The position numbers and the translations under genes are program-made. The notes under the pieces were generated by a model. The model ran no database searches. It was not told the origin of the DNA and saw only the letters and a list, made by a program, of their open reading frames with translations. Source: Bacteroidales bacterium (GTDB taxonomy: Bacteria > Bacteroidota > Bacteroidia > Bacteroidales > P3). Taken from it: a stretch of 64,000 nucleotides of DNA. Positions 1 to 64,000 of the stretch are shown piece by piece. Each line of letters opens with the position of its first letter. Position 1 is the first letter of the stretch. The stretch is taken from positions 1-64,000 of the forward strand of contig JAEEHQ010000003.1 in NCBI GenBank assembly GCA_016280915.1, in the 5' to 3' direction.

Positions 1-660
1 GCGGGGCCCTTGCACTTGAAACACTTGGCCGGCATTGAGAGTGCGGGTTACAGTGGTGCCAGCTGGTATATCGGTTGAAGTGGGGCTGGTGAGCACGATG
101 TCGACCGTGGTGCTGTCCTCGATGGCTAGGACGCTGAACTGTGCACGCGATTCGTAGGCGTGGCTGTTGGACACATCGGTGGTTTGCACGATGTAGTCGG
201 AGCCTAAAGCGGTGGTGGGCAATAGGTGGGAAGCGTCGCATGCCGAGGGTGACTGGCTGATGATGTCTACCCATAGTTGCACGCTGTCGGTGGAGGTGAC
301 GTGCAGTCCCATATTGTTCACTACGCACGACCCAGCCTGCCAGCTATGGGCGTTGGGCAGCATATAGGTGGTGAAGCCTCCAGCGGCTATGGCAAAGGTG
401 TGGGACCAACCGGTGTTGGGATTCTGTACGGTGATATTGCAGCTGCGTGGACCGGAGGCCGAAAGGTAGTAGTGGTCCACATCGTCGTCTAACCAGCAGG
501 GCATGATTGCCACCCAGAAGTCGGTGCCCATGGAAGTGAGGACTTGGGCCGGCAGCGGTTTCATGCTGAGTGTCAGCATGACGAGCAGAAGGAGTGCTCG
601 GCTTATTTGGCATTTCTTGTGTTGCCAATAGGAGTTTTTCCTGTGGATGGTTGATTTCAT
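1..660 (-). CDS. Secreted IgGFc-binding-type protein, 5' part (runs off left edge)
   Basis: The reading frame on the minus strand is open from an ATG at 660 to base 1, giving the first 220 residues. It is not listed in the ORF track because no stop lies inside the window. It starts with a basic, hydrophobic signal peptide and then carries 'MGTDFWVAI', the hallmark of the IgGFc-binding N-terminal region seen in Bacteroidetes surface proteins. It shares 'GLHVTSTD' and 'DSTTVDI' with the 810-aa protein at 16183-18615, so the two are paralogues. By analogy a C-terminal T9SS sorting domain may lie outside the window. It starts 50 bases after the pgpH-like stop and may be co-transcribed with it. 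Binding partner unknown. Confidence 0.75.
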   Translation of the reverse strand, partial: MKSTIHRKNSYWQHKKCQISRALLLLVMLTLSMKPLPAQVLTSMGTDFWVAIMPCWLDDDVDHYYLSASGPRSCNITVQNPNTGWSHTFAIAAGGFTTYMLPNAHSWQAGSCVVNNMGLHVTSTDSVQLWVDIISQSPSACDASHLLPTTALGSDYIVQTTDVSNSHAYESRAQFSVLAIEDSTTVDIVLTSPTSTDIPAGTTVTRTLNAGQVFQVQGPR

Positions 661-710
661 CTTCGTGATTATTTATGGGGTGACAGACCGGTACCTGTGG
701 ATGGGAGGTG

Positions 711-2702
711 CTATTTTGTGACGGGGTAGGAGATGCGGGCATGATAGATGCTCATCATCTTTGACTTGAGTATCTTGCGGATGCGGTCGATGTCGCCGAA
801 GGTGAGGTTGCAGTTGCGGAACTGGTTGTTGCCGATTTTGTCGTCGATGATTTGGTCCACCTTTTTGTCGATGGAGTCTTTGTCGTGCTCCTTCATGCTG
901 CGGCAGGCGGCCTCCACGCTGTCTACTATCATCACCACGGCCGTCTCGCGCGAGAAAGGTGTGGGCCCGTTGTAGCGGAAATCGTTTGCATCAATGGTCT
1001 CGCCTGGGTGGGCCTCCTTGTATTTGGTGTAGAAATAGCCTGTATAGGTGGTGCCGTGATGGGTGCGGATGAACTGCTGAACCTCGTTGGGCAGGTGATA
1101 TTTGTGGGCTAGGTCCAAGCCGTCGGTCACGTGACGGATGATGATGGAGGCACTCTCACGGTAGTCCAGCTCGTCGTGCGGGTTGAATCCGCTGTTCTGG
1201 TTCTCGGTGAAGAAGAGGGGGGCACGGATTTTGCCGATATCGTGGTAGAGCGCTCCCACCTTGGCCAAGATGGCGTTGCCGCCAATCTCGTTGATGAGGT
1301 CTTCGCTGATATTAGACACTTGGATGGAATGCTGGAAGGTGCCAGGGGCGTTGCGCGATAGTTCCCGCAGGGCGGGAGTGTTGGTGGAGGATAGTTCCAT
1401 CAAGGTCAGGTTGGTGGTGAAGCCAAACAGTTTCTCAAAGAGGTAGATGAGAGGGTAGGCCAGCAGGGTTAGCAAAGCATTGAGGAAGAAGACGATGTAG
1501 CGATCTAAGGTGATGCCCTGCAGACTGCTTTCCTGACTCAGCACGCCGAAGGTGTAGATGAGCGAGTAGGTGGCAAAGATGGCTATGCATACCACGAAGA
1601 ACTTGCTTCGACTCTCCAAGTTGCGTACTGCCACGATGGACATCATTCCGGCAATTAGCTGGTAGAAAATAAATTCGTAGGAGTTGGGCACCACGTTGGC
1701 CAAAATGATGATGGTGGTAATCTGCACATACAGGGCTACTCGCATGTCGAAGAAGACACGCATCATCACAGGCACGATGCAGAGCGGCACCAGCAGCACC
1801 CACTCGGGATTGGTATAGACAACTGCGGCCGTCACGGCCGACATAAGCAGGATGAGCACCAGCACAAAGAGCACCTTACGGTCGTCCTCGAGCAAGGGAT
1901 GGCGTGTGTTCTGCAAGAAAAAGAAGAGTGCTACAAAGGAGATGATGCATAACCCGAAGAGGCCGAAATATCGCCCTAATGGATTGTAGTCGGCCTGGAA
2001 ATGCTTGTCGTTTTCACGCTCCAACGAGCTGATAATCTGTGCTTGTTCTATCGACACACGCTGTCCTTCTGAGATAATCAGCTCGCCTTGTCGCACCATC
2101 TGCGTGGTGGTGCCCAGCTGCGACAGGCGGGAGTCCAACTCCAGCTGGGTGCGGTTGGCATCATAGGCTATGTCGGGCACTAGGATGCTGTCGCGCAGCA
2201 GGGTGTCGCGGATGTCCAATGGGGTGATGTATTGCGCCATGTTGCGCTCAGACCCGATGTTGCCGTCCAAGAGTATCAGGCGGTGGCTCTCAAAGTCGGG
2301 CATGCTGTCGGGTATGCCCAGATAGCCTATCATGTAGATGCTGTCCAGCGTCTTGCGCAACTGACGTTTGTTGGCGAGCGGATGACGACGCGCCACGGCA
2401 TCCAGGTTCTCCACAGCTTTTCTGTGGGCCAGGTTGTCGTAGTGGTAGTAGAGAATGGTGCTGCTCTTGGCCTTGGCAATCTCTTGTTCGATGTCGCTTT
2501 GCGACTTTTGGATGACAAAGTCGTAGGGAGCCACCAGGTTGTTGCTGCGCCAAATGCCGCCGACGGCATAGTCGTAGTGGATGCCGTGGCCGTTGTTAGG
2601 GAACATCAGGGGTATCAGGGCAGCTGCCACCAGCATCATCGCTAGCTTGGTCAGAATGGGCAGCCGTTTGATAGTGTTAGGGATAATATTTTTTATCTGC
2701 AT
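711..2702 (-). CDS. PgpH-like 7TM-HD family cyclic-dinucleotide phosphodiesterase
   Basis: A protein of about 663 residues. An N-terminal membrane segment is followed by a ~220-residue extracytoplasmic region (7TMR-HDED type), a block of about seven hydrophobic segments, and a C-terminal HD domain with 'FQHSIQVSN', 'ALYHDIGKI' and 'RTHHGTTYTGYF'. This order matches the PgpH family, whose characterised members hydrolyse cyclic di-AMP; that activity is inferred here. The track starts at 2735, but I prefer the internal ATG at 2702, which gives a normal basic N-terminus and follows an A-rich leader. A TATTTTTG -7-like box at 2732-2725 lies just upstream of this start, although the spacing would make the leader very short. 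Confidence 0.85.
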   Translation of the reverse strand: MQIKNIIPNTIKRLPILTKLAMMLVAAALIPLMFPNNGHGIHYDYAVGGIWRSNNLVAPYDFVIQKSQSDIEQEIAKAKSSTILYYHYDNLAHRKAVENLDAVARRHPLANKRQLRKTLDSIYMIGYLGIPDSMPDFESHRLILLDGNIGSERNMAQYITPLDIRDTLLRDSILVPDIAYDANRTQLELDSRLSQLGTTTQMVRQGELIISEGQRVSIEQAQIISSLERENDKHFQADYNPLGRYFGLFGLCIISFVALFFFLQNTRHPLLEDDRKVLFVLVLILLMSAVTAAVVYTNPEWVLLVPLCIVPVMMRVFFDMRVALYVQITTIIILANVVPNSYEFIFYQLIAGMMSIVAVRNLESRSKFFVVCIAIFATYSLIYTFGVLSQESSLQGITLDRYIVFFLNALLTLLAYPLIYLFEKLFGFTTNLTLMELSSTNTPALRELSRNAPGTFQHSIQVSNISEDLINEIGGNAILAKVGALYHDIGKIRAPLFFTENQNSGFNPHDELDYRESASIIIRHVTDGLDLAHKYHLPNEVQQFIRTHHGTTYTGYFYTKYKEAHPGETIDANDFRYNGPTPFSRETAVVMIVDSVEAACRSMKEHDKDSIDKKVDQIIDDKIGNNQFRNCNLTFGDIDRIRKILKSKMMSIYHARISYPVTK

Positions 2703-2724
2703 TTTTAATCTTTTCTTTAAAATG

Positions 2725-2732
2725 CAAAAATA
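2725..2732 (-). promoter_or_regulatory. Possible -7 box of the pgpH-like gene
   Basis: TATTTTTG on the minus strand matches the Bacteroidetes TAnnTTTG box. No clear TTG -33 element sits 18-20 bases further upstream, so this is a weak call. Confidence 0.4.
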
Positions 2733-2888
2733 CAAAAAAAATCTTTTATACTAAGAATATTTATAAATAGAATGGCTTTTTGTCGTCGATTACTTTTTGC
2801 CAACGCGCTTCAAGAGCCTTTTAACCGTAATCGGTTAATAGGGTTTAGGCAGGATTGACGAGTAGTCCTAACGTGAAGAAAGGATTGT

Positions 2889-3485
2889 CTATACAATGTC
2901 GTCGCACAGGTGCCATTGGATGATGTCGAAGGTGGTCTCCAAGAATTTGTGCAGGCGGTTGAGAAAAGTTGCCGTGGCCTTGGGCATGTTCTCGGCAGGA
3001 CCAGTATAGAGCGAGGTGGAGGTGCCACGGCGCTGGCTGAACCCGAAGCTGTCGATGCCGAAGATGCCTTGATTGAAATTGTTGGACAATACCCAGCGGC
3101 GATGTTCCAGCAGGTCGGCCGAGCTGGGTTCAGGCCCCCGTTGGTGCATACCATCTAGGAGCTTTTGTTGGAAATCCCACGAGTCCCTTCCACGCACCAG
3201 GAGCAACTTGTCATAGTAGTCGAAAACACGGTCAGGGGTGCCTACTTTCGAGCGTTCTATCATCACGTATGCCATGTGGCTGTAGTCGTCGTTGTAGCTG
3301 AAGCAGGGGTATTCTGCCTCGTTCAACACGATGTCTTCCACTCGCGAAAGGGCAAGGGTATGGGCCTTGTTGAACTCCAGGACAAACTGGTAGTTCAGGT
3401 AGCTGGTGCGGAACATCAGCACCGCCGTGTCTTCAAAGCTGAAGGTGGCATCGGGTAGGAAGGGTGACTGTTTCTTGCGTGGCAT
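2889..3485 (-). CDS. Small conserved protein, possibly IPExxxVDY-like
   Basis: A 198-residue soluble protein without signal peptide or membrane segment. The segment 'LEFNKAHTLALSRVEDI' followed later by 'RVFDYYDKLLLVRG' loosely resembles the Bacteroidetes IPExxxVDY family (short proteins with a conserved LsRxeDl core and a C-terminal xDYxLxI strand), but the IPExxxVDY signature itself is not exact. Function unknown. It lies 23 bases downstream of the radical SAM gene on the same strand and is probably co-transcribed with it. The frame is real, judging from codon usage and the absence of a better frame on either strand. Confidence 0.6.
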   Translation of the reverse strand: MPRKKQSPFLPDATFSFEDTAVLMFRTSYLNYQFVLEFNKAHTLALSRVEDIVLNEAEYPCFSYNDDYSHMAYVMIERSKVGTPDRVFDYYDKLLLVRGRDSWDFQQKLLDGMHQRGPEPSSADLLEHRRWVLSNNFNQGIFGIDSFGFSQRRGTSTSLYTGPAENMPKATATFLNRLHKFLETTFDIIQWHLCDDIV

Positions 3486-3508
3486 CTTGTGTGTATTGGG
3501 GTCGGTTC

Positions 3509-4435
3509 TTAGTTGGTGGATTGGGTAAGTCCAACATTCATCTCAAAGGCTTGCTGTTGTGTGAAGTCGGGTCGGAAACTTTGCTGTGCACTCAGTTCTT
3601 GCACCCAGCCGCGGTGGAGGCCGATGGCATAGAAATGGTCGGTCACCCGGGCATATTCCTCCTCTGTGAGGGTGCGTCCAAGCTGGTCGGGAAGCCCTTC
3701 GGTGGGCGGAAAATATTGTGCCATCAGGGCCACATGTAGGTTGGGGGAGAGGTCGGCAATCTCGTCCAGCACGGCGAGGGAGTTCTCCACCTGTCCAGGC
3801 AGGACTAAGTGACGAACAATGATGCCGCGGTAGGCCAAGCCGTCGTCGTCGGTGGGTAGGGCCGAGCCTTTCTGGTTGTACATCTCTTTCAACGCTTTCA
3901 GGGCCACGGTGGGATAGTCTTGGGCATGTGAGTAGCGGAGGGCCAGCTGTGGGTCCATGTATTTGAAGTCGGGAAGGTAGATGTCGATGTAGGGTGCCAA
4001 CATTTGTAGGGTATTGATGCTCTCGTATCCGCCGGTGTTGTAAACTGTTATGGGGGAAAGCCCTCGCTGGTGAAGACCTTCAACGATGGCGGGAATGTGA
4101 TTGGCATAGTGGGTGGGTGTGACAAAGCCTACAATGTTCTCGGTCCGCTTCAAGGTTTGCGCGATACCCTCCACAATGGCATCAACTCCGCGGTAGCGGA
4201 TGAGGGCCGATGTGGGGTCGGAAAGGGTGCTGATGTCGCCATTCTGACAATAGATACATTGTAGGTTGCAATGTGCAAAAAAGACATTGCAGATGCCTTT
4301 TTTACCGCAAATGGGTGGTTCTTCGCCTTGGTGCACGCAGATAGTGGACACCTCCGGTTCTGCGGAAGCTCCACAAAACCCGACTGTTACGGCGCGGTCG
4401 GCCTTACAGGCTTTTGGGCAAAGTTCGCATTTCAT
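3509..4435 (-). CDS. Radical SAM protein, PflX-type (pyruvate formate-lyase activase-like)
   Basis: A 308-residue protein. The N-terminus has a Cys-rich stretch 'CELCPKACKADR' and 'GFCG', then the radical SAM signature CX3CX2C in 'HCNLQCIYCQN' near residues 56-64. This arrangement belongs to the COG1313/PflX group of uncharacterised radical SAM proteins related to glycyl-radical activases. No glycyl-radical enzyme is in the window, so the substrate is unknown. Typical length for the group. It is the first gene of a probable two-gene unit with the 198-aa protein downstream. Confidence 0.85.
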   Translation of the reverse strand: MKCELCPKACKADRAVTVGFCGASAEPEVSTICVHQGEEPPICGKKGICNVFFAHCNLQCIYCQNGDISTLSDPTSALIRYRGVDAIVEGIAQTLKRTENIVGFVTPTHYANHIPAIVEGLHQRGLSPITVYNTGGYESINTLQMLAPYIDIYLPDFKYMDPQLALRYSHAQDYPTVALKALKEMYNQKGSALPTDDDGLAYRGIIVRHLVLPGQVENSLAVLDEIADLSPNLHVALMAQYFPPTEGLPDQLGRTLTEEEYARVTDHFYAIGLHRGWVQELSAQQSFRPDFTQQQAFEMNVGLTQSTN

Positions 4436-4803
4436 CCCTGCAAAATTACTATTTTTCCCGCAGACCTAAATCGTCAAACCCCACTTCTTTTAAACAGGCC
4501 AAAGTTGAAATCTCAGTATCTCCAAACCATGGTCCTTGGTTGCTCCACTTCATCCTCGCCATCTTCTTGCTAACTTTTCGCTCTTTTATTTCTCAACAAA
4601 CAAGAACTAACCATGCATCTGCCAAGTTCTTAACAGCTTGAACTCGCCTCTGGCTACAACCTTCCCCTATGGAATCGATGAGGGTGGTTTTTAGAGGTTA
4701 CCTATACTTTATTTTATTGTTTTTTTTCGCAAATTAACTATTAATTCAAATAATATTTGTATCTTCGCAGATAGTATAGCAAATCATTAAATATAATAAT
4801 ATT
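4436..4803. other. Intergenic region between divergent radical SAM gene and pepD
   Basis: About 370 bases with no convincing gene; the short ORFs of the track here (for example 4271-4573) overlap the radical SAM gene or have no recognisable features. TATCTTCG at 4760-4767 is one mismatch from the Bacteroidetes -7 box and may drive pepD. A TAATTTTG-like box at 4448-4441 on the minus strand may serve the radical SAM gene. Confidence 0.5.
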
Positions 4804-6258
4804 ATGAATATTAAAGATTTAGAACCTAAAGAACTGTGGGGTAATTTTTATAAACTTACCCGTTGCCCCCGTCCATCCAAACATGAGGAGGTCGTCCGCG
4901 AATTTCTCGTGAAATGGGCTAAAGATCATAAAATTGACTGCCGTGTTGATAAGGTGGGCAATATCATCATGTCCAAACCTGCTACCAAGGGTATGGAGAA
5001 CCGTTGCCCCGTGGTGCTGCAGGCTCACATGGATATGGTTCCTCAGGCTCGTGCCGGCAAGGTGCACGATTTCTTGAAAGACCCCATCGAGACTAAGATT
5101 GTTGACGGTTGGGTTTATGCATGCGATACCACCCTCGGTGCCGACGACGGTCTGGGTGTGGCAGCTGCCATGGCTGTGCTGGAAAGCAAAACCATCAAGC
5201 ATGGTCCGCTGGAGGTTCTGATTACCACCGACGAGGAGACCGGCATGACGGGCGCTTTTGGTCTGAAAAAGGGTGAGTTGAAGGGCAAATACCTCCTCAA
5301 CCTCGACAGCGAGACCGAGGGCGAACTGTATGTGGGTTGCGCCGGCGGCGTGGATGCCACCATGACGATTCCTTATTCCACCGAACTGGCTCCCAAGAGC
5401 TATTGCGCCATGCGCTTAACCATTGGTGGACTCAAGGGCGGTCACAGCGGTATGGAGATTAACTCTGGCCGCGCCAACGCCAACAAGATTATGTTCCGCA
5501 TGCTCCGCTGGGTGGCCGATTGCGGCATCCGCCTTATCAATGTTGAGGGCGGCAGCCTCCGCAACGCCATCCCTCGCGACGCTACCTGTGTTTTCGCAAT
5601 GCCTAAGGAGCACATGGAGTGCATCATGGCCGAGTTTGAAAAGGTGGCTGGCTGGGTGAAGAAGGAGATTGCTACCGTTGACCCCGATTTCTTCGCAAAA
5701 TGGGAGAAAGTGCGCATCTCGCCTAAGGTGATGACCGAGGCCGACACACAGAAGATTATCAACTTGGTGATGGTTGCCCCCAACGGTGTCCAGCGCATGA
5801 GCACCGACATGGAAGACCTCGTGGAGACTTCGCTCAACCTGGCCAAGATGCATACCAACGGCAAGAATTTCTACATCCAGGCTCTGCTCCGCAGCTCTGT
5901 CGACAGCGCCAAGGATGCGTTGGCCGAACGTCTGGTCTGCTTGGCCGAACTGGCCGGCGGCAAATGCCAGCTGACGGGTGCCTATCCTGGCTGGAAGCCC
6001 AACATGCAGAGCGGTCTGCTCAAGAGCATGAAGGCTACCTATAAAAAACTCTATAAGAAAGAGCCTAAGGTGGTGGCTATCCATGCCGGTTTGGAATGCG
6101 GATTGCTGGGCGGCAAGTATCCCGACATGGAGATGATCTCCTTCGGTCCGACCCTCAACAGCCCTCACAGCCCCGATGAGCGCGCCAATATCGATAGCAG
6201 CAAGAAGTTCTTCGATTATCTCGTTGCTGCCCTCGAATCCATGCCCGAAAACAAATAA
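4804..6258 (+). CDS. pepD: Aminoacyl-histidine dipeptidase (cytosol non-specific dipeptidase)
   Basis: A 484-residue M20C metallopeptidase. Metal-binding and catalytic motifs are visible in order: 'LQAHMDMVP' near residue 75, 'LGADDG' near 115, 'TTDEETGMTG' near 143, 'NLDSETEGEL' near 166, and a C-terminal 'IHAGLECG' near 427. Full family length. It splits dipeptides, including Xaa-His, in the cytosol, recycling imported or proteolysis-derived peptides. The start ATG follows an A/T-rich leader. The next gene begins 47 bases after its stop, so the two may share a transcript. Confidence 0.95.
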   Translation: MNIKDLEPKELWGNFYKLTRCPRPSKHEEVVREFLVKWAKDHKIDCRVDKVGNIIMSKPATKGMENRCPVVLQAHMDMVPQARAGKVHDFLKDPIETKIVDGWVYACDTTLGADDGLGVAAAMAVLESKTIKHGPLEVLITTDEETGMTGAFGLKKGELKGKYLLNLDSETEGELYVGCAGGVDATMTIPYSTELAPKSYCAMRLTIGGLKGGHSGMEINSGRANANKIMFRMLRWVADCGIRLINVEGGSLRNAIPRDATCVFAMPKEHMECIMAEFEKVAGWVKKEIATVDPDFFAKWEKVRISPKVMTEADTQKIINLVMVAPNGVQRMSTDMEDLVETSLNLAKMHTNGKNFYIQALLRSSVDSAKDALAERLVCLAELAGGKCQLTGAYPGWKPNMQSGLLKSMKATYKKLYKKEPKVVAIHAGLECGLLGGKYPDMEMISFGPTLNSPHSPDERANIDSSKKFFDYLVAALESMPENK

Positions 6259-6305
6259 ATTCGGATGATGTGATTTCCTTTTTAATACCAAAACAATAAA
6301 AAGAT

Positions 6306-8378
6306 ATGATTTGTAAAGAATTACTGAACCCCCGCAGCATCGTCATTTGTGGTGCTTCCAGCGATATTCACAAACCTGGTGGAAAGGCCCTGAAGAACCT
6401 CCTCGAGAGCAACTTCAAGGGCGCTGTCTACGCCGTTAACCCCAAAGAGTCCGAGGTGCAGGGTGTGAAATGCTACACCAAAGCTGAGGACCTGCCTCAG
6501 GTCGACTGCGCCATCCTCTGCATCGCTGCTAAGTTCTGCGCCGCCACGGTCGACGTGCTCACCCAGCAGAAGGGTACCAAGGGCTTTATCATCATCAGCG
6601 CTGGTTTCTCCGAGGAGAACGCTGAGGGTGCAGCCATCGAGAAACATATCGTCGACAGCATCAATGCTGTGGGCGGCAGCCTCATCGGCCCCAACTGCAC
6701 CGGTTTCCTCAATACCAACTATGCCGGCTGCTTCGACACGCCTATTCCTCGTCTCGACCCCCATGGTGTTGATTTCATCACCGGTAGCGGTGCTACGGCC
6801 GTCTTTATCAAGGAGTATGGCATCAGCAACGGTTTGACTTTCAACAGCGTTTGGGCTGTTGGTAATAGCGCCCAGTTGGGTATTGAAGATGTGCTGGAAC
6901 ATCTCGATGAGACTTTCGACCCCGAGAAGTCCAGCCGCGTCATCATGCTTTATATGGAAAAAGTGGGCGACCCCCAGCGTCTGCTCAAACACAGCCGCAG
7001 CCTAATCAACAAGGGTTGCCATATCGCCGCCATCAAGTCGGGCGGTAGCGCAGCAGGCAGCCGTGCCGCCTCCAGCCACACCGGAGCTTTGGCCACCAAC
7101 GATGCCGCCGTCGACGCTCTTTTCCGCAAGGCCGGTATTGTCCGTTGCCAGAACCGTCAGGAGCTGACCACCGTGTGCGCTGTCTTCATGTATCCCGAAA
7201 TCAAGGGCAAACGTTGTGCCGTCATCACCCACGCCGGTGGTCCTGCTGTTATGCTCACCGACGTGCTGTCCAATGGTGGCATGGAAGTCCCCAGCTTGAA
7301 GGAGCATCCCGCCAGCCCCGCCCTGCTCGAAAAACTGTTTGCAGGATCTTCGGTAGGCAACCCCATCGATTTTCTGGCTACTGGTACGGCCGAGCAGTTG
7401 GGCTACATCATCGATGCTGTTGAGAATGACTACACCGACATCGATTTCAGCGTGGTCATCTTTGGTTCTCCCGGACTTTTCTCCAACCGCGAGGTGTACA
7501 AGCTCCTGGCCGAGAAGATGAAGACCTGCAAGAAACCCATCTTCCCCGTGCTGCCTTCCATCATCAATGTCAAGGACGAGATTCAGGAGTTCATCGACAT
7601 GGGCAACATCAATTTCCCCGAGGAGTGTGTTCTTGGTAATGCCATCTGCAAGGTATACAATACCCCCAAGCCTCAGCCAGAGCATGTCGACCTGCCCGCA
7701 ATCGACGTGGCCCGCATCCGCAAGACCATCGACCGTTGTAAGGACGGCTGGATGGAGATTAGCGACTACAACGAGCTTTTCGATGCTGCTGGCATCAGCC
7801 GCAAGAAATCTGTTGAGGTCTCCAAGAAGGAGGATGCTCTCGCCTTCGCCAAGGAGGTGGGCTGCAGCAAAGATATGCCTTTAGTGATGAAGGTCGTCGG
7901 TCCGCTGCATAAGAGTGATGTGGGTGGTGTCACCTTGGGCGTGAAAGACCTCGACACCGTTGCCAAGGAGTTCGACCGCCTGATTGTCATTCCCGAGACC
8001 TACGCTGTGGAGATGTATCCTATGCTGGACGGTACCGATGTCTACATCGGCGCTATCCGCGACCCGAAGTTCGGTCATCAGATTTTCTTCGGCCTTGGTG
8101 GTATCTTCATCGAGGTGCTGAAGGATGTCCAGAGCGCTCTCGCTCCCATCACGGCTGCCGAAGCCAAGGAGATGCTCACCCATCTGCGTGGCTATAAGAT
8201 TCTGCAGGGTGTGCGCGGACAAGAGCCCGTCAACATCGACCTCTATGCCGACCAGGTGGCCCGCGTCAGCGCCCTCGTGCAGGCTGCTCCCGAAATTGCC
8301 GAGATTGACCTCAACCCCCTGCTTGGCAATCCTCGCTACGTCACCGCAGTTGATGCCCGTATCCGTCTGGAGAAATAG
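6306..8378 (+). CDS. ADP-forming acetate/acyl-CoA synthetase, alpha-beta fusion
   Basis: A 690-residue fused enzyme. The N-terminal CoA-binding Rossmann domain starts with 'RSIVICGAS'; a succinyl-CoA-synthetase-like ligase domain carries 'SSHTGALA' with His258 as the probable phosphorylated histidine; the C-terminal ~230 residues form an ATP-grasp domain ('MKVVGPLHKSDVGGV', 'FFGLGGIF', 'AEIDLNPLL'). The family converts acyl-CoA, ADP and phosphate to acid, CoA and ATP, conserving fermentation energy. The acyl substrate (acetyl-, branched or aryl-CoA) cannot be told from sequence. It is followed closely by a hairpin terminator. Confidence 0.9.
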   Translation: MICKELLNPRSIVICGASSDIHKPGGKALKNLLESNFKGAVYAVNPKESEVQGVKCYTKAEDLPQVDCAILCIAAKFCAATVDVLTQQKGTKGFIIISAGFSEENAEGAAIEKHIVDSINAVGGSLIGPNCTGFLNTNYAGCFDTPIPRLDPHGVDFITGSGATAVFIKEYGISNGLTFNSVWAVGNSAQLGIEDVLEHLDETFDPEKSSRVIMLYMEKVGDPQRLLKHSRSLINKGCHIAAIKSGGSAAGSRAASSHTGALATNDAAVDALFRKAGIVRCQNRQELTTVCAVFMYPEIKGKRCAVITHAGGPAVMLTDVLSNGGMEVPSLKEHPASPALLEKLFAGSSVGNPIDFLATGTAEQLGYIIDAVENDYTDIDFSVVIFGSPGLFSNREVYKLLAEKMKTCKKPIFPVLPSIINVKDEIQEFIDMGNINFPEECVLGNAICKVYNTPKPQPEHVDLPAIDVARIRKTIDRCKDGWMEISDYNELFDAAGISRKKSVEVSKKEDALAFAKEVGCSKDMPLVMKVVGPLHKSDVGGVTLGVKDLDTVAKEFDRLIVIPETYAVEMYPMLDGTDVYIGAIRDPKFGHQIFFGLGGIFIEVLKDVQSALAPITAAEAKEMLTHLRGYKILQGVRGQEPVNIDLYADQVARVSALVQAAPEIAEIDLNPLLGNPRYVTAVDARIRLEK

Positions 8379-8402
8379 TTTTCTCCTTGATACTATAACA
8401 AT

Positions 8403-8436
8403 AAAGGCGGTCCAAGTGGCCGCCTTTACTATTTTA
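8403..8436 (+). terminator. Terminator after the acyl-CoA synthetase
   Basis: AAAGGCGG and CCGCCTTT form an 8-bp stem around a 9-base loop, followed by a T/A-rich tail. A near copy of the same hairpin lies at 8655-8685. Confidence 0.75.
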
Positions 8437-8438
8437 CT

Positions 8439-8591
8439 ATAGGGGATTTCTATTTATTGCTTGCAATAAAAGCCTCTGATTCTTATCAAATTCGAGATGA
8501 GAGAATGACAATTTCTCCTATTCTCAAATTCTTGATAAATATTACTATATAAGGCAACTTCTATTAGTCACCTCAAAGAGGTGAGACTACT
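8439..8591. repeat. MITE-like intergenic repeat R1, copy 1
   Basis: The segment has a palindrome ATTGCTTGCAAT, then 'ttcttatcaaattc' and later 'aattcttgataaata', followed by AAGGCAACTTCTATTA and a second hairpin (CACCTC aaa GAGGTG). Most of it recurs at 57612-57735 in the same order. The left end CTATAGGGGATTTCTAT is nearly the inverse complement of the right end of the second copy, so the element behaves like a short inverted-repeat unit. No coding capacity. Confidence 0.65.
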
Positions 8592-8654
8592 AATTACCCG
8601 GTACAAGCCGAAGACGCTGTGCCGTGACACTCAGACAAAAGAACCTGCCATAAC

Positions 8655-8685
8655 AATAAAGGCGGCTCATGTGGCCGCCTTTATT
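8655..8685 (-). terminator. Hairpin between convergent genes, probable terminator
   Basis: AATAAAGGCGGC and GCCGCCTTTATT form a perfect 12-bp stem with a 7-base loop. It lies just after the minus-strand PepSY-like gene and could stop transcription from both sides. Its core is a second copy of the hairpin at 8403-8427. Confidence 0.65.
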
Positions 8686-8710
8686 ATTGTGTTAATACTA
8701 TATTAATAGA

Positions 8711-9136
8711 TTAATCATCAACGTGGGTTACATTGCCCTTGAGGTCGAATTGTATTTCCAATCCATTGGTGAGGGTGACCTCATAGCCGCCACGCATTTT
8801 CTCGCAGTCGATGATGAGCTGCTTAGGGTAGCGGTTGACAATATAGCGGGTGATATAGACGGGCACCAGCGTGACGGGTAGGCCTTCGGTGCATTTCATC
8901 TCTTTCCAAACACCTTTGGAATCAAACTGGATGATGGTACCGTCGGTAAGCAAGGCTTCGTATTCCTTGCCTTTGACATAGGCAAAGTCGATGGCGCAGG
9001 AGGGCCAATGCTTTTGAATCAGCTCATTGGCGGCCTTGGGCAGATTTTCAGGGTCGATGGTTCTCTTTTTGCTCTGGGCATTGGCGCTGCCGGCAAGGAG
9101 GACGATGGCAAATAATGCGAGGATGATTTTTTTCAT
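8711..9136 (-). CDS. Secreted PepSY-like (DUF2874) protein
   Basis: A 141-residue protein with an N-terminal signal peptide ending 'GSANAQ', followed by two ~60-residue repeats that each contain a predicted helix and strands ('EYEALLTDGTIIQFDSKG' and 'GYEVTLTNGLEIQFDLKG'). The repeat of 'EV-L-G-x-QFD-G' is the hallmark of the periplasmic PepSY-like BLIP-fold proteins of Bacteroidetes. Function unknown; proposed roles for the fold are inhibitory or ligand binding. It lies 25 bases after the lipoprotein gene and probably ends the same operon. Confidence 0.85.
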   Translation of the reverse strand: MKKIILALFAIVLLAGSANAQSKKRTIDPENLPKAANELIQKHWPSCAIDFAYVKGKEYEALLTDGTIIQFDSKGVWKEMKCTEGLPVTLVPVYITRYIVNRYPKQLIIDCEKMRGGYEVTLTNGLEIQFDLKGNVTHVDD

Positions 9137-9161
9137 AGTCTATTTTTTTTATTTTGATTCT

Positions 9162-9932
9162 TTATTTCAGTTCTTCGGGCGCAATGGTCACAACGGCTTC
9201 TTTGCCGCTTGAGGTGCCCGTGTAGAAGTAGCGTAAGCCACGGTTGGTGGCTTTGAGGGTCTCCATCATCTTGACGAAGGATGGGTCGGTACTCGAGGTG
9301 AGCATCTCCACCATGGCCTCATGGTTTTCGTCGATGCTTTGCTGCATCTCGTTCAGGTCCAGTTGGTCTTCATCGCAGTCGATGTAGTAGGTGTAGTACA
9401 TCGAGTCTAAGTCGATGTTGGTGCACACCATGCCGTCGCCATAGCCGTAGGTGATGGGCAGCTGCATGCGGGCCGACGCAACGGCCGACTGGAGGTAGCT
9501 TTCGGGGTCACCGTTGGCTTCGGGCATATTGGCTTTGAGCTCTTCGCAGGTGAATTGGAGCGTAAAGGATTCGCCATTTTCAATGCTGAAGACCACATCC
9601 AGGCCTGCATCGGCCTCGACGATGGCCTCAAGCAGTTGCCGGAAAGACTCATCGGAGTTGTTGCGATAGTTGTCCAGCATGAATTGGTGGAAAGCTTCCT
9701 GGTTGTTCTTGAAGTTGTTGAGGTTGTCTAATCCCACGATGGTGTAGTAGAAAGTAACCTTGTCGCTCTTATAATCGGCCTTGTCCATCTGTCCGATGGA
9801 CCCAAGCGGGATAGGACATTCGGTATTCAACTGGGCAATTAATTTCTTCAGCTCGCTTTTTTCGTTGTTGCAGCTGGCGAGGCCCAACAGAATTAGGCAG
9901 AAAAGGGTGAGGAGGGAAAGTGTTTTCTTCAT
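9162..9932 (-). CDS. Uncharacterised lipoprotein
   Basis: A 256-residue protein with a type II signal peptide; the lipobox 'LASC' puts the lipidated cysteine at residue 21. The rest is hydrophilic, acidic and without a motif I recognise. Its ATG overlaps the dihydroorotase stop in an ATGA arrangement, so translation is probably coupled to pyrC, and it precedes the PepSY-like gene. An envelope location follows from the lipobox; the biochemical role cannot be assigned. Confidence 0.8.
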   Translation of the reverse strand: MKKTLSLLTLFCLILLGLASCNNEKSELKKLIAQLNTECPIPLGSIGQMDKADYKSDKVTFYYTIVGLDNLNNFKNNQEAFHQFMLDNYRNNSDESFRQLLEAIVEADAGLDVVFSIENGESFTLQFTCEELKANMPEANGDPESYLQSAVASARMQLPITYGYGDGMVCTNIDLDSMYYTYYIDCDEDQLDLNEMQQSIDENHEAMVEMLTSSTDPSFVKMMETLKATNRGLRYFYTGTSSGKEAVVTIAPEELK

Positions 9933-11269
9933 TTGTCGAATTGCAATTGCATGGCTGTGCTTTGTCCGGCAGGCATACCGTTGAGGAATACCTGCTTAAT
10001 ACGCGTATGGAAGATTTGGCCCTCCAGCGGGCTCCAGCCACATTTATAATAAAGGTTTTCTTTTGTCACGTGTGTCTCACCCGGCTCTACGATGGTGATG
10101 TCGGCCATGTATCCTGCACGCAGGAAGCCACGTTTCTGGATGCCGAAGATGGTGGCGGGATTGTGGCACATCTTGGCCACGATGAGGGGCAACCACTCGT
10201 TCAGCACCTCGGCATGGTCGTCGCGCTGGGTGGCGGCAGGGTTGAAAAAGCCTTCCAGCATCAGCTGTAGCGAATGTTGGATGCTGGGAATGCCGCCGGG
10301 AGCCTCAAAATAGCGTTTCTGCTTGCTCTCCCAGGTGTGGGGGGCATGGTCGGTGGCGATGGTGTCGATGAGGCCGTCCACCAGTCCGCCCCAAAGGCCG
10401 ATGCGGTCGTCGCTGCTCTTGATGGCGGGATTGCATTTGATGAGATTGCCATACTGGGCGTAGTCGCGGTCGTCAAACCACAGGTGGTTGGGCGTAACCT
10501 CGGCGGTGATGTTTTTTTCGCTGAGCTCCTGATTGCTGAAGAGCGAAAGTTCGGTGGCCGTGCTCACATGTGCCACATGCAGTCGGGTGCCATATTTGCG
10601 GGCGCGCTCAACAGCTTTGTATGTCGACACAAAGCAGGCCTCGGTGTTGCGTATCTTGGGGTGGAGGTCGGCCGTTTCCTTATCGGTGCCGGCAAACTCC
10701 ATCTTGTAGTTGCGCAGGTTGGCTTGGATGATGTCCTCGCTCTCGCAATGTGCCACAATCAGTTTCTTGCTCTCTTTGAAAAGCAGGTCGAGGGCTTGCG
10801 GGTTGTTCACCAGCATGTTGCCCGTACTGCTGCCCAAAAAGAGCTTGATGGCTGCATAGCGGTCGGTGGGTATCTCCAAGAGGTCGCGGATGTTGTCGTT
10901 GGTGGCACCCAGCATAAAACCGTAGTTGACAAGGCTTTTGCGCTCGGCTATCTGCTCTTTGGCCTGCAGGGTTTCCAACGAAGTGGTCTGGGGGTTGGTG
11001 TTGGGCATGTCGATGACCGAAGTTACACCCCCTGCCAAGGCAGCACGACTCTCGGTGGCAAAATCGGCCTTCTCTGGGAACCCCGGGTCACGAAAATGGA
11101 CGTGGGTGTCGATGATGCCTGGCATCACATAACACCCCTTGGCATCGAAATACTGAGGATTCCTCAGGCTTGCGCCCTCCTCCACCAGCTTGCCGTCGTG
11201 GATATAGAGGTCGCGCTGTTCCAGTTTCCCCTCGTTGACAACGGTGCCGTTCTTGATGATATAGTTCAT
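9929..11269 (-). CDS. pyrC: Dihydroorotase
   Basis: About 446 residues. The metal-binding 'DTHVHFRDPG' near residue 43, 'HCESED', 'HVSTATE' and 'TDHAPHTWE' identify a class I-type dihydroorotase of the amidohydrolase superfamily, which cyclises carbamoyl-aspartate in pyrimidine synthesis. The track start at 11317 lies inside the upstream gene; the ATG at 11269, one base after the WG-repeat gene's stop, fits the family start 'MNYIIKNGTVVNEG'. It sits between a WG-repeat gene and a lipoprotein gene rather than with other pyr genes. Confidence 0.92.
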   Translation of the reverse strand: MNYIIKNGTVVNEGKLEQRDLYIHDGKLVEEGASLRNPQYFDAKGCYVMPGIIDTHVHFRDPGFPEKADFATESRAALAGGVTSVIDMPNTNPQTTSLETLQAKEQIAERKSLVNYGFMLGATNDNIRDLLEIPTDRYAAIKLFLGSSTGNMLVNNPQALDLLFKESKKLIVAHCESEDIIQANLRNYKMEFAGTDKETADLHPKIRNTEACFVSTYKAVERARKYGTRLHVAHVSTATELSLFSNQELSEKNITAEVTPNHLWFDDRDYAQYGNLIKCNPAIKSSDDRIGLWGGLVDGLIDTIATDHAPHTWESKQKRYFEAPGGIPSIQHSLQLMLEGFFNPAATQRDDHAEVLNEWLPLIVAKMCHNPATIFGIQKRGFLRAGYMADITIVEPGETHVTKENLYYKCGWSPLEGQIFHTRIKQVFLNGMPAGQSTAMQLQFDK

Positions 11270-11270
11270 G

Positions 11271-12647
11271 TTAGAATTTCTTCTTGTTGCCCCAGTTGCG
11301 TGCAGCAATATAGGCATCAGCCGAGTTGTTGTAGATGGGTTTTACCACAAACTGTCCCGTGTGGTCGATACAGCCCCAACGGCCTTCCTGTTTGGCAGGA
11401 GCCACACGGTTGTTCCATCGGTTGATGAAGGGTTTGGCATCCTCCAGGCGTGGCAGGATGACCCACTCGCCCTCAAAGTCAACATAGCCCCAGTGGCCGG
11501 TGCCTTCTTCCTGTATGGGCCATAGCCAGTGGCCAAGTTCGGCCTCCTCAATACCCTTCTCGTTGTCGTCCCACTCTTTGCCGGCCTTGGCAGCCTCGCT
11601 CGAGAGGATAAAGACAGGTTTGCTCAGCAGTCTGCCGTCCTCGTGTATGCTTGCCCAAAGGCCATTCTCGCATTTTGCTGTGGCAAAGAGTCCGGTGTCG
11701 TTGGGGAAGTTGGAGACCTCCAGATAGATGGGCTGGATGGCCCAGCTGCCGTCGGGCTTCACCCAGCCCCACAGGTTGGTGTCGGTACGCATCTCGGGAA
11801 TGCGCCAGGCATCCATGTCGCGCCCATGCTCAATCTGCGAGAGTGCGTAAACGCAGTCGCTCTCCTTGCTGAAGATGAAGTCGCTGATGACGTTGCCGTT
11901 ACGGTCGATGTTGCCCCAACGGCCACCCTTGAGCGCTTGGGTGTAGATATAGTTGTGTTCGCCGGGGAACTGTCTGATCATTGAGTATTGGGGCTGGACA
12001 ACCCAGCGGCCCAAGTAGTTCACAATGCCCCATTGGTTCTCGTTCTTGGGATTGGTGACGGAGATACGCCAAGTGTCGTAGTGGCGACCCACTATCCATT
12101 GGTGGCCGGCCTCCTGTGCATCGCTCATGCTCTCAAAGATATTGTTGATAATCAGGATGCCTTTGGCATCGATGCAGCCCCAGCGGCCCTCCAGCTTCAC
12201 GGGGGCGAAGCTTATGGGGTCGGTGCCGTAGTATTTGCCGGCACCCTCGTATTCGGGTTCATATTTCCACTGACCGTAGTAGTTGACGAAACCCCATTTG
12301 TGGGTGGCTGGGTTCTCGGCAGGATAAATCCACTTACCGGGCTCTTCGGCGCTGTACCAATGGTCGCCGGCCTCCTGTGCCTCTTCCTGCGTGAGGAAGA
12401 TGTTGCGCACAATCATGTTGCCACGGTCGTCAATGCAGCCCCAGCGGCCGTCGTATTTCACCACTGCAAATTTTCTTTCTTGATGTTGGAAAGCAAAGGC
12501 CACCTGGTATTTGGGAGCTATCTGCCAGATGCCGTTACTGTTTTTGTAGCCATAGAGCATGTTGATGTCGTCGAAGGCCAACGTTTGTGCTAATGCGTTG
12601 CCAGTCAGCATGCAAAGGGTTGCGAGCAAAAAGATGTATTTCTTCAT
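11271..12647 (-). CDS. WG-repeat secreted protein
   Basis: About 458 residues with an N-terminal signal peptide ('LLATLCMLTGNALAQ'). It contains nine WG-type repeats of the form 'RWGCIDDRG' or 'WGFVNYYGQW', spread over the full length, with alternating 'GCID' and 'GxVxxxGxW' versions. Such repeats form a beta-rich solenoid or propeller; the function is unknown. Start chosen at 12647 (MKKYIFLL) rather than 12671, because it gives a normal signal peptide. It is the first gene of a tight four-gene minus-strand run: WG protein, pyrC, lipoprotein, PepSY-like. Confidence 0.85.
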   Translation of the reverse strand: MKKYIFLLATLCMLTGNALAQTLAFDDINMLYGYKNSNGIWQIAPKYQVAFAFQHQERKFAVVKYDGRWGCIDDRGNMIVRNIFLTQEEAQEAGDHWYSAEEPGKWIYPAENPATHKWGFVNYYGQWKYEPEYEGAGKYYGTDPISFAPVKLEGRWGCIDAKGILIINNIFESMSDAQEAGHQWIVGRHYDTWRISVTNPKNENQWGIVNYLGRWVVQPQYSMIRQFPGEHNYIYTQALKGGRWGNIDRNGNVISDFIFSKESDCVYALSQIEHGRDMDAWRIPEMRTDTNLWGWVKPDGSWAIQPIYLEVSNFPNDTGLFATAKCENGLWASIHEDGRLLSKPVFILSSEAAKAGKEWDDNEKGIEEAELGHWLWPIQEEGTGHWGYVDFEGEWVILPRLEDAKPFINRWNNRVAPAKQEGRWGCIDHTGQFVVKPIYNNSADAYIAARNWGNKKKF

Positions 12648-12668
12648 AGTACAATAATTTCGAATTTG

Positions 12669-12676
12669 CAAAGATA
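12669..12676 (-). promoter_or_regulatory. -7 box upstream of the WG-repeat/pyrC run
   Basis: TATCTTTG on the minus strand, 22 bases before the chosen ATG of the WG-repeat gene. No clear TTG -33 element at the usual distance. Confidence 0.5.
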
Positions 12677-12924
12677 CAACTTTTTTTTGACTTTATATAT
12701 ATTTTTATTGTGGGTTGATTGGACTGGGTGGTGAGCTCCTGTTTTTTCCCTTTCAGGTTTTCTACAACTTAGTACATGCTTTGTTAAATTTATTGCACAC
12801 GGCCCTCTAAAACTATTTTGTCGCCCTCAGCCAATGCCGTTTTCATCATGTTGGAAACTATACAGTTGAATAATGTACTTTGTTAAAAGTGCAGTTGTTT
12901 TTCCACTTTTTCCAAAAAATACAG

Positions 12925-12932
12925 TATCTTTG
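12925..12932 (+). promoter_or_regulatory. -7 box upstream of the sensory hydrogenase cluster
   Basis: TATCTTTG matches the Bacteroidetes consensus and lies 30 bases before the 2Fe-2S protein start. A TTG is present further upstream (12895) but at 27 bases, longer than usual. The 250 bases between this box and the WG-repeat gene hold no gene. Confidence 0.55.
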
Positions 12933-12961
12933 CAAACTAAAACATACTACACATTTAGATT

Positions 12962-13261
12962 ATGATTATCAAAGTCTGCGTGGGCAGTTCCTGCCATCTG
13001 AAAGGTTCCTACGATGTGGTCGAGACCTTCAAATCTCTTTTGAAAAAATACAATGTCGAAGATAAAATAGAGCTTCAGGCCAGTTTTTGTCTGGGCAACT
13101 GCCTGCAGGGTGTCTCGGTTGCCGTTGAGGATTTTGGCGATGCACAAGTGCAGGAGAGTGAGCAGGTGAAGCGCACCGACCAAGGTCTGCTTCTTAGCTA
13201 CATGAATGGCCAGAATACCGAAAAAGTTTTTGTCGATACGATCCTCCCTTTGCTTAAATAA
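12962..13261 (+). CDS. Thioredoxin-like [2Fe-2S] ferredoxin domain protein
   Basis: A 99-residue protein of the NuoE/HydC-like thioredoxin-fold [2Fe-2S] type. The four cysteines fall in 'CVGSSCHLKG' near residues 6-11 and 'ASFCLGNCLQG' near 43-48, the usual C-x4-C / C-x3-C spacing. It probably carries electrons for or to the hydrogenase-like protein encoded 12 bases downstream; this partnership is inferred from position and from similar clusters in Clostridia. Distinct from the larger HydC at 18803-19285. Confidence 0.85.
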   Translation: MIIKVCVGSSCHLKGSYDVVETFKSLLKKYNVEDKIELQASFCLGNCLQGVSVAVEDFGDAQVQESEQVKRTDQGLLLSYMNGQNTEKVFVDTILPLLK

Positions 13262-13273
13262 AGAGGAATCAAG

Positions 13274-15013
13274 ATGTCATACTTGGAATTGAAGAAGGTG
13301 CAGTGCAAAGACTGTTACCTTTGTCTTCGTGAGTGCCCGGTAAAAGCCATCAGTTTTGCCGACCACCGTTCACAGATTATTGAAGATCGTTGTATACTTT
13401 GTGGCCGCTGCATGCATGTGTGTCCACAAGATGCCAAACTTGTTCATAGTGACCTCTCCAAGGTCCAGTCGATGCTTGCTTCTGGCAAGAAGTTGATTGC
13501 CAGTGTTGCCCCATCGTTTGTTTCGAACCTTGGATTGAGCAGTTTCGAGCCTTTGCGTCAGGCGCTGAAGGAGATTGGCTTCTACCATGCCGAGGAGACC
13601 GCCCGCGGTGCCGAATGGGTCACCCACGAATATGCGCGGATTTTGGAGTCGGGCACGATGAGAAATTTCATCACCACAGCCTGCCCCTCTGCCTGCCGAC
13701 TTGTGCAGGAGTATTTCCCCGAGGCGTTGCCTTATCTTGCCCCTGTGGCTTCTCCCATGGTGGCGCATGCACGCATTCTGCTGCATGAAAATCCCGATGC
13801 TGAAATTGTCTTCATAGGTCCCTGTCTTGCCAAACATCGCGAAGCTGCTGAGTCCGGTGTGGTTTCGGCTGTCCTTTCTTTTGACGAGATTGCCAGGATT
13901 ATCAACCTGAAAGAGAATCAAAACGAGGAGGTTCAGCCCGTCTTCGCCCTCAACCATGGCATTTCGATGGGCGCCCCTGCCGATGTGGCCTGCAGGGCCA
14001 AGGGCTATCCGGTGACCGACGGCATCATCCATTCCTTCGGCCAGTTGCCCAAGGGCTATCATTACATGTCTGTTGATGGCCCCAAGCGTGCCATGGAGGT
14101 GTTGGAGAATATAGACAACTACGAGGGTGTCTTCATCGAGATTAATATCTGTCCCAATGGCTGCATCAACGGTCCTTTCAGTTTGTTGCCCAAGGGCGGC
14201 ACCACCAAGGCTAAGCTGGAGATGCAGCAATATCTCATGCAGGGCGGGCGCAGCTATGCCCCCATCCAGCCAGGAGAAGACTCGCCGGTGGACCTCTCGT
14301 ATGAGTTCCCGCGGGTGCTCAATCGCAGTCGCAAAGCTACTGACAAAGAAATAGAAGAGGTGTTGCGTCGCACTGGAAAGGTCTCGCCCGAGGACGAATT
14401 GAATTGTGGCTCCTGTGGCTATCGCAGCTGCCGTGCCAAGGCATGGGCAGTCCTGAATGGTTATGCCGACATTGAGATGTGCTTGCCTTATATGCGCAAA
14501 AAGGCCGAGTCGATGGCTTTCGACATCGTTCACAACAGTCCCGAGGGTATACTGTTGGTGGATGGCGACCTCAATGTGGTGGATGCTAATGCCACCGCCA
14601 TGGAGATGCTCGACATGCCGGGCGACACCATGAATTTCCAGCCTCGTCCACTCAAAGACTTCATGCCCCCATTAGATTTCTATCTTGCCTACAGCCAGCA
14701 GAAGAACATGGAGGTGCATAAGCAGTTCATCATGAGCACCAAGCGCTATGTCGACATCACCATCTGCTATATGAAGGACCAGAATCTACTTTTTGGTCAG
14801 ATGAAGGATGTGACCGATGAGGTGAGCTATGAGAAGAAACTCGACCGTATGCGCAATGAAACCATCGATACTACCGACCAGGTGATTATGAAGCAGATGC
14901 GTGTGGCTCAGGAGATTGCATCCCTTTTGGGTGAGACAACGGCCGAGACCAAGGTGGCTTTGCTCAACCTTAAAAAGATTCTGCGTCAGGAAGAAGAGAA
15001 AAAGGAGGAATAG
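13274..15013 (+). CDS. Putative sensory [FeFe]-hydrogenase with PAS domain (HydS-like)
   Basis: A 579-residue multidomain protein. Order: two [4Fe-4S] ferredoxin motifs ('CKDCYLCLRECP', 'CILCGRCMHVCP'); an H-cluster-type domain to about residue 340; an Fe-S domain 'CGSCGYRSCRAKA' near 377; a PAS domain about 415-520; a short charged C-terminal helix. The H-cluster ligands appear kept: Cys137 ('TTACPSA'), Cys184 ('GPCLAKHRE'), Cys293 and Cys297 ('CPNGCING'). The proton-relay cysteine found just before the first ligand in catalytic enzymes is Ala136, as reported for sensory-type HydS proteins. Low turnover and a sensing role are therefore inferred. It abuts the phosphatase gene (stop TAG directly followed by ATG). 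Confidence 0.85.
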   Translation: MSYLELKKVQCKDCYLCLRECPVKAISFADHRSQIIEDRCILCGRCMHVCPQDAKLVHSDLSKVQSMLASGKKLIASVAPSFVSNLGLSSFEPLRQALKEIGFYHAEETARGAEWVTHEYARILESGTMRNFITTACPSACRLVQEYFPEALPYLAPVASPMVAHARILLHENPDAEIVFIGPCLAKHREAAESGVVSAVLSFDEIARIINLKENQNEEVQPVFALNHGISMGAPADVACRAKGYPVTDGIIHSFGQLPKGYHYMSVDGPKRAMEVLENIDNYEGVFIEINICPNGCINGPFSLLPKGGTTKAKLEMQQYLMQGGRSYAPIQPGEDSPVDLSYEFPRVLNRSRKATDKEIEEVLRRTGKVSPEDELNCGSCGYRSCRAKAWAVLNGYADIEMCLPYMRKKAESMAFDIVHNSPEGILLVDGDLNVVDANATAMEMLDMPGDTMNFQPRPLKDFMPPLDFYLAYSQQKNMEVHKQFIMSTKRYVDITICYMKDQNLLFGQMKDVTDEVSYEKKLDRMRNETIDTTDQVIMKQMRVAQEIASLLGETTAETKVALLNLKKILRQEEEKKEE

Positions 15014-16174
15014 ATGGAACTGTGTCTTGAAACGGGCTACACCTCACTCAACCATATTGGGGAGGAACTGTGCGGCGACCATGTCGAGAGTAGCGTCAAT
15101 GGACAGTACACCACATTGGTGCTGGCCGACGGTTTGGGCAGCGGTGTGAAGGCAAGCATCCTTTCCACCCTTACCTCCAAGATTCTTTGCACGATGGTCT
15201 CCAACGAGATAGACATCAACGAATGTGTTGCCACCATCATCAAGACCCTTCCGGTATGCAAGGAACGCGGGGTGGCCTATTCCACCTTCTCCGTCATTCA
15301 TGTCAACAGGCAGGGGCACGGTTATCTGTTCGAGTTCGACAATCCCGAGGCCATCTACTATCACCATGGCAAGGCCATGGACTTTGAGCGCGAAGAGTTG
15401 GATGTATGCGGCAATGCGGTCTTTAAAAGCGAGTTGAACTTGGAGGACGGTGATATTGTGATGGTGATGAGCGATGGCACCGTGCATGCCGGCATCGGCA
15501 TGATTCTTAATTTTGGTTGGCCCAGACAGAAAATCATGGAGTATCTTGACCATCATCTCGACGACCAGATGTCGGCGCGAGCGGCAGCCTGTGTGTTGGC
15601 ATCGGCCTGCAACGAGATTTACGAAGGTCAGCCCAGCGATGACACCACCGTGGCGGCCGTGCGTATACGTCAACGGTTGGACGTGAATGTGATGGTGGGC
15701 CCGCCGGTCAACAAAGAGCAAGACCAGGAGCATGTGGAGCGTTTCCTCGAGGGTTCGGGATTGAAGGTGGTTTGCGGCGGAACCAGTTCTAATATTGTGG
15801 CCCGCTATCTTCACAAACGCCTGAAACCTTCGCTGGAATACCCCGACCACGCAATCCCCCCCATTGCCTATATCGACGGTATCGACTTGGTTACAGAAGG
15901 TGTGATTACCTTGCGCAGACTTCTGGAACTGTCCGACAAATATGTCTCTATCTCCGACCTGACCCCCAAGTACTATGTGAAAGAAGATGGTGCCTCGCTG
16001 TTGGCAGAGATATTGTTTGAACGTTCCACCCATGTGCATTTCTTTGTAGGACAGAACGTCAACACTGCCCATACCGGACTCGAAATCGACACCACCATGA
16101 AGCTGAAACTGGTGGAACGTCTCGCAGCCAACCTCCGCCTGATGGGCAAAGAGGTGACCCTGCTCTACGATTAG
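15014..16174 (+). CDS. SpoIIE-family Ser/Thr phosphatase with extra C-terminal domain
   Basis: A 386-residue protein. The first ~215 residues are a PP2C/SpoIIE phosphatase: 'LVLADGLGSGVKAS' near residue 36, 'VMVMSDGTVHAG' near 149 and 'QPSDDTTVAAVRI' near 206 supply the metal-binding aspartates. The last ~170 residues contain 'VCGGTSSNIVARYL' and have no function I can name. It starts immediately after the PAS-hydrogenase stop, so the pair is translated as a unit. The simplest reading is that hydrogenase redox state, through PAS, controls the phosphatase, but no anti-sigma or STAS partner is encoded nearby. Confidence 0.85.
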   Translation: MELCLETGYTSLNHIGEELCGDHVESSVNGQYTTLVLADGLGSGVKASILSTLTSKILCTMVSNEIDINECVATIIKTLPVCKERGVAYSTFSVIHVNRQGHGYLFEFDNPEAIYYHHGKAMDFEREELDVCGNAVFKSELNLEDGDIVMVMSDGTVHAGIGMILNFGWPRQKIMEYLDHHLDDQMSARAAACVLASACNEIYEGQPSDDTTVAAVRIRQRLDVNVMVGPPVNKEQDQEHVERFLEGSGLKVVCGGTSSNIVARYLHKRLKPSLEYPDHAIPPIAYIDGIDLVTEGVITLRRLLELSDKYVSISDLTPKYYVKEDGASLLAEILFERSTHVHFFVGQNVNTAHTGLEIDTTMKLKLVERLAANLRLMGKEVTLLYD

Positions 16175-16182
16175 ACCCGGCG

Positions 16183-18615
16183 TCACCTGATGAGGGTGAC
16201 GGTGCCTTTGAGGTTTTTCCAGCCGTTGACGGAGGTGTCGCGGTAGCGGATGTAGTAGATGTAGGAGCCTTGAGGGAGGGGGATGCCGTCGTGGGTGCCG
16301 TCCCAGTCTCCGGTGAGGCCGTCGAACTCGGCCACTTTCTCGCCCCTGCGGTCGAAGAGGTTGACTTGGGCTTCGAGGATGAACTTGTTAGCCACTATCT
16401 TGAACCGATTGTTGGTTTCTTGGCCGGGGGTGAAGATGTTGGGCACGAGGATGAAGGTGCTGTCAAGTGGCGGTACGCCCCAATTTTTGATAACCACGAG
16501 GGTGTAGAAGATGATGCTGTCGCAGGTGTCGTTGATGGAGATGTAGATAGGGTAGTCGGTCACTTCGCTGCCAAAAGAAATGCCGCCCCAGCGGTGGGGC
16601 ATGTCGGCGGTGCTGACGGTGTCGTTGACATAGTGGCAGTGGGGACAGGTGACGAGGTCGATGGTCCAGAGGGTGTCGCAACCCGAAGGGGTCCAGTAGG
16701 TGGTTTGATAGAAAGTGTCGGTGTAGGCGTATTCCTCGTCGCGGAAGTAGTAGCTGCCCTCGCACTGGCGGACGATGATGGTGGAGTCGAAGTGGTTGCG
16801 TATGTTGATGTGGACCGACATGGTGTCGGGGGTGCGGGTGAAGGCACTGCGACCACCTAGGCAGGGTTCGGTGCTCTCGTCGCGCCAGGTGATGATGCGG
16901 CGCATAAGGAAGTTTCCATTAGTATTGTAGGTGTAGTCAACTTGTTGGCCGTCGTCGTAGGCATAGCGTTGGACAGTGCCGTCGCCGAAGTCCCAGATGA
17001 TGCTGTCGGCGGGTCGTTCGCTCCATGCGTGAAAATGGATGGGGTCGTACATGCACCAGATGCTGTCGTAGGGCAACTGCTGGGCAGGAATTCCGTTGAC
17101 CCGCAGGTAGCACCCGCCGGGCTGTATGTGAGATTGGACATATTGAGGGTTGGTAGCACCTACTTGGGTCATTGTCGCAATAAAAAAGCCTGGATGTGTG
17201 CACTCGATGTCGTGGGTGCCCGGAGAGTTGTATCTGCCGCCAATTTTGGCATAGCTGTATGGGGTGCCACTGATGCTATGGAAAAGGCTGGATATGTCCC
17301 AGCCGTCTATCTTCATGTAAGGAACGTCCTCGGTGCGGGTAAAAATTTGGCTGGAGAAACCTGTTCCATAGCGATTGCCGTTCCTGTCATGCCAGAAGGG
17401 GGTGTGGTTGTGGATGGGGTTGGTGTTCCACCACTCGATAGGAATGATGGGTAGAACTCCGCTTTGGGAACAGTATTCTTTGAGAATGACTGGTTGGGTG
17501 GAGGTGACGTAGTAGGGGCCGTCTGCCGAGGTACGCTCGAACCAGTCGGTCTGGTAGGCATCTAGGTGCAGGGTGCGGGTGCGGTCCGATGGTCTGGAGG
17601 CATCGGTGATGGTGATGGTCGTGCTGTCTACCAGTCCTGTAAAGCGCAGGTAGCCCTCTGTTTTCGGCACGATGAATTCTTTTCCTGCATAGCGGATAGG
17701 GATGGATTGGCTGAAAAGTACTCTGGTGTCGTGGTTGACATATTCTGGGATGACACAGGATGAGTTGCCTTCGAAGACGGCAATGCGTTTGCAGTCGCGG
17801 GCAATGATATGTGTGCCGCTGATGTCGCTGATGTCTGTGTTTATTGTCGTTGGCATGGGCGTGAAGGCATGGGTGGAGTCGAGCTGTAGGTTTCTGGTGG
17901 TGGGCTTGAAGGCTTGCAGGTGATACATCTGCCCCCGATGCAGGGTGACGGTAAGGGTGTCGCCTGCCGCATGGCCCATCCAGTCGGGGCAGCTGAGTAT
18001 GATGTCCACCGTGGTGCTGTCCTCGGTGGCCACGATGTTGCAGAAGGAGGGGCCGGTGAAGGCGGGTTTTGCTTTGCCGGTCAATTCGCCAGGATAGGAC
18101 TGAACTACGTATTCGTCGCGCAGCATTTCTGTGGGCAGAATGTTCATGGCCATTTGTGTGACAGGTGGGTAAAAGATGGTTTTGATGAAGAAGAGGGCAA
18201 TGGTGTCGGTGCTGGTGACATGCAGGCCATAATTCTGCGGGCCGAAGGCGGGTTGGTCGTCAACTGTCAGATCCCCAGGAAACAGGGTGTCGACATAGCG
18301 GCAGAGGTTTTCGGGCAGGTCGTTGAAGTTTAGGGTGTCCAGCCTGTTGCTGATGGTGTAGTGGCTCTTGACATGGAAGGTGTGGTGCAGGTCGAGCCTT
18401 TCGTTGGAAATGGTGACGTCGCAGTCGCGTTCGGCCACCACGCACATGGTTCTATAGCGTGTGCCCCACCATACCTGGCTCCACCGTGGCAGGGTCACCC
18501 AGAAGTCGGTGCCATGGGTGGCAAACTGCGCACTGCGGTGGTCTCCAAGGTCTTGAGCGGAAATTCCTATGGCAATGAATAGGAGAAGGAGTAGTATGGG
18601 CCAGCGGCGGTACAT
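16183..18615 (-). CDS. T9SS type B (CHU_C) secreted protein with IgGFc-binding-like N-terminus and PKD domain
   Basis: An 810-residue protein. Signal peptide, then 'HGTDFWVTLPRW' typical of the IgGFc-binding N-terminal region; a PKD domain with 'SIIWDFGDGTVQ' near residue 540; and a C-terminal gliding-motility/T9SS type B sorting domain ('NIFTPGQETNNRF', 'LFDRRGEKVAEF', 'LPQGSYIYYIRYRD'). It should be exported by the type IX system and be cell-surface attached or released. A paralogue begins at the left edge of the window. It is convergent with the phosphatase gene (8 bases apart) and separates the two hydrogenase loci. Confidence 0.88.
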   Translation of the reverse strand: MYRRWPILLLLLFIAIGISAQDLGDHRSAQFATHGTDFWVTLPRWSQVWWGTRYRTMCVVAERDCDVTISNERLDLHHTFHVKSHYTISNRLDTLNFNDLPENLCRYVDTLFPGDLTVDDQPAFGPQNYGLHVTSTDTIALFFIKTIFYPPVTQMAMNILPTEMLRDEYVVQSYPGELTGKAKPAFTGPSFCNIVATEDSTTVDIILSCPDWMGHAAGDTLTVTLHRGQMYHLQAFKPTTRNLQLDSTHAFTPMPTTINTDISDISGTHIIARDCKRIAVFEGNSSCVIPEYVNHDTRVLFSQSIPIRYAGKEFIVPKTEGYLRFTGLVDSTTITITDASRPSDRTRTLHLDAYQTDWFERTSADGPYYVTSTQPVILKEYCSQSGVLPIIPIEWWNTNPIHNHTPFWHDRNGNRYGTGFSSQIFTRTEDVPYMKIDGWDISSLFHSISGTPYSYAKIGGRYNSPGTHDIECTHPGFFIATMTQVGATNPQYVQSHIQPGGCYLRVNGIPAQQLPYDSIWCMYDPIHFHAWSERPADSIIWDFGDGTVQRYAYDDGQQVDYTYNTNGNFLMRRIITWRDESTEPCLGGRSAFTRTPDTMSVHINIRNHFDSTIIVRQCEGSYYFRDEEYAYTDTFYQTTYWTPSGCDTLWTIDLVTCPHCHYVNDTVSTADMPHRWGGISFGSEVTDYPIYISINDTCDSIIFYTLVVIKNWGVPPLDSTFILVPNIFTPGQETNNRFKIVANKFILEAQVNLFDRRGEKVAEFDGLTGDWDGTHDGIPLPQGSYIYYIRYRDTSVNGWKNLKGTVTLIR

Positions 18616-18640
18616 AGCATGTCTGGATTATAATGAAATG

Positions 18641-18648
18641 CAAAGGTA
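18641..18648 (-). promoter_or_regulatory. -7-like box upstream of the type B T9SS protein
   Basis: TACCTTTG on the minus strand, 25 bases before the start codon; no matching -33 TTG in the T-rich stretch upstream. Confidence 0.4.
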
Positions 18649-18730
18649 TGATTTTTTTTAATAATAGCGGCTTTTTTTAGTAATTTTTTTTTGATGGAAT
18701 TCCTCATCGGTAGTTGACACTCATATATTA

Positions 18731-18761
18731 TAAAGAAAGAGGATGCCCGAAAGCATCCTCT
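18731..18761 (-). terminator. Terminator of the hydBAC operon
   Basis: On the minus strand AGAGGATGC and GCATCCTCT form a perfect 9-bp stem with a 6-base loop, followed by TTCTTTAT. It lies about 40 bases after the hydC stop. Confidence 0.75.
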
Positions 18762-18802
18762 CAAAAGGGTTAAAGTATGGCCCTGATAAAGGGCTATAGA
18801 CT

Positions 18803-19285
18803 TTATTTGTCGCGATATTCGGCAATGATGCCGGCCACCTGGTTGGGGGTGAGACGTCCGTAGACCTTCTCGCCAATCATGGCCACAGGAGCAAGGCTGC
18901 AGGCACCCACACAGCGCAGGGTGCTGAGGGAGAAGAGCCCGTCTTCGGTGGTTTGACCTTCGCCGATGCCGAGTTGGCGACGGAACTCCTCGAGGAGCTT
19001 GTCGCTGCCGCGGACGTGGCAGGCGGTACCCAGGCAAACGTCGATGGGATATTTGCCCTTGGGGGTCATGGTGAAGAAGGAGTAGAAAGAGACGATTCCA
19101 TAGACCTTGGAAACAGGTATGTTGAGCTGTTTGGCGATGAACTCCTGGACCTCAGCGGGGAGATAGCCCAGTTTGCCCTGTACACCATGCAGCACATGGA
19201 TAACGTTGCCGGCAGAATTGCCATTGGCCTTGCAGACATCGATGATGATCTGCTTGTTAGTATCGTTCAGTTCAAATTTACACAT
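18803..19285 (-). CDS. hydC: [FeFe]-hydrogenase NuoE-like subunit (HydC)
   Basis: A 160-residue NuoE-family protein with a helical N-terminus and a thioredoxin-like [2Fe-2S] domain. The cysteines are in 'DVCLGTACHVRG' near residue 86 and 'LRCVGACSLAP' near 127. In trimeric bifurcating hydrogenases this subunit passes electrons between HydB and HydA. It is the last gene of the hydB-hydA-hydC run, 14 bases after hydA, and is followed by a hairpin terminator. Confidence 0.88.
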   Translation of the reverse strand: MCKFELNDTNKQIIIDVCKANGNSAGNVIHVLHGVQGKLGYLPAEVQEFIAKQLNIPVSKVYGIVSFYSFFTMTPKGKYPIDVCLGTACHVRGSDKLLEEFRRQLGIGEGQTTEDGLFSLSTLRCVGACSLAPVAMIGEKVYGRLTPNQVAGIIAEYRDK

Positions 19286-19299
19286 AGCTTTCTCTTTTT

Positions 19300-21072
19300 T
19301 TAAAGTCCATAATTCTTTTTTGACTTGTCAAAGTAATGGGTGTGCAGCAGGTGGTGAGCCTTTTCGCCACAGGGTTCGCCCAGATATTCTTTGTAAAGCT
19401 GTTTGATGTAGGGGTTCTCGTGCGATTTGCGGATGGGCATGCTGGAGTCCTCTTCGTAGATGGCGTTGAGACGTTTCTCGACCTTGGAGAAGTCGCCATG
19501 GTGGTAGGGCTGACCGGCACCACCCACGCAGCCGCCGGGGCAGGCCATGATTTCGATGGCGTGGAAGAATTCCTCGCCCTTGCGCACCTTGTCGAGCAGT
19601 TTGCGGGCGTTGCCCAAGCCATGTGCGATGCCGATGCGGATGGGAGTGCCGTCGAAGTCGACGGTGGCTTCGCGCACGCCGGTAAGGCCACGCAACTGTT
19701 GGAAGTCGACCTTGCCGAGGGCTTTCTTGGTGTAAAGTTCGTAGGCGGTGCGGGTGGCAGCCTCGATGACACCGCCGGTGGCACCGAAGATGGCGGCAGC
19801 ACCAGTACTCTCACCGAGAGGACGGTCGAACTCGCCATTGGGAAGCTGGTCGAACTTGATGCCGAGGTAGCGGATCATATCGGCCAACTCGCGGGTGGTG
19901 AGCGAGATGTCCACGTCGGGGTTGCCGTTCACCTGGAACTCGTCGCGCTTGCACTCGTACTTCTTGGCCACGCAGGGCATGATGGCAACGACCACCAGGT
20001 CTTCGCGGCTGATGCCCAGCTTTTCGGCCCAGTAGTTCTTGGCGATGGCGCCGAACATCATCATGGGGCTCTTGGCGGTGGAGGGCACATCGAGCATCTC
20101 GGGGTAGTAGGTCTCGAAGAAGTTGACCCAACCGGGGCAGCAGGAGGTCATGATGGGCAGGCGGACCGACTTGTCGCCAGCCTGGTAGCGGGCGATGCGG
20201 TCGAGCATTTCGGTGCCTTCCTCCATGATGGTGAGGTCGGCAGCGAAGTCGGTGTCGAACACATAGTTGAAACCGAGCTGACGCAGGGCGGTAACCATCT
20301 TGCCGGTGACGCGGGAGCCAGGCTCCATGCCGAACTCTTCGCCCAGGGCGACGCGGACAGCGGGAGCGGTCTGCACGATGACGGTTTTCTTGGGGTTGTT
20401 GAGGGCCTTCATCACGTCGCGGGTGTTGTCGACTTCGCTGAGGGCGCCGACGGGGCAGGCCTGGACGCACTGGCCGCACATGACGCAGGTGCTGTCCTCG
20501 AGTTTCTGCTCGAAGGCGGTGCCCACCACAGCCTCGAAGCCGCGGTTGATGGCGGAGAGTGCGCCGACGGTCTGCATTTGGTTGCAGACGGTCTCGCAGC
20601 GGCGGCACATGATGCACTTGTTCATGTCGCGGATGATGGCGGCAGAGATATCTTTCTTATATACGGACTTGGAACCGCTGTAGGTGATTTCGCGGAGACC
20701 GAGGTCCAGAGCCAGTTTCTGCAGCTCGCACTTACCGGCCTGAGGGCAGACCAAGCAGTCTGACGGGTGGTCGGAGAGGAGCAGGTCGACCACGGTGCGG
20801 CGGGCCATGATGACGCGCAGGGTGTGTGTGTGGATGACCATGCCCTCTTTGCACTCGGTGTAGCAGGAGGGGACGAGGTTTTTGCTGCCCTCAACCTCTA
20901 CAACGCAGACACGGCAGGAGCCGGGTTTGTTTTCGATGCCCTGACCTTCCAGCTTGTAATGGCAGAGCGTGGGGATTGCTATACCGATGCTTTTGGCAGC
21001 CTCCAAAATGGTGGTACCTTTGGGGACTTGCAGAAAATGGCCATCGATTGTTAAGGCTATCATTGTTTCCAT
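19300..21072 (-). CDS. hydA: NAD-linked [FeFe]-hydrogenase catalytic subunit (HydA)
   Basis: A 590-residue catalytic subunit. N-terminal plant-type [2Fe-2S] domain ('CHYKLEGQG', 'GSCRVCVVEVEG'), a His-Cys3 [4Fe-4S] motif ('HPSDCLVCPQAGKC'), two [4Fe-4S] ferredoxin motifs ('CIMCRRCETVC', 'CVMCGQCVQACP'), then the H-cluster domain with all three signatures intact: 'TSCCPGWVNFFE', 'MPCVAKKYECKRDE' and 'EIMACPGGCVGGAGQP'. Both the relay and ligand cysteines of TSCCP are present, so it should be active, unlike the HydS-like protein. With HydB and HydC it belongs to the trimeric group A type that couples NADH and ferredoxin to H2. Confidence 0.95.
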   Translation of the reverse strand: METMIALTIDGHFLQVPKGTTILEAAKSIGIAIPTLCHYKLEGQGIENKPGSCRVCVVEVEGSKNLVPSCYTECKEGMVIHTHTLRVIMARRTVVDLLLSDHPSDCLVCPQAGKCELQKLALDLGLREITYSGSKSVYKKDISAAIIRDMNKCIMCRRCETVCNQMQTVGALSAINRGFEAVVGTAFEQKLEDSTCVMCGQCVQACPVGALSEVDNTRDVMKALNNPKKTVIVQTAPAVRVALGEEFGMEPGSRVTGKMVTALRQLGFNYVFDTDFAADLTIMEEGTEMLDRIARYQAGDKSVRLPIMTSCCPGWVNFFETYYPEMLDVPSTAKSPMMMFGAIAKNYWAEKLGISREDLVVVAIMPCVAKKYECKRDEFQVNGNPDVDISLTTRELADMIRYLGIKFDQLPNGEFDRPLGESTGAAAIFGATGGVIEAATRTAYELYTKKALGKVDFQQLRGLTGVREATVDFDGTPIRIGIAHGLGNARKLLDKVRKGEEFFHAIEIMACPGGCVGGAGQPYHHGDFSKVEKRLNAIYEEDSSMPIRKSHENPYIKQLYKEYLGEPCGEKAHHLLHTHYFDKSKKNYGL

Positions 21073-21080
21073 TACTTATC

Positions 21081-22958
21081 TTATTTAATTTGAATAGCGT
21101 TAAACTTACATTTAGTGACACAGGTGCCGCACTTGATACAGGTTTCTTGGTCGATGAAGTGAGGCATTTTGCGTTCGCCGGAGATGGCTTCGACGGGGCA
21201 GTTGCGTGCGCAGGCACCACAGCCGATGCAGACAGCCTTGTTGATTTCGTAGTGAATCAGGTCCTTGCAGACACCGGCACGGCATTTCTTGTCGACCACG
21301 TGCTCCACATACTCGTCCCAGAAGTTGTCGAGGGTGGAGAGGATGGGGTTGGGGGAGGACTGGCCAAGGCCGCAGAGTGCTGTGTCTTTGATATTAATGG
21401 AAAGGTTACGCAGTTTTTCCAGGTCTTCCATGGTACCCTTGCCCTTGGTAATCTTGTCGAGCATCTCGGCAAGACGTTTGTTGCCGATGCGGCAGGGGTT
21501 GCACTTGCCGCAGGACTCGGGAACGGTGAAGTCGAGGTAGAACTTGGCGATGGAGACCATGCAGGAGGTCTCGTCCATGATAACCATACCGCCAGATCCC
21601 ATCATGGAGCCGGCAGCGGTGAGGGATTTGTAGTCGATGGGGATGTCGAGATGCTTCTCGGTGAGGCAGCCGCCAGAAGGACCGCCGGTCTGCACGGCTT
21701 TGAATTTCTTGTTGTCCTTGATGCCGCCACCAATCTCGTAGATAATCTCGCGCAGGGTGGTGCCCATGGGAACCTCAATGAGGCCCACATTGTTCACCTG
21801 ACCAGCCAGAGCAAACACCTTGGTGCCTTTGGAGTTGGCCGTTCCGATGCTGCTGAACCACTCGGCACCCTTGCGGATGATGATGGGGATGTTGGCATAG
21901 GTCTCGACGTTGTTGACGTTGGTGGGCTTCATGTTGTAGCCCTTCTCGGAGGTTCGTGGGGGTTTGAAGGTGGGCTCGCCACGTTTGCCCTCCATGGAGT
22001 GGATGAGGGCAGTGGCCTCGCCGCAGACGAAGGCACCTGCACCGTAGCGGAGCTCGATGTCGAAGTTGAAGCCGGTGCCCAGGATGTTCTCGCCGAGGAG
22101 ACCGTACTCCTTGGCCTGATCGATGGCCACGTGGAGGCGATGGACGGCCATGGGGTATTCGGCACGGATGTAGATGAGACCTTTGTCAGCACCCACGGCG
22201 TAGCCGCCAATGGCCATAGCCTCGAGGACAGAGTGGGGGTCGCCCTCCAAGATGGAGCGGTCCATGAAGGCACCCGGGTCGCCCTCGTCGGCGTTGCAGA
22301 CCATGTATTTCTGGTCGCCTTTGGCACGAGCGGTGGCAGCCCATTTCTTACCTGTGGGGAAACCAGCACCGCCACGGCCGCCAAGGCCGGACTCGGTGAC
22401 GATTTCGACAACCTTCTCGGGGGTGTACTCGGTGAGGCACTTGGCTAGGGCCAGATAGCCCTCGCAAGCGATGTATTCCTCGATGTTCTCGGCATCTATC
22501 ACGCCGCAGTTGCGGAGCGCGATGCGCATCTGTTTTTTGTAGAAGCCGATGTTCTCTGACTCTTCGATGGTCTCTTCGGTGTCTGGGTCGGTGTAGAGGA
22601 GGTGCTCGACACGATTGCCGTTGATGATGTGGGTCTCGATGATGTCCTCAACATCTTCAGCAGCCACTTCGGTGTAGAAGGTGTTGTCGGGCATGATCTT
22701 GACGATGGGACCTCTCTCGCAGAAGCCGAAGCAGCCGGTGCGGACAACTTTGACTTTGTCCTGAAGGCCGTGGGCTTCGATGGACTTGCGTAAGTTCTCA
22801 ATGATAGGGACGCTGCCAGAGGCGGCACAACCTGTATCACCACAGACTAAGATGGTTTTGGTGCCGGAGGGACGCTTGGGACCCTTACGGTCGGCCATGA
22901 TTGGCTGGGAAGCCTCGTAAAGGGCTTGCAAATCGGCCAATGATTTTAGTTTTGCCAT
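21081..22958 (-). CDS. hydB: [FeFe]-hydrogenase NuoF-like flavoprotein subunit (HydB)
   Basis: A 625-residue NuoF-family subunit. N-terminal thioredoxin-like [2Fe-2S] domain ('CGDTGCAASGS', 'TGCFGFCERGP'), the FMN/NADH-binding core ('GLGGRGGAGFPTGKKW', 'GAGAFVCGEATAL'), a [4Fe-4S] motif 'ESCGKCNPCRIG', and a C-terminal two-cluster ferredoxin ('CIGCGACARNCP', 'CIKCGTCVTKC'). The added N- and C-terminal clusters separate HydB of bifurcating hydrogenases from plain complex I NuoF. It is the first gene of the operon, 8 bases before hydA, with a well-formed promoter about 100 bases upstream. Confidence 0.95.
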   Translation of the reverse strand: MAKLKSLADLQALYEASQPIMADRKGPKRPSGTKTILVCGDTGCAASGSVPIIENLRKSIEAHGLQDKVKVVRTGCFGFCERGPIVKIMPDNTFYTEVAAEDVEDIIETHIINGNRVEHLLYTDPDTEETIEESENIGFYKKQMRIALRNCGVIDAENIEEYIACEGYLALAKCLTEYTPEKVVEIVTESGLGGRGGAGFPTGKKWAATARAKGDQKYMVCNADEGDPGAFMDRSILEGDPHSVLEAMAIGGYAVGADKGLIYIRAEYPMAVHRLHVAIDQAKEYGLLGENILGTGFNFDIELRYGAGAFVCGEATALIHSMEGKRGEPTFKPPRTSEKGYNMKPTNVNNVETYANIPIIIRKGAEWFSSIGTANSKGTKVFALAGQVNNVGLIEVPMGTTLREIIYEIGGGIKDNKKFKAVQTGGPSGGCLTEKHLDIPIDYKSLTAAGSMMGSGGMVIMDETSCMVSIAKFYLDFTVPESCGKCNPCRIGNKRLAEMLDKITKGKGTMEDLEKLRNLSINIKDTALCGLGQSSPNPILSTLDNFWDEYVEHVVDKKCRAGVCKDLIHYEINKAVCIGCGACARNCPVEAISGERKMPHFIDQETCIKCGTCVTKCKFNAIQIK

Positions 22959-23061
22959 GTTGTCTTTGTGTTTTTATGAAGGATTAATAATATACATATA
23001 CATTGCAACGTCTTTGTGCATAATGGCTTACACATAACGCGCAATCTTTCGTCATAACGCA

Positions 23062-23091
23062 CAAAAATACAAAAAAATTAGATATTTACAA
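23062..23091 (-). promoter_or_regulatory. Promoter of the hydBAC operon
   Basis: TTG (23091-23089), 19 bases, then TATTTTTG (23069-23062) on the minus strand: a full match to the Bacteroidetes TTG-N19-TAnnTTTG promoter. The predicted transcript has a leader of about 95 bases before hydB. Confidence 0.75.
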
Positions 23092-23132
23092 TCTTTTGGC
23101 TATATTTTTTGTGAAAAATAAGTTTCTAAGTT

Positions 23133-23180
23133 GGGATTTTGAGAGCGCGTGTCTCCGACACGCTGAGTTATATCTACTTA
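23133..23180 (-). repeat. Intergenic repeat R3, copy 1
   Basis: Read on the minus strand it is AAGTAGATATAACTCAGCG.. with the hairpin GCGTGTC gga GACACGC and then CTCTCAAAATC. Related copies lie at 50883-50932 and 60561-60663. In the 50.9-kb copy the stem is GCGTGCC/GGCACGC, a compensated base-pair change. Confidence 0.65.
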
Positions 23181-23182
23181 TG

Positions 23183-23273
23183 TGCCCCACACAAAAAGAG
23201 GGTTCTCCCATTCAGTCGCGCACTCTTTTTATGCGGGGATATTGAGAGTAAGGCCCCCCGAGCCTTTTTTCGT
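23183..23273. other. Hairpin-rich tail of the trmN6-hydB intergenic region
   Basis: CCCC..AAAAAGAG (from 23186) can pair with CTCTTTTT..GGGG (to 23239), and AAGGC-GCCTT followed by TTTTTT at 23252-23273 looks like a small plus-strand terminator. No gene on the plus strand ends here, so a terminator-like unit without an obvious customer remains. No ORF in this stretch is convincing. Confidence 0.4.
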
Positions 23274-23310
23274 TTTACCTTATTTTTTGTCGTTACTTAA
23301 GGGCGCTTGA

Positions 23311-24021
23311 CTATAGTTTTCCACAAATGAGGAAGTCTTTCATCAGGTTTAAATACCAGTCGGAGCGGGTGTGGTCGCTGTTGCGCATGCAGAAGACTTC
23401 ATCTTGCGGTTGGCTGACAATGCCTTTTTTTAGGATTAAGACATGCCGTTTGGGACCTTTTTGGGGGTTTGTTTTGATGATATAGTTGTGTTGGATGGAG
23501 AAACCTGTTTGGCGGCTGATAGTCAGGAAGTCCTGGAGCACTTCGGGCGGGATGCATACGGAGAATAGTCCGTCTTCTTCCAGTAGCCCGTATGCCCCTT
23601 GGATGAGGATGGTGAAAGGGAGACTGGAGGTGTGGCGCGCACGGGTGCGTGCGGGATTGGGGCACTCCAGACTTCGGTGGAAATAGGGCGGATTGCAGAC
23701 AATACAGTCGAAGGACGGCTCGGGATGGGCAATAAGGTAGTCTTGCAATGATATGTGCTGCAGTTTGATGCGGTGGCTCCATTTCGATTGGGCGAAGTTC
23801 AGCTGGGCATCCTTCACAGCATTTTCATCAATCTCGATGGCTGTGATTTGGGCCTCGGGATATCGTTGTGCCAGCATGAGGGCGAGGACTCCAGTTCCGG
23901 TGCCGATGTCCAAAATTCGGTTGCCTCCCGCGCACAAAGCACCCAGCAGGTCGCTGTCGGTGCCTACTTTCATGGCGGCATGGTCTTGATGGATGTCGAA
24001 TTGCTGGAAATGGAAAGGCAT
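23311..24021 (-). CDS. trmN6: tRNA1(Val) (adenine(37)-N6)-methyltransferase
   Basis: A 236-residue class I SAM-dependent methyltransferase. The SAM-binding 'DIGTGTGVLALMLAQ' is near residue 39 and the adenine-N6 'NPPYF' motif near 111, which places it in the TrmN6/YfiC family that modifies A37 of tRNA1(Val). Usual length. Its start is 6 bases after the HAD gene's stop, and the two probably share the promoter at 24765-24794. Confidence 0.88.
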   Translation of the reverse strand: MPFHFQQFDIHQDHAAMKVGTDSDLLGALCAGGNRILDIGTGTGVLALMLAQRYPEAQITAIEIDENAVKDAQLNFAQSKWSHRIKLQHISLQDYLIAHPEPSFDCIVCNPPYFHRSLECPNPARTRARHTSSLPFTILIQGAYGLLEEDGLFSVCIPPEVLQDFLTISRQTGFSIQHNYIIKTNPQKGPKRHVLILKKGIVSQPQDEVFCMRNSDHTRSDWYLNLMKDFLICGKL

Positions 24022-24027
24022 GGGTTT

Positions 24028-24681
24028 CTATTGGGTTGTTTCGACGATAGGAACTAATTGGTTGAAGTGGTCGATGATGTAGTTGGGGGTGGAGGCGAGG
24101 AGTTGGTGGCGAGAGTGGTTGCCATAAGTGACGGCGACTGTGGGGCAATGGGCTTTGCGACCCATCTCGATGTCGAAGATGGTGTCGCCCACTACTAAGG
24201 TCTCATTGGCGCGTGTTCCCATGCGTTCCATGAGCACCAAGGCCATGTCGGGTGCCGGCTTGGGTCTCAACGGGTGGGTGTCGGCCGTGATGATGGTTTC
24301 GAAATAGTGCTGCAAATGATGTCGTTGCAAGATGCTGTCTAACGAGAATTTATTGCGACTGGTGCAGATGGCCATTCGGACTTTCTTCTTATTGAGTAGG
24401 GCCAGCGTCTCGGGCACTTGGGGAAAGATGCCGATGTGGCCTATCTCGTAAATGGGGAAGAGCCGCCGGTAGGTCTCTGCCCCCGCGAGCGCTTCGGAAT
24501 CGTTGAAATTGCCAAGGATTTGCACGCAGTCTTTTAATGGAAGTCCGATGGTTTGCCGCACAGCCTCTTCGGTTGGGATGTCTTTGCCCAAGGCTTCAAA
24601 TGTTTTCTGCATGGTCAGCACGATGCCTGGGGCGGTGTCGGCCAAGGTTCCGTCAAAGTCGAATAGTATTGCTTTAATCAT
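24028..24681 (-). CDS. HAD-family phosphatase, phosphoglycolate phosphatase-like
   Basis: A 217-residue HAD subfamily IA hydrolase: motif I 'FDFDGTLADTAPG' at residues 7-19, motif II 'ICTSRNKFS' near 106, and motif IV 'VVGDTIFDIEMGRKA' near 167, with an inserted helical cap between I and II. Closest in pattern to phosphoglycolate phosphatases and related sugar-phosphate or nucleotide phosphatases; the substrate cannot be fixed from sequence. First gene of a two-gene unit with trmN6. Confidence 0.85.
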   Translation of the reverse strand: MIKAILFDFDGTLADTAPGIVLTMQKTFEALGKDIPTEEAVRQTIGLPLKDCVQILGNFNDSEALAGAETYRRLFPIYEIGHIGIFPQVPETLALLNKKKVRMAICTSRNKFSLDSILQRHHLQHYFETIITADTHPLRPKPAPDMALVLMERMGTRANETLVVGDTIFDIEMGRKAHCPTVAVTYGNHSRHQLLASTPNYIIDHFNQLVPIVETTQ

Positions 24682-24764
24682 TGCTTATTGGCAGTTGGCA
24701 CTTTTGCTTGGTGAGTTTTGAAAATGAGAGGATTATCATTTCGGCTCATCGTTTCCTTCTTTTG

Positions 24765-24794
24765 CAAAGATACGATTTTATGGCAATTACACAA
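24765..24794 (-). promoter_or_regulatory. Promoter of the HAD-trmN6 operon
   Basis: TTG (24794-24792), 19 bases, then TATCTTTG (24772-24765) on the minus strand, a full match to the Bacteroidetes consensus, about 85 bases before the HAD start. Confidence 0.75.
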
Positions 24795-24916
24795 AAAACT
24801 CCACGCAAAGCGAAGTTAGCGATTTGGCGAAGCCGTATGGCTGGCGGCTGGCTGTTTCTTGCAGTTGGGCCATTCTTTTTTTATAGAATTATACTTTCTA
24901 TATCATAAAAATTACG

Positions 24917-24924
24917 TATATTTG
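24917..24924 (+). promoter_or_regulatory. -7 box of glyA
   Basis: TATATTTG lies 40 bases before the glyA ATG. A TTG at the usual -33 distance is not seen. Confidence 0.55.
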
Positions 24925-24964
24925 CAAATCTAAAATTTAATAATATTTAATACATATATTTGAT

Positions 24965-26245
24965 ATGCAAAGAGATACTCAAATTTTCGACCTCATCCAG
25001 AAGGAGAGAGAACGTCAGACCAAAGGCATTGAACTCATTGCCTCTGAGAATTTCGTAAGTGACCAGGTGATGGAAGCCATGGGTTCCGTCATGACCAACA
25101 AATATGCCGAGGGCTATCCCGGAAAACGTTACTATGGCGGTTGCCAGGTAGTGGACCAGAGCGAGACCATCGCTATCGAACGTGCCAAGAAGCTCTATGG
25201 TGCTGAATGGGCTAACGTGCAGCCCCACAGCGGTGCTCAGGCCAACATGGCTGTCTTTATGGCATGCCTCAAGGCTGGCGACACTTTCATGGGTATGAAC
25301 CTCGACCACGGTGGCCACCTCAGCCACGGCAGCCCTGTCAACTTCAGCGGCTTGATGTTCAACGTTGTTGACTACGGCGTGAAGGAAGACACCGGCACCA
25401 TCGACTACGACCAGATGGAACAGCGTGCCATGGAGCACAAGCCCAAACTGATCATCGGTGGCGGTTCTGCTTACAGCCGCGACATCGACTGGGAGCGCAT
25501 GCGTGCCATCGCCGATAAGTGCGGTGCCATCCTCATGGGCGACATCAGCCATCCCAGCGGTCTTATCGCCAAGGGCCACCTCACCAACGCCGTGAAGTAT
25601 TGCCACATCGTCACCACCACCACCCACAAGACCCTCCGCGGACCTCGCGGCGGTATGATCCTCCTTGGTAAGGATTTTGAGAATCCTTGGGGGAAGACCA
25701 CTCCTAAGGGCCAGATTAAGATGATGAGCGCTCTGCTGGACAGCGCCGTCTTCCCCGGCACCCAGGGCGGTCCTCTCGAGCACGTGATTGCCGCTAAGGC
25801 TGTTGCTTTCGGTGAGGCTCTGACCGACGATTACGACCGCTACATCATCCAGGTGATGAAGAACGCAAAGGCTATGGCAGAATGCTTTGTTGAGAAGGGC
25901 TATAAGGTCATCTCCGGCGGTACCGACAACCACCTCATGCTCATCGACCTTCGCACCAAGTTCCCCGATATGACTGGTAAGGAAGCTGAGAACGCTCTGG
26001 TTGCTGCCGACATCACCATCAACAAGAACATGGTTCCCTTCGACAGCCGTAGCGCTTTCAAGACCTCCGGTCTGCGTGTCGGCACCCCCGCCATCACCAC
26101 TCGTGGCTTGAAGGAAGGCGATATGAAGGGTATCGTCGAACTGATCGACAACGTCCTCAACCACCACACCGATGAGAAGGTTATTGCTGAAACTCGCGGC
26201 ATTGTCAACGAGATGATGCAGAACCGTCCTCTCTTCGCTTGGTAG
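24965..26245 (+). CDS. glyA: Serine hydroxymethyltransferase
   Basis: A 426-residue PLP enzyme interconverting serine and glycine with tetrahydrofolate. Visible: '[10 protein letters not shown]' near the N-terminus, '[13 protein letters not shown]', the PLP-lysine region '[14 protein letters not shown]' with Lys222, and '[15 protein letters not shown]' near 380. Full family length. The codon bias is strong and GC-rich, as in highly expressed genes. Downstream is a MITE-like element and then a hairpin terminator, so the transcript may include the element. Confidence 0.97.
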
Positions 26246-26261
26246 TAGATTACCCGCATAT

Positions 26262-26429
26262 AGGAAGCTGTTTGAATTTAATTCAATGTTTTTCTTAAAG
26301 CACATATACGGCATCTTTTTCTCCTTGTTTCGGTTACAATGGAACCCCATTGCGCCCTCAAAAAGGAGTAATATCTGCTCGCCTATCTGCATAATAAAAT
26401 TCATCAATCAAATTTAAACAGCTTCTTAA
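26262..26429. mobile_element. MITE-like element with imperfect terminal inverted repeats
   Basis: The left end GGAAGCTGTTTGAATTTAAT and the inverse complement of the right end, AGAAGCTGTTTAAATTTGAT, match at most positions. They bound about 165 bases without coding capacity. It sits between the glyA stop and glyA's probable terminator. No transposase is in the window, so mobilisation in trans would be needed. Target duplications are not clear. Confidence 0.5.
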
Positions 26430-26460
26430 AGGGGTCGCTGCGCAAAGTGACCCCTTTCTT
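26428..26460 (+). terminator. Terminator downstream of glyA
   Basis: AAAGGGGTC pairs with GACCCCTTT around a 12-base loop, followed by CTTATATT. Confidence 0.7.
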
Positions 26461-26475
26461 ATATTCCCAAATAGA

Positions 26476-26625
26476 ATGACCCGAGAGTACGAGGACAATA
26501 AACGCAATCAGGATGACTTTTGGTCGTCTCCCAGCGGTAGGCTGCTGCTTGCTGTTATTAAAACGGTGGTGATTATTGGCTGCTTTCTGTCCCTGCTGAT
26601 AGCCATTTTTGGTCGTTTTATGTAG
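26476..26625 (+). CDS. Small single-pass membrane protein (49 aa)
   Basis: This ORF is too short for the track. ATG at 26476, stop TAG at 26623-26625. The product begins 'MTREYEDNKRNQDDFW', a charged N-terminal half, followed by one hydrophobic segment ('VVIIGCFLSLLIAIFG') and ends 'RFM'. Such a polar head with one C-terminal membrane helix is plausible for a small membrane protein. It lies 30 bases before galE on the same strand. Function unknown; the evidence is reading frame, composition and position only. Confidence 0.5.
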   Translation: MTREYEDNKRNQDDFWSSPSGRLLLAVIKTVVIIGCFLSLLIAIFGRFM

Positions 26626-26655
26626 GAAGGTTTAACAAATGAAAAACAACAACAA

Positions 26656-27669
26656 ATGAATATTCTTGTAACGGGAGGAGCCGGCTTCATCGGTTCCCAC
26701 ACCTTGATAGAACTCTATGCCGCAGGGCATACCGCCGTGGTGGTTGACAACCTCAGCAATTCCAATCCCGAGTCGCTCCGTCGGGTGGCTAAGATTGTTG
26801 GTGTCGACAACATACCTTTCTTCAAACTGGATATCCGCGACCGAGAGGGATTGAACGGTCTGATGGCTCAACAGCGTTTTGATGCCTGCATCCATTTTGC
26901 CGGACTCAAGGCCGTTGGTGAGAGTGTGGAAAAGCCTTGGGAGTATTATGAGAATAACATCAGCGGCACACTCACCTTGGTGGATGTGATGCGCAAGCAT
27001 GGTTGCAAGAACATCATCTTCTCTTCCAGCGCCACGGTTTACGGCGACCCTGTCGAGATTCCCATCACCGAACAATGTCCCAAGGGACAATGCACCAATC
27101 CTTACGGTTGGACCAAGAGCATGCTCGAGCAGGTGCTGATGGACATGCAGAAGGCCGACCCCGAATGGAATGTGGTCCTCCTGCGCTATTTCAACCCTGT
27201 TGGAGCCCACCCCAGTGGCTTGATTGGCGAAAATCCCAACGGTATCCCCAATAACCTCATGCCCTATATCACCCAGGTGGCTGTGGGCAAACGTCCCGAG
27301 CTGGGCGTTTTTGGCAACGATTACGACACCCCCGACGGTACGGGTGTGCGCGACTACATCCATGTTGTCGACCTTGCCAAGGGCCATGTCTGTGCCCTCA
27401 AGGCCATCGGTCGCAAGTGTGGCCTTGCTGTTTACAACCTGGGTACCGGTCACGGCTACAGTGTGCTCGACATGGTGAATGCCTTTGTCAAAGTGAATGG
27501 GGTGAAGGTGCCTTACAGCATCAAGCCCCGTCGTGCTGGCGATATAGCCACCTGCTACAGCAATCCTGCCAAAGCCGAGAAGGAGCTGGGGTGGAAAGCC
27601 CAGTACGGCATCGAAGAGATGGTTCGCGATTCGTGGAATTGGCAGAAACTCAACCCCGAAGGTTTTTAA
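26656..27669 (+). CDS. galE: UDP-glucose 4-epimerase
   Basis: A 337-residue extended short-chain dehydrogenase. NAD-binding 'VTGGAGFIGSH' at the N-terminus, catalytic 'SSSATVYG' near residue 122 and the YxxxK motif in 'NPYGWTKSMLEQ' near 150, plus 'RYFNPVGAHPSG' and 'DYIHVVDLAKGH'. It interconverts UDP-glucose and UDP-galactose for galactose use and envelope glycans. Followed closely by a terminator. Confidence 0.95.
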   Translation: MNILVTGGAGFIGSHTLIELYAAGHTAVVVDNLSNSNPESLRRVAKIVGVDNIPFFKLDIRDREGLNGLMAQQRFDACIHFAGLKAVGESVEKPWEYYENNISGTLTLVDVMRKHGCKNIIFSSSATVYGDPVEIPITEQCPKGQCTNPYGWTKSMLEQVLMDMQKADPEWNVVLLRYFNPVGAHPSGLIGENPNGIPNNLMPYITQVAVGKRPELGVFGNDYDTPDGTGVRDYIHVVDLAKGHVCALKAIGRKCGLAVYNLGTGHGYSVLDMVNAFVKVNGVKVPYSIKPRRAGDIATCYSNPAKAEKELGWKAQYGIEEMVRDSWNWQKLNPEGF

Positions 27670-27689
27670 TGACCATTCCTACTAATCAT

Positions 27690-27720
27690 AAAGCCACCAT
27701 CAGGGTGGCTTTTATTATAT
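27690..27720 (+). terminator. Terminator of galE
   Basis: AAAGCCACC and GGTGGCTTT form a 9-bp stem with a 5-base loop, followed by TTATTATAT. Confidence 0.8.
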
Positions 27721-27744
27721 AGTTCCAATTATAATATAATAAAG

Positions 27745-29538
27745 GTGAAGAAATATCTTGTTGCAATACTGAAGATTTATCTCTGTTTCTTGTTGGTGTT
27801 TGTCCTGCAGAAACTGTTGTTCTTGGCAATCAATAGCTCTTATGCTGAAGGATTTGTGTTTGGCGATGCTTTTTTGGTACTGTGGCATGGTTTGCGTCTC
27901 GACGCTGTTGCCAGCTCCTACTTGCTGATTGTCCCTGTGGTTTTGATGGCTGTGGCCATGTATCTCAAGAAGGTCAATCTGCGCAACCTGCTCACCTGGT
28001 GGTATATCCCGGCCAGCTTGTTGGTCACCGTGGCTTTCCTTTCCGATGCGATGCTGTATCATTTTTGGGGTTCCAAGCTCGATGCGGCCGATTTTATCTA
28101 TGCGCAGAATCCCAAGGACCTTTTTGCCAGCCTCTCTTTCTGGCTCATCTTGTTGGCTTTCTTTGCAATAGTCTTTTTCACCTTTTTGCAGGTGTGGCTG
28201 TTGCGTTGGGCTACGCCCAAGACCATGCCACAGCTGAGGTTCAAGTGGTTGGGAACCATTATGCTGGTGCTATTGTTAGGGGTCAATTTCATCGGCATGC
28301 GGGGTGGCTTGCAAGAGTCTACTGCCAATCCCAGCTATGCCTATTTCTCTTCTAAGCAGTTCCTCAACCATGCTGCCCTCAACCCCGCCTTCAATATTCT
28401 ACACTCCATGTCCAAGAGCCAAGATCTTACCCACGAGTTTGATTTCTACACACCCGAAGAGATGGACGATTTGACAAGTGGAGTCTATGAAAGCCATTCC
28501 GATATTGCCGACACGTTGTTAAACACGCAGCGACCCAATATCATCCTGATAATATGGGAAGGCGGAGGCGATCTGATGACAGCCAACGACACCATTGCAC
28601 CCTATTTCAATCAGTTGAAAGGGGAGGGGGTCTATTTCTCCAATTGCTATGCCAATAATTTCCGCACCGACCGAGGTCTAGTCTCTATCCTGAATGGTTG
28701 GCCAGGGCTGCCCACCACGTCGGTCATGAAGATGAGTGGCCGCTGCCGGCAATTGCCCTCCATTGCCAAGCATCTGGGGGCGGAGGGCTATCATTCCACT
28801 TTCTATTATGGTGGCGATATCGACTTCACCAATATGCGTGGCTATCTTTTCGAAACGGGCTATGAAAAGGTACTCGGTGGCGAAAACTATTCTTGGGCTC
28901 CTAACCAGAGCAAATGGGGTGCCGACGACGAATATCTGCTTGCGCTAACCCCCAACCCGTTGCCCGCCGCACCTTTCTTTGCCACCTACCTCACCCTTAG
29001 CAGCCATGAGCCCTGGGTGGTGCCCTACCGCAGGCTGCAGGACAATAAGGCCAATGCCTTTGCCTATACCGACTCCTGCATCTACACCTTCGTCCGGCAA
29101 TTAAAACAAAGTGGCCTTTGGAACAACTTGCTGCTGATAGTTATTCCGGACCATGGTGTCGACTATGGTCAGTACCATACATATAGTGTTCAAACCTCGC
29201 GCATTCCTATTTTGTGGTTGGGTGGTGCCGTCCGTTCGGCCCGAGTAGTCGACCAGCTGATGAACCAAAGCGACTTGGCCGCGACGCTCATGGCTCAATT
29301 GGGTGTGAAGGCCAACGACTTTATTTTCAGCCGCAATGTCCTCAGCCCCCACTATCGTCCCACCTGCATGATGCACGCCTATAAAAATGGTGTCAACCTC
29401 ATTGATACCACAGGCAGCTCTCGGTTCGACCTCGTGGACGGTCAGGTCATCCCAGCAGAAGAGCCCCATCAATCCCAAGCCACCCATACGGTCAAAGCCC
29501 TTCTTCAAAAGGTCTATTCTGCCACAGCTCGGTTGTGA
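27745..29538 (+). CDS. LTA synthase-like membrane sulfatase/phosphatidyltransferase
   Basis: A 597-residue protein starting at a GTG. Five hydrophobic segments fill the first ~190 residues; the rest is an extracytoplasmic alkaline-phosphatase-fold domain. 'IWEGGGDLM' near 270 supplies the first metal ligand, Thr in 'NFRTDRGLVSI' near 305 is the likely nucleophile, and 'VIPDHGVDYG' near 470 another ligand group. In Gram-negative Bacteroidales such enzymes are thought to move phosphoglycerol or phosphoethanolamine groups onto envelope glycans; the substrate is unknown. A second family member is at 45622-47619. Confidence 0.87.
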   Translation: MKKYLVAILKIYLCFLLVFVLQKLLFLAINSSYAEGFVFGDAFLVLWHGLRLDAVASSYLLIVPVVLMAVAMYLKKVNLRNLLTWWYIPASLLVTVAFLSDAMLYHFWGSKLDAADFIYAQNPKDLFASLSFWLILLAFFAIVFFTFLQVWLLRWATPKTMPQLRFKWLGTIMLVLLLGVNFIGMRGGLQESTANPSYAYFSSKQFLNHAALNPAFNILHSMSKSQDLTHEFDFYTPEEMDDLTSGVYESHSDIADTLLNTQRPNIILIIWEGGGDLMTANDTIAPYFNQLKGEGVYFSNCYANNFRTDRGLVSILNGWPGLPTTSVMKMSGRCRQLPSIAKHLGAEGYHSTFYYGGDIDFTNMRGYLFETGYEKVLGGENYSWAPNQSKWGADDEYLLALTPNPLPAAPFFATYLTLSSHEPWVVPYRRLQDNKANAFAYTDSCIYTFVRQLKQSGLWNNLLLIVIPDHGVDYGQYHTYSVQTSRIPILWLGGAVRSARVVDQLMNQSDLAATLMAQLGVKANDFIFSRNVLSPHYRPTCMMHAYKNGVNLIDTTGSSRFDLVDGQVIPAEEPHQSQATHTVKALLQKVYSATARL

Positions 29539-29685
29539 TGGTCTCTTTGTAATAGGCGACCTTCTCTGTAGGGCTTTCTTCAAGAGATTGCCATTCCTAT
29601 CCGGCAAAGATAAGTAGCCCATCAGGCTCCATCGGCATGGTTGCTGTGAGCAAGGCAACGTGTACGCTGACGCTACAACAATAAA

Positions 29686-29722
29686 AAAAGGACACGCCTT
29701 TATGATACGTGTCCTTTTCTTT
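29686..29722. terminator. Bidirectional terminator between convergent genes
   Basis: AAAAGGACACG and CGTGTCCTTTT form an 11-bp stem with T runs on both strands, between the LTA-synthase-like gene (plus) and the His/Cys-rich lipoprotein gene (minus). Confidence 0.85.
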
Positions 29723-29749
29723 ATCAAAAGAATTAAAGGGAATGTCCGA

Positions 29750-30142
29750 TTAATTGTGGGGGAAGATAATGGTACCTGTGTGGTCACCTTCTTCTGGGAT
29801 GGTGCGACCGAAATGGGTAGTCAGCTCAATCCATGTTCCACCAGTATTGTCACCAGTATGGTTCTGGAAGATGTGCCAGTGGGGACGGCCAGCGTGGGTG
29901 CAACCGTTCAAACCACAGTTACCATCGGCAAAATAATGGGAGTGATAGTGACCGGGAAGCACATCAACGTGACATAAAGGGCAGGGGAAACTGGCATCCT
30001 TGCCATCCACACCAGCGTAAAGAACTGCTTCGTCTGCCTGAGAGTACTCGACATCATCCTTATTGCAGGAAGTGAGGCTCATGGTGGCAAAAAGTGCAAA
30101 ACATGTCACAGCACTCATCAAGAGAAATCTCATTTTTTTCAT
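29750..30142 (-). CDS. His/Cys-rich lipoprotein, function unknown
   Basis: About 130 residues from the ATG at 30142 (the track start at 30256 adds an implausible 38-residue leader). Lipobox 'LTSC' puts the lipidated cysteine at residue 26. The mature part has 'CPLCHVDVLPGHYHSHYF', 'CGLNGCTHAG' and 'RPHWHIFQNH': four further cysteines and about ten histidines within 60 residues, suggesting metal binding. I do not recognise a family. Monocistronic between a bidirectional terminator and its own promoter. Confidence 0.75.
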   Translation of the reverse strand: MKKMRFLLMSAVTCFALFATMSLTSCNKDDVEYSQADEAVLYAGVDGKDASFPCPLCHVDVLPGHYHSHYFADGNCGLNGCTHAGRPHWHIFQNHTGDNTGGTWIELTTHFGRTIPEEGDHTGTIIFPHN

Positions 30143-30265
30143 TTTAAAAATGTATTTTAATGTTATTATTATTATTTTTAGTTTGCTTGTGTACTTACTT
30201 ATATGTTTATCTTTGTGAGGATTATACGTATCAACTGCTTCTATTCTCCCCACCAATAGATATTA

Positions 30266-30294
30266 CAAAGATACGACTTTTTTTTAATTTGCAA
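30266..30294 (-). promoter_or_regulatory. Probable promoter of the His/Cys-rich lipoprotein
   Basis: TTG (30294-30292), 18 bases, then TATCTTTG (30273-30266) on the minus strand. The leader would be about 115 bases. Confidence 0.55.
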
Positions 30295-30336
30295 ATATTT
30301 TTTTGTTTCTTTTATTTTTTGAGAGCCCCTGCTGAC

Positions 30337-31116
30337 CTACCTTTCGGCAACGACATATTTCTTTCCCAGCATATTCAGCTGTAGGCAGAGACCCAGGTTC
30401 AAGTATTTGAAGTCTATCAAACTGGCCTGTATCAGCACATGTTGCCACAGCAGGGCATCTGCTCCAATCAGAAACTCGTTACCCATGTATTCCACAATGG
30501 CACGTCCCTGAGGAAAGAAGGCAGGCCTAAAGGATAGTCCCCCCACCAGTCCGCTCCATTTGTCGTTGTAATTGCGAAAATAGTGTCGGTAGGCTAAGTT
30601 CACCCCCAGTTCGTTGCCCCCGAAGCCAAAGTGCTTGGTGGCAGCAACGTAGATGTTGGTGAAATAGAGTTGTACATCAGTCCTTTCTTTGTTGAAGGCG
30701 GTGGTGCCCACGTCGTTGAAACCGATGGCTACGGCTGGATGGTATCTGCCCTCTCGGAGTGGTCTGATTTTGATGGAGGCGTAGCGGTCCTTGCGCCAAA
30801 AGCCAACCTCACCAGTCACCGCGCGGGTGTCTTTTCTTCGGGTGGAGGTGAAGCTCAGCTCTATCCATTCGAATGGGGTGATGCCCAGATAGAAGTCGTA
30901 GGTGTTGTATTTCTCGCCTTGAAAGAGAAAACCTGTGTCGGGCAGGAGGGCTTTGTTCAGGTAGTGGACACCCATGCGGGCATCGCCCTCGTGACTCATT
31001 TCGGCCGATGGGATGTGTAGAAAACCTGAAGTGCCGTTGTATTGTTGGGCGTGGCTTAAACTTGGCAGCAGCACCATGGCGGCCAGTAGGATGTAGCTTA
31101 TTTTTATGCGTTTCAT
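30337..31116 (-). CDS. YjbH-like outer-membrane protein, N-terminal-type part
   Basis: About 259 residues from the ATG at 31116, which overlaps the upstream stop as ATGA. Signal peptide ending 'SLSHAQ', then 'GTSGFLHIPSAEMSHEGD', which resembles the N-terminal repeat start of YjbH-family exopolysaccharide export proteins. Alternating strands through the rest fit a beta-barrel. The second gene of a translationally coupled pair; its partner resembles the other half of YjbH. Placement in the outer membrane is inferred. Confidence 0.6.
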   Translation of the reverse strand: MKRIKISYILLAAMVLLPSLSHAQQYNGTSGFLHIPSAEMSHEGDARMGVHYLNKALLPDTGFLFQGEKYNTYDFYLGITPFEWIELSFTSTRRKDTRAVTGEVGFWRKDRYASIKIRPLREGRYHPAVAIGFNDVGTTAFNKERTDVQLYFTNIYVAATKHFGFGGNELGVNLAYRHYFRNYNDKWSGLVGGLSFRPAFFPQGRAIVEYMGNEFLIGADALLWQHVLIQASLIDFKYLNLGLCLQLNMLGKKYVVAER

Positions 31117-32084
31117 TCTGTTTCCTCCTTTCCTTTGTAGATGAAGTCGGGTTCCATCGTGTGGCTGCCCCATTTTAGCAAGTCGCGGCTGAACCAGCCG
31201 TCGCGCATATTTTCCTCAGGGTCGGTGTAGTAGAGCTGGTTGGCATCGCGGTATTGGGCCATGCCCCTCACCAGATAGGTAAGGCTATAATGGGAGGCCG
31301 GCCGGAAATTGACCGTACGGTGGGTCCGCTTGTAGGGTGGCAGCATGATGGTCACCTTAAAGCCACCGTCCATGCCCTTTGCCAGCGATTGCGTCAGGGA
31401 CACACCCTCCTGACCCAGCTGTCCGGCAATGTTGTTCCATTTGGCGTAGAGCCCCACCGTCGCATGGTTGAAATGGCGCATGGCCTCGGCCTGGAATCCC
31501 CAGTCGGTGTAGACATATTTGCCCACAACGCCCCGCAGCTGGGTGTTCCAGCGCGAAAGGTAGATGTCGCCGCCCACCGTGCCGGTGAAACGGCCCATCG
31601 GACTCATGCCCCAGCCTCCGGCCATGGTGAGTAGGCCGGTGAGCCCTGCCTGGGCCTCAAAGGCCAGCCATGGGGTTACAGGCAGGAAGGCTTTCAGGTC
31701 AAATCCGTAGCGGGAATTGCTGAAAGCTCCCACACTCCCTTTCAGGTAGACCGGACCTGCCTTCAGCTCCTTGCTCAGCACCAGCATGCTGGGGTAAAAG
31801 CGACGCACATCGTTGCTCAGCTGGTTGATGACGGTCAGTCGGGCTTGACCTGCCAATTGCCAGTGGTTGCCCATATTCCATTTAAAACCCGGGGTGAGGT
31901 TGAACACCACGTTGTACTTTTGGTAGAAGTAAAAGTCATACAACCCCACCTCAAAACCTGAAAAGAAGTCGATGCTGGGCTTCTCACTTTGTCCCCACGA
32001 CCGCTGGGGCCCCGACATCAGCAGCACCGCCAGCACGATGCCCATCAGGCAATTTCGACGAAAGATTGAATAGTTGTGTTTCAC
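31113..32084 (-). CDS. YjbH-like outer-membrane protein, C-terminal-type part
   Basis: About 323 residues if the GTG at 32084 is used (giving 'KHNYSIFRRNC' plus a hydrophobic stretch ending 'RSWGQ', a sensible signal peptide); the ATG at 32045 is the alternative. Strand-rich, with 'VGKYVYTDWGFQAEAMRHF' and 'VGLYAKWNNI', recalling the second half of YjbH, where a barrel precedes a 'G.YLA.D.G' motif. Coupled by ATGA overlap to the YjbH N-type gene downstream. Probable role in surface polysaccharide export; not certain. Confidence 0.55.
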   Translation of the reverse strand: MKHNYSIFRRNCLMGIVLAVLLMSGPQRSWGQSEKPSIDFFSGFEVGLYDFYFYQKYNVVFNLTPGFKWNMGNHWQLAGQARLTVINQLSNDVRRFYPSMLVLSKELKAGPVYLKGSVGAFSNSRYGFDLKAFLPVTPWLAFEAQAGLTGLLTMAGGWGMSPMGRFTGTVGGDIYLSRWNTQLRGVVGKYVYTDWGFQAEAMRHFNHATVGLYAKWNNIAGQLGQEGVSLTQSLAKGMDGGFKVTIMLPPYKRTHRTVNFRPASHYSLTYLVRGMAQYRDANQLYYTDPEENMRDGWFSRDLLKWGSHTMEPDFIYKGKEETE

Positions 32085-32485
32085 AGGAGTGTCCTTTTTT
32101 TGTGCACCCAGCTCCAGCCAGCTGTTGACCAAGGACCGGATGCATTGTTGTTTTTGGGTAATATGTAGTATATTTGTCGTTTTTATTTGTCTTTTTATTT
32201 CTATAACGCAAAAAACACTTTTTTATTGCCATTCCCAATGGAAGAGTGTTTATTTGATAATGTTTAGAGTTATATGTAAATCCGTGTGACATATAAAGCA
32301 AGCTTCTGCTTGACTATTGCTGTCATCTGCTGGATAGGAGCTTCGCATTGGGTTTGAGACAATGTACGGCTGACAAAATGTCTTGAGTTGCTTTGTTTTG
32401 AGACTCTCCGGCTGACAATTTGTCTATTGGGCCGTGCTGGTGTATTTGTTGATAGATGGATGTTCAATAAAAAAACTATTGCATT
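32085..32485. other. Divergent intergenic region before clpB
   Basis: About 400 bases without a convincing gene. It holds a hairpin CAAGC ttct GCTTG (from about 32300) and two 11-bp palindromes listed separately. TGTATTTG near 32438 is a weak -7 candidate for clpB. Confidence 0.45.
32372..32424. promoter_or_regulatory. Tandem palindromes upstream of clpB (possible stress operators)
   Basis: CGGCTGACAAAATGTC (palindrome GACA aaa TGTC, 32372-32382) and CGGCTGACAATTTGTC (GACA att TGTC, 32414-32424) are near-identical sites whose centres are 42 bp apart, four helical turns. Position 60-115 bases before a chaperone gene suggests a heat- or stress-responsive binding site. The binding protein is unknown. 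Confidence 0.55.
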
Positions 32486-35083
32486 ATGAACTTGAACAAT
32501 TTTACCATTAAGGCTCAGGAGGCCGTGCAGAAGGCACAGGAGATAGCCATAGGGAATCAGAACCAGGCTATCGAGACCTGCCACCTGCTGAAGGGCATCC
32601 TGACAGAGGATGAGAACGTTACGCCTTATCTTCTCAAGAAGATGGAGGTGAACACGGCACGCCTCTCGCAGCAGGTGGATGCCTTCATTGGCAGGCTGCC
32701 CAGGGTGAGTGGCGGTGACCAGTATTTGAGCAGCGACGCCAATCAGGCTTTGGTGAAGGCCGCCCAGACGGCCCAGAAGATGGGCGATGAATTTGTGTCG
32801 ATAGAGCATCTGTTGATTGGCTTACTGTCGGGCCGTGATGCCATTGCCCAGTTGATGAAGGATGCCGGCGTGAGCGAGAAGTCGCTTTTGGCAGCTATTG
32901 CCGACCTGCGTAAGGGCAGCAAGGTGGCCAGCCAGAGTGCCGAGGACAACTACAATAGCCTGAACAAGTACGCCAAAAACCTCAACCAGTTGGCTCAGAA
33001 CGGCAAACTGGATCCCGTTATCGGCCGTGACGAGGAGATACGCCGTGTGCTGCAAATCCTTTCGCGCCGCACAAAGAACAACCCCATTCTGATTGGCGAA
33101 CCCGGCGTGGGCAAGACGGCCATAGCAGAAGGGTTGGCAAGGCGTATCATTTCGGGCGATGTGCCTGAGAATTTGAAAAACAAGACTATCTATAGTTTGG
33201 ATATGGGTGCCTTGGTGGCCGGTGCTAAGTATAAGGGCGAGTTTGAGGAACGACTAAAAAGCGTTATCCAAGAGGTGGAGAAGAGCGACGGCAACATTGT
33301 CCTCTTTATCGATGAGATACACACCCTGGTGGGTGCCGGCGGCGGTGAGGGCGCCATGGATGCGGCCAATATCTTGAAGCCCGCCTTGGCACGTGGCGAG
33401 CTGAGGGCCATTGGTGCTACCACGCTGGCCGAGTATCAGAAGTATTTTGAGAAAGACAAGGCTTTGGAACGCCGTTTCCAGAGTGTGCTTATCGACGAGC
33501 CGAGTGTGGAAGACACCATCAGTATTCTGCGTGGCTTGAAGGAACGTTATGAGGTGCACCACAAGGTGCGTATCAAGGACGATGCCCTGATTGCGGCTGC
33601 CGAGCTGAGCAACCGCTATATAAGCAATAGGTTTCTGCCGGACAAGGCTATCGACCTGATTGATGAGGCGGCCGCCAAGCTGCGTATAGAGATTGACTCG
33701 GTGCCCGAAGAGCTGGATGAGATTGAACACCGCATCCGTCAGCTGGAGATTGAACGCGAGGCCATCAAGCGCGAGAATGACCAGGACAAGCTGTCGCAAC
33801 TGAACAAGGAGCTGGGCGAACTGGGCGAGCAACGCGACCAGATGAAGGCCCGCTGGCAGAACGAGAAGAGTGTGGTGGAGGCTATCCAGACAGAGGTGAA
33901 GAACATCGAGTCGTACAAGTTGGAAGCCGAGCAGGCCGAACGTGCCGGCGACTATGGCAAGGTGGCAGAGCTGCGCTACGGCCGCATCAAGGAGGCCGAG
34001 AAGAAGGTTTCAGACTTGAAGATTCAGCTGAAGCAACTGCAGGCAGACAATGCCATGATTAACGAGGAGGTTGATTCGGACCAGGTGGCCGAGGTGGTCT
34101 CGCGTTGGACGGGCATTCCCGTAACGCGCATGATGCAGAGCGAGCGCGAGCGTTTGCTCCACCTCGAAGAGGAGTTGCATAAGCGCGTGGTGGGTCAGGA
34201 TGAAGCTATCAGCACGATTGCCAATGCCATCCGTCGTAGCCGGACAGGACTAAGTGACGGTCGCCGTCCTATAGGCAGTTTCATCTTCTTGGGTACCACC
34301 GGCGTAGGTAAGACCGAACTGGCCAAGGCCCTGGCAGAGGTGATGTTTGACGATGAGGATATGATGGTGCGTATAGATATGAGTGAGTATCAGGAGCGCC
34401 ACAGCGTGTCGCGACTCATTGGTGCGCCTCCGGGATATGTGGGTTATGACGAGAGCGGTCAGCTTACTGAGGCCGTGCGCCGCAAGCCCTACAGTATCGT
34501 GCTGTTTGATGAGATTGAAAAGGCGCATCCCGATGTGTTTAACATCCTGCTGCAGGTGCTGGAAGATGGCCGACTGACCGACAACAAGGGACGTGTGGCC
34601 GACTTTAAGAACACCATCATTATCATGACCTCTAATATGGGTAGCGAGCTTATCCGCGAACGCTTGGAGGGTAATGAGAGCTTCACCGAGTATGAGCTCG
34701 AGGAAACTAAGAATGCTGTGATGGAGTTGCTGAAGCAGAAGCTGCGTCCTGAGTTTCTGAACCGTATCGACGAGACCATCATGTTCCGCCCGCTCACCAA
34801 GTCGCAGATTCGTGAGGTGGTGAAGATTCAGCTGAACAATGTGAGCAAGATGCTGGAGAAAAACGATATCCTGATTAGTGCTACCGACGAGGCTGTCGAC
34901 CACTTGGCCGACATTGGGTATGACCCCGCAATGGGTGCCCGTCCGGTGAAACGTGTCATCCAGCGCGAAATCCTCAACGAGCTTTCGCGGCAGATTCTTG
35001 AAGAACGGATCAAGACCAGCGACACGATTATCATTGATGTGATAGACAATCAGTTTGTGTTCTACAACCCTAAAGCCAATTAA
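32486..35083 (+). CDS. clpB: Disaggregase chaperone ClpB
   Basis: An 865-residue AAA+ protein. N-terminal Clp repeat domain (1-150), NBD1 with Walker A 'GEPGVGKTA' near residue 205 and '[13 protein letters not shown]', a coiled-coil M-domain about 400-530 that marks ClpB rather than ClpA/C, and NBD2 with Walker A 'GTTGVGKTE' near 603 and '[13 protein letters not shown]'. Acts with DnaK to resolve protein aggregates after heat stress. Full length, monocistronic, ended by a strong terminator. Confidence 0.97.
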
Positions 35084-35108
35084 CGGTTAAGGCTTTGAGA
35101 GAACCATG

Positions 35109-35163
35109 AAGGCTGGCGCGACAAGGGAATGATTATTCCTGTAGTTGCGCCGGCCTTTTTTTG
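35109..35163 (+). terminator. Terminator of clpB
   Basis: AAGGCTGGCGC pairs with GCGCCGGCCTT (one wobble), long loop, then TTTTTTT. Confidence 0.85.
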
Positions 35164-35270
35164 CTTTTATGGCAGGTTGTTATTTGGCTTTTTACGGGAG
35201 GGGGGGAGAAGGAATAGAGTTGATAGGGGGATAGGGGGGAAGAGTAGAAGGGTGATAACTGTGGGATTTA

Positions 35271-36032
35271 CTATTGCCAGGAACAGAGCTGGAGGTGGCC
35301 GTTGGAGTAGACGGCGTAGTCGCGATGGTCGAGCCAGTCGCCCACGTTGACGTAGGTGGCTCGGTTGCCGTTGTGGGATGTAATTTCGCGCGAGAGGGCG
35401 GTGTGGCGATGGCCGAAGACACAATAGTCGAGGGGCTCTAAGGATAAACGCTCTTTGCAATAGAGCACGATGCCTTCGCGGTCGTCGCCTTGGTATTGGA
35501 AGATATTAGGGTTCTTCTTGATATGCCCTTTGCGGCTTCTGCCACTCCAGCCTAATGCCACCCCGAAGGTCATCCATTGGGGCAGAAAGGAGAAGAGCCG
35601 CTGGTTGAGCCGAGAGCGGAAAATGTGGCGGAGGCAGTCGTAGCGCTTGTCGAGATGACCGAGTCCGTCGCCATGACCTACGAGAAATTTCTTGCCGTCG
35701 AAGAGAAGGATGGCAGGGTCGTCGTGCATGGTGATGGGCATCTGGCTGCTTAGATAGTCGAAAAGCCACATGTCGTGGTTGCCGATGAAAAAATGGAGCT
35801 TGATGCCGGCATCGGCCAGCTCGGCCATGCGTCCCAGCAGTCGTATGTGGCCCCGCGGAACCACATAGCGATAGGTGAACCAGAAGTCGAACATGTCGCC
35901 TAAGAATACCACCATGGCGGCATCCTGCTTCATCTGGTCGAGGAGGGCGCAGAGCTGTTGCTCGCGCTCCATGGTGTCGGGACCTGCACCAAGATGGGCA
36001 TCGGTGACAAAATATAGTTTATTGCCGGGCAT
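35271..36032 (-). CDS. lpxH: UDP-2,3-diacylglucosamine diphosphatase
   Basis: About 253 residues from the ATG at 36032; the track start at 36359 reads through the upstream gene in another frame. Calcineurin-type metallophosphatase motifs are intact: 'FVTDAHLG', 'FLGDMFDFW', 'IGNHDMWLFD', 'VGHGDG' and 'VFGHRHTA'. This set is typical of LpxH, which cleaves UDP-diacylglucosamine to lipid X in lipid A synthesis at the inner membrane. Its start overlaps the end of the DUF4369 gene by about 14 bases, so they are co-translated. Confidence 0.9.
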   Translation of the reverse strand: MPGNKLYFVTDAHLGAGPDTMEREQQLCALLDQMKQDAAMVVFLGDMFDFWFTYRYVVPRGHIRLLGRMAELADAGIKLHFFIGNHDMWLFDYLSSQMPITMHDDPAILLFDGKKFLVGHGDGLGHLDKRYDCLRHIFRSRLNQRLFSFLPQWMTFGVALGWSGRSRKGHIKKNPNIFQYQGDDREGIVLYCKERLSLEPLDYCVFGHRHTALSREITSHNGNRATYVNVGDWLDHRDYAVYSNGHLQLCSWQ

Positions 36033-36777
36033 ACTGGAATCGGGTACGTTCGACTTGGTTCTTGAAGCTGAGCGTATGGGGATTGTCGGGCAGATAGGCC
36101 TCAAGACCTTCGAGCACACCCTCGTAAATCTCGAAGCTGTCTTCGGGGTTGATGAGTTGGCGACCGTTGAAGGGTTTATACAGGGCGATGAGGGTTGACA
36201 ATGAGCCAAGGTTGTCCTCGATGAAACGGACCACGTATTGCTGTTGTTCGGAGAAGGTGGCCAGGTAGACAGAGTCGGTGTTGGCATGCGCGATGTCGAA
36301 TTCGCGTTGCGATATTTCACCCCTGTCGAGGAGGTCGGCATTGTGGCGGTCGGTGGCAACGAGTTGACGCAGGGTGCGGGTGCCGCTGTTGGTGTAGTCC
36401 TGCAACTGCCAGAGCAGCTGGGAGTCGTCGTTGCCCTGAATGCGGTAGGTGAGGGAGAGGGAGTCGTAGCTGCCAGTCATGGTGATGAGTGAACCCTCGT
36501 CGGGGAGAAGCACCACGTAGTCGTCATTGGAGACATGCACATTGTAGAAGGTTTTGTAGGGCATGTCGTAGGTGAACTTGAAATGACCTTTTTTGTCTAA
36601 GGTGATGGAGTCGAGGAATATGCGTGCGTCGGGACTCATCTCTTCGATAAAGATGGTTTTGCCGGCTCCATCAGCAAGGGTGCCTTCGATGGTGATTTGG
36701 CTCTTGCTGCCACAAGAGACAAAGAGCAGGAGTAGCGTCAGGGCCGATAAAAGGAGGGTTGGTTTGAGTTGGGTCAT
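36019..36777 (-). CDS. DUF4369 lipoprotein
   Basis: About 252 residues from the ATG at 36777. Lipobox 'FVSC' with lipidated Cys22, then a beta-rich domain with 'ITIEGTLADGAGKTIFIEE' and 'ITLDKKGHFKF' typical of DUF4369, followed by a helical region. Many relatives continue into a thioredoxin-like domain, but this one stops at residue ~252 without a CxxC motif. Envelope anchoring is clear; function unknown. Lies between aroC and lpxH. Confidence 0.75.
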   Translation of the reverse strand: MTQLKPTLLLSALTLLLLFVSCGSKSQITIEGTLADGAGKTIFIEEMSPDARIFLDSITLDKKGHFKFTYDMPYKTFYNVHVSNDDYVVLLPDEGSLITMTGSYDSLSLTYRIQGNDDSQLLWQLQDYTNSGTRTLRQLVATDRHNADLLDRGEISQREFDIAHANTDSVYLATFSEQQQYVVRFIEDNLGSLSTLIALYKPFNGRQLINPEDSFEIYEGVLEGLEAYLPDNPHTLSFKNQVERTRFQYARQ

Positions 36778-36832
36778 AAAGCGAAAGGGATGATGGGTGT
36801 TGGAATGAATGATTGGGGATGGGGGTGGAGGA

Positions 36833-37753
36833 TTAATGCAGGGGGATAAGGTCGGCAAGGGTCAAGGCTGCCATGGACTCTACGATGACCGGAAGGCGTG
36901 TGATATGGTCGTGATCGTGACGGCCTTGGGGTGCCACGGTTTTTAAATCGCCGGAGTCAAGGCGGCAAAGCATGCCGTCGGGCTGGGTGACAGGGGAATG
37001 GAAGCTCACATGGAACACAACAGGCATGCCGTTGCTGATGCCTCCTTGAATGCCTCCACAATGGTTGGTGAGGGTGAGTTTGTCACCTGAGCCAAGCGTA
37101 TTCCATTGGTCGGGGAATTCGTGCTGGGGTAGTTGCCAACTGCCGTAGGGGTCGCCTACGGCGAAGGACATGGCGGAGGGAATGGAGAGCATGGCAGCGC
37201 CCAGCCGTGCGCCCAGCCGGTCGAAGATGGGCTGGCCCACCCCTGCGGGTATTCCTAAGATAGTGCAGCTGATGGTGCGGTCGGAAAGGGTGGAGGAGAA
37301 GGAGATGCCTTGTGTGCGTAAGAGTTGTTTGGCTATTGCACCCGCGATGACTCGGGCAACGGTTTCGCGTCCTGAGGCACGTCCGCCGCCACGAGGGTCG
37401 CGGCGACCATATTTTTCTTGGTAAGTATAGTCGGCGTGACCAGGACGGCAACAGTCGTGTAGTTGTTGATAATCTTCGGAACGGCAGTCGCGGTTGCGCA
37501 CCATAAAGGCTATGGGGGTGCCGAGTGTGCATCCCTGGTAGAGTCCGCTTAGCCACTCAACCTCGTCGGGCTCCTGACGGGTTGTGATGTGGGAGGAGGG
37601 GGTGTCGCCTTGGCGCCGCCGTTGCAGCTCTTGGCGGATGAAAGCAAGGTCGAGCACCACTCCGGCTGGACAACCGTCGAGCACCCCACCCACAGCGGGG
37701 CCGTGGGATTCGCCGAAGGTGGTCAGCCGGAAGGTGTTGCCGATGCTATTCAT
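36833..37753 (-). CDS. aroC: Chorismate synthase, short and divergent
   Basis: A 306-residue protein beginning 'GNTFRLTTFGESHG', with 'DYTYQEKYGRRDPRGGGR' and 'NHCGGIQGGISNGM', all standard chorismate synthase signatures for FMN and EPSP binding. It is about 50 residues shorter than usual, and the normally conserved 'RHDPC' near the C-terminus reads 'GRHDHDHITRLPVIVE', with Pro-Cys replaced. It should convert EPSP to chorismate if active. No other shikimate gene is nearby. The changed motif is read directly from the sequence; its effect is unknown. Confidence 0.85.
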   Translation of the reverse strand: MNSIGNTFRLTTFGESHGPAVGGVLDGCPAGVVLDLAFIRQELQRRRQGDTPSSHITTRQEPDEVEWLSGLYQGCTLGTPIAFMVRNRDCRSEDYQQLHDCCRPGHADYTYQEKYGRRDPRGGGRASGRETVARVIAGAIAKQLLRTQGISFSSTLSDRTISCTILGIPAGVGQPIFDRLGARLGAAMLSIPSAMSFAVGDPYGSWQLPQHEFPDQWNTLGSGDKLTLTNHCGGIQGGISNGMPVVFHVSFHSPVTQPDGMLCRLDSGDLKTVAPQGRHDHDHITRLPVIVESMAALTLADLIPLH

Positions 37754-37786
37754 AATGTGCGTTTCCTAGATTCGATGATGGAAAAA

Positions 37787-38626
37787 TTAGAGAATCTTCA
37801 ACAGCTCAACCTCGAAGATGAGGGTGGATCCTGGAGGAATGATGCCGGCAGGCTGGTCGCCATAGCCGAGGTTGTAGGGGATGTAGAGGATGTACTTAGA
37901 CCCTTCGTCCATGAGTTGCAGACCTTCGGTCCAGCCGGGGATGACGGCGTTGAGAGGGAATTCCATGGGTTCGCCACGGTCGATGCTGCTGTCGAATTTG
38001 GTGCCGTCGATGAGGGTGCCGGTGTAGTGGACGCGCACTTTGTCGGTGGCTTTTGGTTTTTTGCCGTTGCCTTTTTTGACAATTTTATATTGGAGGCCGC
38101 TCTTGGTTGTGTAGATAGATTTGTTGAGGGCGTTCTCCGTTAAGAACTTCTTGCCTGCAGCAATGTTGTCGTCCTTGCTGGCCATCATTTTGTCCTGTTC
38201 GGCACGCTGGCGTTTCTCAAATTCCTGTTGGAAGCGGGAGAGCAAGGGACGCATCATCTCGTTTGTCCAGGTGTTCTGACCTTTGTAGCAATCTATCATC
38301 GACTGACCGGCGGCTTGGCCGTTGATGCCGAGGTTTTGCTGGAGCCAGCTTTGGTAGATGTCCTTGCCGATGGCATAGGAGGCAGAGTCGTTGAAGTCTT
38401 TGAGCACGATGGGCTTGTACAAGTTGTCCATGCTTTGCTGTTTTTGATAGGCTTCGAGGGTTTCGTTGAGTGCTTTGAGGGTTGCTTCGTAGGCATCAGC
38501 TTTCTGTTTGAGCATGTTGTAGTCGGCTTCGGACATGGTGACCTTGCCGCGTTTGATTTTCACGTCCTGGGACATGGCCGTTAAGCCAAAGACCAAAAGG
38601 GCCGCAATAATGAGCGTTTTTTTCAT
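37787..38626 (-). CDS. Periplasmic FKBP-type peptidyl-prolyl isomerase
   Basis: A 279-residue protein: signal peptide ('[11 protein letters not shown]'), a charged helical dimerisation region (about 40-165) of the FKBP_N type, and a C-terminal FKBP domain with '[20 protein letters not shown]', '[12 protein letters not shown]' and '[14 protein letters not shown]'. It assists folding of exported proteins. Lies 33 bases upstream of aroC on the same strand. Confidence 0.9.
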
Positions 38627-38747
38627 GGTATTTTAAAGTTATTTTGGATTATCTGTTGAGTGTATAAAGAGGGGTTTATTGCAAATAGTCGCCACAATTG
38701 GGTGATTGCGGCGACTATTCATATTGTGAATCCCTAAATGGGGGAAA

Positions 38748-39839
38748 TTATTTGTACTCTTTGGGAGTGGCACCATCGAGGATTTCCTTGCCGCAGATGG
38801 CAAGAGCGAGCATCTCGTTTTCGCCCTTGTAAATCTTGACAGGAGCAATCCAGTCGACACGCTCGGTGATTTGCTGCATCCAGGGCTTGCTGTAGCTGAT
38901 GCCGCCGGTGAGGAGGATGGCATCGACCTTGCCTTTGACGACAGCGGCCAGACGGCTGATTTCCAAAGAAACCTGATAGCAGAAAGCGTCGACCAAGAGC
39001 TGGCATTTGGGGTCGCCGGCAATGGCTTTCTTCTCCACTTCGTAGGCATCGTTGGTGCCCAGGTAGGCAACGAAACCGCCTTCGCTGGTGACCATCTTCT
39101 TGAGCTGGGCCTCGCTGTATTTGCCCGAGGTGGCCACCTCAATCAGTTTGCTGGCGTTGATGCTGCCGCAACGGGTGGGGGAGAAGGCACCGAGACCGCA
39201 AAGAGCACGGTTGACTTCGACGCAACGGCCGTGCACGTGGATGCCCACGCTGACGCCACCGCCCATGTGGGCGATGATAAGGTTGAGGTCCTCGTATTTC
39301 TTGCCCAGTTCACGAGCATAGAGTTTGGCGGTCATTTTCTGGTTCAGGCAATGCCAGATGACTCCCTCGCGGGTGGTATCGAGGTCGAAGACGGGATGGC
39401 CGGAAATCTTGGCGAAATCGGGGCGTTCGTCGACGATGCCAGGATCGGAAATATAGGCGCATTCGAGACCAATCTCCTTGGCGATGGAGTCGCCGATAAG
39501 GGCACCGAGGTTGCAGGCATGTTTGCCCTGGATGCCTTCGTGGCATTCCTGTTTCATCAGTTCGTTGACACGGTAGGTGCCGCTCTCACACGGACGGGTG
39601 AGACCGCCACGACCCATGACGATGGCAATCTCGTCGGTGCCGATGCCATGACGTTTGATCATTTCAAGAATGGCACCTTTGCGGTAGTCGAACTGGTCGG
39701 CCACTTCGGCAAATTTCTTTATTTCCTCGATGGGGTGTGATAGGTTCTCGGTGAATACTTCGGTTTCGCCCTCATAGATGGCAGCCTTGGTGGAGGTTGC
39801 ACCGGGGTTGATAACTAAGGTATACTTTTTGTTGCTCAT
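38748..39839 (-). CDS. buk: Butyrate kinase
   Basis: A 363-residue ASKHA-fold kinase beginning 'LVINPGATSTKAAIY', with 'GRGGLTRPCESGTY', 'HMGGGVSVGIH' near residue 190 and 'LTGGISYSKPW' near 310. Distinguished from acetate kinase by length and the N-terminal pattern. Turns butyryl-phosphate and ADP into butyrate and ATP; branched-chain acyl phosphates are possible substrates. The usual partner phosphotransbutyrylase is not adjacent in the window. Confidence 0.92.
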   Translation of the reverse strand: MSNKKYTLVINPGATSTKAAIYEGETEVFTENLSHPIEEIKKFAEVADQFDYRKGAILEMIKRHGIGTDEIAIVMGRGGLTRPCESGTYRVNELMKQECHEGIQGKHACNLGALIGDSIAKEIGLECAYISDPGIVDERPDFAKISGHPVFDLDTTREGVIWHCLNQKMTAKLYARELGKKYEDLNLIIAHMGGGVSVGIHVHGRCVEVNRALCGLGAFSPTRCGSINASKLIEVATSGKYSEAQLKKMVTSEGGFVAYLGTNDAYEVEKKAIAGDPKCQLLVDAFCYQVSLEISRLAAVVKGKVDAILLTGGISYSKPWMQQITERVDWIAPVKIYKGENEMLALAICGKEILDGATPKEYK

Positions 39840-39889
39840 TTGTATTATTAGGAATAATGTTTGTAAATATCAATAATTTTTTGAGATTG

Positions 39890-39897
39890 CAAAGATA
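39890..39897 (-). promoter_or_regulatory. -7 box of buk
   Basis: TATCTTTG on the minus strand, about 50 bases before the buk start; a clear -33 TTG is lacking. Confidence 0.5.
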
Positions 39898-40015
39898 GTA
39901 AAAAATATTGAATTATATTGTATATTATTTGCATTTGCCGAAAAAAAAATCAACAACAATTGTTAGTTGTGTGATAATGAGAACGAAAAAGTGTCGTTTT
40001 TTTAATGTTTTTTTA

Positions 40016-40040
40016 GGAAAAGGAAGCTGCGAGTGCAGCT
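40016..40040 (-). terminator. Probable terminator after the DUF58 gene
   Basis: AGCTGC actc GCAGCT on the minus strand, followed by TTCCTTTTCC. The T run is interrupted, so the call is moderate. Confidence 0.45.
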
Positions 40041-40107
40041 GTTATGAACACTGAGTAGGGACAGAGTGGGAGTTGCTGGTAGGGTTGCGGGGAGCTTGAG
40101 TTGACCA

Positions 40108-41046
40108 TTATTGGTGGCGGCTGCGTTTGAGCAGATAGGGAAGCATCACTTGGTCGAAGCCTTGGGCGATGTCGACAGGCTGATAATCAATTCTGTATCG
40201 GATGGCATGCTGCTTGATGTCGGCAGTTTGGTGGGCCATCTTTTCCCGATACTTGTCGGCTACTTCAGCGGGATTGACTTTCAGTTGGCGGCCTGTTTCG
40301 AGGTCGATGAATTCGGTGGGACGGTTGGGAAAGGTGAACTGGACCTCTTGTGCAAGGTGGAGGGTGTGGAAAAGGATAACCTCGTGTTTGCAATGGCGTA
40401 GGTGACGTAGGGCATCCATGAGAGGGTCCTGGTCGCTGGGTTTGACAAGGGCATCGGTGAAGATGACCACAAGAGAACGCTTGTGCAGTTGCTCGGCAAT
40501 GAGGTGCAGGGCCTCGCTAATTTGGGTGTCTTTCAGTTGTGTTTTGTCACCAGCTTTGTCGGGTGTGTGTTGTAGCAACTCCTTCTCTAACAGGCTCAGC
40601 AGATATTGTTGGTGTACACGGTTGCTGCGGCAGTCGGTTTGTAGGTCTATGCCGTTGCTGATGAGTGAAAGGCCGAAGGCGTCGCGCTGGCGAACCAACA
40701 ATTCGGAGAGGACGGCGGTAGCATAGCAGGCAAAGGTCAGTTTGTTGGGGTTCTGGAGGTTGCCATGGCGTTCGGTGGGGAAGAGCATTGAGCCGCTGTG
40801 GTCTATTACCAACTGACAACGGAGGTTGGTTTCTTCCTCGAAACGTTTGACAAAGAGTTTGTTGGTTCGGCCATAGAGTTTCCAGTCGATATTGCGTGTC
40901 GACTCGCCTGTGGTGTATTGGCGGTGCTCTGCAAACTCGACAGAAAAACCATGAAAAGGACTTCTATGTAGGCCTGTGAGGTACCCCTCAACAATCTGGC
41001 GGGCATAGAAGTCCAGCGATTTGTATTTTTCTAAATCTTCAAACAA
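40108..41046 (-). CDS. DUF58 domain protein (vWA-like)
   Basis: A 312-residue soluble protein. 'HRSPFHGFSVEFAEHRQY' and 'RNIDWKLYGRTNKLFVKRFEEE' are the typical DUF58 core, followed by a von Willebrand A-like 'LVIDHSGSM' with a metal-site DxSxS. Usually encoded beside a MoxR-type AAA+ ATPase and part of a chaperone-like system; here the upstream neighbour is trxA and no moxR is present in the window. Function in this organism is unknown. Confidence 0.85.
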   Translation of the reverse strand: MFEDLEKYKSLDFYARQIVEGYLTGLHRSPFHGFSVEFAEHRQYTTGESTRNIDWKLYGRTNKLFVKRFEEETNLRCQLVIDHSGSMLFPTERHGNLQNPNKLTFACYATAVLSELLVRQRDAFGLSLISNGIDLQTDCRSNRVHQQYLLSLLEKELLQHTPDKAGDKTQLKDTQISEALHLIAEQLHKRSLVVIFTDALVKPSDQDPLMDALRHLRHCKHEVILFHTLHLAQEVQFTFPNRPTEFIDLETGRQLKVNPAEVADKYREKMAHQTADIKQHAIRYRIDYQPVDIAQGFDQVMLPYLLKRSRHQ

Positions 41047-41123
41047 AACCTATCATTTTCTACCTAAGGCTGCTGGTTGAAAAAGAAAGGGAAGCAGGAC
41101 GAAAGGTAGTAGGTATATATGGG

Positions 41124-41438
41124 TTAGAGTAAGGCGTTGATTTTGTCGGTAAGAGTGGATTTCTGCACGAGTCCTACGCTCTTGTCCTTGAGTTCGCCAT
41201 TTTTGAAGAAAAGGACGGTAGGAACATTGCGGATGCGGTAGCGGGCAGCGATGGCAGGGCATTCCTCCACATCGGCTTTTCCGACGGCGCAACGACCCTC
41301 ATACTCGGTTGCTACTTCTTCAACGATGGGTGCAAGGGCTTTGCAAGGGCCGCACCAGGTGGCACTAAAATCGACCATAACGACGGGATTGGCATTCAGG
41401 ACCTCGTCGAAGTTTTGTTCTGTGATGTTGATTTCCAT
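41124..41438 (-). CDS. trxA: Thioredoxin
   Basis: A 104-residue protein with active site 'WCGPCK' (Cys29, Cys32), the cis-proline region 'VPTVLFFKNG' and no signal peptide, so a cytosolic disulphide reductase. Complete and of normal length. It is followed 77 bases later by the DUF58 gene. Confidence 0.95.
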   Translation of the reverse strand: MEINITEQNFDEVLNANPVVMVDFSATWCGPCKALAPIVEEVATEYEGRCAVGKADVEECPAIAARYRIRNVPTVLFFKNGELKDKSVGLVQKSTLTDKINALL

Positions 41439-41474
41439 GTTTTATAGTATTATTCTGTTGTTATTTTTCTGCCT

Positions 41475-41482
41475 GCAAAAAT
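41475..41482 (-). promoter_or_regulatory. -7 box of trxA
   Basis: TATTTTTG on the minus strand, 36 bases before the trxA start; no good -33 match. Confidence 0.5.
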
Positions 41483-41618
41483 ACAAAAAAAAATAGTATT
41501 AGTTGGTATTATTCTAAAATAAAAATGTTTTCACCAGCGGTGGGTGCGTAAATCTTTTGGCATCAGGCGGTTGTGCATTGCTTCAAAAAAAAGTTGATAA
41601 CTCTATCGCCATAACATT

Positions 41619-41648
41619 TTGCCATAAGGGATTTTTTGTGTATTTTTG
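41619..41648 (+). promoter_or_regulatory. Promoter of the mltD-like operon
   Basis: TTG (41619-41621), 19 bases, TATTTTTG (41641-41648): full consensus match. It would give a long leader of about 170 bases before the transglycosylase. A second TATCTTTG (41691-41698) lies closer. The rest of this 390-base gap holds nothing I can name. Confidence 0.65.
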
Positions 41649-41826
41649 CACTCTCATTAGGATGAAAAGTCTGCCCTCCGATAGGACTTATATCTTTGTG
41701 TGAGTGAGTATGTACGCCAAGCCCCGATTGAATTGCTGGAGATTACAACAGTATTTGTTGGAGACGGTTTTTGGGTTTTGCAGGATTGTCGTTGGGGGAG
41801 TAGGCGTTAATTAAGTATAATACATT

Positions 41827-43122
41827 ATGAAACGTTTTTGCTATATTGTACTCTTTTTTCTGCTTATCGGCCCAATAACCTGCCCTGAGGTCAAAGCCCA
41901 GTTTATTCCCACTAATCCCGAGGCTGCAGATTTGGCCGACCAGTATGTGTCTAATTACGACAGCCTCCTCAACAGCTTTATCTTGAGTCGGTATGTGGCC
42001 ACTTCCCGTCGCCACAGAGCCAATATCAACACCGATTACGCTTTCGATCAGATACACGACACGGTAATTGCCAATAGGTTGAAGTCGCTCCATACGGTAA
42101 TACCGATGACCTACAACAGCGAGGTCCGTTCGTATATCCGCATGTATTTAAATCGCATGAAGACCCGCTTGGATGTGATGCTGACTTTGTCGGAGTTCTA
42201 TTTCCCTATTTTCGAGCAGTCTTTGGCCAAATACAATGTGCCCGAAGAGCTTAAATACCTTACCATTGTCGAGTCGGCCATGAATCCTCAGGCCACTTCG
42301 CGTGTGGGTGCTGCAGGCTTATGGCAGTTTATGTACACCACGGGTAAAAACTATGGATTGGAGGTCAACTCTATTATCGATGAGCGTCGAGACACCTATA
42401 AGTCCTCCGATGCCGCTGCCCACTATATCCATGACCTCTACCGCATTTTTGGCGACTGGCAGTTGGCCATCGCCGCTTATAACTGTGGTCCTGGCAATAT
42501 CAACAAGGCCATCGCCCGCTCGGGTGGTAAGCATGATTTCTGGCAGATCTATTCTTATCTTCCCAGAGAGACCCGCGGCTACATTCCCGCTTTTATCGCT
42601 GCCACCTACATCATGAATTTCTATCCCGAGCATGGTCTTCATCCTAAGCGTGTGTCCATTCCTTTGCGTACCGACACCGTTATGGTTGAGCGCAATATGA
42701 TGTTTCATTTTGTGAACAAATATATTGGTGTGTCCATAGAAGAACTACGTTCGCTGAACCCCCAATATCGTGCCGACTATATTCCAGGCGAAGGAGGCTC
42801 ATACCCGCTATGCTTACCAACCGAAAAAATGAACGAGCTCATCATGTGGGCCGACTCTATCTTTGTCGCCTCGGAGGATTCTATCAGTCGTCGCACCCTC
42901 ATTACTCCTACTGTTACCGAGAGTGCACCTCCTGCTTCCTCCCGCAGCACCGTTTCGAGTTCCAGAAAAGCTGCCAAACCAACTTCCTATCATAAGGTTC
43001 GTCGTGGTGAGACGCTCACCTCTATCGCCGCCGCCCATGGCACTACGGTGAAGAAAATCAAGAAACTCAACGGCCTGAAGTCTGACAAAATTCGCTACGG
43101 TCAGCGTCTTAAGGTACGGTAG
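41827..43122 (+). CDS. MltD-like membrane-bound lytic transglycosylase with LysM
   Basis: A 431-residue protein: signal peptide, a lytic transglycosylase domain (about 110-250) with catalytic Glu in 'TIVESAMNPQATSR', then 'GAAGLWQFM' and 'AIAAYNCGPGNINKAI', and a C-terminal LysM peptidoglycan-binding domain ('HKVRRGETLTSIAAAHG') after a Ser-rich linker. Cuts glycan strands of peptidoglycan. First of three genes with cell-wall roles transcribed in the same direction. Confidence 0.9.
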   Translation: MKRFCYIVLFFLLIGPITCPEVKAQFIPTNPEAADLADQYVSNYDSLLNSFILSRYVATSRRHRANINTDYAFDQIHDTVIANRLKSLHTVIPMTYNSEVRSYIRMYLNRMKTRLDVMLTLSEFYFPIFEQSLAKYNVPEELKYLTIVESAMNPQATSRVGAAGLWQFMYTTGKNYGLEVNSIIDERRDTYKSSDAAAHYIHDLYRIFGDWQLAIAAYNCGPGNINKAIARSGGKHDFWQIYSYLPRETRGYIPAFIAATYIMNFYPEHGLHPKRVSIPLRTDTVMVERNMMFHFVNKYIGVSIEELRSLNPQYRADYIPGEGGSYPLCLPTEKMNELIMWADSIFVASEDSISRRTLITPTVTESAPPASSRSTVSSSRKAAKPTSYHKVRRGETLTSIAAAHGTTVKKIKKLNGLKSDKIRYGQRLKVR

Positions 43123-43194
43123 CGGGAGATGGGCTCCACATAGTTTTTTTGGCGGAGCTACCATTTCAATAGAACAAATGTAAGTAAGCACAAT

Positions 43195-43500
43195 ATGAAG
43201 ACTTTTTTACTCAAATTCTGGAAAATCATAAAGAACAAATATGTGGCTGCCACGCTGATTTTCCTACTTATCTTCCTCTTTTTGGGAGAGAATAACGTGC
43301 GTGTTATTCATCGGCTAAGGCGTGAGCTTAATGACCTCAACAAGGAAGCCCGACTTATTGAGAAGGACATCAAGCAGGACAGCTTGGAAGCCGAGAATCT
43401 TTTTGGAAGCAAGGAGGCGTTGGAGGCCTATGGCCGCGAGCATTATTATATGAAGCGCGACAATGAGGATATCTTTATCGTCAAAAACAACAATGAGTAG
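43195..43500 (+). CDS. DivIC/FtsB-like septum formation initiator
   Basis: A 101-residue single-pass protein: short cytoplasmic head, membrane segment 'ATLIFLLIFLFLG' at about 20-32, then a heptad-rich coiled coil ('RELNDLNKEARLIEKDI') and the closing 'AREHYYMKRDNEDIF'-like motif. This layout is that of FtsB/DivIC in the divisome. Typical for Bacteroidetes, where it is somewhat longer than in Enterobacteria. Confidence 0.85.
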   Translation: MKTFLLKFWKIIKNKYVAATLIFLLIFLFLGENNVRVIHRLRRELNDLNKEARLIEKDIKQDSLEAENLFGSKEALEAYGREHYYMKRDNEDIFIVKNNNE

Positions 43501-43554
43501 TCCTTTTGAAAGACAAAAGTACCAATTGAAGTTTCCTAAAAGTATGGCTATTCT

Positions 43555-44151
43555 ATGAAAAAGAAGCTTTCTATTCTTTGCCTCCTCATGGTGGGAGTGT
43601 GGTTCTTTACCTCTTGCGATACGGTAAAGCGATTTTTGTCAACAGACTTGGAAGAGGAGGATTATTCTTTAGGTGAACTTTATGTTGACGAATATGTCAA
43701 GGAGGTGCCCTTTGTGCCCACACCTTCGGAAGAGGCTAAGGCTGAAGGTCGTGTGAATTCTTTGGGTATAGAACGTGAGGAGGGAGACAATGAGGCGCTA
43801 TACGATGCCATCCAGTCTTGGATAGGAACACCCTATCGTTATGGCGGCACCACAAAGGCCGGCATTGACTGTTCTGGCTTTGTGGGCAATATCTATCAGG
43901 AGGTCTACAATAAGAAACTCCAGCGTGTGGCAAACGACATGCAGCAGGATTGTACCTTAATCTCTCGGAGCGAACTCAAGGAAGGCGATTTGGTCTTTTT
44001 TACCAACAGCAAGGGTAGGGTGTCGCATGTGGGTATCTATCTGAAAAATGATATCTTTGCACATTCTTCCACATCCAGAGGTGTCATTATTAGCCGTTTG
44101 GGAGATAGCTATTGGTCAAAGCATTTTTATAAGGGTGGTCGCGTCAATTGA
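43555..44151 (+). CDS. NlpC/P60 (C40) lipoprotein peptidase
   Basis: A 198-residue lipoprotein (lipobox 'FTSC', Cys21). The C-terminal NlpC/P60 domain has 'GTPYRYGGTTKAGIDCSGFV' split around catalytic Cys106, His158 in 'VSHVGIYL' and a third polar residue in 'FAHSSTSRG'. Cleaves peptidoglycan peptides, usually gamma-D-Glu-diaminopimelate bonds. Last gene of the wall-related plus-strand group. Confidence 0.92.
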   Translation: MKKKLSILCLLMVGVWFFTSCDTVKRFLSTDLEEEDYSLGELYVDEYVKEVPFVPTPSEEAKAEGRVNSLGIEREEGDNEALYDAIQSWIGTPYRYGGTTKAGIDCSGFVGNIYQEVYNKKLQRVANDMQQDCTLISRSELKEGDLVFFTNSKGRVSHVGIYLKNDIFAHSSTSRGVIISRLGDSYWSKHFYKGGRVN

Positions 44152-44242
44152 GCGATAATTGCAATTGAAATGTTGTAAATTGCAATAGGAAACTCCCCAC
44201 AGCTTTATGGTGCAATAGGGCTGACTGTTGATAAGATTTTTT

Positions 44243-44575
44243 TTACTTTACGGGGTAACCCATTTCTTTGAGTAAGACAGACAAACGGTCACGAAAGTCG
44301 CCTTGAATGATGATTTGGCCGTCTTTTATGCTGCCGCCAACACCACATTTGCTTTTAAGGGTACGTCCAAGGTCGCTGAGATCTTCTTCAGTACCCACAA
44401 AATTATCGACAATAGTGACGGTTTTTCCTCCTCTCCCGCTACGTTCCATGCGGAGATGCAGTTTCTGTTGCTGGGGAGGCAACGTTTCCATCACATCGTT
44501 GTCTCCCTCGTACTCGTATTGGTAGTCGGGATTAGTGGAATAAACCACACCCACTTTGTTCTTGTTTTTGGACAT
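44243..44575 (-). CDS. SUI1/YciH family translation factor
   Basis: A 110-residue protein with the eIF1/SUI1 fold signature 'LHLRMERSGRGGKTVTIVDNF' region and 'LKSKCGVGGSIKDGQIIIQGD' near the C-terminus. Bacterial homologues (YciH) influence start-site fidelity; the role in Bacteroidales is unproven. Lies 29 bases downstream of the lipid kinase gene, same strand. Confidence 0.88.
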   Translation of the reverse strand: MSKNKNKVGVVYSTNPDYQYEYEGDNDVMETLPPQQQKLHLRMERSGRGGKTVTIVDNFVGTEEDLSDLGRTLKSKCGVGGSIKDGQIIIQGDFRDRLSVLLKEMGYPVK

Positions 44576-44604
44576 GCTGGTTAATTGTAAAGCAAGGGTT
44601 CTCT

Positions 44605-45585
44605 TTATCTCTTTTTGGGCATTAGTTGGTCGTGGACCATCTGTAGTTGGTCTTGTACAAGTTGGAACGCCTCAGCGGGATTTTGTGACCGAAGGGGCTT
44701 TTTCATGTCGCGTTTCAAGATTTTGAGACTCTGTTTGTGGTTGACAAAATGGAGGTTTTCGCCCACATTCTCTCCTTCGCCGTCGATGTTCACCCATTTG
44801 TCCACATTACCGCTCACCCACACCTCGTTGGCTTTGAACATCTCCACGTGTTGGCTGAGCTCGAAATGATTGGCATACACCAGAGGGCCTGTAATGGGCA
44901 CATGTTCAATGGGAATCTTGTCGACGATGCTGATGTCGATAAGGCCATCGTCCAGTTTGGCTTGAGGGGCAATGGCGGCATTATAACCGAACTGGTTGCT
45001 GTTGGCAAAAGTTGTGAACCAAGCCTTGCGTTTGATTTCCTTTCCGTCAATCACCAGGGTGTAGTCTTTTTCTTTATAAGAGGGGTATTCGCGAAGAATG
45101 AGATTCAGATAAGCCGAAAAGCCGCGCAGTTTGGCTGCCTGCATCAGTCGGGCGATATAAGCATCGAAACCCACACCGGCGATGCTTGCAATATAGTATT
45201 TGTCGTTTAAAGTGATGGTGTCTATCAACCCTTGGTTGTCCTGATTGAGCACACGGATGGCCAAGGCCGGAGATAAGGGGATTTTCATACAGCGGGCCAA
45301 ACCGTTGCCAGAACCGCATGGAATGATGCCCAGCGTGGCATCGCTTCCGTGGATGCCTGCAATCACATCGTTAACACTTCCATCTCCACCCACAGCCACT
45401 ATCACGTCAAACCCCTCGTCGGCACCCTTGCGTGCTATCTCGGTGCCATGGTGGATTCGTTCGGTATAACGAATCTCGTAGTCATAGAGGTCTTGGTTGA
45501 GGTTGTTGGGTAACAGTCGCTCAATCTTTTTCTGTCTGCCAACGCCCGAAATAGGGTTGACTATCACCAGCATTTTCTTTTTCAT
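44605..45585 (-). CDS. YegS/DagK-type lipid kinase
   Basis: A 326-residue diacylglycerol-kinase-family protein. 'VIVNPISGVGRQKKIE' at the N-terminus, nucleotide-binding 'AVGGDGSVNDVIAGI' near residue 61, 'GIIPCGSGNGLARCM' near 86 and a C-terminal beta domain ending in a 45-residue basic tail. Phosphorylates a lipid such as diacylglycerol or a sphingoid base; Bacteroidales do make sphingolipids, but the substrate here is open. Confidence 0.88.
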   Translation of the reverse strand: MKKKMLVIVNPISGVGRQKKIERLLPNNLNQDLYDYEIRYTERIHHGTEIARKGADEGFDVIVAVGGDGSVNDVIAGIHGSDATLGIIPCGSGNGLARCMKIPLSPALAIRVLNQDNQGLIDTITLNDKYYIASIAGVGFDAYIARLMQAAKLRGFSAYLNLILREYPSYKEKDYTLVIDGKEIKRKAWFTTFANSNQFGYNAAIAPQAKLDDGLIDISIVDKIPIEHVPITGPLVYANHFELSQHVEMFKANEVWVSGNVDKWVNIDGEGENVGENLHFVNHKQSLKILKRDMKKPLRSQNPAEAFQLVQDQLQMVHDQLMPKKR

Positions 45586-45621
45586 ATTTCTGTTTGTTTG
45601 GAGGTTCTTGCTTGTGTGCGA

Positions 45622-47619
45622 TTACCTTAGCTCATCATTGATGAGGCGGTGGTTGTATTGTTGCACAATGGACTTGAGCAATTCGATGTTGCCATCTCCT
45701 TCCTCTTTTTCCTGACCCAATACGGCCACTTTGCCGTCGCTTGTCTCCAGTTGGTAGTAGCCGTTGCCGAAAGCAATCTGCCATCCGTTCTTGGGGTTGC
45801 GGAAAGCGCTGGTGCCAAAACAAACAGTCTGGGCCTGAATGCCTAAGTAGTCGAGGAGGGTGGGCATGATATCTATCTGCTGCATGAGGCGGGGATAAAC
45901 TTTGTGGGTACTCCATCCCTCGCCAAATTGGGGCACGAAGAATTCTTCATGCAATGGGATGTAGAACATCATGGGGATGCGATACCAGCCATTGTAGTCG
46001 TTATATTCGCGTTGCAAGCCTTGGCCGCTGTGGTCGGCTGTGATGACGAAGATGGTGTTCTCGTACCAAGCGGTCTTACGGGCAGCATCAAAGAATTTCC
46101 TTAATGCGTTGTCGCTGTACATCACCACTTTACAAATGGGGTGGGGACCATCGTTGAAGTCGTTCTCATGCCCCGGCTGCATGGTGTAGGGATGGTGGGA
46201 AGAGAGGGTGAAGACACCGGCCATGAAAGGCTGTTGGAAAGTACTGAGTTTGCGCACCATATACTGCAGATAGTATTCGTCGAAGATACCCCAGCAACCA
46301 TCGAAATCGCTCTTCTTGGCATAGCGGTCAGCCATGTATTCATTCTGCCCGTAATATTCCTGGAAGCCTAATTTCTGGCATAGCTTATCGAAATTCATCA
46401 CGCCATTGTAGCTACCATGGAAGAATGCTGTATGGTAGCCGTTGTGGCTGAGAATATTGGGTAATGCGTTGAGGCTGTCACCCGCATAGTCGCTCATCAT
46501 CAGCGGGAATGTCATCAGCGTGGGTACCGAGCTGAAGACAGCTGGAATACCCTCAATGGATTTCTTGCCGTTGGCTCGGCCTTGGTAGACGACGCTGTGT
46601 TGGTACAGCGAGTCGAGGAATGGAGTGAACGAAGGCATCGTGCCCTTGTTGTAGCAACCCATATATTCCTGCGAGAAGCTTTCCAATACAATGACAACCA
46701 CGTTTTTGCGACTAAGCGTCATTTCTGTGCTCCTACGTCCTAATGAGTCAGGTGCATTGGATTGAAGCCATTGTCCAGCCTTGGGTGCCCAGCCTTCGAA
46801 GGCTGAATTGGTATAATTGGTGATATTGGTGTCGGGTGCGAAAACTGGATTGTAGAGGGCTGTAGCCTTGGCAGGTTCCATGTACTCCACTTCATTCAAA
46901 GTGCCACCATTGAAAGTGCGAACAATATTATAGCCGCTGTTGGTTACCAAAGCGCAATTCTTGGCTTGACAATACTTGGTGGTGTCGTGCCACTCGATAT
47001 TCTTGCCAAAACCACCACGGATAAGGAACAACACGCAGGCTGCGCCCAACACCAAACCCACCAAGTCGTTGGCACGATGGTTGCGATAGCGGTTGCGGGG
47101 AAGCAGTTTCATGTTTCCCCCCACCCAGAAAAGGATAATGGTGATGATGATGGCAAAAACCGTGGAATGCCAGTAGTCGACAACAAAGTGAGGCCACAGG
47201 GCTCCCATGTTGCCGCTGATGCCAAGATAACGGAATATTTCGCCACTAAGGCGGCGGTAGGTATACTGGTAGTAGGCCGAGTCGCAGATGTCCGCAATCA
47301 GCATGGCCATGATGGGCAGATAGTAGAACCCAATCTCGGTTATGCGATGGTAATGTTTGTTCCAGCGGAAGTTAAAAGGGATGAGGTTGAGGGCGTAATA
47401 GGCCATTAGCATGCAGCCAATGGTGGCTATGCCAAAAATGATGTTGCCCCAAAGGATGCCCATCCATTCGCTAAAGTCGGCCACATTGAAAATGCGGGTA
47501 TTGTCAAGATAAAAGAATACTTGTGCTGCCAGCAATACAAAGAATGCTAACAATGACTTATATAATAAGTATATATATATATTATTGGTCCTTAACCAAG
47601 GACGACTTTTTCTACTCAT
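45622..47619 (-). CDS. LTA synthase-like membrane sulfatase
   Basis: A 665-residue protein. About five membrane segments in the first 215 residues, then an extracytoplasmic sulfatase-fold domain: 'NVVVIVLESFSQEYMG' (metal ligand Glu) near 310, nucleophile Ser in 'GKKSIEGIPAVFSS' near 355, 'LSSHHPYTM' near 490 and 'VITADHSGQG' near 550. Paralogue of the protein at 27745-29538, differing in nucleophile (Ser versus Thr). Probably modifies an envelope glycan with a phospho-group. Its ATG overlaps the GldB-like stop (ATGA). Confidence 0.88.
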   Translation of the reverse strand: MSRKSRPWLRTNNIYIYLLYKSLLAFFVLLAAQVFFYLDNTRIFNVADFSEWMGILWGNIIFGIATIGCMLMAYYALNLIPFNFRWNKHYHRITEIGFYYLPIMAMLIADICDSAYYQYTYRRLSGEIFRYLGISGNMGALWPHFVVDYWHSTVFAIIITIILFWVGGNMKLLPRNRYRNHRANDLVGLVLGAACVLFLIRGGFGKNIEWHDTTKYCQAKNCALVTNSGYNIVRTFNGGTLNEVEYMEPAKATALYNPVFAPDTNITNYTNSAFEGWAPKAGQWLQSNAPDSLGRRSTEMTLSRKNVVVIVLESFSQEYMGCYNKGTMPSFTPFLDSLYQHSVVYQGRANGKKSIEGIPAVFSSVPTLMTFPLMMSDYAGDSLNALPNILSHNGYHTAFFHGSYNGVMNFDKLCQKLGFQEYYGQNEYMADRYAKKSDFDGCWGIFDEYYLQYMVRKLSTFQQPFMAGVFTLSSHHPYTMQPGHENDFNDGPHPICKVVMYSDNALRKFFDAARKTAWYENTIFVITADHSGQGLQREYNDYNGWYRIPMMFYIPLHEEFFVPQFGEGWSTHKVYPRLMQQIDIMPTLLDYLGIQAQTVCFGTSAFRNPKNGWQIAFGNGYYQLETSDGKVAVLGQEKEEGDGNIELLKSIVQQYNHRLINDELR

Positions 47620-48548
47620 TTAGGACGGTAGTTAGATTTTGATAGGATTTTTTGTGCATCGGTCTCCTCAAAGAGTTCATCCATGGAGACTCCGGTATTC
47701 TCTACATATCGGCTCACTATCTTCCATCCGATATAATAGGGGGTGCGGGGCGACGAGTCGCGGAAGGCGTTGGTCTTGGGAGCGTCGTCAATAAGGTTGT
47801 GGAAACGCATGTAGTCGTTGTCATACAGCACCTTTTTCTGCAACAGATAGCTCCACACGTTGGTTTCGTTCTTCTGCATCCATTCCATTTGCGGTTTGCT
47901 GTAGCGCATAAGGATGCTGTCGGGGGTGCCCGGGAGGGTCTGCTCGGCAAAATAAATTGCCTTGCCCTCTGCCACCATATAGTCCAGCAGCGACATCTCT
48001 TTGTCCTGTGGTATGGCGATATGCTGGCGGCCGATGGCCTCCATACAGTCGGTTACCAGATACTGGCGGCGGCTCTGCTGCACCAGGAACAGGGGACTAT
48101 TGAAGTAGTTGAATTTTTCGGTGTAAGGCAGGATGTACTGGTCGAGGCTGATAACCAGTTCGTGACTGTTGCAACCCACTCGCATGTCATAGTCGAACAT
48201 GCCGGAGACAAAAGTGTAAACTTTGTCATAACGCAGGGTAGGGGAGAGCTCTTGGGCGCGTTTGAGTGCCTTGCCCAACTCCTCCGACTCCTCCTGCATG
48301 TCCCCGAACACGCTGTCCACCAGTCGGTAAACCTCACGCATGGTGGGATCTTGTACAAAACCCGACAGCATCTGCATGAAATCTGGATTGTTGGGTTGTA
48401 TGTTCAGCAATTCGGTGGAATATTCGCCCGACACGGATTGCAGTTTGCCTTGCAACTGTTCCATGGGGGTATCAAACAACACCCTTTCGAAGCGGTGCAA
48501 TTGCACCGCTTCGTCAGATGTATAATGGCAGGCGGACACGAGAACCAT
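47616..48548 (-). CDS. GldB-like lipoprotein (start uncertain)
   Basis: At least 310 residues. 'NSHELVISLDQYILPYTEKF', 'SLLDYMVAEGKAIYFAEQTLPGTPDS' (split here) and 'SPRTPYYIGWKIVSRY' are GldB-family landmarks; GldB is linked to gliding and T9SS function in Bacteroidetes. The only ATG in frame (48548) leaves six residues before the lipobox cysteine 'VSAC', too short for a signal peptide. Yet the frame stays open upstream and encodes a good one ('RKITKRFFIFFLAWAG') with no ATG, GTG or TTG before the in-frame stop. The true start may be a rare codon such as ATC. Coupled to the sulfatase gene downstream. Confidence 0.78.
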   Translation of the reverse strand: MVLVSACHYTSDEAVQLHRFERVLFDTPMEQLQGKLQSVSGEYSTELLNIQPNNPDFMQMLSGFVQDPTMREVYRLVDSVFGDMQEESEELGKALKRAQELSPTLRYDKVYTFVSGMFDYDMRVGCNSHELVISLDQYILPYTEKFNYFNSPLFLVQQSRRQYLVTDCMEAIGRQHIAIPQDKEMSLLDYMVAEGKAIYFAEQTLPGTPDSILMRYSKPQMEWMQKNETNVWSYLLQKKVLYDNDYMRFHNLIDDAPKTNAFRDSSPRTPYYIGWKIVSRYVENTGVSMDELFEETDAQKILSKSNYRPK

Positions 48549-48634
48549 GCCCGCCCAGGCCAGAAAAAATATGAAAAACCTTTTCGTGATCTTTCTGTTT
48601 TTAAGTGATTACTATATCTTTTAGGGTCATCGCC

Positions 48635-50632
48635 TTACTCAGCAGTCTCGTTCTCGATGTCTGCTGGTGGCTGTTTCTGTTTCAGACGGGCTCCCAGCAG
48701 GGCAATCTCCTGACGGGTGGCTTCCATCTTCTGCTCCATTTCTTCCTTCAGCAGGTCGGCCTGCTTGCTGTTGGCCAGGAAACCGATGTTGTTTTCCCAC
48801 AGTTTCAGGTCGGCTTTCAGTTTCTCAATTCTGTTGGCGATTTCCTGCTCCTCGTTGTCGCTGGACCTTCTGCTGGTAGGTGCCATGCTGCGTGGACGGC
48901 TGTGGAACATGGCGTCGTCAGCCTCGCGGGCTGAAATCTTCAGTTTCTCAAAAACTCCGTCCAGTAGGCCACGGAACTCTTTCATGATGCGGTCCTTGTC
49001 TCTCATAGGCACATGACCGATTTCGGCCCAACGGCGCTGGAAGTCCTTGATGGCGTTGAGGTTCTCCTCTTTGTCCTCACCAAAGGTGAAGTTCTTCAGC
49101 TCTTCGATGATGGCTTTTTTCATTCTCAAGTTTTCGCCCTCGGTGCTGCGAAGCTCCTTGTAGTAAAGGCCCTTCTTGGAGAAGAACTCGTCGCAGGCAC
49201 CACGGAAACGATGCCAGATTTTGTCGCTCACCTTGCGGTTGGTGGGTCCGATGGCTTTCCATTCGGCCTGCAGCTGCAGTAGGTCTGCCGTAGCGTTCTT
49301 CCAGTCCTCGCGGCGGGCAATGGCTTCGGCCTTGAGGCATAGGTCTAACTTCTTGTTGTAGTTTTCGGTCTGCTCGTCGCGAACTTGGCTGAAATGCTCT
49401 TTCTTGTCGGCATAGTGCTTGTCGATGATGCCTTTGAACTTCTCCCAAACCTCTTCGTTGTTCTCTCTCGGCACGGGACCGATGCTCTTCCATAGTTTCA
49501 GCAGCTCGTCGAGGGCCTCGGTGGTGTCGTTCCACTCCTTGGTGGTTTGGGGCGTCTCCTTCGTGGCCTCCTCGGCTTTGGCTATGAGGGCCTTTTTTGC
49601 CAGCAGGTTCTGATCCATCTCTTCCTTGCGCTGGTCGTAGTATTCGCGGCGGCGTTCGTCAATCTGGTCGGCAGCACGGTTGAAGCGTTGCCAGATTTCG
49701 TCGCTCTGCTCCGTAGGCACGGGGCCGATTTCTTTCCATTGTGAACGAAGGTCTTGCAGTACTTTGAAAGCCTTCACCACAGAGGTCTCCACAATTAGTT
49801 CTTCAGCGCGTTCGCAGAGCTGTATCTTTTGTTCCAAGTTGCGTTTCAGGTCAAGCATACGCAACTCTTTGCTAATCTTAACTTTATTGAAAAACTGTTC
49901 AATCAGGAAATGATAGTTCTGCCAGAGGTCGTTCATCTCCTCGCGGGGCACGTCGCCGATGCCTTTCCATTTGTCCTGAATGGCGTTGAACTCGTCGTAG
50001 GTTTGCTTCAGGGTCTCTTCGTCTTTGTCTATCAACGAGCGCAACTCCTCCAAAATCTGACGTTTGGCTTCGAGGTTGTGTTGCTTCTGGGCCTCGATTT
50101 CTTCTTGCATTTTCTGACGGCGAGCACGATAGTTGTCGCAGACTTTGTAGAACTCTTGAGCAATCTCGTCGTTCTCAAATTTGAAATCCTCCTTGTCGCC
50201 ACCGGCATCTTCAAAAGCTTTGAGAGCCTGTTGTTCAACCTCTTTGTTCAGGAAGTTGAAACGTTCGCGGATGGCTCTGACGCGATTGCGAATTTTGGAT
50301 ACATCTTCCTGCATCAGTTCGTTGAAGGCGGCCAGAAGTTCTTCGCGTCCCATCTGCGAGTAGTCCACTTCGGGCTCCTCTTCGGTAGCGGTGTTGGCCT
50401 CATTTGCCGTGTTGTTCTCAGTCTCGGCGTTGTTGGTTTCGGCTGCAGGAGCGGCCTCCTCATGTGCAGCGGATGGGGTTTCCGGAGTGCTCTCTGGGGT
50501 TTGGGGTACAGCCTCTGAGATGGGCTCGGGGTTCACATTTGAGTTAGAGTCATTGTCATTAGCGGTAGCCTCGACAACATGTTGCAGTTCCTCGTTCTGT
50601 ACGGTTTCCTGCTTTTCGTTCAGTTCTTCCAT
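48635..50632 (-). CDS. DUF349-repeat protein
   Basis: About 665 residues from the ATG at 50632. An acidic, low-complexity N-terminus rich in Glu/Asn/Thr (about 1-95) is followed by five DUF349 repeats, each with a 'WKxIGPVPxE' turn and 'WxRFxxAxDxF' helix, and a C-terminal coiled coil with an acidic end. Cytosolic helical scaffold; function in Bacteroidetes unknown, though DUF349 occurs in some translation-associated proteins. A full promoter match lies about 85 bases upstream. Confidence 0.88.
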   Translation of the reverse strand: MEELNEKQETVQNEELQHVVEATANDNDSNSNVNPEPISEAVPQTPESTPETPSAAHEEAAPAAETNNAETENNTANEANTATEEEPEVDYSQMGREELLAAFNELMQEDVSKIRNRVRAIRERFNFLNKEVEQQALKAFEDAGGDKEDFKFENDEIAQEFYKVCDNYRARRQKMQEEIEAQKQHNLEAKRQILEELRSLIDKDEETLKQTYDEFNAIQDKWKGIGDVPREEMNDLWQNYHFLIEQFFNKVKISKELRMLDLKRNLEQKIQLCERAEELIVETSVVKAFKVLQDLRSQWKEIGPVPTEQSDEIWQRFNRAADQIDERRREYYDQRKEEMDQNLLAKKALIAKAEEATKETPQTTKEWNDTTEALDELLKLWKSIGPVPRENNEEVWEKFKGIIDKHYADKKEHFSQVRDEQTENYNKKLDLCLKAEAIARREDWKNATADLLQLQAEWKAIGPTNRKVSDKIWHRFRGACDEFFSKKGLYYKELRSTEGENLRMKKAIIEELKNFTFGEDKEENLNAIKDFQRRWAEIGHVPMRDKDRIMKEFRGLLDGVFEKLKISAREADDAMFHSRPRSMAPTSRRSSDNEEQEIANRIEKLKADLKLWENNIGFLANSKQADLLKEEMEQKMEATRQEIALLGARLKQKQPPADIENETAE

Positions 50633-50717
50633 AATTGGGTTTTTACTTTTTAGAATTAGTTCTGTAACACAAAGTTGCAGACGTTTATTCGGGTTTACTC
50701 TGCCTTTTGGCGAATTG

Positions 50718-50748
50718 CAAAGATACATAAAAAATAATAATCTAACAA
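50718..50748 (-). promoter_or_regulatory. Promoter of the DUF349 gene
   Basis: TTG (50748-50746), 20 bases, TATCTTTG (50725-50718) on the minus strand. Confidence 0.7.
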
Positions 50749-50882
50749 AAATGTATTAATATATTTTTTATTTGGCTACTTTTCACTTATTCTATCGTGT
50801 CGGCATTTCATCCCTAAAAAGCAACGCATAGTTGCAAGGAACGATTCCCTGCTCGCTGCTTTTTCCGTCGGTTCGGCCATGC

Positions 50883-50932
50883 TTTCAAGTAAATACAACG
50901 CAGCGTGCCGTAGGGCACGCACTTTCAAAAAG
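50883..50932 (+). repeat. Intergenic repeat R3, copy 2
   Basis: TTTCAAGTAAATACAACGC then CAGCGTGCC gta GGGCACGC and ACTTTCAAAA. Matches copy 1 (23133-23180, inverted) over most of its length, with the stem base pair changed from T:A to C:G. Confidence 0.6.
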
Positions 50933-51029
50933 TACCTATCTTATTGGAATTAGGCGAAGTGAAGGAGAAGTTGCAACGAAGTTGCTTGAAAAATCTATTC
51001 TAAAAATGTCTTTTTATTAAAAAAAAATG

Positions 51030-51037
51030 TATATTTG
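51030..51037 (+). promoter_or_regulatory. -7 box of the leuS operon
   Basis: TATATTTG, 66 bases before the leuS start; no -33 TTG at standard spacing. Confidence 0.5.
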
Positions 51038-51103
51038 CAATTTCCCTATCTTAACGGAAAGTAACGTAATAGGCTATTGCACAAAGGTTAACTGAAGAGA
51101 ATA

Positions 51104-53956
51104 ATGGATTACAACTTCAATGAAATTGAGCCCAAGTGGCAGAATTATTGGCGCGAGCATCATACTTATCGTTGCTCCAACAACTCCAACAAACCTCATT
51201 TTTATGTCCTTGACATGTTCCCCTATCCTTCGGGAGCAGGTCTTCACGTAGGCCACCCGCTGGGCTACATCGCCTCCGACATCTTCTCGCGCTACAAGCG
51301 TCTCCGCGGTTTCAACGTCCTTCACCCCATGGGCTACGATGCCTACGGACTTCCCGCCGAGCAGTATGCAATCCAAACAGGCCAGCATCCCGCCATCACC
51401 ACCGAACGCAACATTGCCCGCTATCGCGAGCAGTTAGACAAAATCGGTTTCTCATTCGACTGGGAACGTGAGGTGCGCACCTGCGACCCCGATTATTACC
51501 ATTGGACTCAATGGACTTTTGTGCAGCTCTTTAATCATTATTATGACAAGGAACTCGATAAGGCCATGCCCATCAGCCATCTGGTGGAGCAACTGGAAAA
51601 TGGTACGGTTGAGGTCTGTGGCGACAAGTCTTGGAAAGATATGACCGAGGAGGAGCGTCAGGACTACCTGATGAACTTCCGTCTGGCCTATCTTGCCGAC
51701 ATCCCCGTCAACTGGTGTCCCGAGCTGGGCACCGTGCTGGCCAACGATGAGGTGGTCAACGGGTTGAGTGTGCGTGGCGGCTACCCTGTCGAGCGCAAAC
51801 TCATGCGCCAATGGAGCCTTCGCATCACCGCCTATGCCCAACGGCTTATCGATGGCCTCGAGGAGGTCGACTGGACCGACTCGCTCAAGGAAATCCAGCG
51901 CAACTGGATTGGCCGTTCAGAGGGTGCCTCGGTTTGGTTTCCCTTGGCCGTGAACCAAAAGGATGGCCTTTTGCCCGGCTCGCAGGCTTATATGGGTCAA
52001 GGCCTGCCTATTCCCGAAAGCTCATTCGAGATTTTTACCACCCGTCCCGATACCATCTATGGCGTCACCTTCATGGTGCTCTGCCCTGAGCATGAAATGA
52101 TTGACCAAATTACCACTCCCGAGCAACGTGCCGAGGTGGAGGCTTATGTCACTTGGGCCAAGAACCGCTCGGAGCGTGAGCGTCAGGCCGAGGTGAAAAA
52201 GGTTTCGGGCGTTTTCACAGGTGCTTTTGCCGTCAATCCCCTTACAGGTGAGCAGATACCCATTTGGGTTTCCGAATATGTGTTGGCCGGTTACGGCACC
52301 GGTGCCATCATGGCCGTTCCTGCCCATGACAGCCGCGACTTTGCTTTTGCCCGTCATTTCAATCTGCCTATCCGTCAGGTGGTTGCCCCTGACCTCAACC
52401 CCGCGCATCTCACCGACCCCAGCACTTGGCAGGAGAGCATCGACAGTAAGGAGGGCTACTCCGTCAATAGCGGTCCTGTGAGTGGCATGAAGGTCAAAGA
52501 TGCCATGAAAGCGGTAATCAACAAAGTAGAGGAAATGGGCATCGGCAGCCGCATGGTCAATTTCCGACTTCGCGATGCCATCTTCAGCCGCCAGCGCTAC
52601 TGGGGTGAGCCTTTCCCTGTTTACTATAAGAATAATCGTCCTTATATGTTGCCCCTCGAGTGCCTGCCCCTCGAGTTGCCCGAAGTCAAGGATTTCAAAC
52701 CCACCTCCACGGGCGAGCCTCCGCTGGGTCACGCTCAGGTGTGGGCTTGGGATGAGAAGAACCGCAAGGTGGTCGACAAAAACCTTATTGATAATGCCAC
52801 CGTCTTCCCCCTCGAACTCAGCACGATGCCCGGTTTTGCTGGTTCCAGCGGTTACTATCTCCGTTATATGGACCCCCACAACAACCAAGCCTATTTTAGC
52901 TCCGAGGCGGTCAACTACTGGCAGAATGTCGACCTCTATGTTGGTGGCGCCGAACATGGCACAGGTCACCTCATCTATGCCCGTTTCTGGAATAAATTTC
53001 TTTTCGACATCGGCCTTGCCGTCAAGCAGGAGCCTTTCCACAAACTGGTCAACCAGGGCATGATTCAGGGCCGTTCAAATTTTGTATATCGTAGCAAGAC
53101 TGACAACAATCTGTTCATTTCCAAGAATATTCCTGGCTGTGCAGAGAATACTGTCCCCATCCATGTCGACATCAATATCGTCAATAACGACATTCTCGAC
53201 ATTGAGAAGTTCCGCCAATGGCGCCCCGAATTTGCCGAGGCCCGCTTCGAGCTTGAGGATGGCAAGTATGTTTGCGGCTGGGAGATTGAGAAGATGTCCA
53301 AGTCGATGTTCAACGTGCAAAATCCCGACGACCTGGTGGCCCGTTATGGTGCCGACACGCTGCGTCTCTACGAGATGTTCCTGGGTCCTGTGGAGCAGGC
53401 CAAGCCTTGGGACACCAATGGCATTGAGGGTGTGTTCCGTTTCCTGAAGAAATTCTGGAAACTCTTTGAGACCAGCTCCAATACCCCCGCCACCAAGCCC
53501 CAGCTCAAGATTTTGCACCAAACCATTAAGAAGATTACCGAGGATATCGAACGCTTCTCTTTCAATACCTCCGTCTCCACCTTCATGATCTGTGTCAACG
53601 ACCTTTCCTCACTTGATGTTGTTTCTCATGAGGTGATCGAAAAACTGGCCATCCTTCTTGCCCCCTTCGCTCCCCATATTGCCGAGGAGGTTTATAACCA
53701 GCTGGGCCACGATACCTCGGTTTGCGATGCCCAATGGCCCGAGTACGACCCAGCCATGTTGGTGCAGGACTCTTTCACATATCCTGTGTCGTTCAACGGC
53801 AAGATGCGTCTCACCCTCGAGCTCCCCAATGGCATCAGCCAGCAGGAGGCCGTTGCTGCCGTCATGGCCGATAAGTTGGCCCAGAAATGGCTCGATGGCA
53901 AAGAACCCAAGCGGGTGGTTTTTGTCCCCAACAAGATTATTAATATTGTATTATAA
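51104..53956 (+). CDS. leuS: Leucine-tRNA ligase
   Basis: A 950-residue class I synthetase. HIGH-type motif '[10 protein letters not shown]' near residue 47, a CP1 editing domain with '[13 protein letters not shown]' near 308, the KMSKS loop 'EKMSKSMFN' near 730, and a C-terminal anticodon-binding domain. Charges tRNA-Leu. Longer than the E. coli enzyme (about 860), which is usual for Bacteroidetes. Starts a plus-strand run that continues with nusB. Confidence 0.97.
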
Positions 53957-53997
53957 TATTCTCGTACCTCGTTATTAACTAACCAACTCTTTTTTCA

Positions 53998-55038
53998 ATG
54001 CTTAGTCGTCATTTTCTCCGTTCCAAAGTCCTGCAGTCACTCTATGCTGCAAAAACCGACCCCGTAGAGCTCAACGTCGTCGAGAAGAATTACAAACACA
54101 TGATTTCCCGTCTCAACGACTTGGGCACCATCCAGTTGGCCGCTTTGGTCCATTTTGCCGAGTTTTCGGGTGCTATCATGGATGAAGGCCAGCGCAAGTA
54201 TTTGCCCACCGACGAGGAGCGCAACCCCGTTCGCCGCATTCCTGAGAACCTGTTCATCTGCCGTCTTGCCGACAATTTCGACCTGCGTCGACACAGCGAG
54301 GCCGCCAATGTCAACTGGGGCGGTGTCGACTACGACCAGATTTTCCGTCAGGCTTATGCGGGTTTGGTCAAGATGCCTGAGTATAAGGAATACCTTGACA
54401 CTAAGCCCACTTTCGATAATGATCAGAAATTTGCCCTCAACCTCTTCAAATATCTGATGAATTACGAGCCATTTCGTGACTTCCTTTATCCTCAGAATTT
54501 GCTTTGGGAGGACGATTTCGACCAGATTGCCCAGTATAACTTTATGATGCTGAAAGCTCTCGACGATACCACCGATGAGGCTACCCCCATCCCCCTCATG
54601 CACGATATCCGCTTCGAGAAGGACAACGATGCCTTTGAGTTTTCACGCAACCTGCTGCTGGCTTCCATGCGCCATTTTGCTGATGTGGAGAAGATGATTC
54701 GCGACCATCTCAATGGATGGGAGTACGACCGTGTTGCCCTGATGGATATCCTTATGCTTAACATGGCTGTGGCCGAGCTCACCGAGTTTCCCAGCATCCC
54801 CGAGCGCGTGACGGTCGACGAGTATATCGAGCTCTCCAAGGAGTTTTCTACCGAGCGCAGCAAACTCTTTATCAATGGCATCCTCGACAAGTTCATCCTC
54901 GAACTTCGTTCCGCTGGCCGCATTAAGAAAGCGGGTCGCGGCCTGCTCGACCCCTCGCTCTTCGACTCCGATGAGCCAGACACTTCCGATTTCTCCGACC
55001 CCAATGTTGCCAACATCCATTCCCGCAACAATAACTAA
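53998..55038 (+). CDS. nusB: Transcription antitermination factor NusB (long form)
   Basis: A 346-residue protein; the NusB fold lies in the C-terminal ~130 residues ('LLLASMRHFADVEKMIRDHL', 'RVALMDILMLNMAVAELTEF', 'VTVDEYIELSKEFSTERSKLFINGILD'). The N-terminal half begins 'MLSRHFLRSKVLQSLYAA', also NusB-like, and is an extension usual in Bacteroidetes. Works with NusA/E/G in rRNA antitermination. Sits between leuS and the DUF1573 gene. Confidence 0.92.
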   Translation: MLSRHFLRSKVLQSLYAAKTDPVELNVVEKNYKHMISRLNDLGTIQLAALVHFAEFSGAIMDEGQRKYLPTDEERNPVRRIPENLFICRLADNFDLRRHSEAANVNWGGVDYDQIFRQAYAGLVKMPEYKEYLDTKPTFDNDQKFALNLFKYLMNYEPFRDFLYPQNLLWEDDFDQIAQYNFMMLKALDDTTDEATPIPLMHDIRFEKDNDAFEFSRNLLLASMRHFADVEKMIRDHLNGWEYDRVALMDILMLNMAVAELTEFPSIPERVTVDEYIELSKEFSTERSKLFINGILDKFILELRSAGRIKKAGRGLLDPSLFDSDEPDTSDFSDPNVANIHSRNNN

Positions 55039-55066
55039 TCACTCAAAAGCCCTATAATAGCTCCAA

Positions 55067-55513
55067 ATGAAAAAACTACTTCCTCTTTTCGCCTTGTTGC
55101 TTTGTCTTTCATGCAACCATTCGGGTTCCAACTCCTCCGACTTCGATGTCGACCTCATCCAGAACCCCAATTCAGCTGGAGGCTACAATCAGTCGGTGGG
55201 GCTTCCCTCCATTGTCTTTGATGCCGACCTCCATGATTTCGGTCGCATCTCCGAGGGAGAGAGTATCTCCTACAGCTTTCATTTCACCAATAAAGGCGAT
55301 GGCGACCTCGTCATCTCTGGCTGTCATGCCAGCTGTGGCTGCACCGTTGCCGACTATCCCAAAGGACGCATCGCGCCGGGCGGCGAAGGTTACGTTACCG
55401 TCACCTTCAACTCCCGCGGCAAGGTGGGTCAGCAATACCAGGAGGTTGTTGTCTCCTCCAATTCCCAACCTTCGCGCAAAGTGCTTAAGATAACCGCTCA
55501 AATAGCTAATTAA
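55067..55513 (+). CDS. DUF1573 lipoprotein
   Basis: A 148-residue lipoprotein (lipobox 'CLSC', Cys16). The DUF1573 immunoglobulin-like domain is evident: 'HDFGRISEGESISYSFHFTN', 'VISGCHASCGCTVADYP' and 'GYVTVTFNSRGKVGQQ'. Found in the same place between nusB and yajC in many Bacteroidetes. Function unknown. Confidence 0.9.
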   Translation: MKKLLPLFALLLCLSCNHSGSNSSDFDVDLIQNPNSAGGYNQSVGLPSIVFDADLHDFGRISEGESISYSFHFTNKGDGDLVISGCHASCGCTVADYPKGRIAPGGEGYVTVTFNSRGKVGQQYQEVVVSSNSQPSRKVLKITAQIAN

Positions 55514-55543
55514 TAAAGTATTAATAAAATAAAGTAATCTACA

Positions 55544-55870
55544 ATGAACACCCCATTATTCATCCTCCTCCAATCAGCAGCCGGTGGTCAAGGCGGCAGC
55601 AGCATGCTCATTTGGCTCATCCTTATCTTTGTGGTCATGTGGCTCCTCATGATTCGCCCGCAGCAAAAACAGGCCAAGAAAGAACGCGAGTTCCGCGAGA
55701 ACCTCAAGAAAGGCGACCGTGTGAGCTTTAGTGGCGGCATCTATGGTAAGGTACACGAAATTGCTGAGCACACCATCGATGTGGAGATTGCCAACGGCGT
55801 TATAGTCACCGTTGAAAAATCCATGGTACAACCCCTCCCCGAGCAGTCAAATCAGCAGGCAAAGAAGTAG
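55544..55870 (+). CDS. yajC: Sec translocon accessory subunit YajC
   Basis: A 108-residue protein with one membrane segment ('MLIWLILIFVVMWLLMI') followed by 'RPQQKQAKKEREFRENL' and 'GDRVSFSGGIYGKV', the YajC signature. Accessory to SecDF-YajC at the inner membrane. Confidence 0.93.
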   Translation: MNTPLFILLQSAAGGQGGSSMLIWLILIFVVMWLLMIRPQQKQAKKEREFRENLKKGDRVSFSGGIYGKVHEIAEHTIDVEIANGVIVTVEKSMVQPLPEQSNQQAKK

Positions 55871-56001
55871 CACTCATCGGATTTGCCCTTATGTTGTTCT
55901 TCGTTCAGCAGTTTTTGTTTTCAAATAACATAAGGACATAAGTCTTTTTCATAATGCGGCGTGCTGATGCACGCCGCTTATTATCGATACCCTTACATCG
56001 A

Positions 56002-56916
56002 ATGAAACATCGCCACTTCTGGATTATTCTTATCATCACCACTATCGTCTGGTTTGTGGTCACTATGTCCGAACATAGCGACTACCCTATCGATGTGCGT
56101 GTCGAGTGGAGTGGCATCGACACCTCCCGCTTTATTGTCACCCAAGCCGACACAGTTCTTCCTGTTGTGGTCAACTCCAACTGCTTCAATGCCATTGACC
56201 GCTATCTTGCTTTGCGCGACAAACGGTTCGTCATCCAGGTAACCGGCGACACCGTGGTTAAGGTTGGCAATGCTCTTTTCGATGAAATCAGCAGGCAGTT
56301 TGGCTTTTCTGGCACACATGGGGTCTCCAGCAGTCTTGAGGAGTTGCGGCTCTCTACCAAAGAAAGGCGCAGTCGTGCCTATGTGCCGCAACTACGCGAT
56401 GTCGACTTCGTCTTTGCTGACCAAATGGGCCTTTCGGGTGACCCCACCATAGAGCCCGACACGATCTGGCTCTATGGCGACTCAGCTTCGTTGTGTCGTA
56501 TACCCGAAATCTATACGGCTCCTGCCGCTGTGGCCAATATCTCCGACAGCGGTTATTATATGCTGGCCTTAGAGCCCGTATGGAAGAAATATCGCGATGT
56601 AAGAGCTTCTGCCGACAGCGTCCGCATTTTCGTGCCTGCCTGTCATTATGTTGAGACAACCCTCTCCGTACCTGTCGAGTTCAAGAGCGATGCCGCCAAC
56701 CGTCAGGTGCGCCTATATCCCGACCATGTCAGCGTCTCCCTCTGGGTTTCGGTAGAAGAGTACCAGCATCTTTCCGAAAATCAGTTTGAGGCCGTAGTCA
56801 ATTACGACCCCTCATCCTCCCTTACCGAACTCCCCGTATACATCACTCGTTTTCCATCTCGGTTGCGCATCAAATCCGTAACCCCCGCCACCATCAGTTA
56901 CGTCATTATTCAGTAA
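56002..56916 (+). CDS. YbbR-like protein
   Basis: About 304 residues from the ATG at 56002 ('MKHRHFWIILIITTIVWFVV'); the track start adds 16 residues and lacks support. One N-terminal membrane segment, then repeated strand-rich extracytoplasmic YbbR-type units ('YPIDVRVEWSGID', 'VEFKSDAANRQVRLYP'). In other phyla YbbR (CdaR) regulates a diadenylate cyclase; a link to the PgpH-like protein in this window is speculative. Conserved position between yajC and coaE. Confidence 0.8.
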   Translation: MKHRHFWIILIITTIVWFVVTMSEHSDYPIDVRVEWSGIDTSRFIVTQADTVLPVVVNSNCFNAIDRYLALRDKRFVIQVTGDTVVKVGNALFDEISRQFGFSGTHGVSSSLEELRLSTKERRSRAYVPQLRDVDFVFADQMGLSGDPTIEPDTIWLYGDSASLCRIPEIYTAPAAVANISDSGYYMLALEPVWKKYRDVRASADSVRIFVPACHYVETTLSVPVEFKSDAANRQVRLYPDHVSVSLWVSVEEYQHLSENQFEAVVNYDPSSSLTELPVYITRFPSRLRIKSVTPATISYVIIQ

Positions 56917-57600
56917 GAAAGTTGAGAGATTAAAGTTTATTGGTTATTGGTTATTGTTTATTGAAAGTTGAGAGTTGAAAGTTGATAGTTTAGAGTAGTT
57001 GAGAGTTGATAGTTGAAAGTTTATAGTTTATAGTTTATTGTTTATTGAAAGTTGAGAGATTAAAGTTGATAGTAAACTCAGCGTTTTCTGCGATTTCTGC
57101 GAGACATCAACCCCGCGCCAGCCATTAATGGTTAATTCATGATTAATTCGTGATAATTCGTGTTTTAAAAAAACAAGCTTTAGCTTGCATTTTCGTGTTT
57201 TTCGTTTCTTTCGATGTTCTATTATTGAAAGTTTATTGTTTATTGTTTATTGGTTATTGAAAGTTTAGAGTTGAGAGTTTAGAGTAGTTGATAGTTTTAA
57301 GTTGATAGAAAATCTGCGTTTTCTGCGAGAGTTTTCCCAAGCTTTAGCTTGCCAAATCCGTGTAATACTCGTGATACGTGGCCTGGTAAAGTTGATAGTT
57401 TAAAGTTTAAAGTTTAGAGTAGTTGATAGTTTAAAAGTTTAGAGTAGTTGAAAGTTGAAAACAGATTCGTGTAATACTCGTGAAGCGTGGCCCGGTAAAG
57501 TTGATAGTTTATAGTTTAGAGTAGTTGTTAGTTGAAAGTTTAGAGTAGTTGAAAGTTGAAAACAGATTCGTGTAATACTCGTGAAGCGTGACCCGATGTT
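56917..57600. repeat. Degenerate short-repeat region between ybbR and coaE
   Basis: About 680 bases made mostly of variants of 'gttgaaagttgatagttTa' and 'ttattggttattgtttatt', with three copies of a 'CGTGTAATACTCGTGA' block (57359, 57468, 57569) spaced about 100 bases and two 'CAAGCTTTAGCTTG' hairpins. No ORF is supported. It interrupts an otherwise compact conserved operon. Confidence 0.75.
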
Positions 57601-57611
57601 CAAAAATAATA

Positions 57612-57735
57612 TAGTATATAGGCAACTTCTATTTATTGCTTGCAATAAAAGCCTTTAATTCTTATCAAATTCAAAATACGCAATTTACAAATTCTCCAAT
57701 TCTCTAATTCTTGATAAATAGAAATTCCCTATAGT
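57612..57735. repeat. MITE-like intergenic repeat R1, copy 2
   Basis: Contains GGCAACTTCTATTTATTGC, the palindrome ATTGCTTGCAAT, 'ttcttatcaaattc' and 'aattcttgataaata', ending GAAATTCCCTATAG. Same order as the copy at 8439-8541. Confidence 0.65.
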
Positions 57736-57754
57736 TTATAAATTCGTCAAACCT

Positions 57755-58357
57755 ATGAGTTCCAAACCTATGCTTGTTGCCCTTACAGGAGGAATTGGCT
57801 GTGGCAAAACAACCGTCCTCAACGCTTTTCGCAGTCTTGGCATTCCCTGTTTTGTCGCCGATGAGGTGGCAGGTTCCTACTACAACGACCCTGCATTTCT
57901 CGAGCAGGTGAGGACACTCTTGGGTCCTTCCGTCATTGCTCTAGATGGCTCAGCCAATAAGCAGGCCATCGCCGCCATCGTCTTCAATAATCCTGAGGCC
58001 CTCAAGCAGCTCAACGCCCTCATCCATCCCCGTGTGTGGCAGGATTTTCTCTCTTTTGCCAACCGTCATCAGTCGGCTCCCTACGTCATTTTCGAGAGTG
58101 CCATCACCTACGAGTATGGCTTCGACCGCCTTGTCGACAAGGTTATCTGTGTCTATCTCGAACAAGAAGAGCGACTTCGCCGCCTCGAACTGCGCGACCA
58201 TTCCACGCGCGAGCAGCTCCTGTCCCGTATGCGAAACCAGCTCCCAGCTGAAGAAAAGATGATGCGTGCCGACTATGTGATTCTCAACTATGAGGGTAAC
58301 CCTCGCCAGCGTCAGGTCAGGCAGGTCCACCAGAGCCTGATTCGGTGCACAAAATAG
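57755..58357 (+). CDS. coaE: Dephospho-CoA kinase
   Basis: A 200-residue P-loop kinase: 'ALTGGIGCGKTTV' near residue 9, 'GIPCFVADEVA' and the CoA-binding 'LIHPRVWQDF' near 90. Last step of coenzyme A synthesis. Normal length. Conserved neighbour of ybbR in Bacteroidetes, here displaced by 840 bases of repeats. Confidence 0.95.
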   Translation: MSSKPMLVALTGGIGCGKTTVLNAFRSLGIPCFVADEVAGSYYNDPAFLEQVRTLLGPSVIALDGSANKQAIAAIVFNNPEALKQLNALIHPRVWQDFLSFANRHQSAPYVIFESAITYEYGFDRLVDKVICVYLEQEERLRRLELRDHSTREQLLSRMRNQLPAEEKMMRADYVILNYEGNPRQRQVRQVHQSLIRCTK

Positions 58358-58394
58358 TTATCGCCCAATACGCAAACTCAAAATCAAAAAGAGC

Positions 58395-58922
58395 TTACTT
58401 CTCGTACCGTCGCAAATAGTTGTAGATTCTGAAACGTTCTCCTTCGTCATAACCCAAGGCCTCGGTAATATTGCGGAGGAAGACGCTCTTGTCCATTTCG
58501 GCGGCTGTCAAAGCCCTTTCTAAATTACCCATCTGCATCATCAGTCTGAACACCCAGAGTGCGTTGCTTTGGCAGCTCAGCAATTCGTCCTCATTGATAG
58601 TGTCCAGCCGTGCCATCAATTCTTCGTGCAGCGGGTCGTCCGATTGTTGTGCTATTGGGGACTTACCTTCTATGCCCAGCATCATAGTGGACTCTTTGTG
58701 CTGAGTGGAGGAAGACTCGGGCTGCTGCTGTGGTGATTGTTCACCCAGATTTTGGTGCAGCCATCCCGCCATGTCGGGCCGTTCCGCCACCATTTTGCGC
58801 AGCAATTGTTTCCACATCCCTGTGGTCATGGTGGTTTTCATAATCATCTCCAGCACCTGTTCCCTCATTTCATCATTACCTGATTGCTCAGTGTTGTTAT
58901 TCAAAGCATAATTTTCATTCAT
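58395..58922 (-). CDS. Uncharacterised soluble protein
   Basis: A 175-residue protein without signal peptide or membrane segment. Two helical parts, about 15-65 and 95-175, are joined by a Gln/Ser/Thr-rich linker. The C-terminal part ends 'YDEGERFRIYNYLRRYEK'. I recognise no family. It is convergent with coaE and borders the repeat desert on its 5' side. Confidence 0.7.
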   Translation of the reverse strand: MNENYALNNNTEQSGNDEMREQVLEMIMKTTMTTGMWKQLLRKMVAERPDMAGWLHQNLGEQSPQQQPESSSTQHKESTMMLGIEGKSPIAQQSDDPLHEELMARLDTINEDELLSCQSNALWVFRLMMQMGNLERALTAAEMDKSVFLRNITEALGYDEGERFRIYNYLRRYEK

Positions 58923-58973
58923 ACATACAATTACGCAAAAATCAATAATTTATTACATCAACCTTAAAAAAAA

Positions 58974-59185
58974 TGTGAAGCAACCATCCGGTGGATGTGA
59001 AGCAACCATCCAGTGGATGGTTGCGATAGTGCAACGGAGAACACAACCCCCGCGGTTGTGATGGCGCTTATGGCACCATAACAACCGCGGGGGGTTGTGA
59101 TGGCGCCACAAGCGCCATTCGGCCCGATTCGGCCATGGCGCAAAGCGAGCGTCCGAGAATTTTATTCTCGAGACCGAGCCGAAGC
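58974..59185. repeat. Cluster of perfect hairpins
   Basis: Within about 200 bases: GCAACCATCC agt GGATGGTTGC (59002-59024), ACAACC..GGTTGT pairs around 59042-59098, TGGCGC cacaa GCGCCA (59101-59117) and CGAGAAT ttt ATTCTCG (59154-59170). The 'gtgaagcaaccatcc' unit is repeated twice. No coding frame is supported. Confidence 0.65.
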
Positions 59186-59268
59186 CATGTCAACCACAGT
59201 TAACACGGGCCGTCATTCTAAAAGCAGAAACCCGAAAATTCCTTAATGACACTTGACACTTGACACTC

Positions 59269-59299
59269 AAAAAAAGAGGGCAGGCCGTCGCCTACCCTC
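59269..59299 (-). terminator. Strong minus-strand terminator
   Basis: GAGGGTAGGC gacg GCCTGCCCTC then TTTTTTT on the minus strand, about 40 bases after the stop of the HU-like fragment. Confidence 0.8.
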
Positions 59300-59338
59300 A
59301 GTAATAATTTCCCCTTAGGGGTTTTCATTTGCTTTTGT

Positions 59339-59500
59339 TTAAGCCTCTTCCGCTTCTTCTTCCTGAGATTCCCTCTTCTCAACTAATATACAGTTCTTCA
59401 AATCGAAATACTTCTTTAACTCAGGTGAAGGCGAGAACGAAACTTTCAAGGATTTCACAGAATACCTTCCCGCTTCTCTTTTGGTTTCAACACCGCATGA
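59339..59500 (-). pseudogene. Possible 3' fragment of an HU-like DNA-binding protein gene
   Basis: The last ~50 residues of the ORF 59339-59587 read 'GRYSVKSLKVSFSPSPELKK' and end in the acidic tail 'RESQEEEAEEA'. The stretch resembles the C-terminal strand-helix of Bacteroidetes HU-family proteins ('IKSVKVNFxPSxELK'). The N-terminal part of the ORF is simply translated repeat R2. A strong terminator follows. The simplest reading is that repeat R2 replaced or cut off the 5' part of a gene. Homology is by eye and weak. Confidence 0.4.
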
Positions 59501-59506
59501 GCGGCA

Positions 59507-59801
59507 TCCCGTCGCAGCGGATGTTCCAGTTTGTGGTTCGTTGCGGCAGATTTGTAATCTGACGCAAAATATTATAAGGATTTTCAATCCGAATACAATA
59601 ATCCTTATTTAATTACCCGCAGGGAAATCCCTCATAATTAGTCAAATCAACCATCTGCTTTCACCGCACAAAAATTTACTCCTAATTTACTCGTTAATTT
59701 ACTCCGTATTTACTCAATTCGCCTTAAGGCGCAAAACATCATGCTGCTAAAGCAGAAGAAAGTAAATTACCATAAATGCGGAGTAAATTTCAAGTAAATT
59801 A
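59507..59801. repeat. Repeat R2, copy A
   Basis: A leading block (59507-59584) shared with the right edge of the window, then a body repeated 312 bases downstream. The body holds an ATAAGGATT..AATCCTTAT stem, four direct 'ATTTACTC' units, a CGCCT-TA-AGGCG hairpin and a CTGCT-aa-AGCAG hairpin, and inverted copies of the same unit (GGAGTAAATT), so the whole can fold as one long arm. Confidence 0.75.
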
Positions 59802-59852
59802 AAAATGTTTCAATTTTATTCAATATCCATGCACGGTGTGCCGCAATCTCAG

Positions 59853-60113
59853 TTGCGGCAGATTTGTAATCTGACGCAAAATATTATAAGGATTTTCAAT
59901 CCGAATACAATAATCCTTATTTAATTACCCGCAGGAAATCACTCAAAATCATTCAAATCAACCATCTGCTTTCACCGCACAAAAATTTACTCCTAATTTA
60001 CTCGTTAATTTACTCCGTATTTACTCAATTCGCCTTTAGGCGCAAAACATCATGCTGCTAAAGCAGAAGAAAGTAAATTACCATAAATGCGGAGTAAATT
60101 TCAAGTAAATTAA
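59853..60113. repeat. Repeat R2, copy B
   Basis: Near-identical to 59541-59801 except for a short block after 'acccgcagg' and the hairpin loop (TTAAGG versus TTTAGG). The copies are in the same orientation. It runs directly into AAGGTGACTTCTATTA, the R1-type motif. Confidence 0.8.
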
Positions 60114-60145
60114 GGTGACTTCTATTAATTGCCACGAAGAGGCAA
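60112..60145. repeat. R1-type motif with hairpin
   Basis: AAGGTGACTTCTATTA followed by TTGCC acgaaga GGCAA. The same motif-plus-hairpin layout occurs at 8551-8585 and 57620-57650. Confidence 0.5.
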
Positions 60146-60166
60146 ACTCTCAATACCGTTGCGGAA

Positions 60167-60545
60167 GTCGACGTCGCGACCGGATGGGAGCAACGTTTTT
60201 TTTCGACGTCGCGACCGGATGGGAGCAACGTTTTTCCCGAGCGCAGAGCCGAACTTGTTCGAGCTATGCCGAGATGTAGCAAACGTCTCGAAGAAACGTT
60301 GCGGAAGTCGACGTCGCGACCGGATGGGAGCAACGTTTTTTCCGAGCGCAGAGCCGAACTTGTTCGAGCTATGCCGAGATGTAGCAAACGTCTCGAAGAA
60401 ACGTTGCGGAAGTCGACGTCGCGACCGAATGGGAGCAACGTTTTTTTTCGACGTCGCGACCGAATGGGAGCAACGTTTTTTTTCGACGTCGCGACCGGAT
60501 GGGAGCAACGTTTTTTTCGACGTCGCGACCGAATGGGAGCAACCT
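60167..60545. repeat. Tandem array, seven copies of a 27-bp unit
   Basis: The unit TCGACGTCGCGACCGRATGG plus GAGCAAC occurs seven times (starts near 60167, 60203, 60307, 60413, 60448, 60483, 60518), each but the last followed by GTTTTTT. Two copies sit in a longer 105-bp unit with CCGAGCGCAGAGCCGAAC. R is G in copies 1-3 and 6, A in 4, 5 and 7. Not a CRISPR: spacers are absent or repeated. ORFs over it on both strands are repeat artefacts. Confidence 0.85.
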
Positions 60546-60560
60546 CTTTTTATGTGGTGT

Positions 60561-60663
60561 ATTTCAAGTAGATATAGCTCAGCGTGCCGGAGTGAAGAAA
60601 GTCCTGTGGACTTTCGATAGCTGAGCATCGCGAAAACGGAGAAATCAACGCTCTCAAAATCTA
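60561..60663 (+). repeat. Intergenic repeat R3, copy 3 (with insertion)
   Basis: TTTCAAGTAGATATAGCTC, CAGCGTGCCGGAG, then an extra ~55 bases including GAAAGTCC tgt GGACTTTC, and the closing CGCTCTCAAAATC. Ends match copy 1. Confidence 0.6.
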
Positions 60664-60787
60664 ATTTATAGAACCCATCATAATATTAGAGCGATGAATA
60701 AAAAGGCACCACTTATATCCTTTTAATCCTTAATGACAGACGACAGCTGTCTTGCGCGTCAGTCGTCAAGGAGTGCAGGAGCGAGGC

Positions 60788-62245
60788 TCACGGGCGGACG
60801 ACCAGTTTCTTGGTGGCGATGCCCGAGGCGGTCTCCACCATAATCAGGTAGGTGCCTTGAGGCCATCCTTTCACCGAGAAGGTGTGGGTGAGGCCGTGGG
60901 CATCGGCTTTATACACGGCACGGCCGTCCATGGCGTAGGCCTCCACGCCCAAGAGGCGGTAGGCCGACGACACCGATACATCGGCATTGGCGGGGTTGGG
61001 GGACAGCCGCACCATGCCGTCGGTAACGGCGTTGCCGTTGGGCCGCTCGGTCCAAAGCTGCTGTTCCGCACCACACCATTCGACGCTGTCGCTCCAATCG
61101 CTGTAGTACTCGTAGCCGTACTCGTTGCACACGGTGCGCACCCAAGCCACGAGGGTGTCGCCGCGGTGCAGCGAGTCGATGTGTCGCCACGATGGGCGGC
61201 TGCAGTCAACCAGGGTGCCATCTTCGGGTCGGATGCCCTTGGGGCCGTAGGCAAGCTGCCACTGGCTGTGGGCGTCGTCGAAGCGGTCCCACCGCAGCAC
61301 GGTGGTGTCGTCGTAGACCCCTGTCACATTGAGCCACCGCACCCATGGACAGTCGGGCAGCTCATAGTCCCAGAGGGTGTCGGTATGTCCTATGATTGGC
61401 ACAATCAGGCAGAAATCCACTGCTATGCGGTCCACCCATTGGTTCAGGATGTAGCCTTCGGGTATGCTATCGTTCCAAGCAGCAATGCTGAGAGAATACA
61501 AGAAGGGGTTAGATATTGTAAAACGTTGTTTCAGTTTTATCCTAGGCCAGCAGGTGGAGTCGCCGAATTGGCCCATGTTGCTCACACGAATATGTCCCCA
61601 CCTGTGAGGCACAGGACAATGTCCTCCTTCTCCGTCATGCGTCCAGATCATTAAGTTTGCAAAACCTCTTTGCGTTGCACCCACGTAGAATGAGTCGGTC
61701 ACATGTATGGGTTTGTCGAAGAAATGTGCGCTGTTTCGTTGCGTATTGTAGCCAAAGAGATCAGGCACGACGCAACCAAACCCATGTTGCATCCACTTAG
61801 TCGGGAATCGTGTGTTGAAGTAGTTCACATTACTGCCGGGGGTGTACGGCAACGTGGCTTTGAGCATAAAGGTGTCGGGCAGGGCATCATACAAGAACAA
61901 GTCTTCCTGTACGTAGTATTCCAAGTTATTGGTATCGTAGTCGGGATTCCAAACTGCTATGCCATAGACATCTGCTCCTCCCTCGATATAATTGTATTGC
62001 AACTGGTCTCCCAATATAGCCGTAGCCTGCCCCCCTCTTATAAGAGGCACTTGCGGACTGCCGGGATAGCAACTGAAATAGCTGCTTCCCAAGGAGGCTT
62101 TGTGGAAAGGGTCCGATTCCAGCCAATCTTCGTAGTCGAACTGGAAATAAGGAGTCAGCACCGTGTCTATATGCACAATATGTTGCGCTTGTCCCCCTAA
62201 GCTCAGGCTCAGGGCCATAATGGCTATAATGATATATTTTTTCAT
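60788..62245 (-). CDS. T9SS type A secreted protein with Fn3-like domain
   Basis: About 485 residues from the ATG at 62245 ('MKKYIIIAIMALSLSLGGQAQ' signal region). The middle is beta-rich; a fibronectin III-like stretch runs from 'DDTTVLRWDRF' to 'SDSVEW'. The last ~75 residues are a T9SS type A sorting domain ('LSPNPANADVSV', 'AYAMDGRAVYKADA', 'GWPQGTYLIMVE', 'KKLVVRP'). Exported and probably surface-anchored; ligand unknown. Starts 15 bases after the stop of the upstream secreted protein gene. Confidence 0.85.
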   Translation of the reverse strand: MKKYIIIAIMALSLSLGGQAQHIVHIDTVLTPYFQFDYEDWLESDPFHKASLGSSYFSCYPGSPQVPLIRGGQATAILGDQLQYNYIEGGADVYGIAVWNPDYDTNNLEYYVQEDLFLYDALPDTFMLKATLPYTPGSNVNYFNTRFPTKWMQHGFGCVVPDLFGYNTQRNSAHFFDKPIHVTDSFYVGATQRGFANLMIWTHDGEGGHCPVPHRWGHIRVSNMGQFGDSTCWPRIKLKQRFTISNPFLYSLSIAAWNDSIPEGYILNQWVDRIAVDFCLIVPIIGHTDTLWDYELPDCPWVRWLNVTGVYDDTTVLRWDRFDDAHSQWQLAYGPKGIRPEDGTLVDCSRPSWRHIDSLHRGDTLVAWVRTVCNEYGYEYYSDWSDSVEWCGAEQQLWTERPNGNAVTDGMVRLSPNPANADVSVSSAYRLLGVEAYAMDGRAVYKADAHGLTHTFSVKGWPQGTYLIMVETASGIATKKLVVRP

Positions 62246-62259
62246 GGTATGTCTTTTTT

Positions 62260-63618
62260 TTATTGGCAAATAATGTAAGTAGCTTTTGGGGTTGCCGTTT
62301 CTGGTGTATAATAATAATAGAATCCAGGAGGGTAAGTACAGTGGTGTCGTTTCAGTTTGGTGTCTAAGGTGGGCGTTGTGTTGGAGAAGCCGACGGCTTG
62401 TTCAATTTCGCAGTTGCCGGGCTGGTTAGGTACTCCTTTCCAAACATTAAGGTTGGGGTTTGCATCTGTGCCCGATGCGATGAATCCCATTGGCGTACAA
62501 TTGTCTAGCGCATGCAGCACTTTGGGATAGGGGCAATGTCTGACTGAGTATGGCCCTACCAATGTTGCGGGTGCGCCGATTTGGAAAACATAGCTTTGAG
62601 CAGCCATAAATGGGTCGTCGATATAGTTGAGGATGAGCAGATGGTCGGTGTAGCTGTCGTACCTCATGTCGTTCATGTGCCAGGTGTTCGTTGCGGTTTC
62701 AGGGGATTTGATGCTGGCCACAATCACCGGGGTGCTGCCCGACACGTCTATCGTCTTTATGGCCAGGCCTTTGCTGATGGTATCGTAATAGTGATAGGCG
62801 AGCGACACCAAATTGCCAGCCAATGGAGCCACCATGACCTTTCCCAACGTCTGGTGGTCGTAGCATCCGTACCGATTCGAATAGATGATGGGGCTTAGAT
62901 TTGTGTAGTCTCTCACCTTTTTGAAGACTTGAAACTTCACACGGTTAGAGTCGTTGGTGCGTGCGGCAATCACGATTTTGTTTTCGGTGGCACAGATGTC
63001 GGTATATTCTTCTATACCATCCTTATTCAAGTGATAATGGCAAATATCCCAAGATGTGCCGTTCACGAAGGCGGCATCGCCAAAGCCCACCCGGTAAGGG
63101 TAAGGGGCGGCTGGGTCGATAGGGTTGGTTGTGTTGTAGGCAATATAGGCTATGCGCGTGCCTGCGCCGTACCTGTAGAGTGCCAGCCGCGTCACGTCTT
63201 CAATCTGTGTGATGCCCAACACGATGTGCGTAGAATCAGGATACCAAACTAGGCTGTGGTAGTAAAAGTTTCCTGCCAGCAGGTCGTTGATGGCAAAGCA
63301 GGCCAGCAGGCCGCGTTTGATGCCTGTGTTGACAGAGCCGCCGGCAAAGACCGAGTCGTTGGCTATACGGAAGTCGTTGATGGTTACATAGGATGGAACT
63401 GGTGCGCTGATGATGTTGCCAGTGGCATGGTTGTGGTAGGCGACGGTGCGTGTGCCGGAACTATGAGCCGTGTAGACGATGTATTCGCTTCCCCTCCAAT
63501 GTCGCACAATGGTGGTGTCGCAGACTGTGTTAGGCGTTTTGCAGACTACGCTCTGCGCCAACGCAGTCGAGGTCCCGATTAGGCATAGTAAACTGAATAG
63601 TATTGCGTTTTTTTTCAT
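62260..63618 (-). CDS. Secreted protein of unknown function
   Basis: A 452-residue protein with a signal peptide ('LLCLIGTSTALAQ'). Repeated short strands such as 'SEYIVYTAHSSGTRTVAY' and 'HIVLGITQIEDVTRLALY' suggest a beta-propeller or similar. It ends '..ATPKATYIICQ' with no T9SS tail. It is the first gene of a pair with the type A protein. I recognise no family. Confidence 0.75.
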   Translation of the reverse strand: MKKNAILFSLLCLIGTSTALAQSVVCKTPNTVCDTTIVRHWRGSEYIVYTAHSSGTRTVAYHNHATGNIISAPVPSYVTINDFRIANDSVFAGGSVNTGIKRGLLACFAINDLLAGNFYYHSLVWYPDSTHIVLGITQIEDVTRLALYRYGAGTRIAYIAYNTTNPIDPAAPYPYRVGFGDAAFVNGTSWDICHYHLNKDGIEEYTDICATENKIVIAARTNDSNRVKFQVFKKVRDYTNLSPIIYSNRYGCYDHQTLGKVMVAPLAGNLVSLAYHYYDTISKGLAIKTIDVSGSTPVIVASIKSPETATNTWHMNDMRYDSYTDHLLILNYIDDPFMAAQSYVFQIGAPATLVGPYSVRHCPYPKVLHALDNCTPMGFIASGTDANPNLNVWKGVPNQPGNCEIEQAVGFSNTTPTLDTKLKRHHCTYPPGFYYYYTPETATPKATYIICQ

Positions 63619-63655
63619 AATAAGGTGTATTTGTTTTTCATTTTTTTTTCGCTTG

Positions 63656-63663
63656 CAAATATA
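63656..63663 (-). promoter_or_regulatory. -7 box of the secreted-protein pair
   Basis: TATATTTG on the minus strand, about 38 bases before the start; the -33 region is A/T only. Confidence 0.5.
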
Positions 63664-63887
63664 AGAAAAAAAAGTGGTATAAAGAAAAAAAATATAAAAA
63701 AAAACGTATAATGGTGGTTGTTAGTAATTTATATTAATTCTTTCAGATGCGTTCAGTCATAATATGGCCTTCATATTAATAATTGATGTATCAAAAATTG
63801 ATAAAAAATTCCGAAATTCATTTTAAATTCTAATCTGGCATGAACCCTAATGACCGATTGGGGTTTATACTTGGAGAATCCAGAGGT

Positions 63888-63924
63888 AAGGGAAAAAAGT
63901 AGGACACTCTTTGGGGAGTGTCCT
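63888..63924 (-). terminator. Minus-strand terminator at right edge
   Basis: AGGACACTC ccaaa GAGTGTCCT then ACTTTTTTCCC on the minus strand. It would end a transcript entering from outside the window through the R2 copy. The rest of 63664-63887 is AT-rich and holds no gene. Confidence 0.65.
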
Positions 63925-64000
63925 CCCGTCGCAGCGGATGTTCCAGTTTGTGGTTCGTTGCGTCAGATTTGTAATCTGACGCAACCTATTATAAGGATTT
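63924..64000. repeat. Repeat R2, copy C (partial, runs off right edge)
   Basis: 77 bases matching 59507-59584, including GCGTCAGATT tgt AATCTGACGC, here a perfect 10-bp stem (one mismatch in copies A and B). Continues beyond the window. Confidence 0.75.

Follow-up and report, generated by a model that had tools for sequence, protein, structure and literature searches.

Paired palindromes upstream of clpB as probable activator sites of a sigma-54-dependent chaperone regulon in Bacteroidales

In the 64-kb stretch of Bacteroidales DNA analysed here (the window), two palindromes precede clpB, and a sigma-54 (-24/-12) promoter element sits 13 bp 3' of the second of them, so the dyads are most likely sigma-54 activator sites. 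Based on sequence comparison, we believe with a probability of about 0.85 that they serve a sigma-54-dependent clpB promoter within a chaperone regulon that extends over the Bacteroidota and is driven by EBP-B, a receiver-less AAA+/Fis sigma-54 activator, and EBP-B is the likely activator of the clpB promoter in the window itself.

Bacteroidota are a dominant phylum of the human gut, and their chaperone control is poorly described. Sigma-54 promoters of chaperone genes are known or predicted in this phylum. With an operator of strict geometry now defined, and a near-universal candidate activator, the question of what switches these promoters on becomes testable, and dyads lying so close to the promoter and in phase with it could also show if activation is possible by a sigma-54 activator placed almost beside the polymerase.

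The clpB promoter region

The clpB gene (32486-35083, forward strand, ATG at 32486) encodes a full-length ClpB of 865 aa, which scores 1309.5 bits on TIGR03346 against a cut-off of 1232.1. Its divergent neighbour (31113-32132, reverse strand) encodes a 339-aa protein with no Pfam or NCBIfam match. As the first-pass annotation had noted, CGGCTGACA-N3-TGTC is found twice before clpB, 42 bp apart from start to start: the distal dyad GACAAAATGTC is at 32372-32382 and the proximal dyad GACAATTTGTC at 32414-32424, both on the forward strand. The spacing equals four helical turns, which agrees with the further claim that both sites lie on the same helical face. In their extended forms (CGGCTGACAAAATGTC at 32367-32382 and CGGCTGACAATTTGTC at 32409-32424, forward strand), both dyads contain a perfect CGGCTGACANNNTGTC, and these are the only two perfect copies in the window. 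Across the 3.02-Mb genome there are six copies of CTGACANNNTGTC. Three are intragenic, and the others are the pair before clpB and a single copy upstream of htpG, which by itself suggests an operator of chaperone genes. On its own the bare core GACANNNTGTC carries little weight, with 4 occurrences in the window against 1.1 expected, and a motif expected about once per window could in principle be a palindrome that arose by chance or belong to some unrelated DNA element. It is the pairing, position and conservation of the copies before clpB that lift the core above chance; together with the phasing and the specificity for chaperone genes described below, these comparative data refute the chance explanation, to which we give almost no weight.

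Sigma-54 promoters are recognised by a GG and a -12 dinucleotide 10 bp apart, and transcription starts about 12 bp after the -12 element. The element in the window, TGGTGTATTTGTTGA (32438-32452, forward strand), was identified from the sequence and as part of a composite match, and from this standard geometry the clpB transcription start is predicted at about 32464. Relative to the -24 element, the distal and proximal dyads lie 55 and 13 bp 5', which puts their centres at about -87 and -45. In a set of 80 clpB genes taken from named genomes, of which nearly all are Bacteroidota, the 220 bp before the gene contained TGG-N8-TTG in 75 of the 80, while other spacings from N3 to N15 occurred in 3-8 and the opposite strand gave 1-7. 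The spacing that characterises a sigma-54 promoter is conserved in orthologous clpB promoters.

Other types of control were also considered. A site search for CIRCE (TTAGCACTC-N9-GAGTGCTAA) found nothing in the window even when 3 mismatches were allowed, as the first-pass annotation had stated, and HrcA/CIRCE control of this clpB was rejected on that ground. By eye, the HspR/HAIR repeat CTTGAGT-N7-ACTCAAG is represented upstream of clpB by a lone CTTGAGT at 32382-32388 that has no inverted partner. A scan for sigma-70 type promoters, whose scope lay outside the Bacteroides housekeeping consensus, returned one weak match at 32232-32261, which is at chance level. The annotation had proposed a different stress regulator that binds as two cooperating dimers. 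The part of this proposal that stands is that the dyads are a conserved regulatory element of clpB and other chaperone genes; it overlooked the sigma-54 promoter, next to which they most probably serve as sites for a sigma-54 activator. The suggested two-dimer binding is compatible with the way such activators assemble.

Dyad geometry and helical phasing

When one mismatch was allowed, the dyad with its N3 spacer occurred 86 times in the 80 clpB upstream regions, compared with 1-16 times for control dyads with other spacers and 5 times for swapped arms. The distances from dyad to -24 element are clustered (12-14, 23-24, 34, 43-47, 53-56, 66, 74-76, 86 and 95 bp), and the two dyads of a pair are usually separated by 31-33, 40-43 or 63 bp. 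The best-fitting period of the dyad-promoter distances is 10.4 bp (R = 0.91, N = 80 sites; the highest R among 20,000 uniform random sets was 0.38), with R = 0.83 for the distal dyads alone, and because the loci are related by descent these statistics are a measure of strong conservation and not of 80 independent events. The commonest proximal distance is 13 bp (25/45 proximal sites) and, across 75 clpB promoters, the commonest distal distance is 53-56 bp, so the pair in the window (13 and 55 bp) matches the most frequent value at both positions. In relatives, dyads with an A/T centre are phased (R = 0.73, N = 63) and those with other centres are not (R = 0.10, N = 42), which suggests that the A/T centre is part of the signal.

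Enhancers of sigma-54 promoters usually lie about 80-150 bp upstream of the start. Mostly paired dyads in helical phase with the promoter, as observed here, are expected of an enhancer; in the window the distal site, at about -87, is within the usual range and the proximal site, at about -45, is nearer than usual. A recognisable dyad is absent from 15 of the 75 clpB promoters that bear the sigma-54 element, suggesting that the operator can be degenerate or replaced. In genus g54 (L316, L317, L319), where EBP-B is divergent, two clpB genes have a dyad only some 2 bp from the -24 element, which is nearer than the usual 13 bp by roughly a helical turn.

Palindromes near promoters are often repressor sites, and the dyads might instead be operators through which RprY or another heat-shock repressor blocks the promoter until stress. 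A sigma-54 promoter requires an activator anyway, and phased sites out to 86-95 bp upstream suit an activator that contacts polymerase better than they suit occlusion. The precedent comes from P. gingivalis, where the response regulator RprY bound the clpB, groES and dnaK promoters, which are targets shared with the system described here, in gel-shift experiments, and repression was proposed (PMC3646045). That study defined no binding site (the terms 'motif', 'consensus' and 'binding site' each have 0 occurrences in the paper), and the htpG promoter was not bound by RprY, although htpG has the dyad both in the window's genome and in relatives. Overall we judge a repressor to be an improbable explanation and continue with the dyads as activator sites.

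The operator at other chaperone genes

Among 31 genomes of the order, 30 contain a composite of dyad and promoter element, with about 100 matches against about 8 in the reversed control, some of the matches being intragenic noise. The genes that follow the composites are mainly grpE (repeatedly), clpB, htpG, groES, dnaK, lon and hsp20, and they also include rsfS and outer-membrane efflux genes; the identity of representatives was established. The sites therefore precede clpB of relatives as well as other chaperone genes, which is the opposite of the result that the first-pass annotation named as refuting its reading. As the same operator-promoter unit is found before grpE, groES, dnaK, htpG, lon and hsp20 in relatives, we infer that it defines a sigma-54 chaperone regulon.

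In the window's own genome we covered the chaperone upstream regions of clpB, htpG, groES and grpE. Besides clpB, a composite is present at htpG, whose identity was confirmed and whose sigma-54 element is TTGGCATTGTTTTTG, and weaker dyads are present at the other two genes. The groES element, TTTGGCACGGTTTATG, has a one-mismatch dyad 35 bp upstream, and by eye the grpE element, TTGGCACAGAAAGTGA, has a one-mismatch dyad, GACAAATTGGC, 14 bp upstream. In relatives, a -24/-12-like element was found in 25/29 grpE and 25/28 groES upstream regions; the grpE dyads are mostly 13-15 bp from the promoter element, and those of groES are mostly at 12-14, 23-24 and 34-35 bp. Across the class, the strict composite occurs in 25 of 148 genomes with one match in the reversed control, and a version in which the -24/-12 spacing is off by 1 bp was found in none of the 148.

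Some composites precede genes of other kinds. Two lie before outer-membrane efflux genes (PF02321; L161 in G014 and L173 in G008), and the regulon may thus reach the envelope. Another lies before a gene for a baeRF release-factor-like protein (PF18845; L187, 370-1473, forward strand, in G027), and one lies before a gene for a 116-aa protein with no Pfam match (L183, 456-803, forward strand, in G021).

A candidate activator, EBP-B

An enhancer-binding protein is indispensable for the opening of a sigma-54 promoter. EBP-B (L267, 1501-2790) has the domains expected of one: a sigma-54 interaction AAA+ domain (PF00158, 221 bits) with a GAFTGA-type loop, a lid, and a Fis-type HTH (PF02954, 47 bits). 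The domain search detected no receiver or other recognised sensor domain in it. GxFTGA is present in 50/50 readable copies, and the recognition helix is nearly invariant. At a strict threshold, a single copy of EBP-B was found in 141 of the 148 genomes drawn from the class, and its gene mostly follows miaB and precedes lptE; in the window's genome it is instead located between dnaG and aroA. One genus (4 genomes) appeared to lack the protein, with no match at E <= 1e-90, and at a relaxed threshold each of them yielded a divergent copy. The three genomes of this genus with a readable clpB upstream region keep a sigma-54-like element, so the genus is not discriminating as a natural test.

In the 18 congeners searched, all of which carry composites, exactly one sigma-54 activator per genome was detected, EBP-B; several of these genomes are at least 97% complete and several are incomplete. 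The search was loose enough to catch the second activator of the window's genome (1.6e-65). Given that sigma-54 needs an activator and EBP-B is the only one detected in the congeners, it is the best candidate for the protein that binds the dyads; the argument rests on the congeners because the window's genome holds that second activator.

The second activator, L115 (6439-8692, reverse strand, at the end of contig G000:C102), has a receiver-AAA+-HTH architecture and is partnered by a histidine kinase. Its gene belongs to the same assembly, and the protein has a Fis-type HTH besides its sigma-54 interaction domain, so the promoter could be a real sigma-54 promoter whose dyads are bound here by L115. 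We think this very unlikely: L115 was not found in any of the 18 congeners that keep the composites, and its loop reads GAFTDA instead of GAFTGA. L115 may have been acquired, or its contig may be a binning error. EBP-B is accordingly preferred in what follows.

Proposed mechanism

The promoter, the dyads, their phasing, the target genes and the single detectable activator of each congener are read directly from sequence. In the mechanism that we propose from them, an EBP-B dimer would bind each GACA-WWW-TGTC dyad, the clpB dyads, centred near -45 and -87, sharing one face of the helix with respect to the promoter. The AAA+ domains would form a ring and contact sigma-54 at -24/-12, and ATP hydrolysis by the ring would open the clpB promoter. 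Such a sigma-54 chaperone regulon would take the place of sigma-32 or HrcA control. Induction would be by misfolded protein, and because EBP-B has no recognised sensor domain, sensing would probably occur in trans. The linker between the AAA+ and DNA-binding domains is variable and has one conserved amphipathic stretch, where, we speculate, a partner protein might plausibly exert control.

A wider and more tentative reading, which we find possible and would put at rather less than even odds, joins these elements into a phylum-wide Bacteroidota heat-shock regulon with EBP-B as its one activator, close phased sites and sensing in trans. EBP-B would then bind GWCA-WWW-TGWC dyads whose rotational phase is strict and whose distance from the -24 element can be as short as one or two helical turns, and sites this close would need little or no DNA looping. 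A chaperone, for example, might hold the conserved linker helix (SEREILYKVLFDMKKD-type) until it is titrated by unfolded protein.

Relation to known systems

The PspF/phage-shock regulon of E. coli is likewise a stress-type regulon with a receiver-less activator, and the AAA+ domain of EBP-B aligns with structures of PspF as well as of ZraR, NtrC1 and NifA. EBP-B nevertheless scores too low for the PspF model, with 248.4 bits on TIGR02974 against a cut-off of 443.55, and it falls below every curated cut-off among the 25 NCBIfam matches listed. The proposed EBP-B system would target cytosolic chaperones through a different operator, and its nearest dyads are much closer to the promoter than PspF sites are. 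HrcA/CIRCE and sigma-32 systems act on the same chaperone genes, but here CIRCE is absent from the window, clpB has a -24/-12 promoter and control would be by activation.

Sigma-54 chaperone promoters as such are known. In F. psychrophilum, starts of the sigma-54 type (SM4) were mapped at groESL, lon, dnaK, grpE-dnaJ, htpG and clpB, and three PF00158 proteins were considered as the possible activator without a choice between them (PMC9723704). The likeness to our system is the -24/-12 element at chaperone genes together with an EBP-lptE pair, which lies four locus tags from groES; the main text of that study is without an operator dyad or phasing (PMC9723704). A position-matrix study predicts sigma-54 control of chaperones across Bacteroidota and cites an earlier reference for sigma-54-dependent grpE/groES; its accessible text relies on promoter matrices only and gives no activator or operator for the chaperone genes (PMC12316311). 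The operator, its helical phasing and the assignment of the activator were not found in the literature that we searched, and the dyad as a bacterial heat-shock site did not appear in titles and abstracts, which is weak evidence given that supplements and many journals lay outside the search.

The rpoN gene

The gene for sigma-54 itself, rpoN, was found in 49/51 genomes, that is, in the window's genome and in 48 of the 50 others. In the window's genus the reading frame continues beyond the RpoN box through a stretch that resembles a signal peptide and through an M23 peptidase domain, giving long open frames of 755-856 aa compared with about 490 aa elsewhere. In the window's genome the long frame is L345 (2499-4988, forward strand, contig G000:C4), and long frames were also observed in G001, G002 and G010 (see also L346 and L347). 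The extended gene could encode a membrane-tethered sigma-54, or two proteins could be made from one frame.
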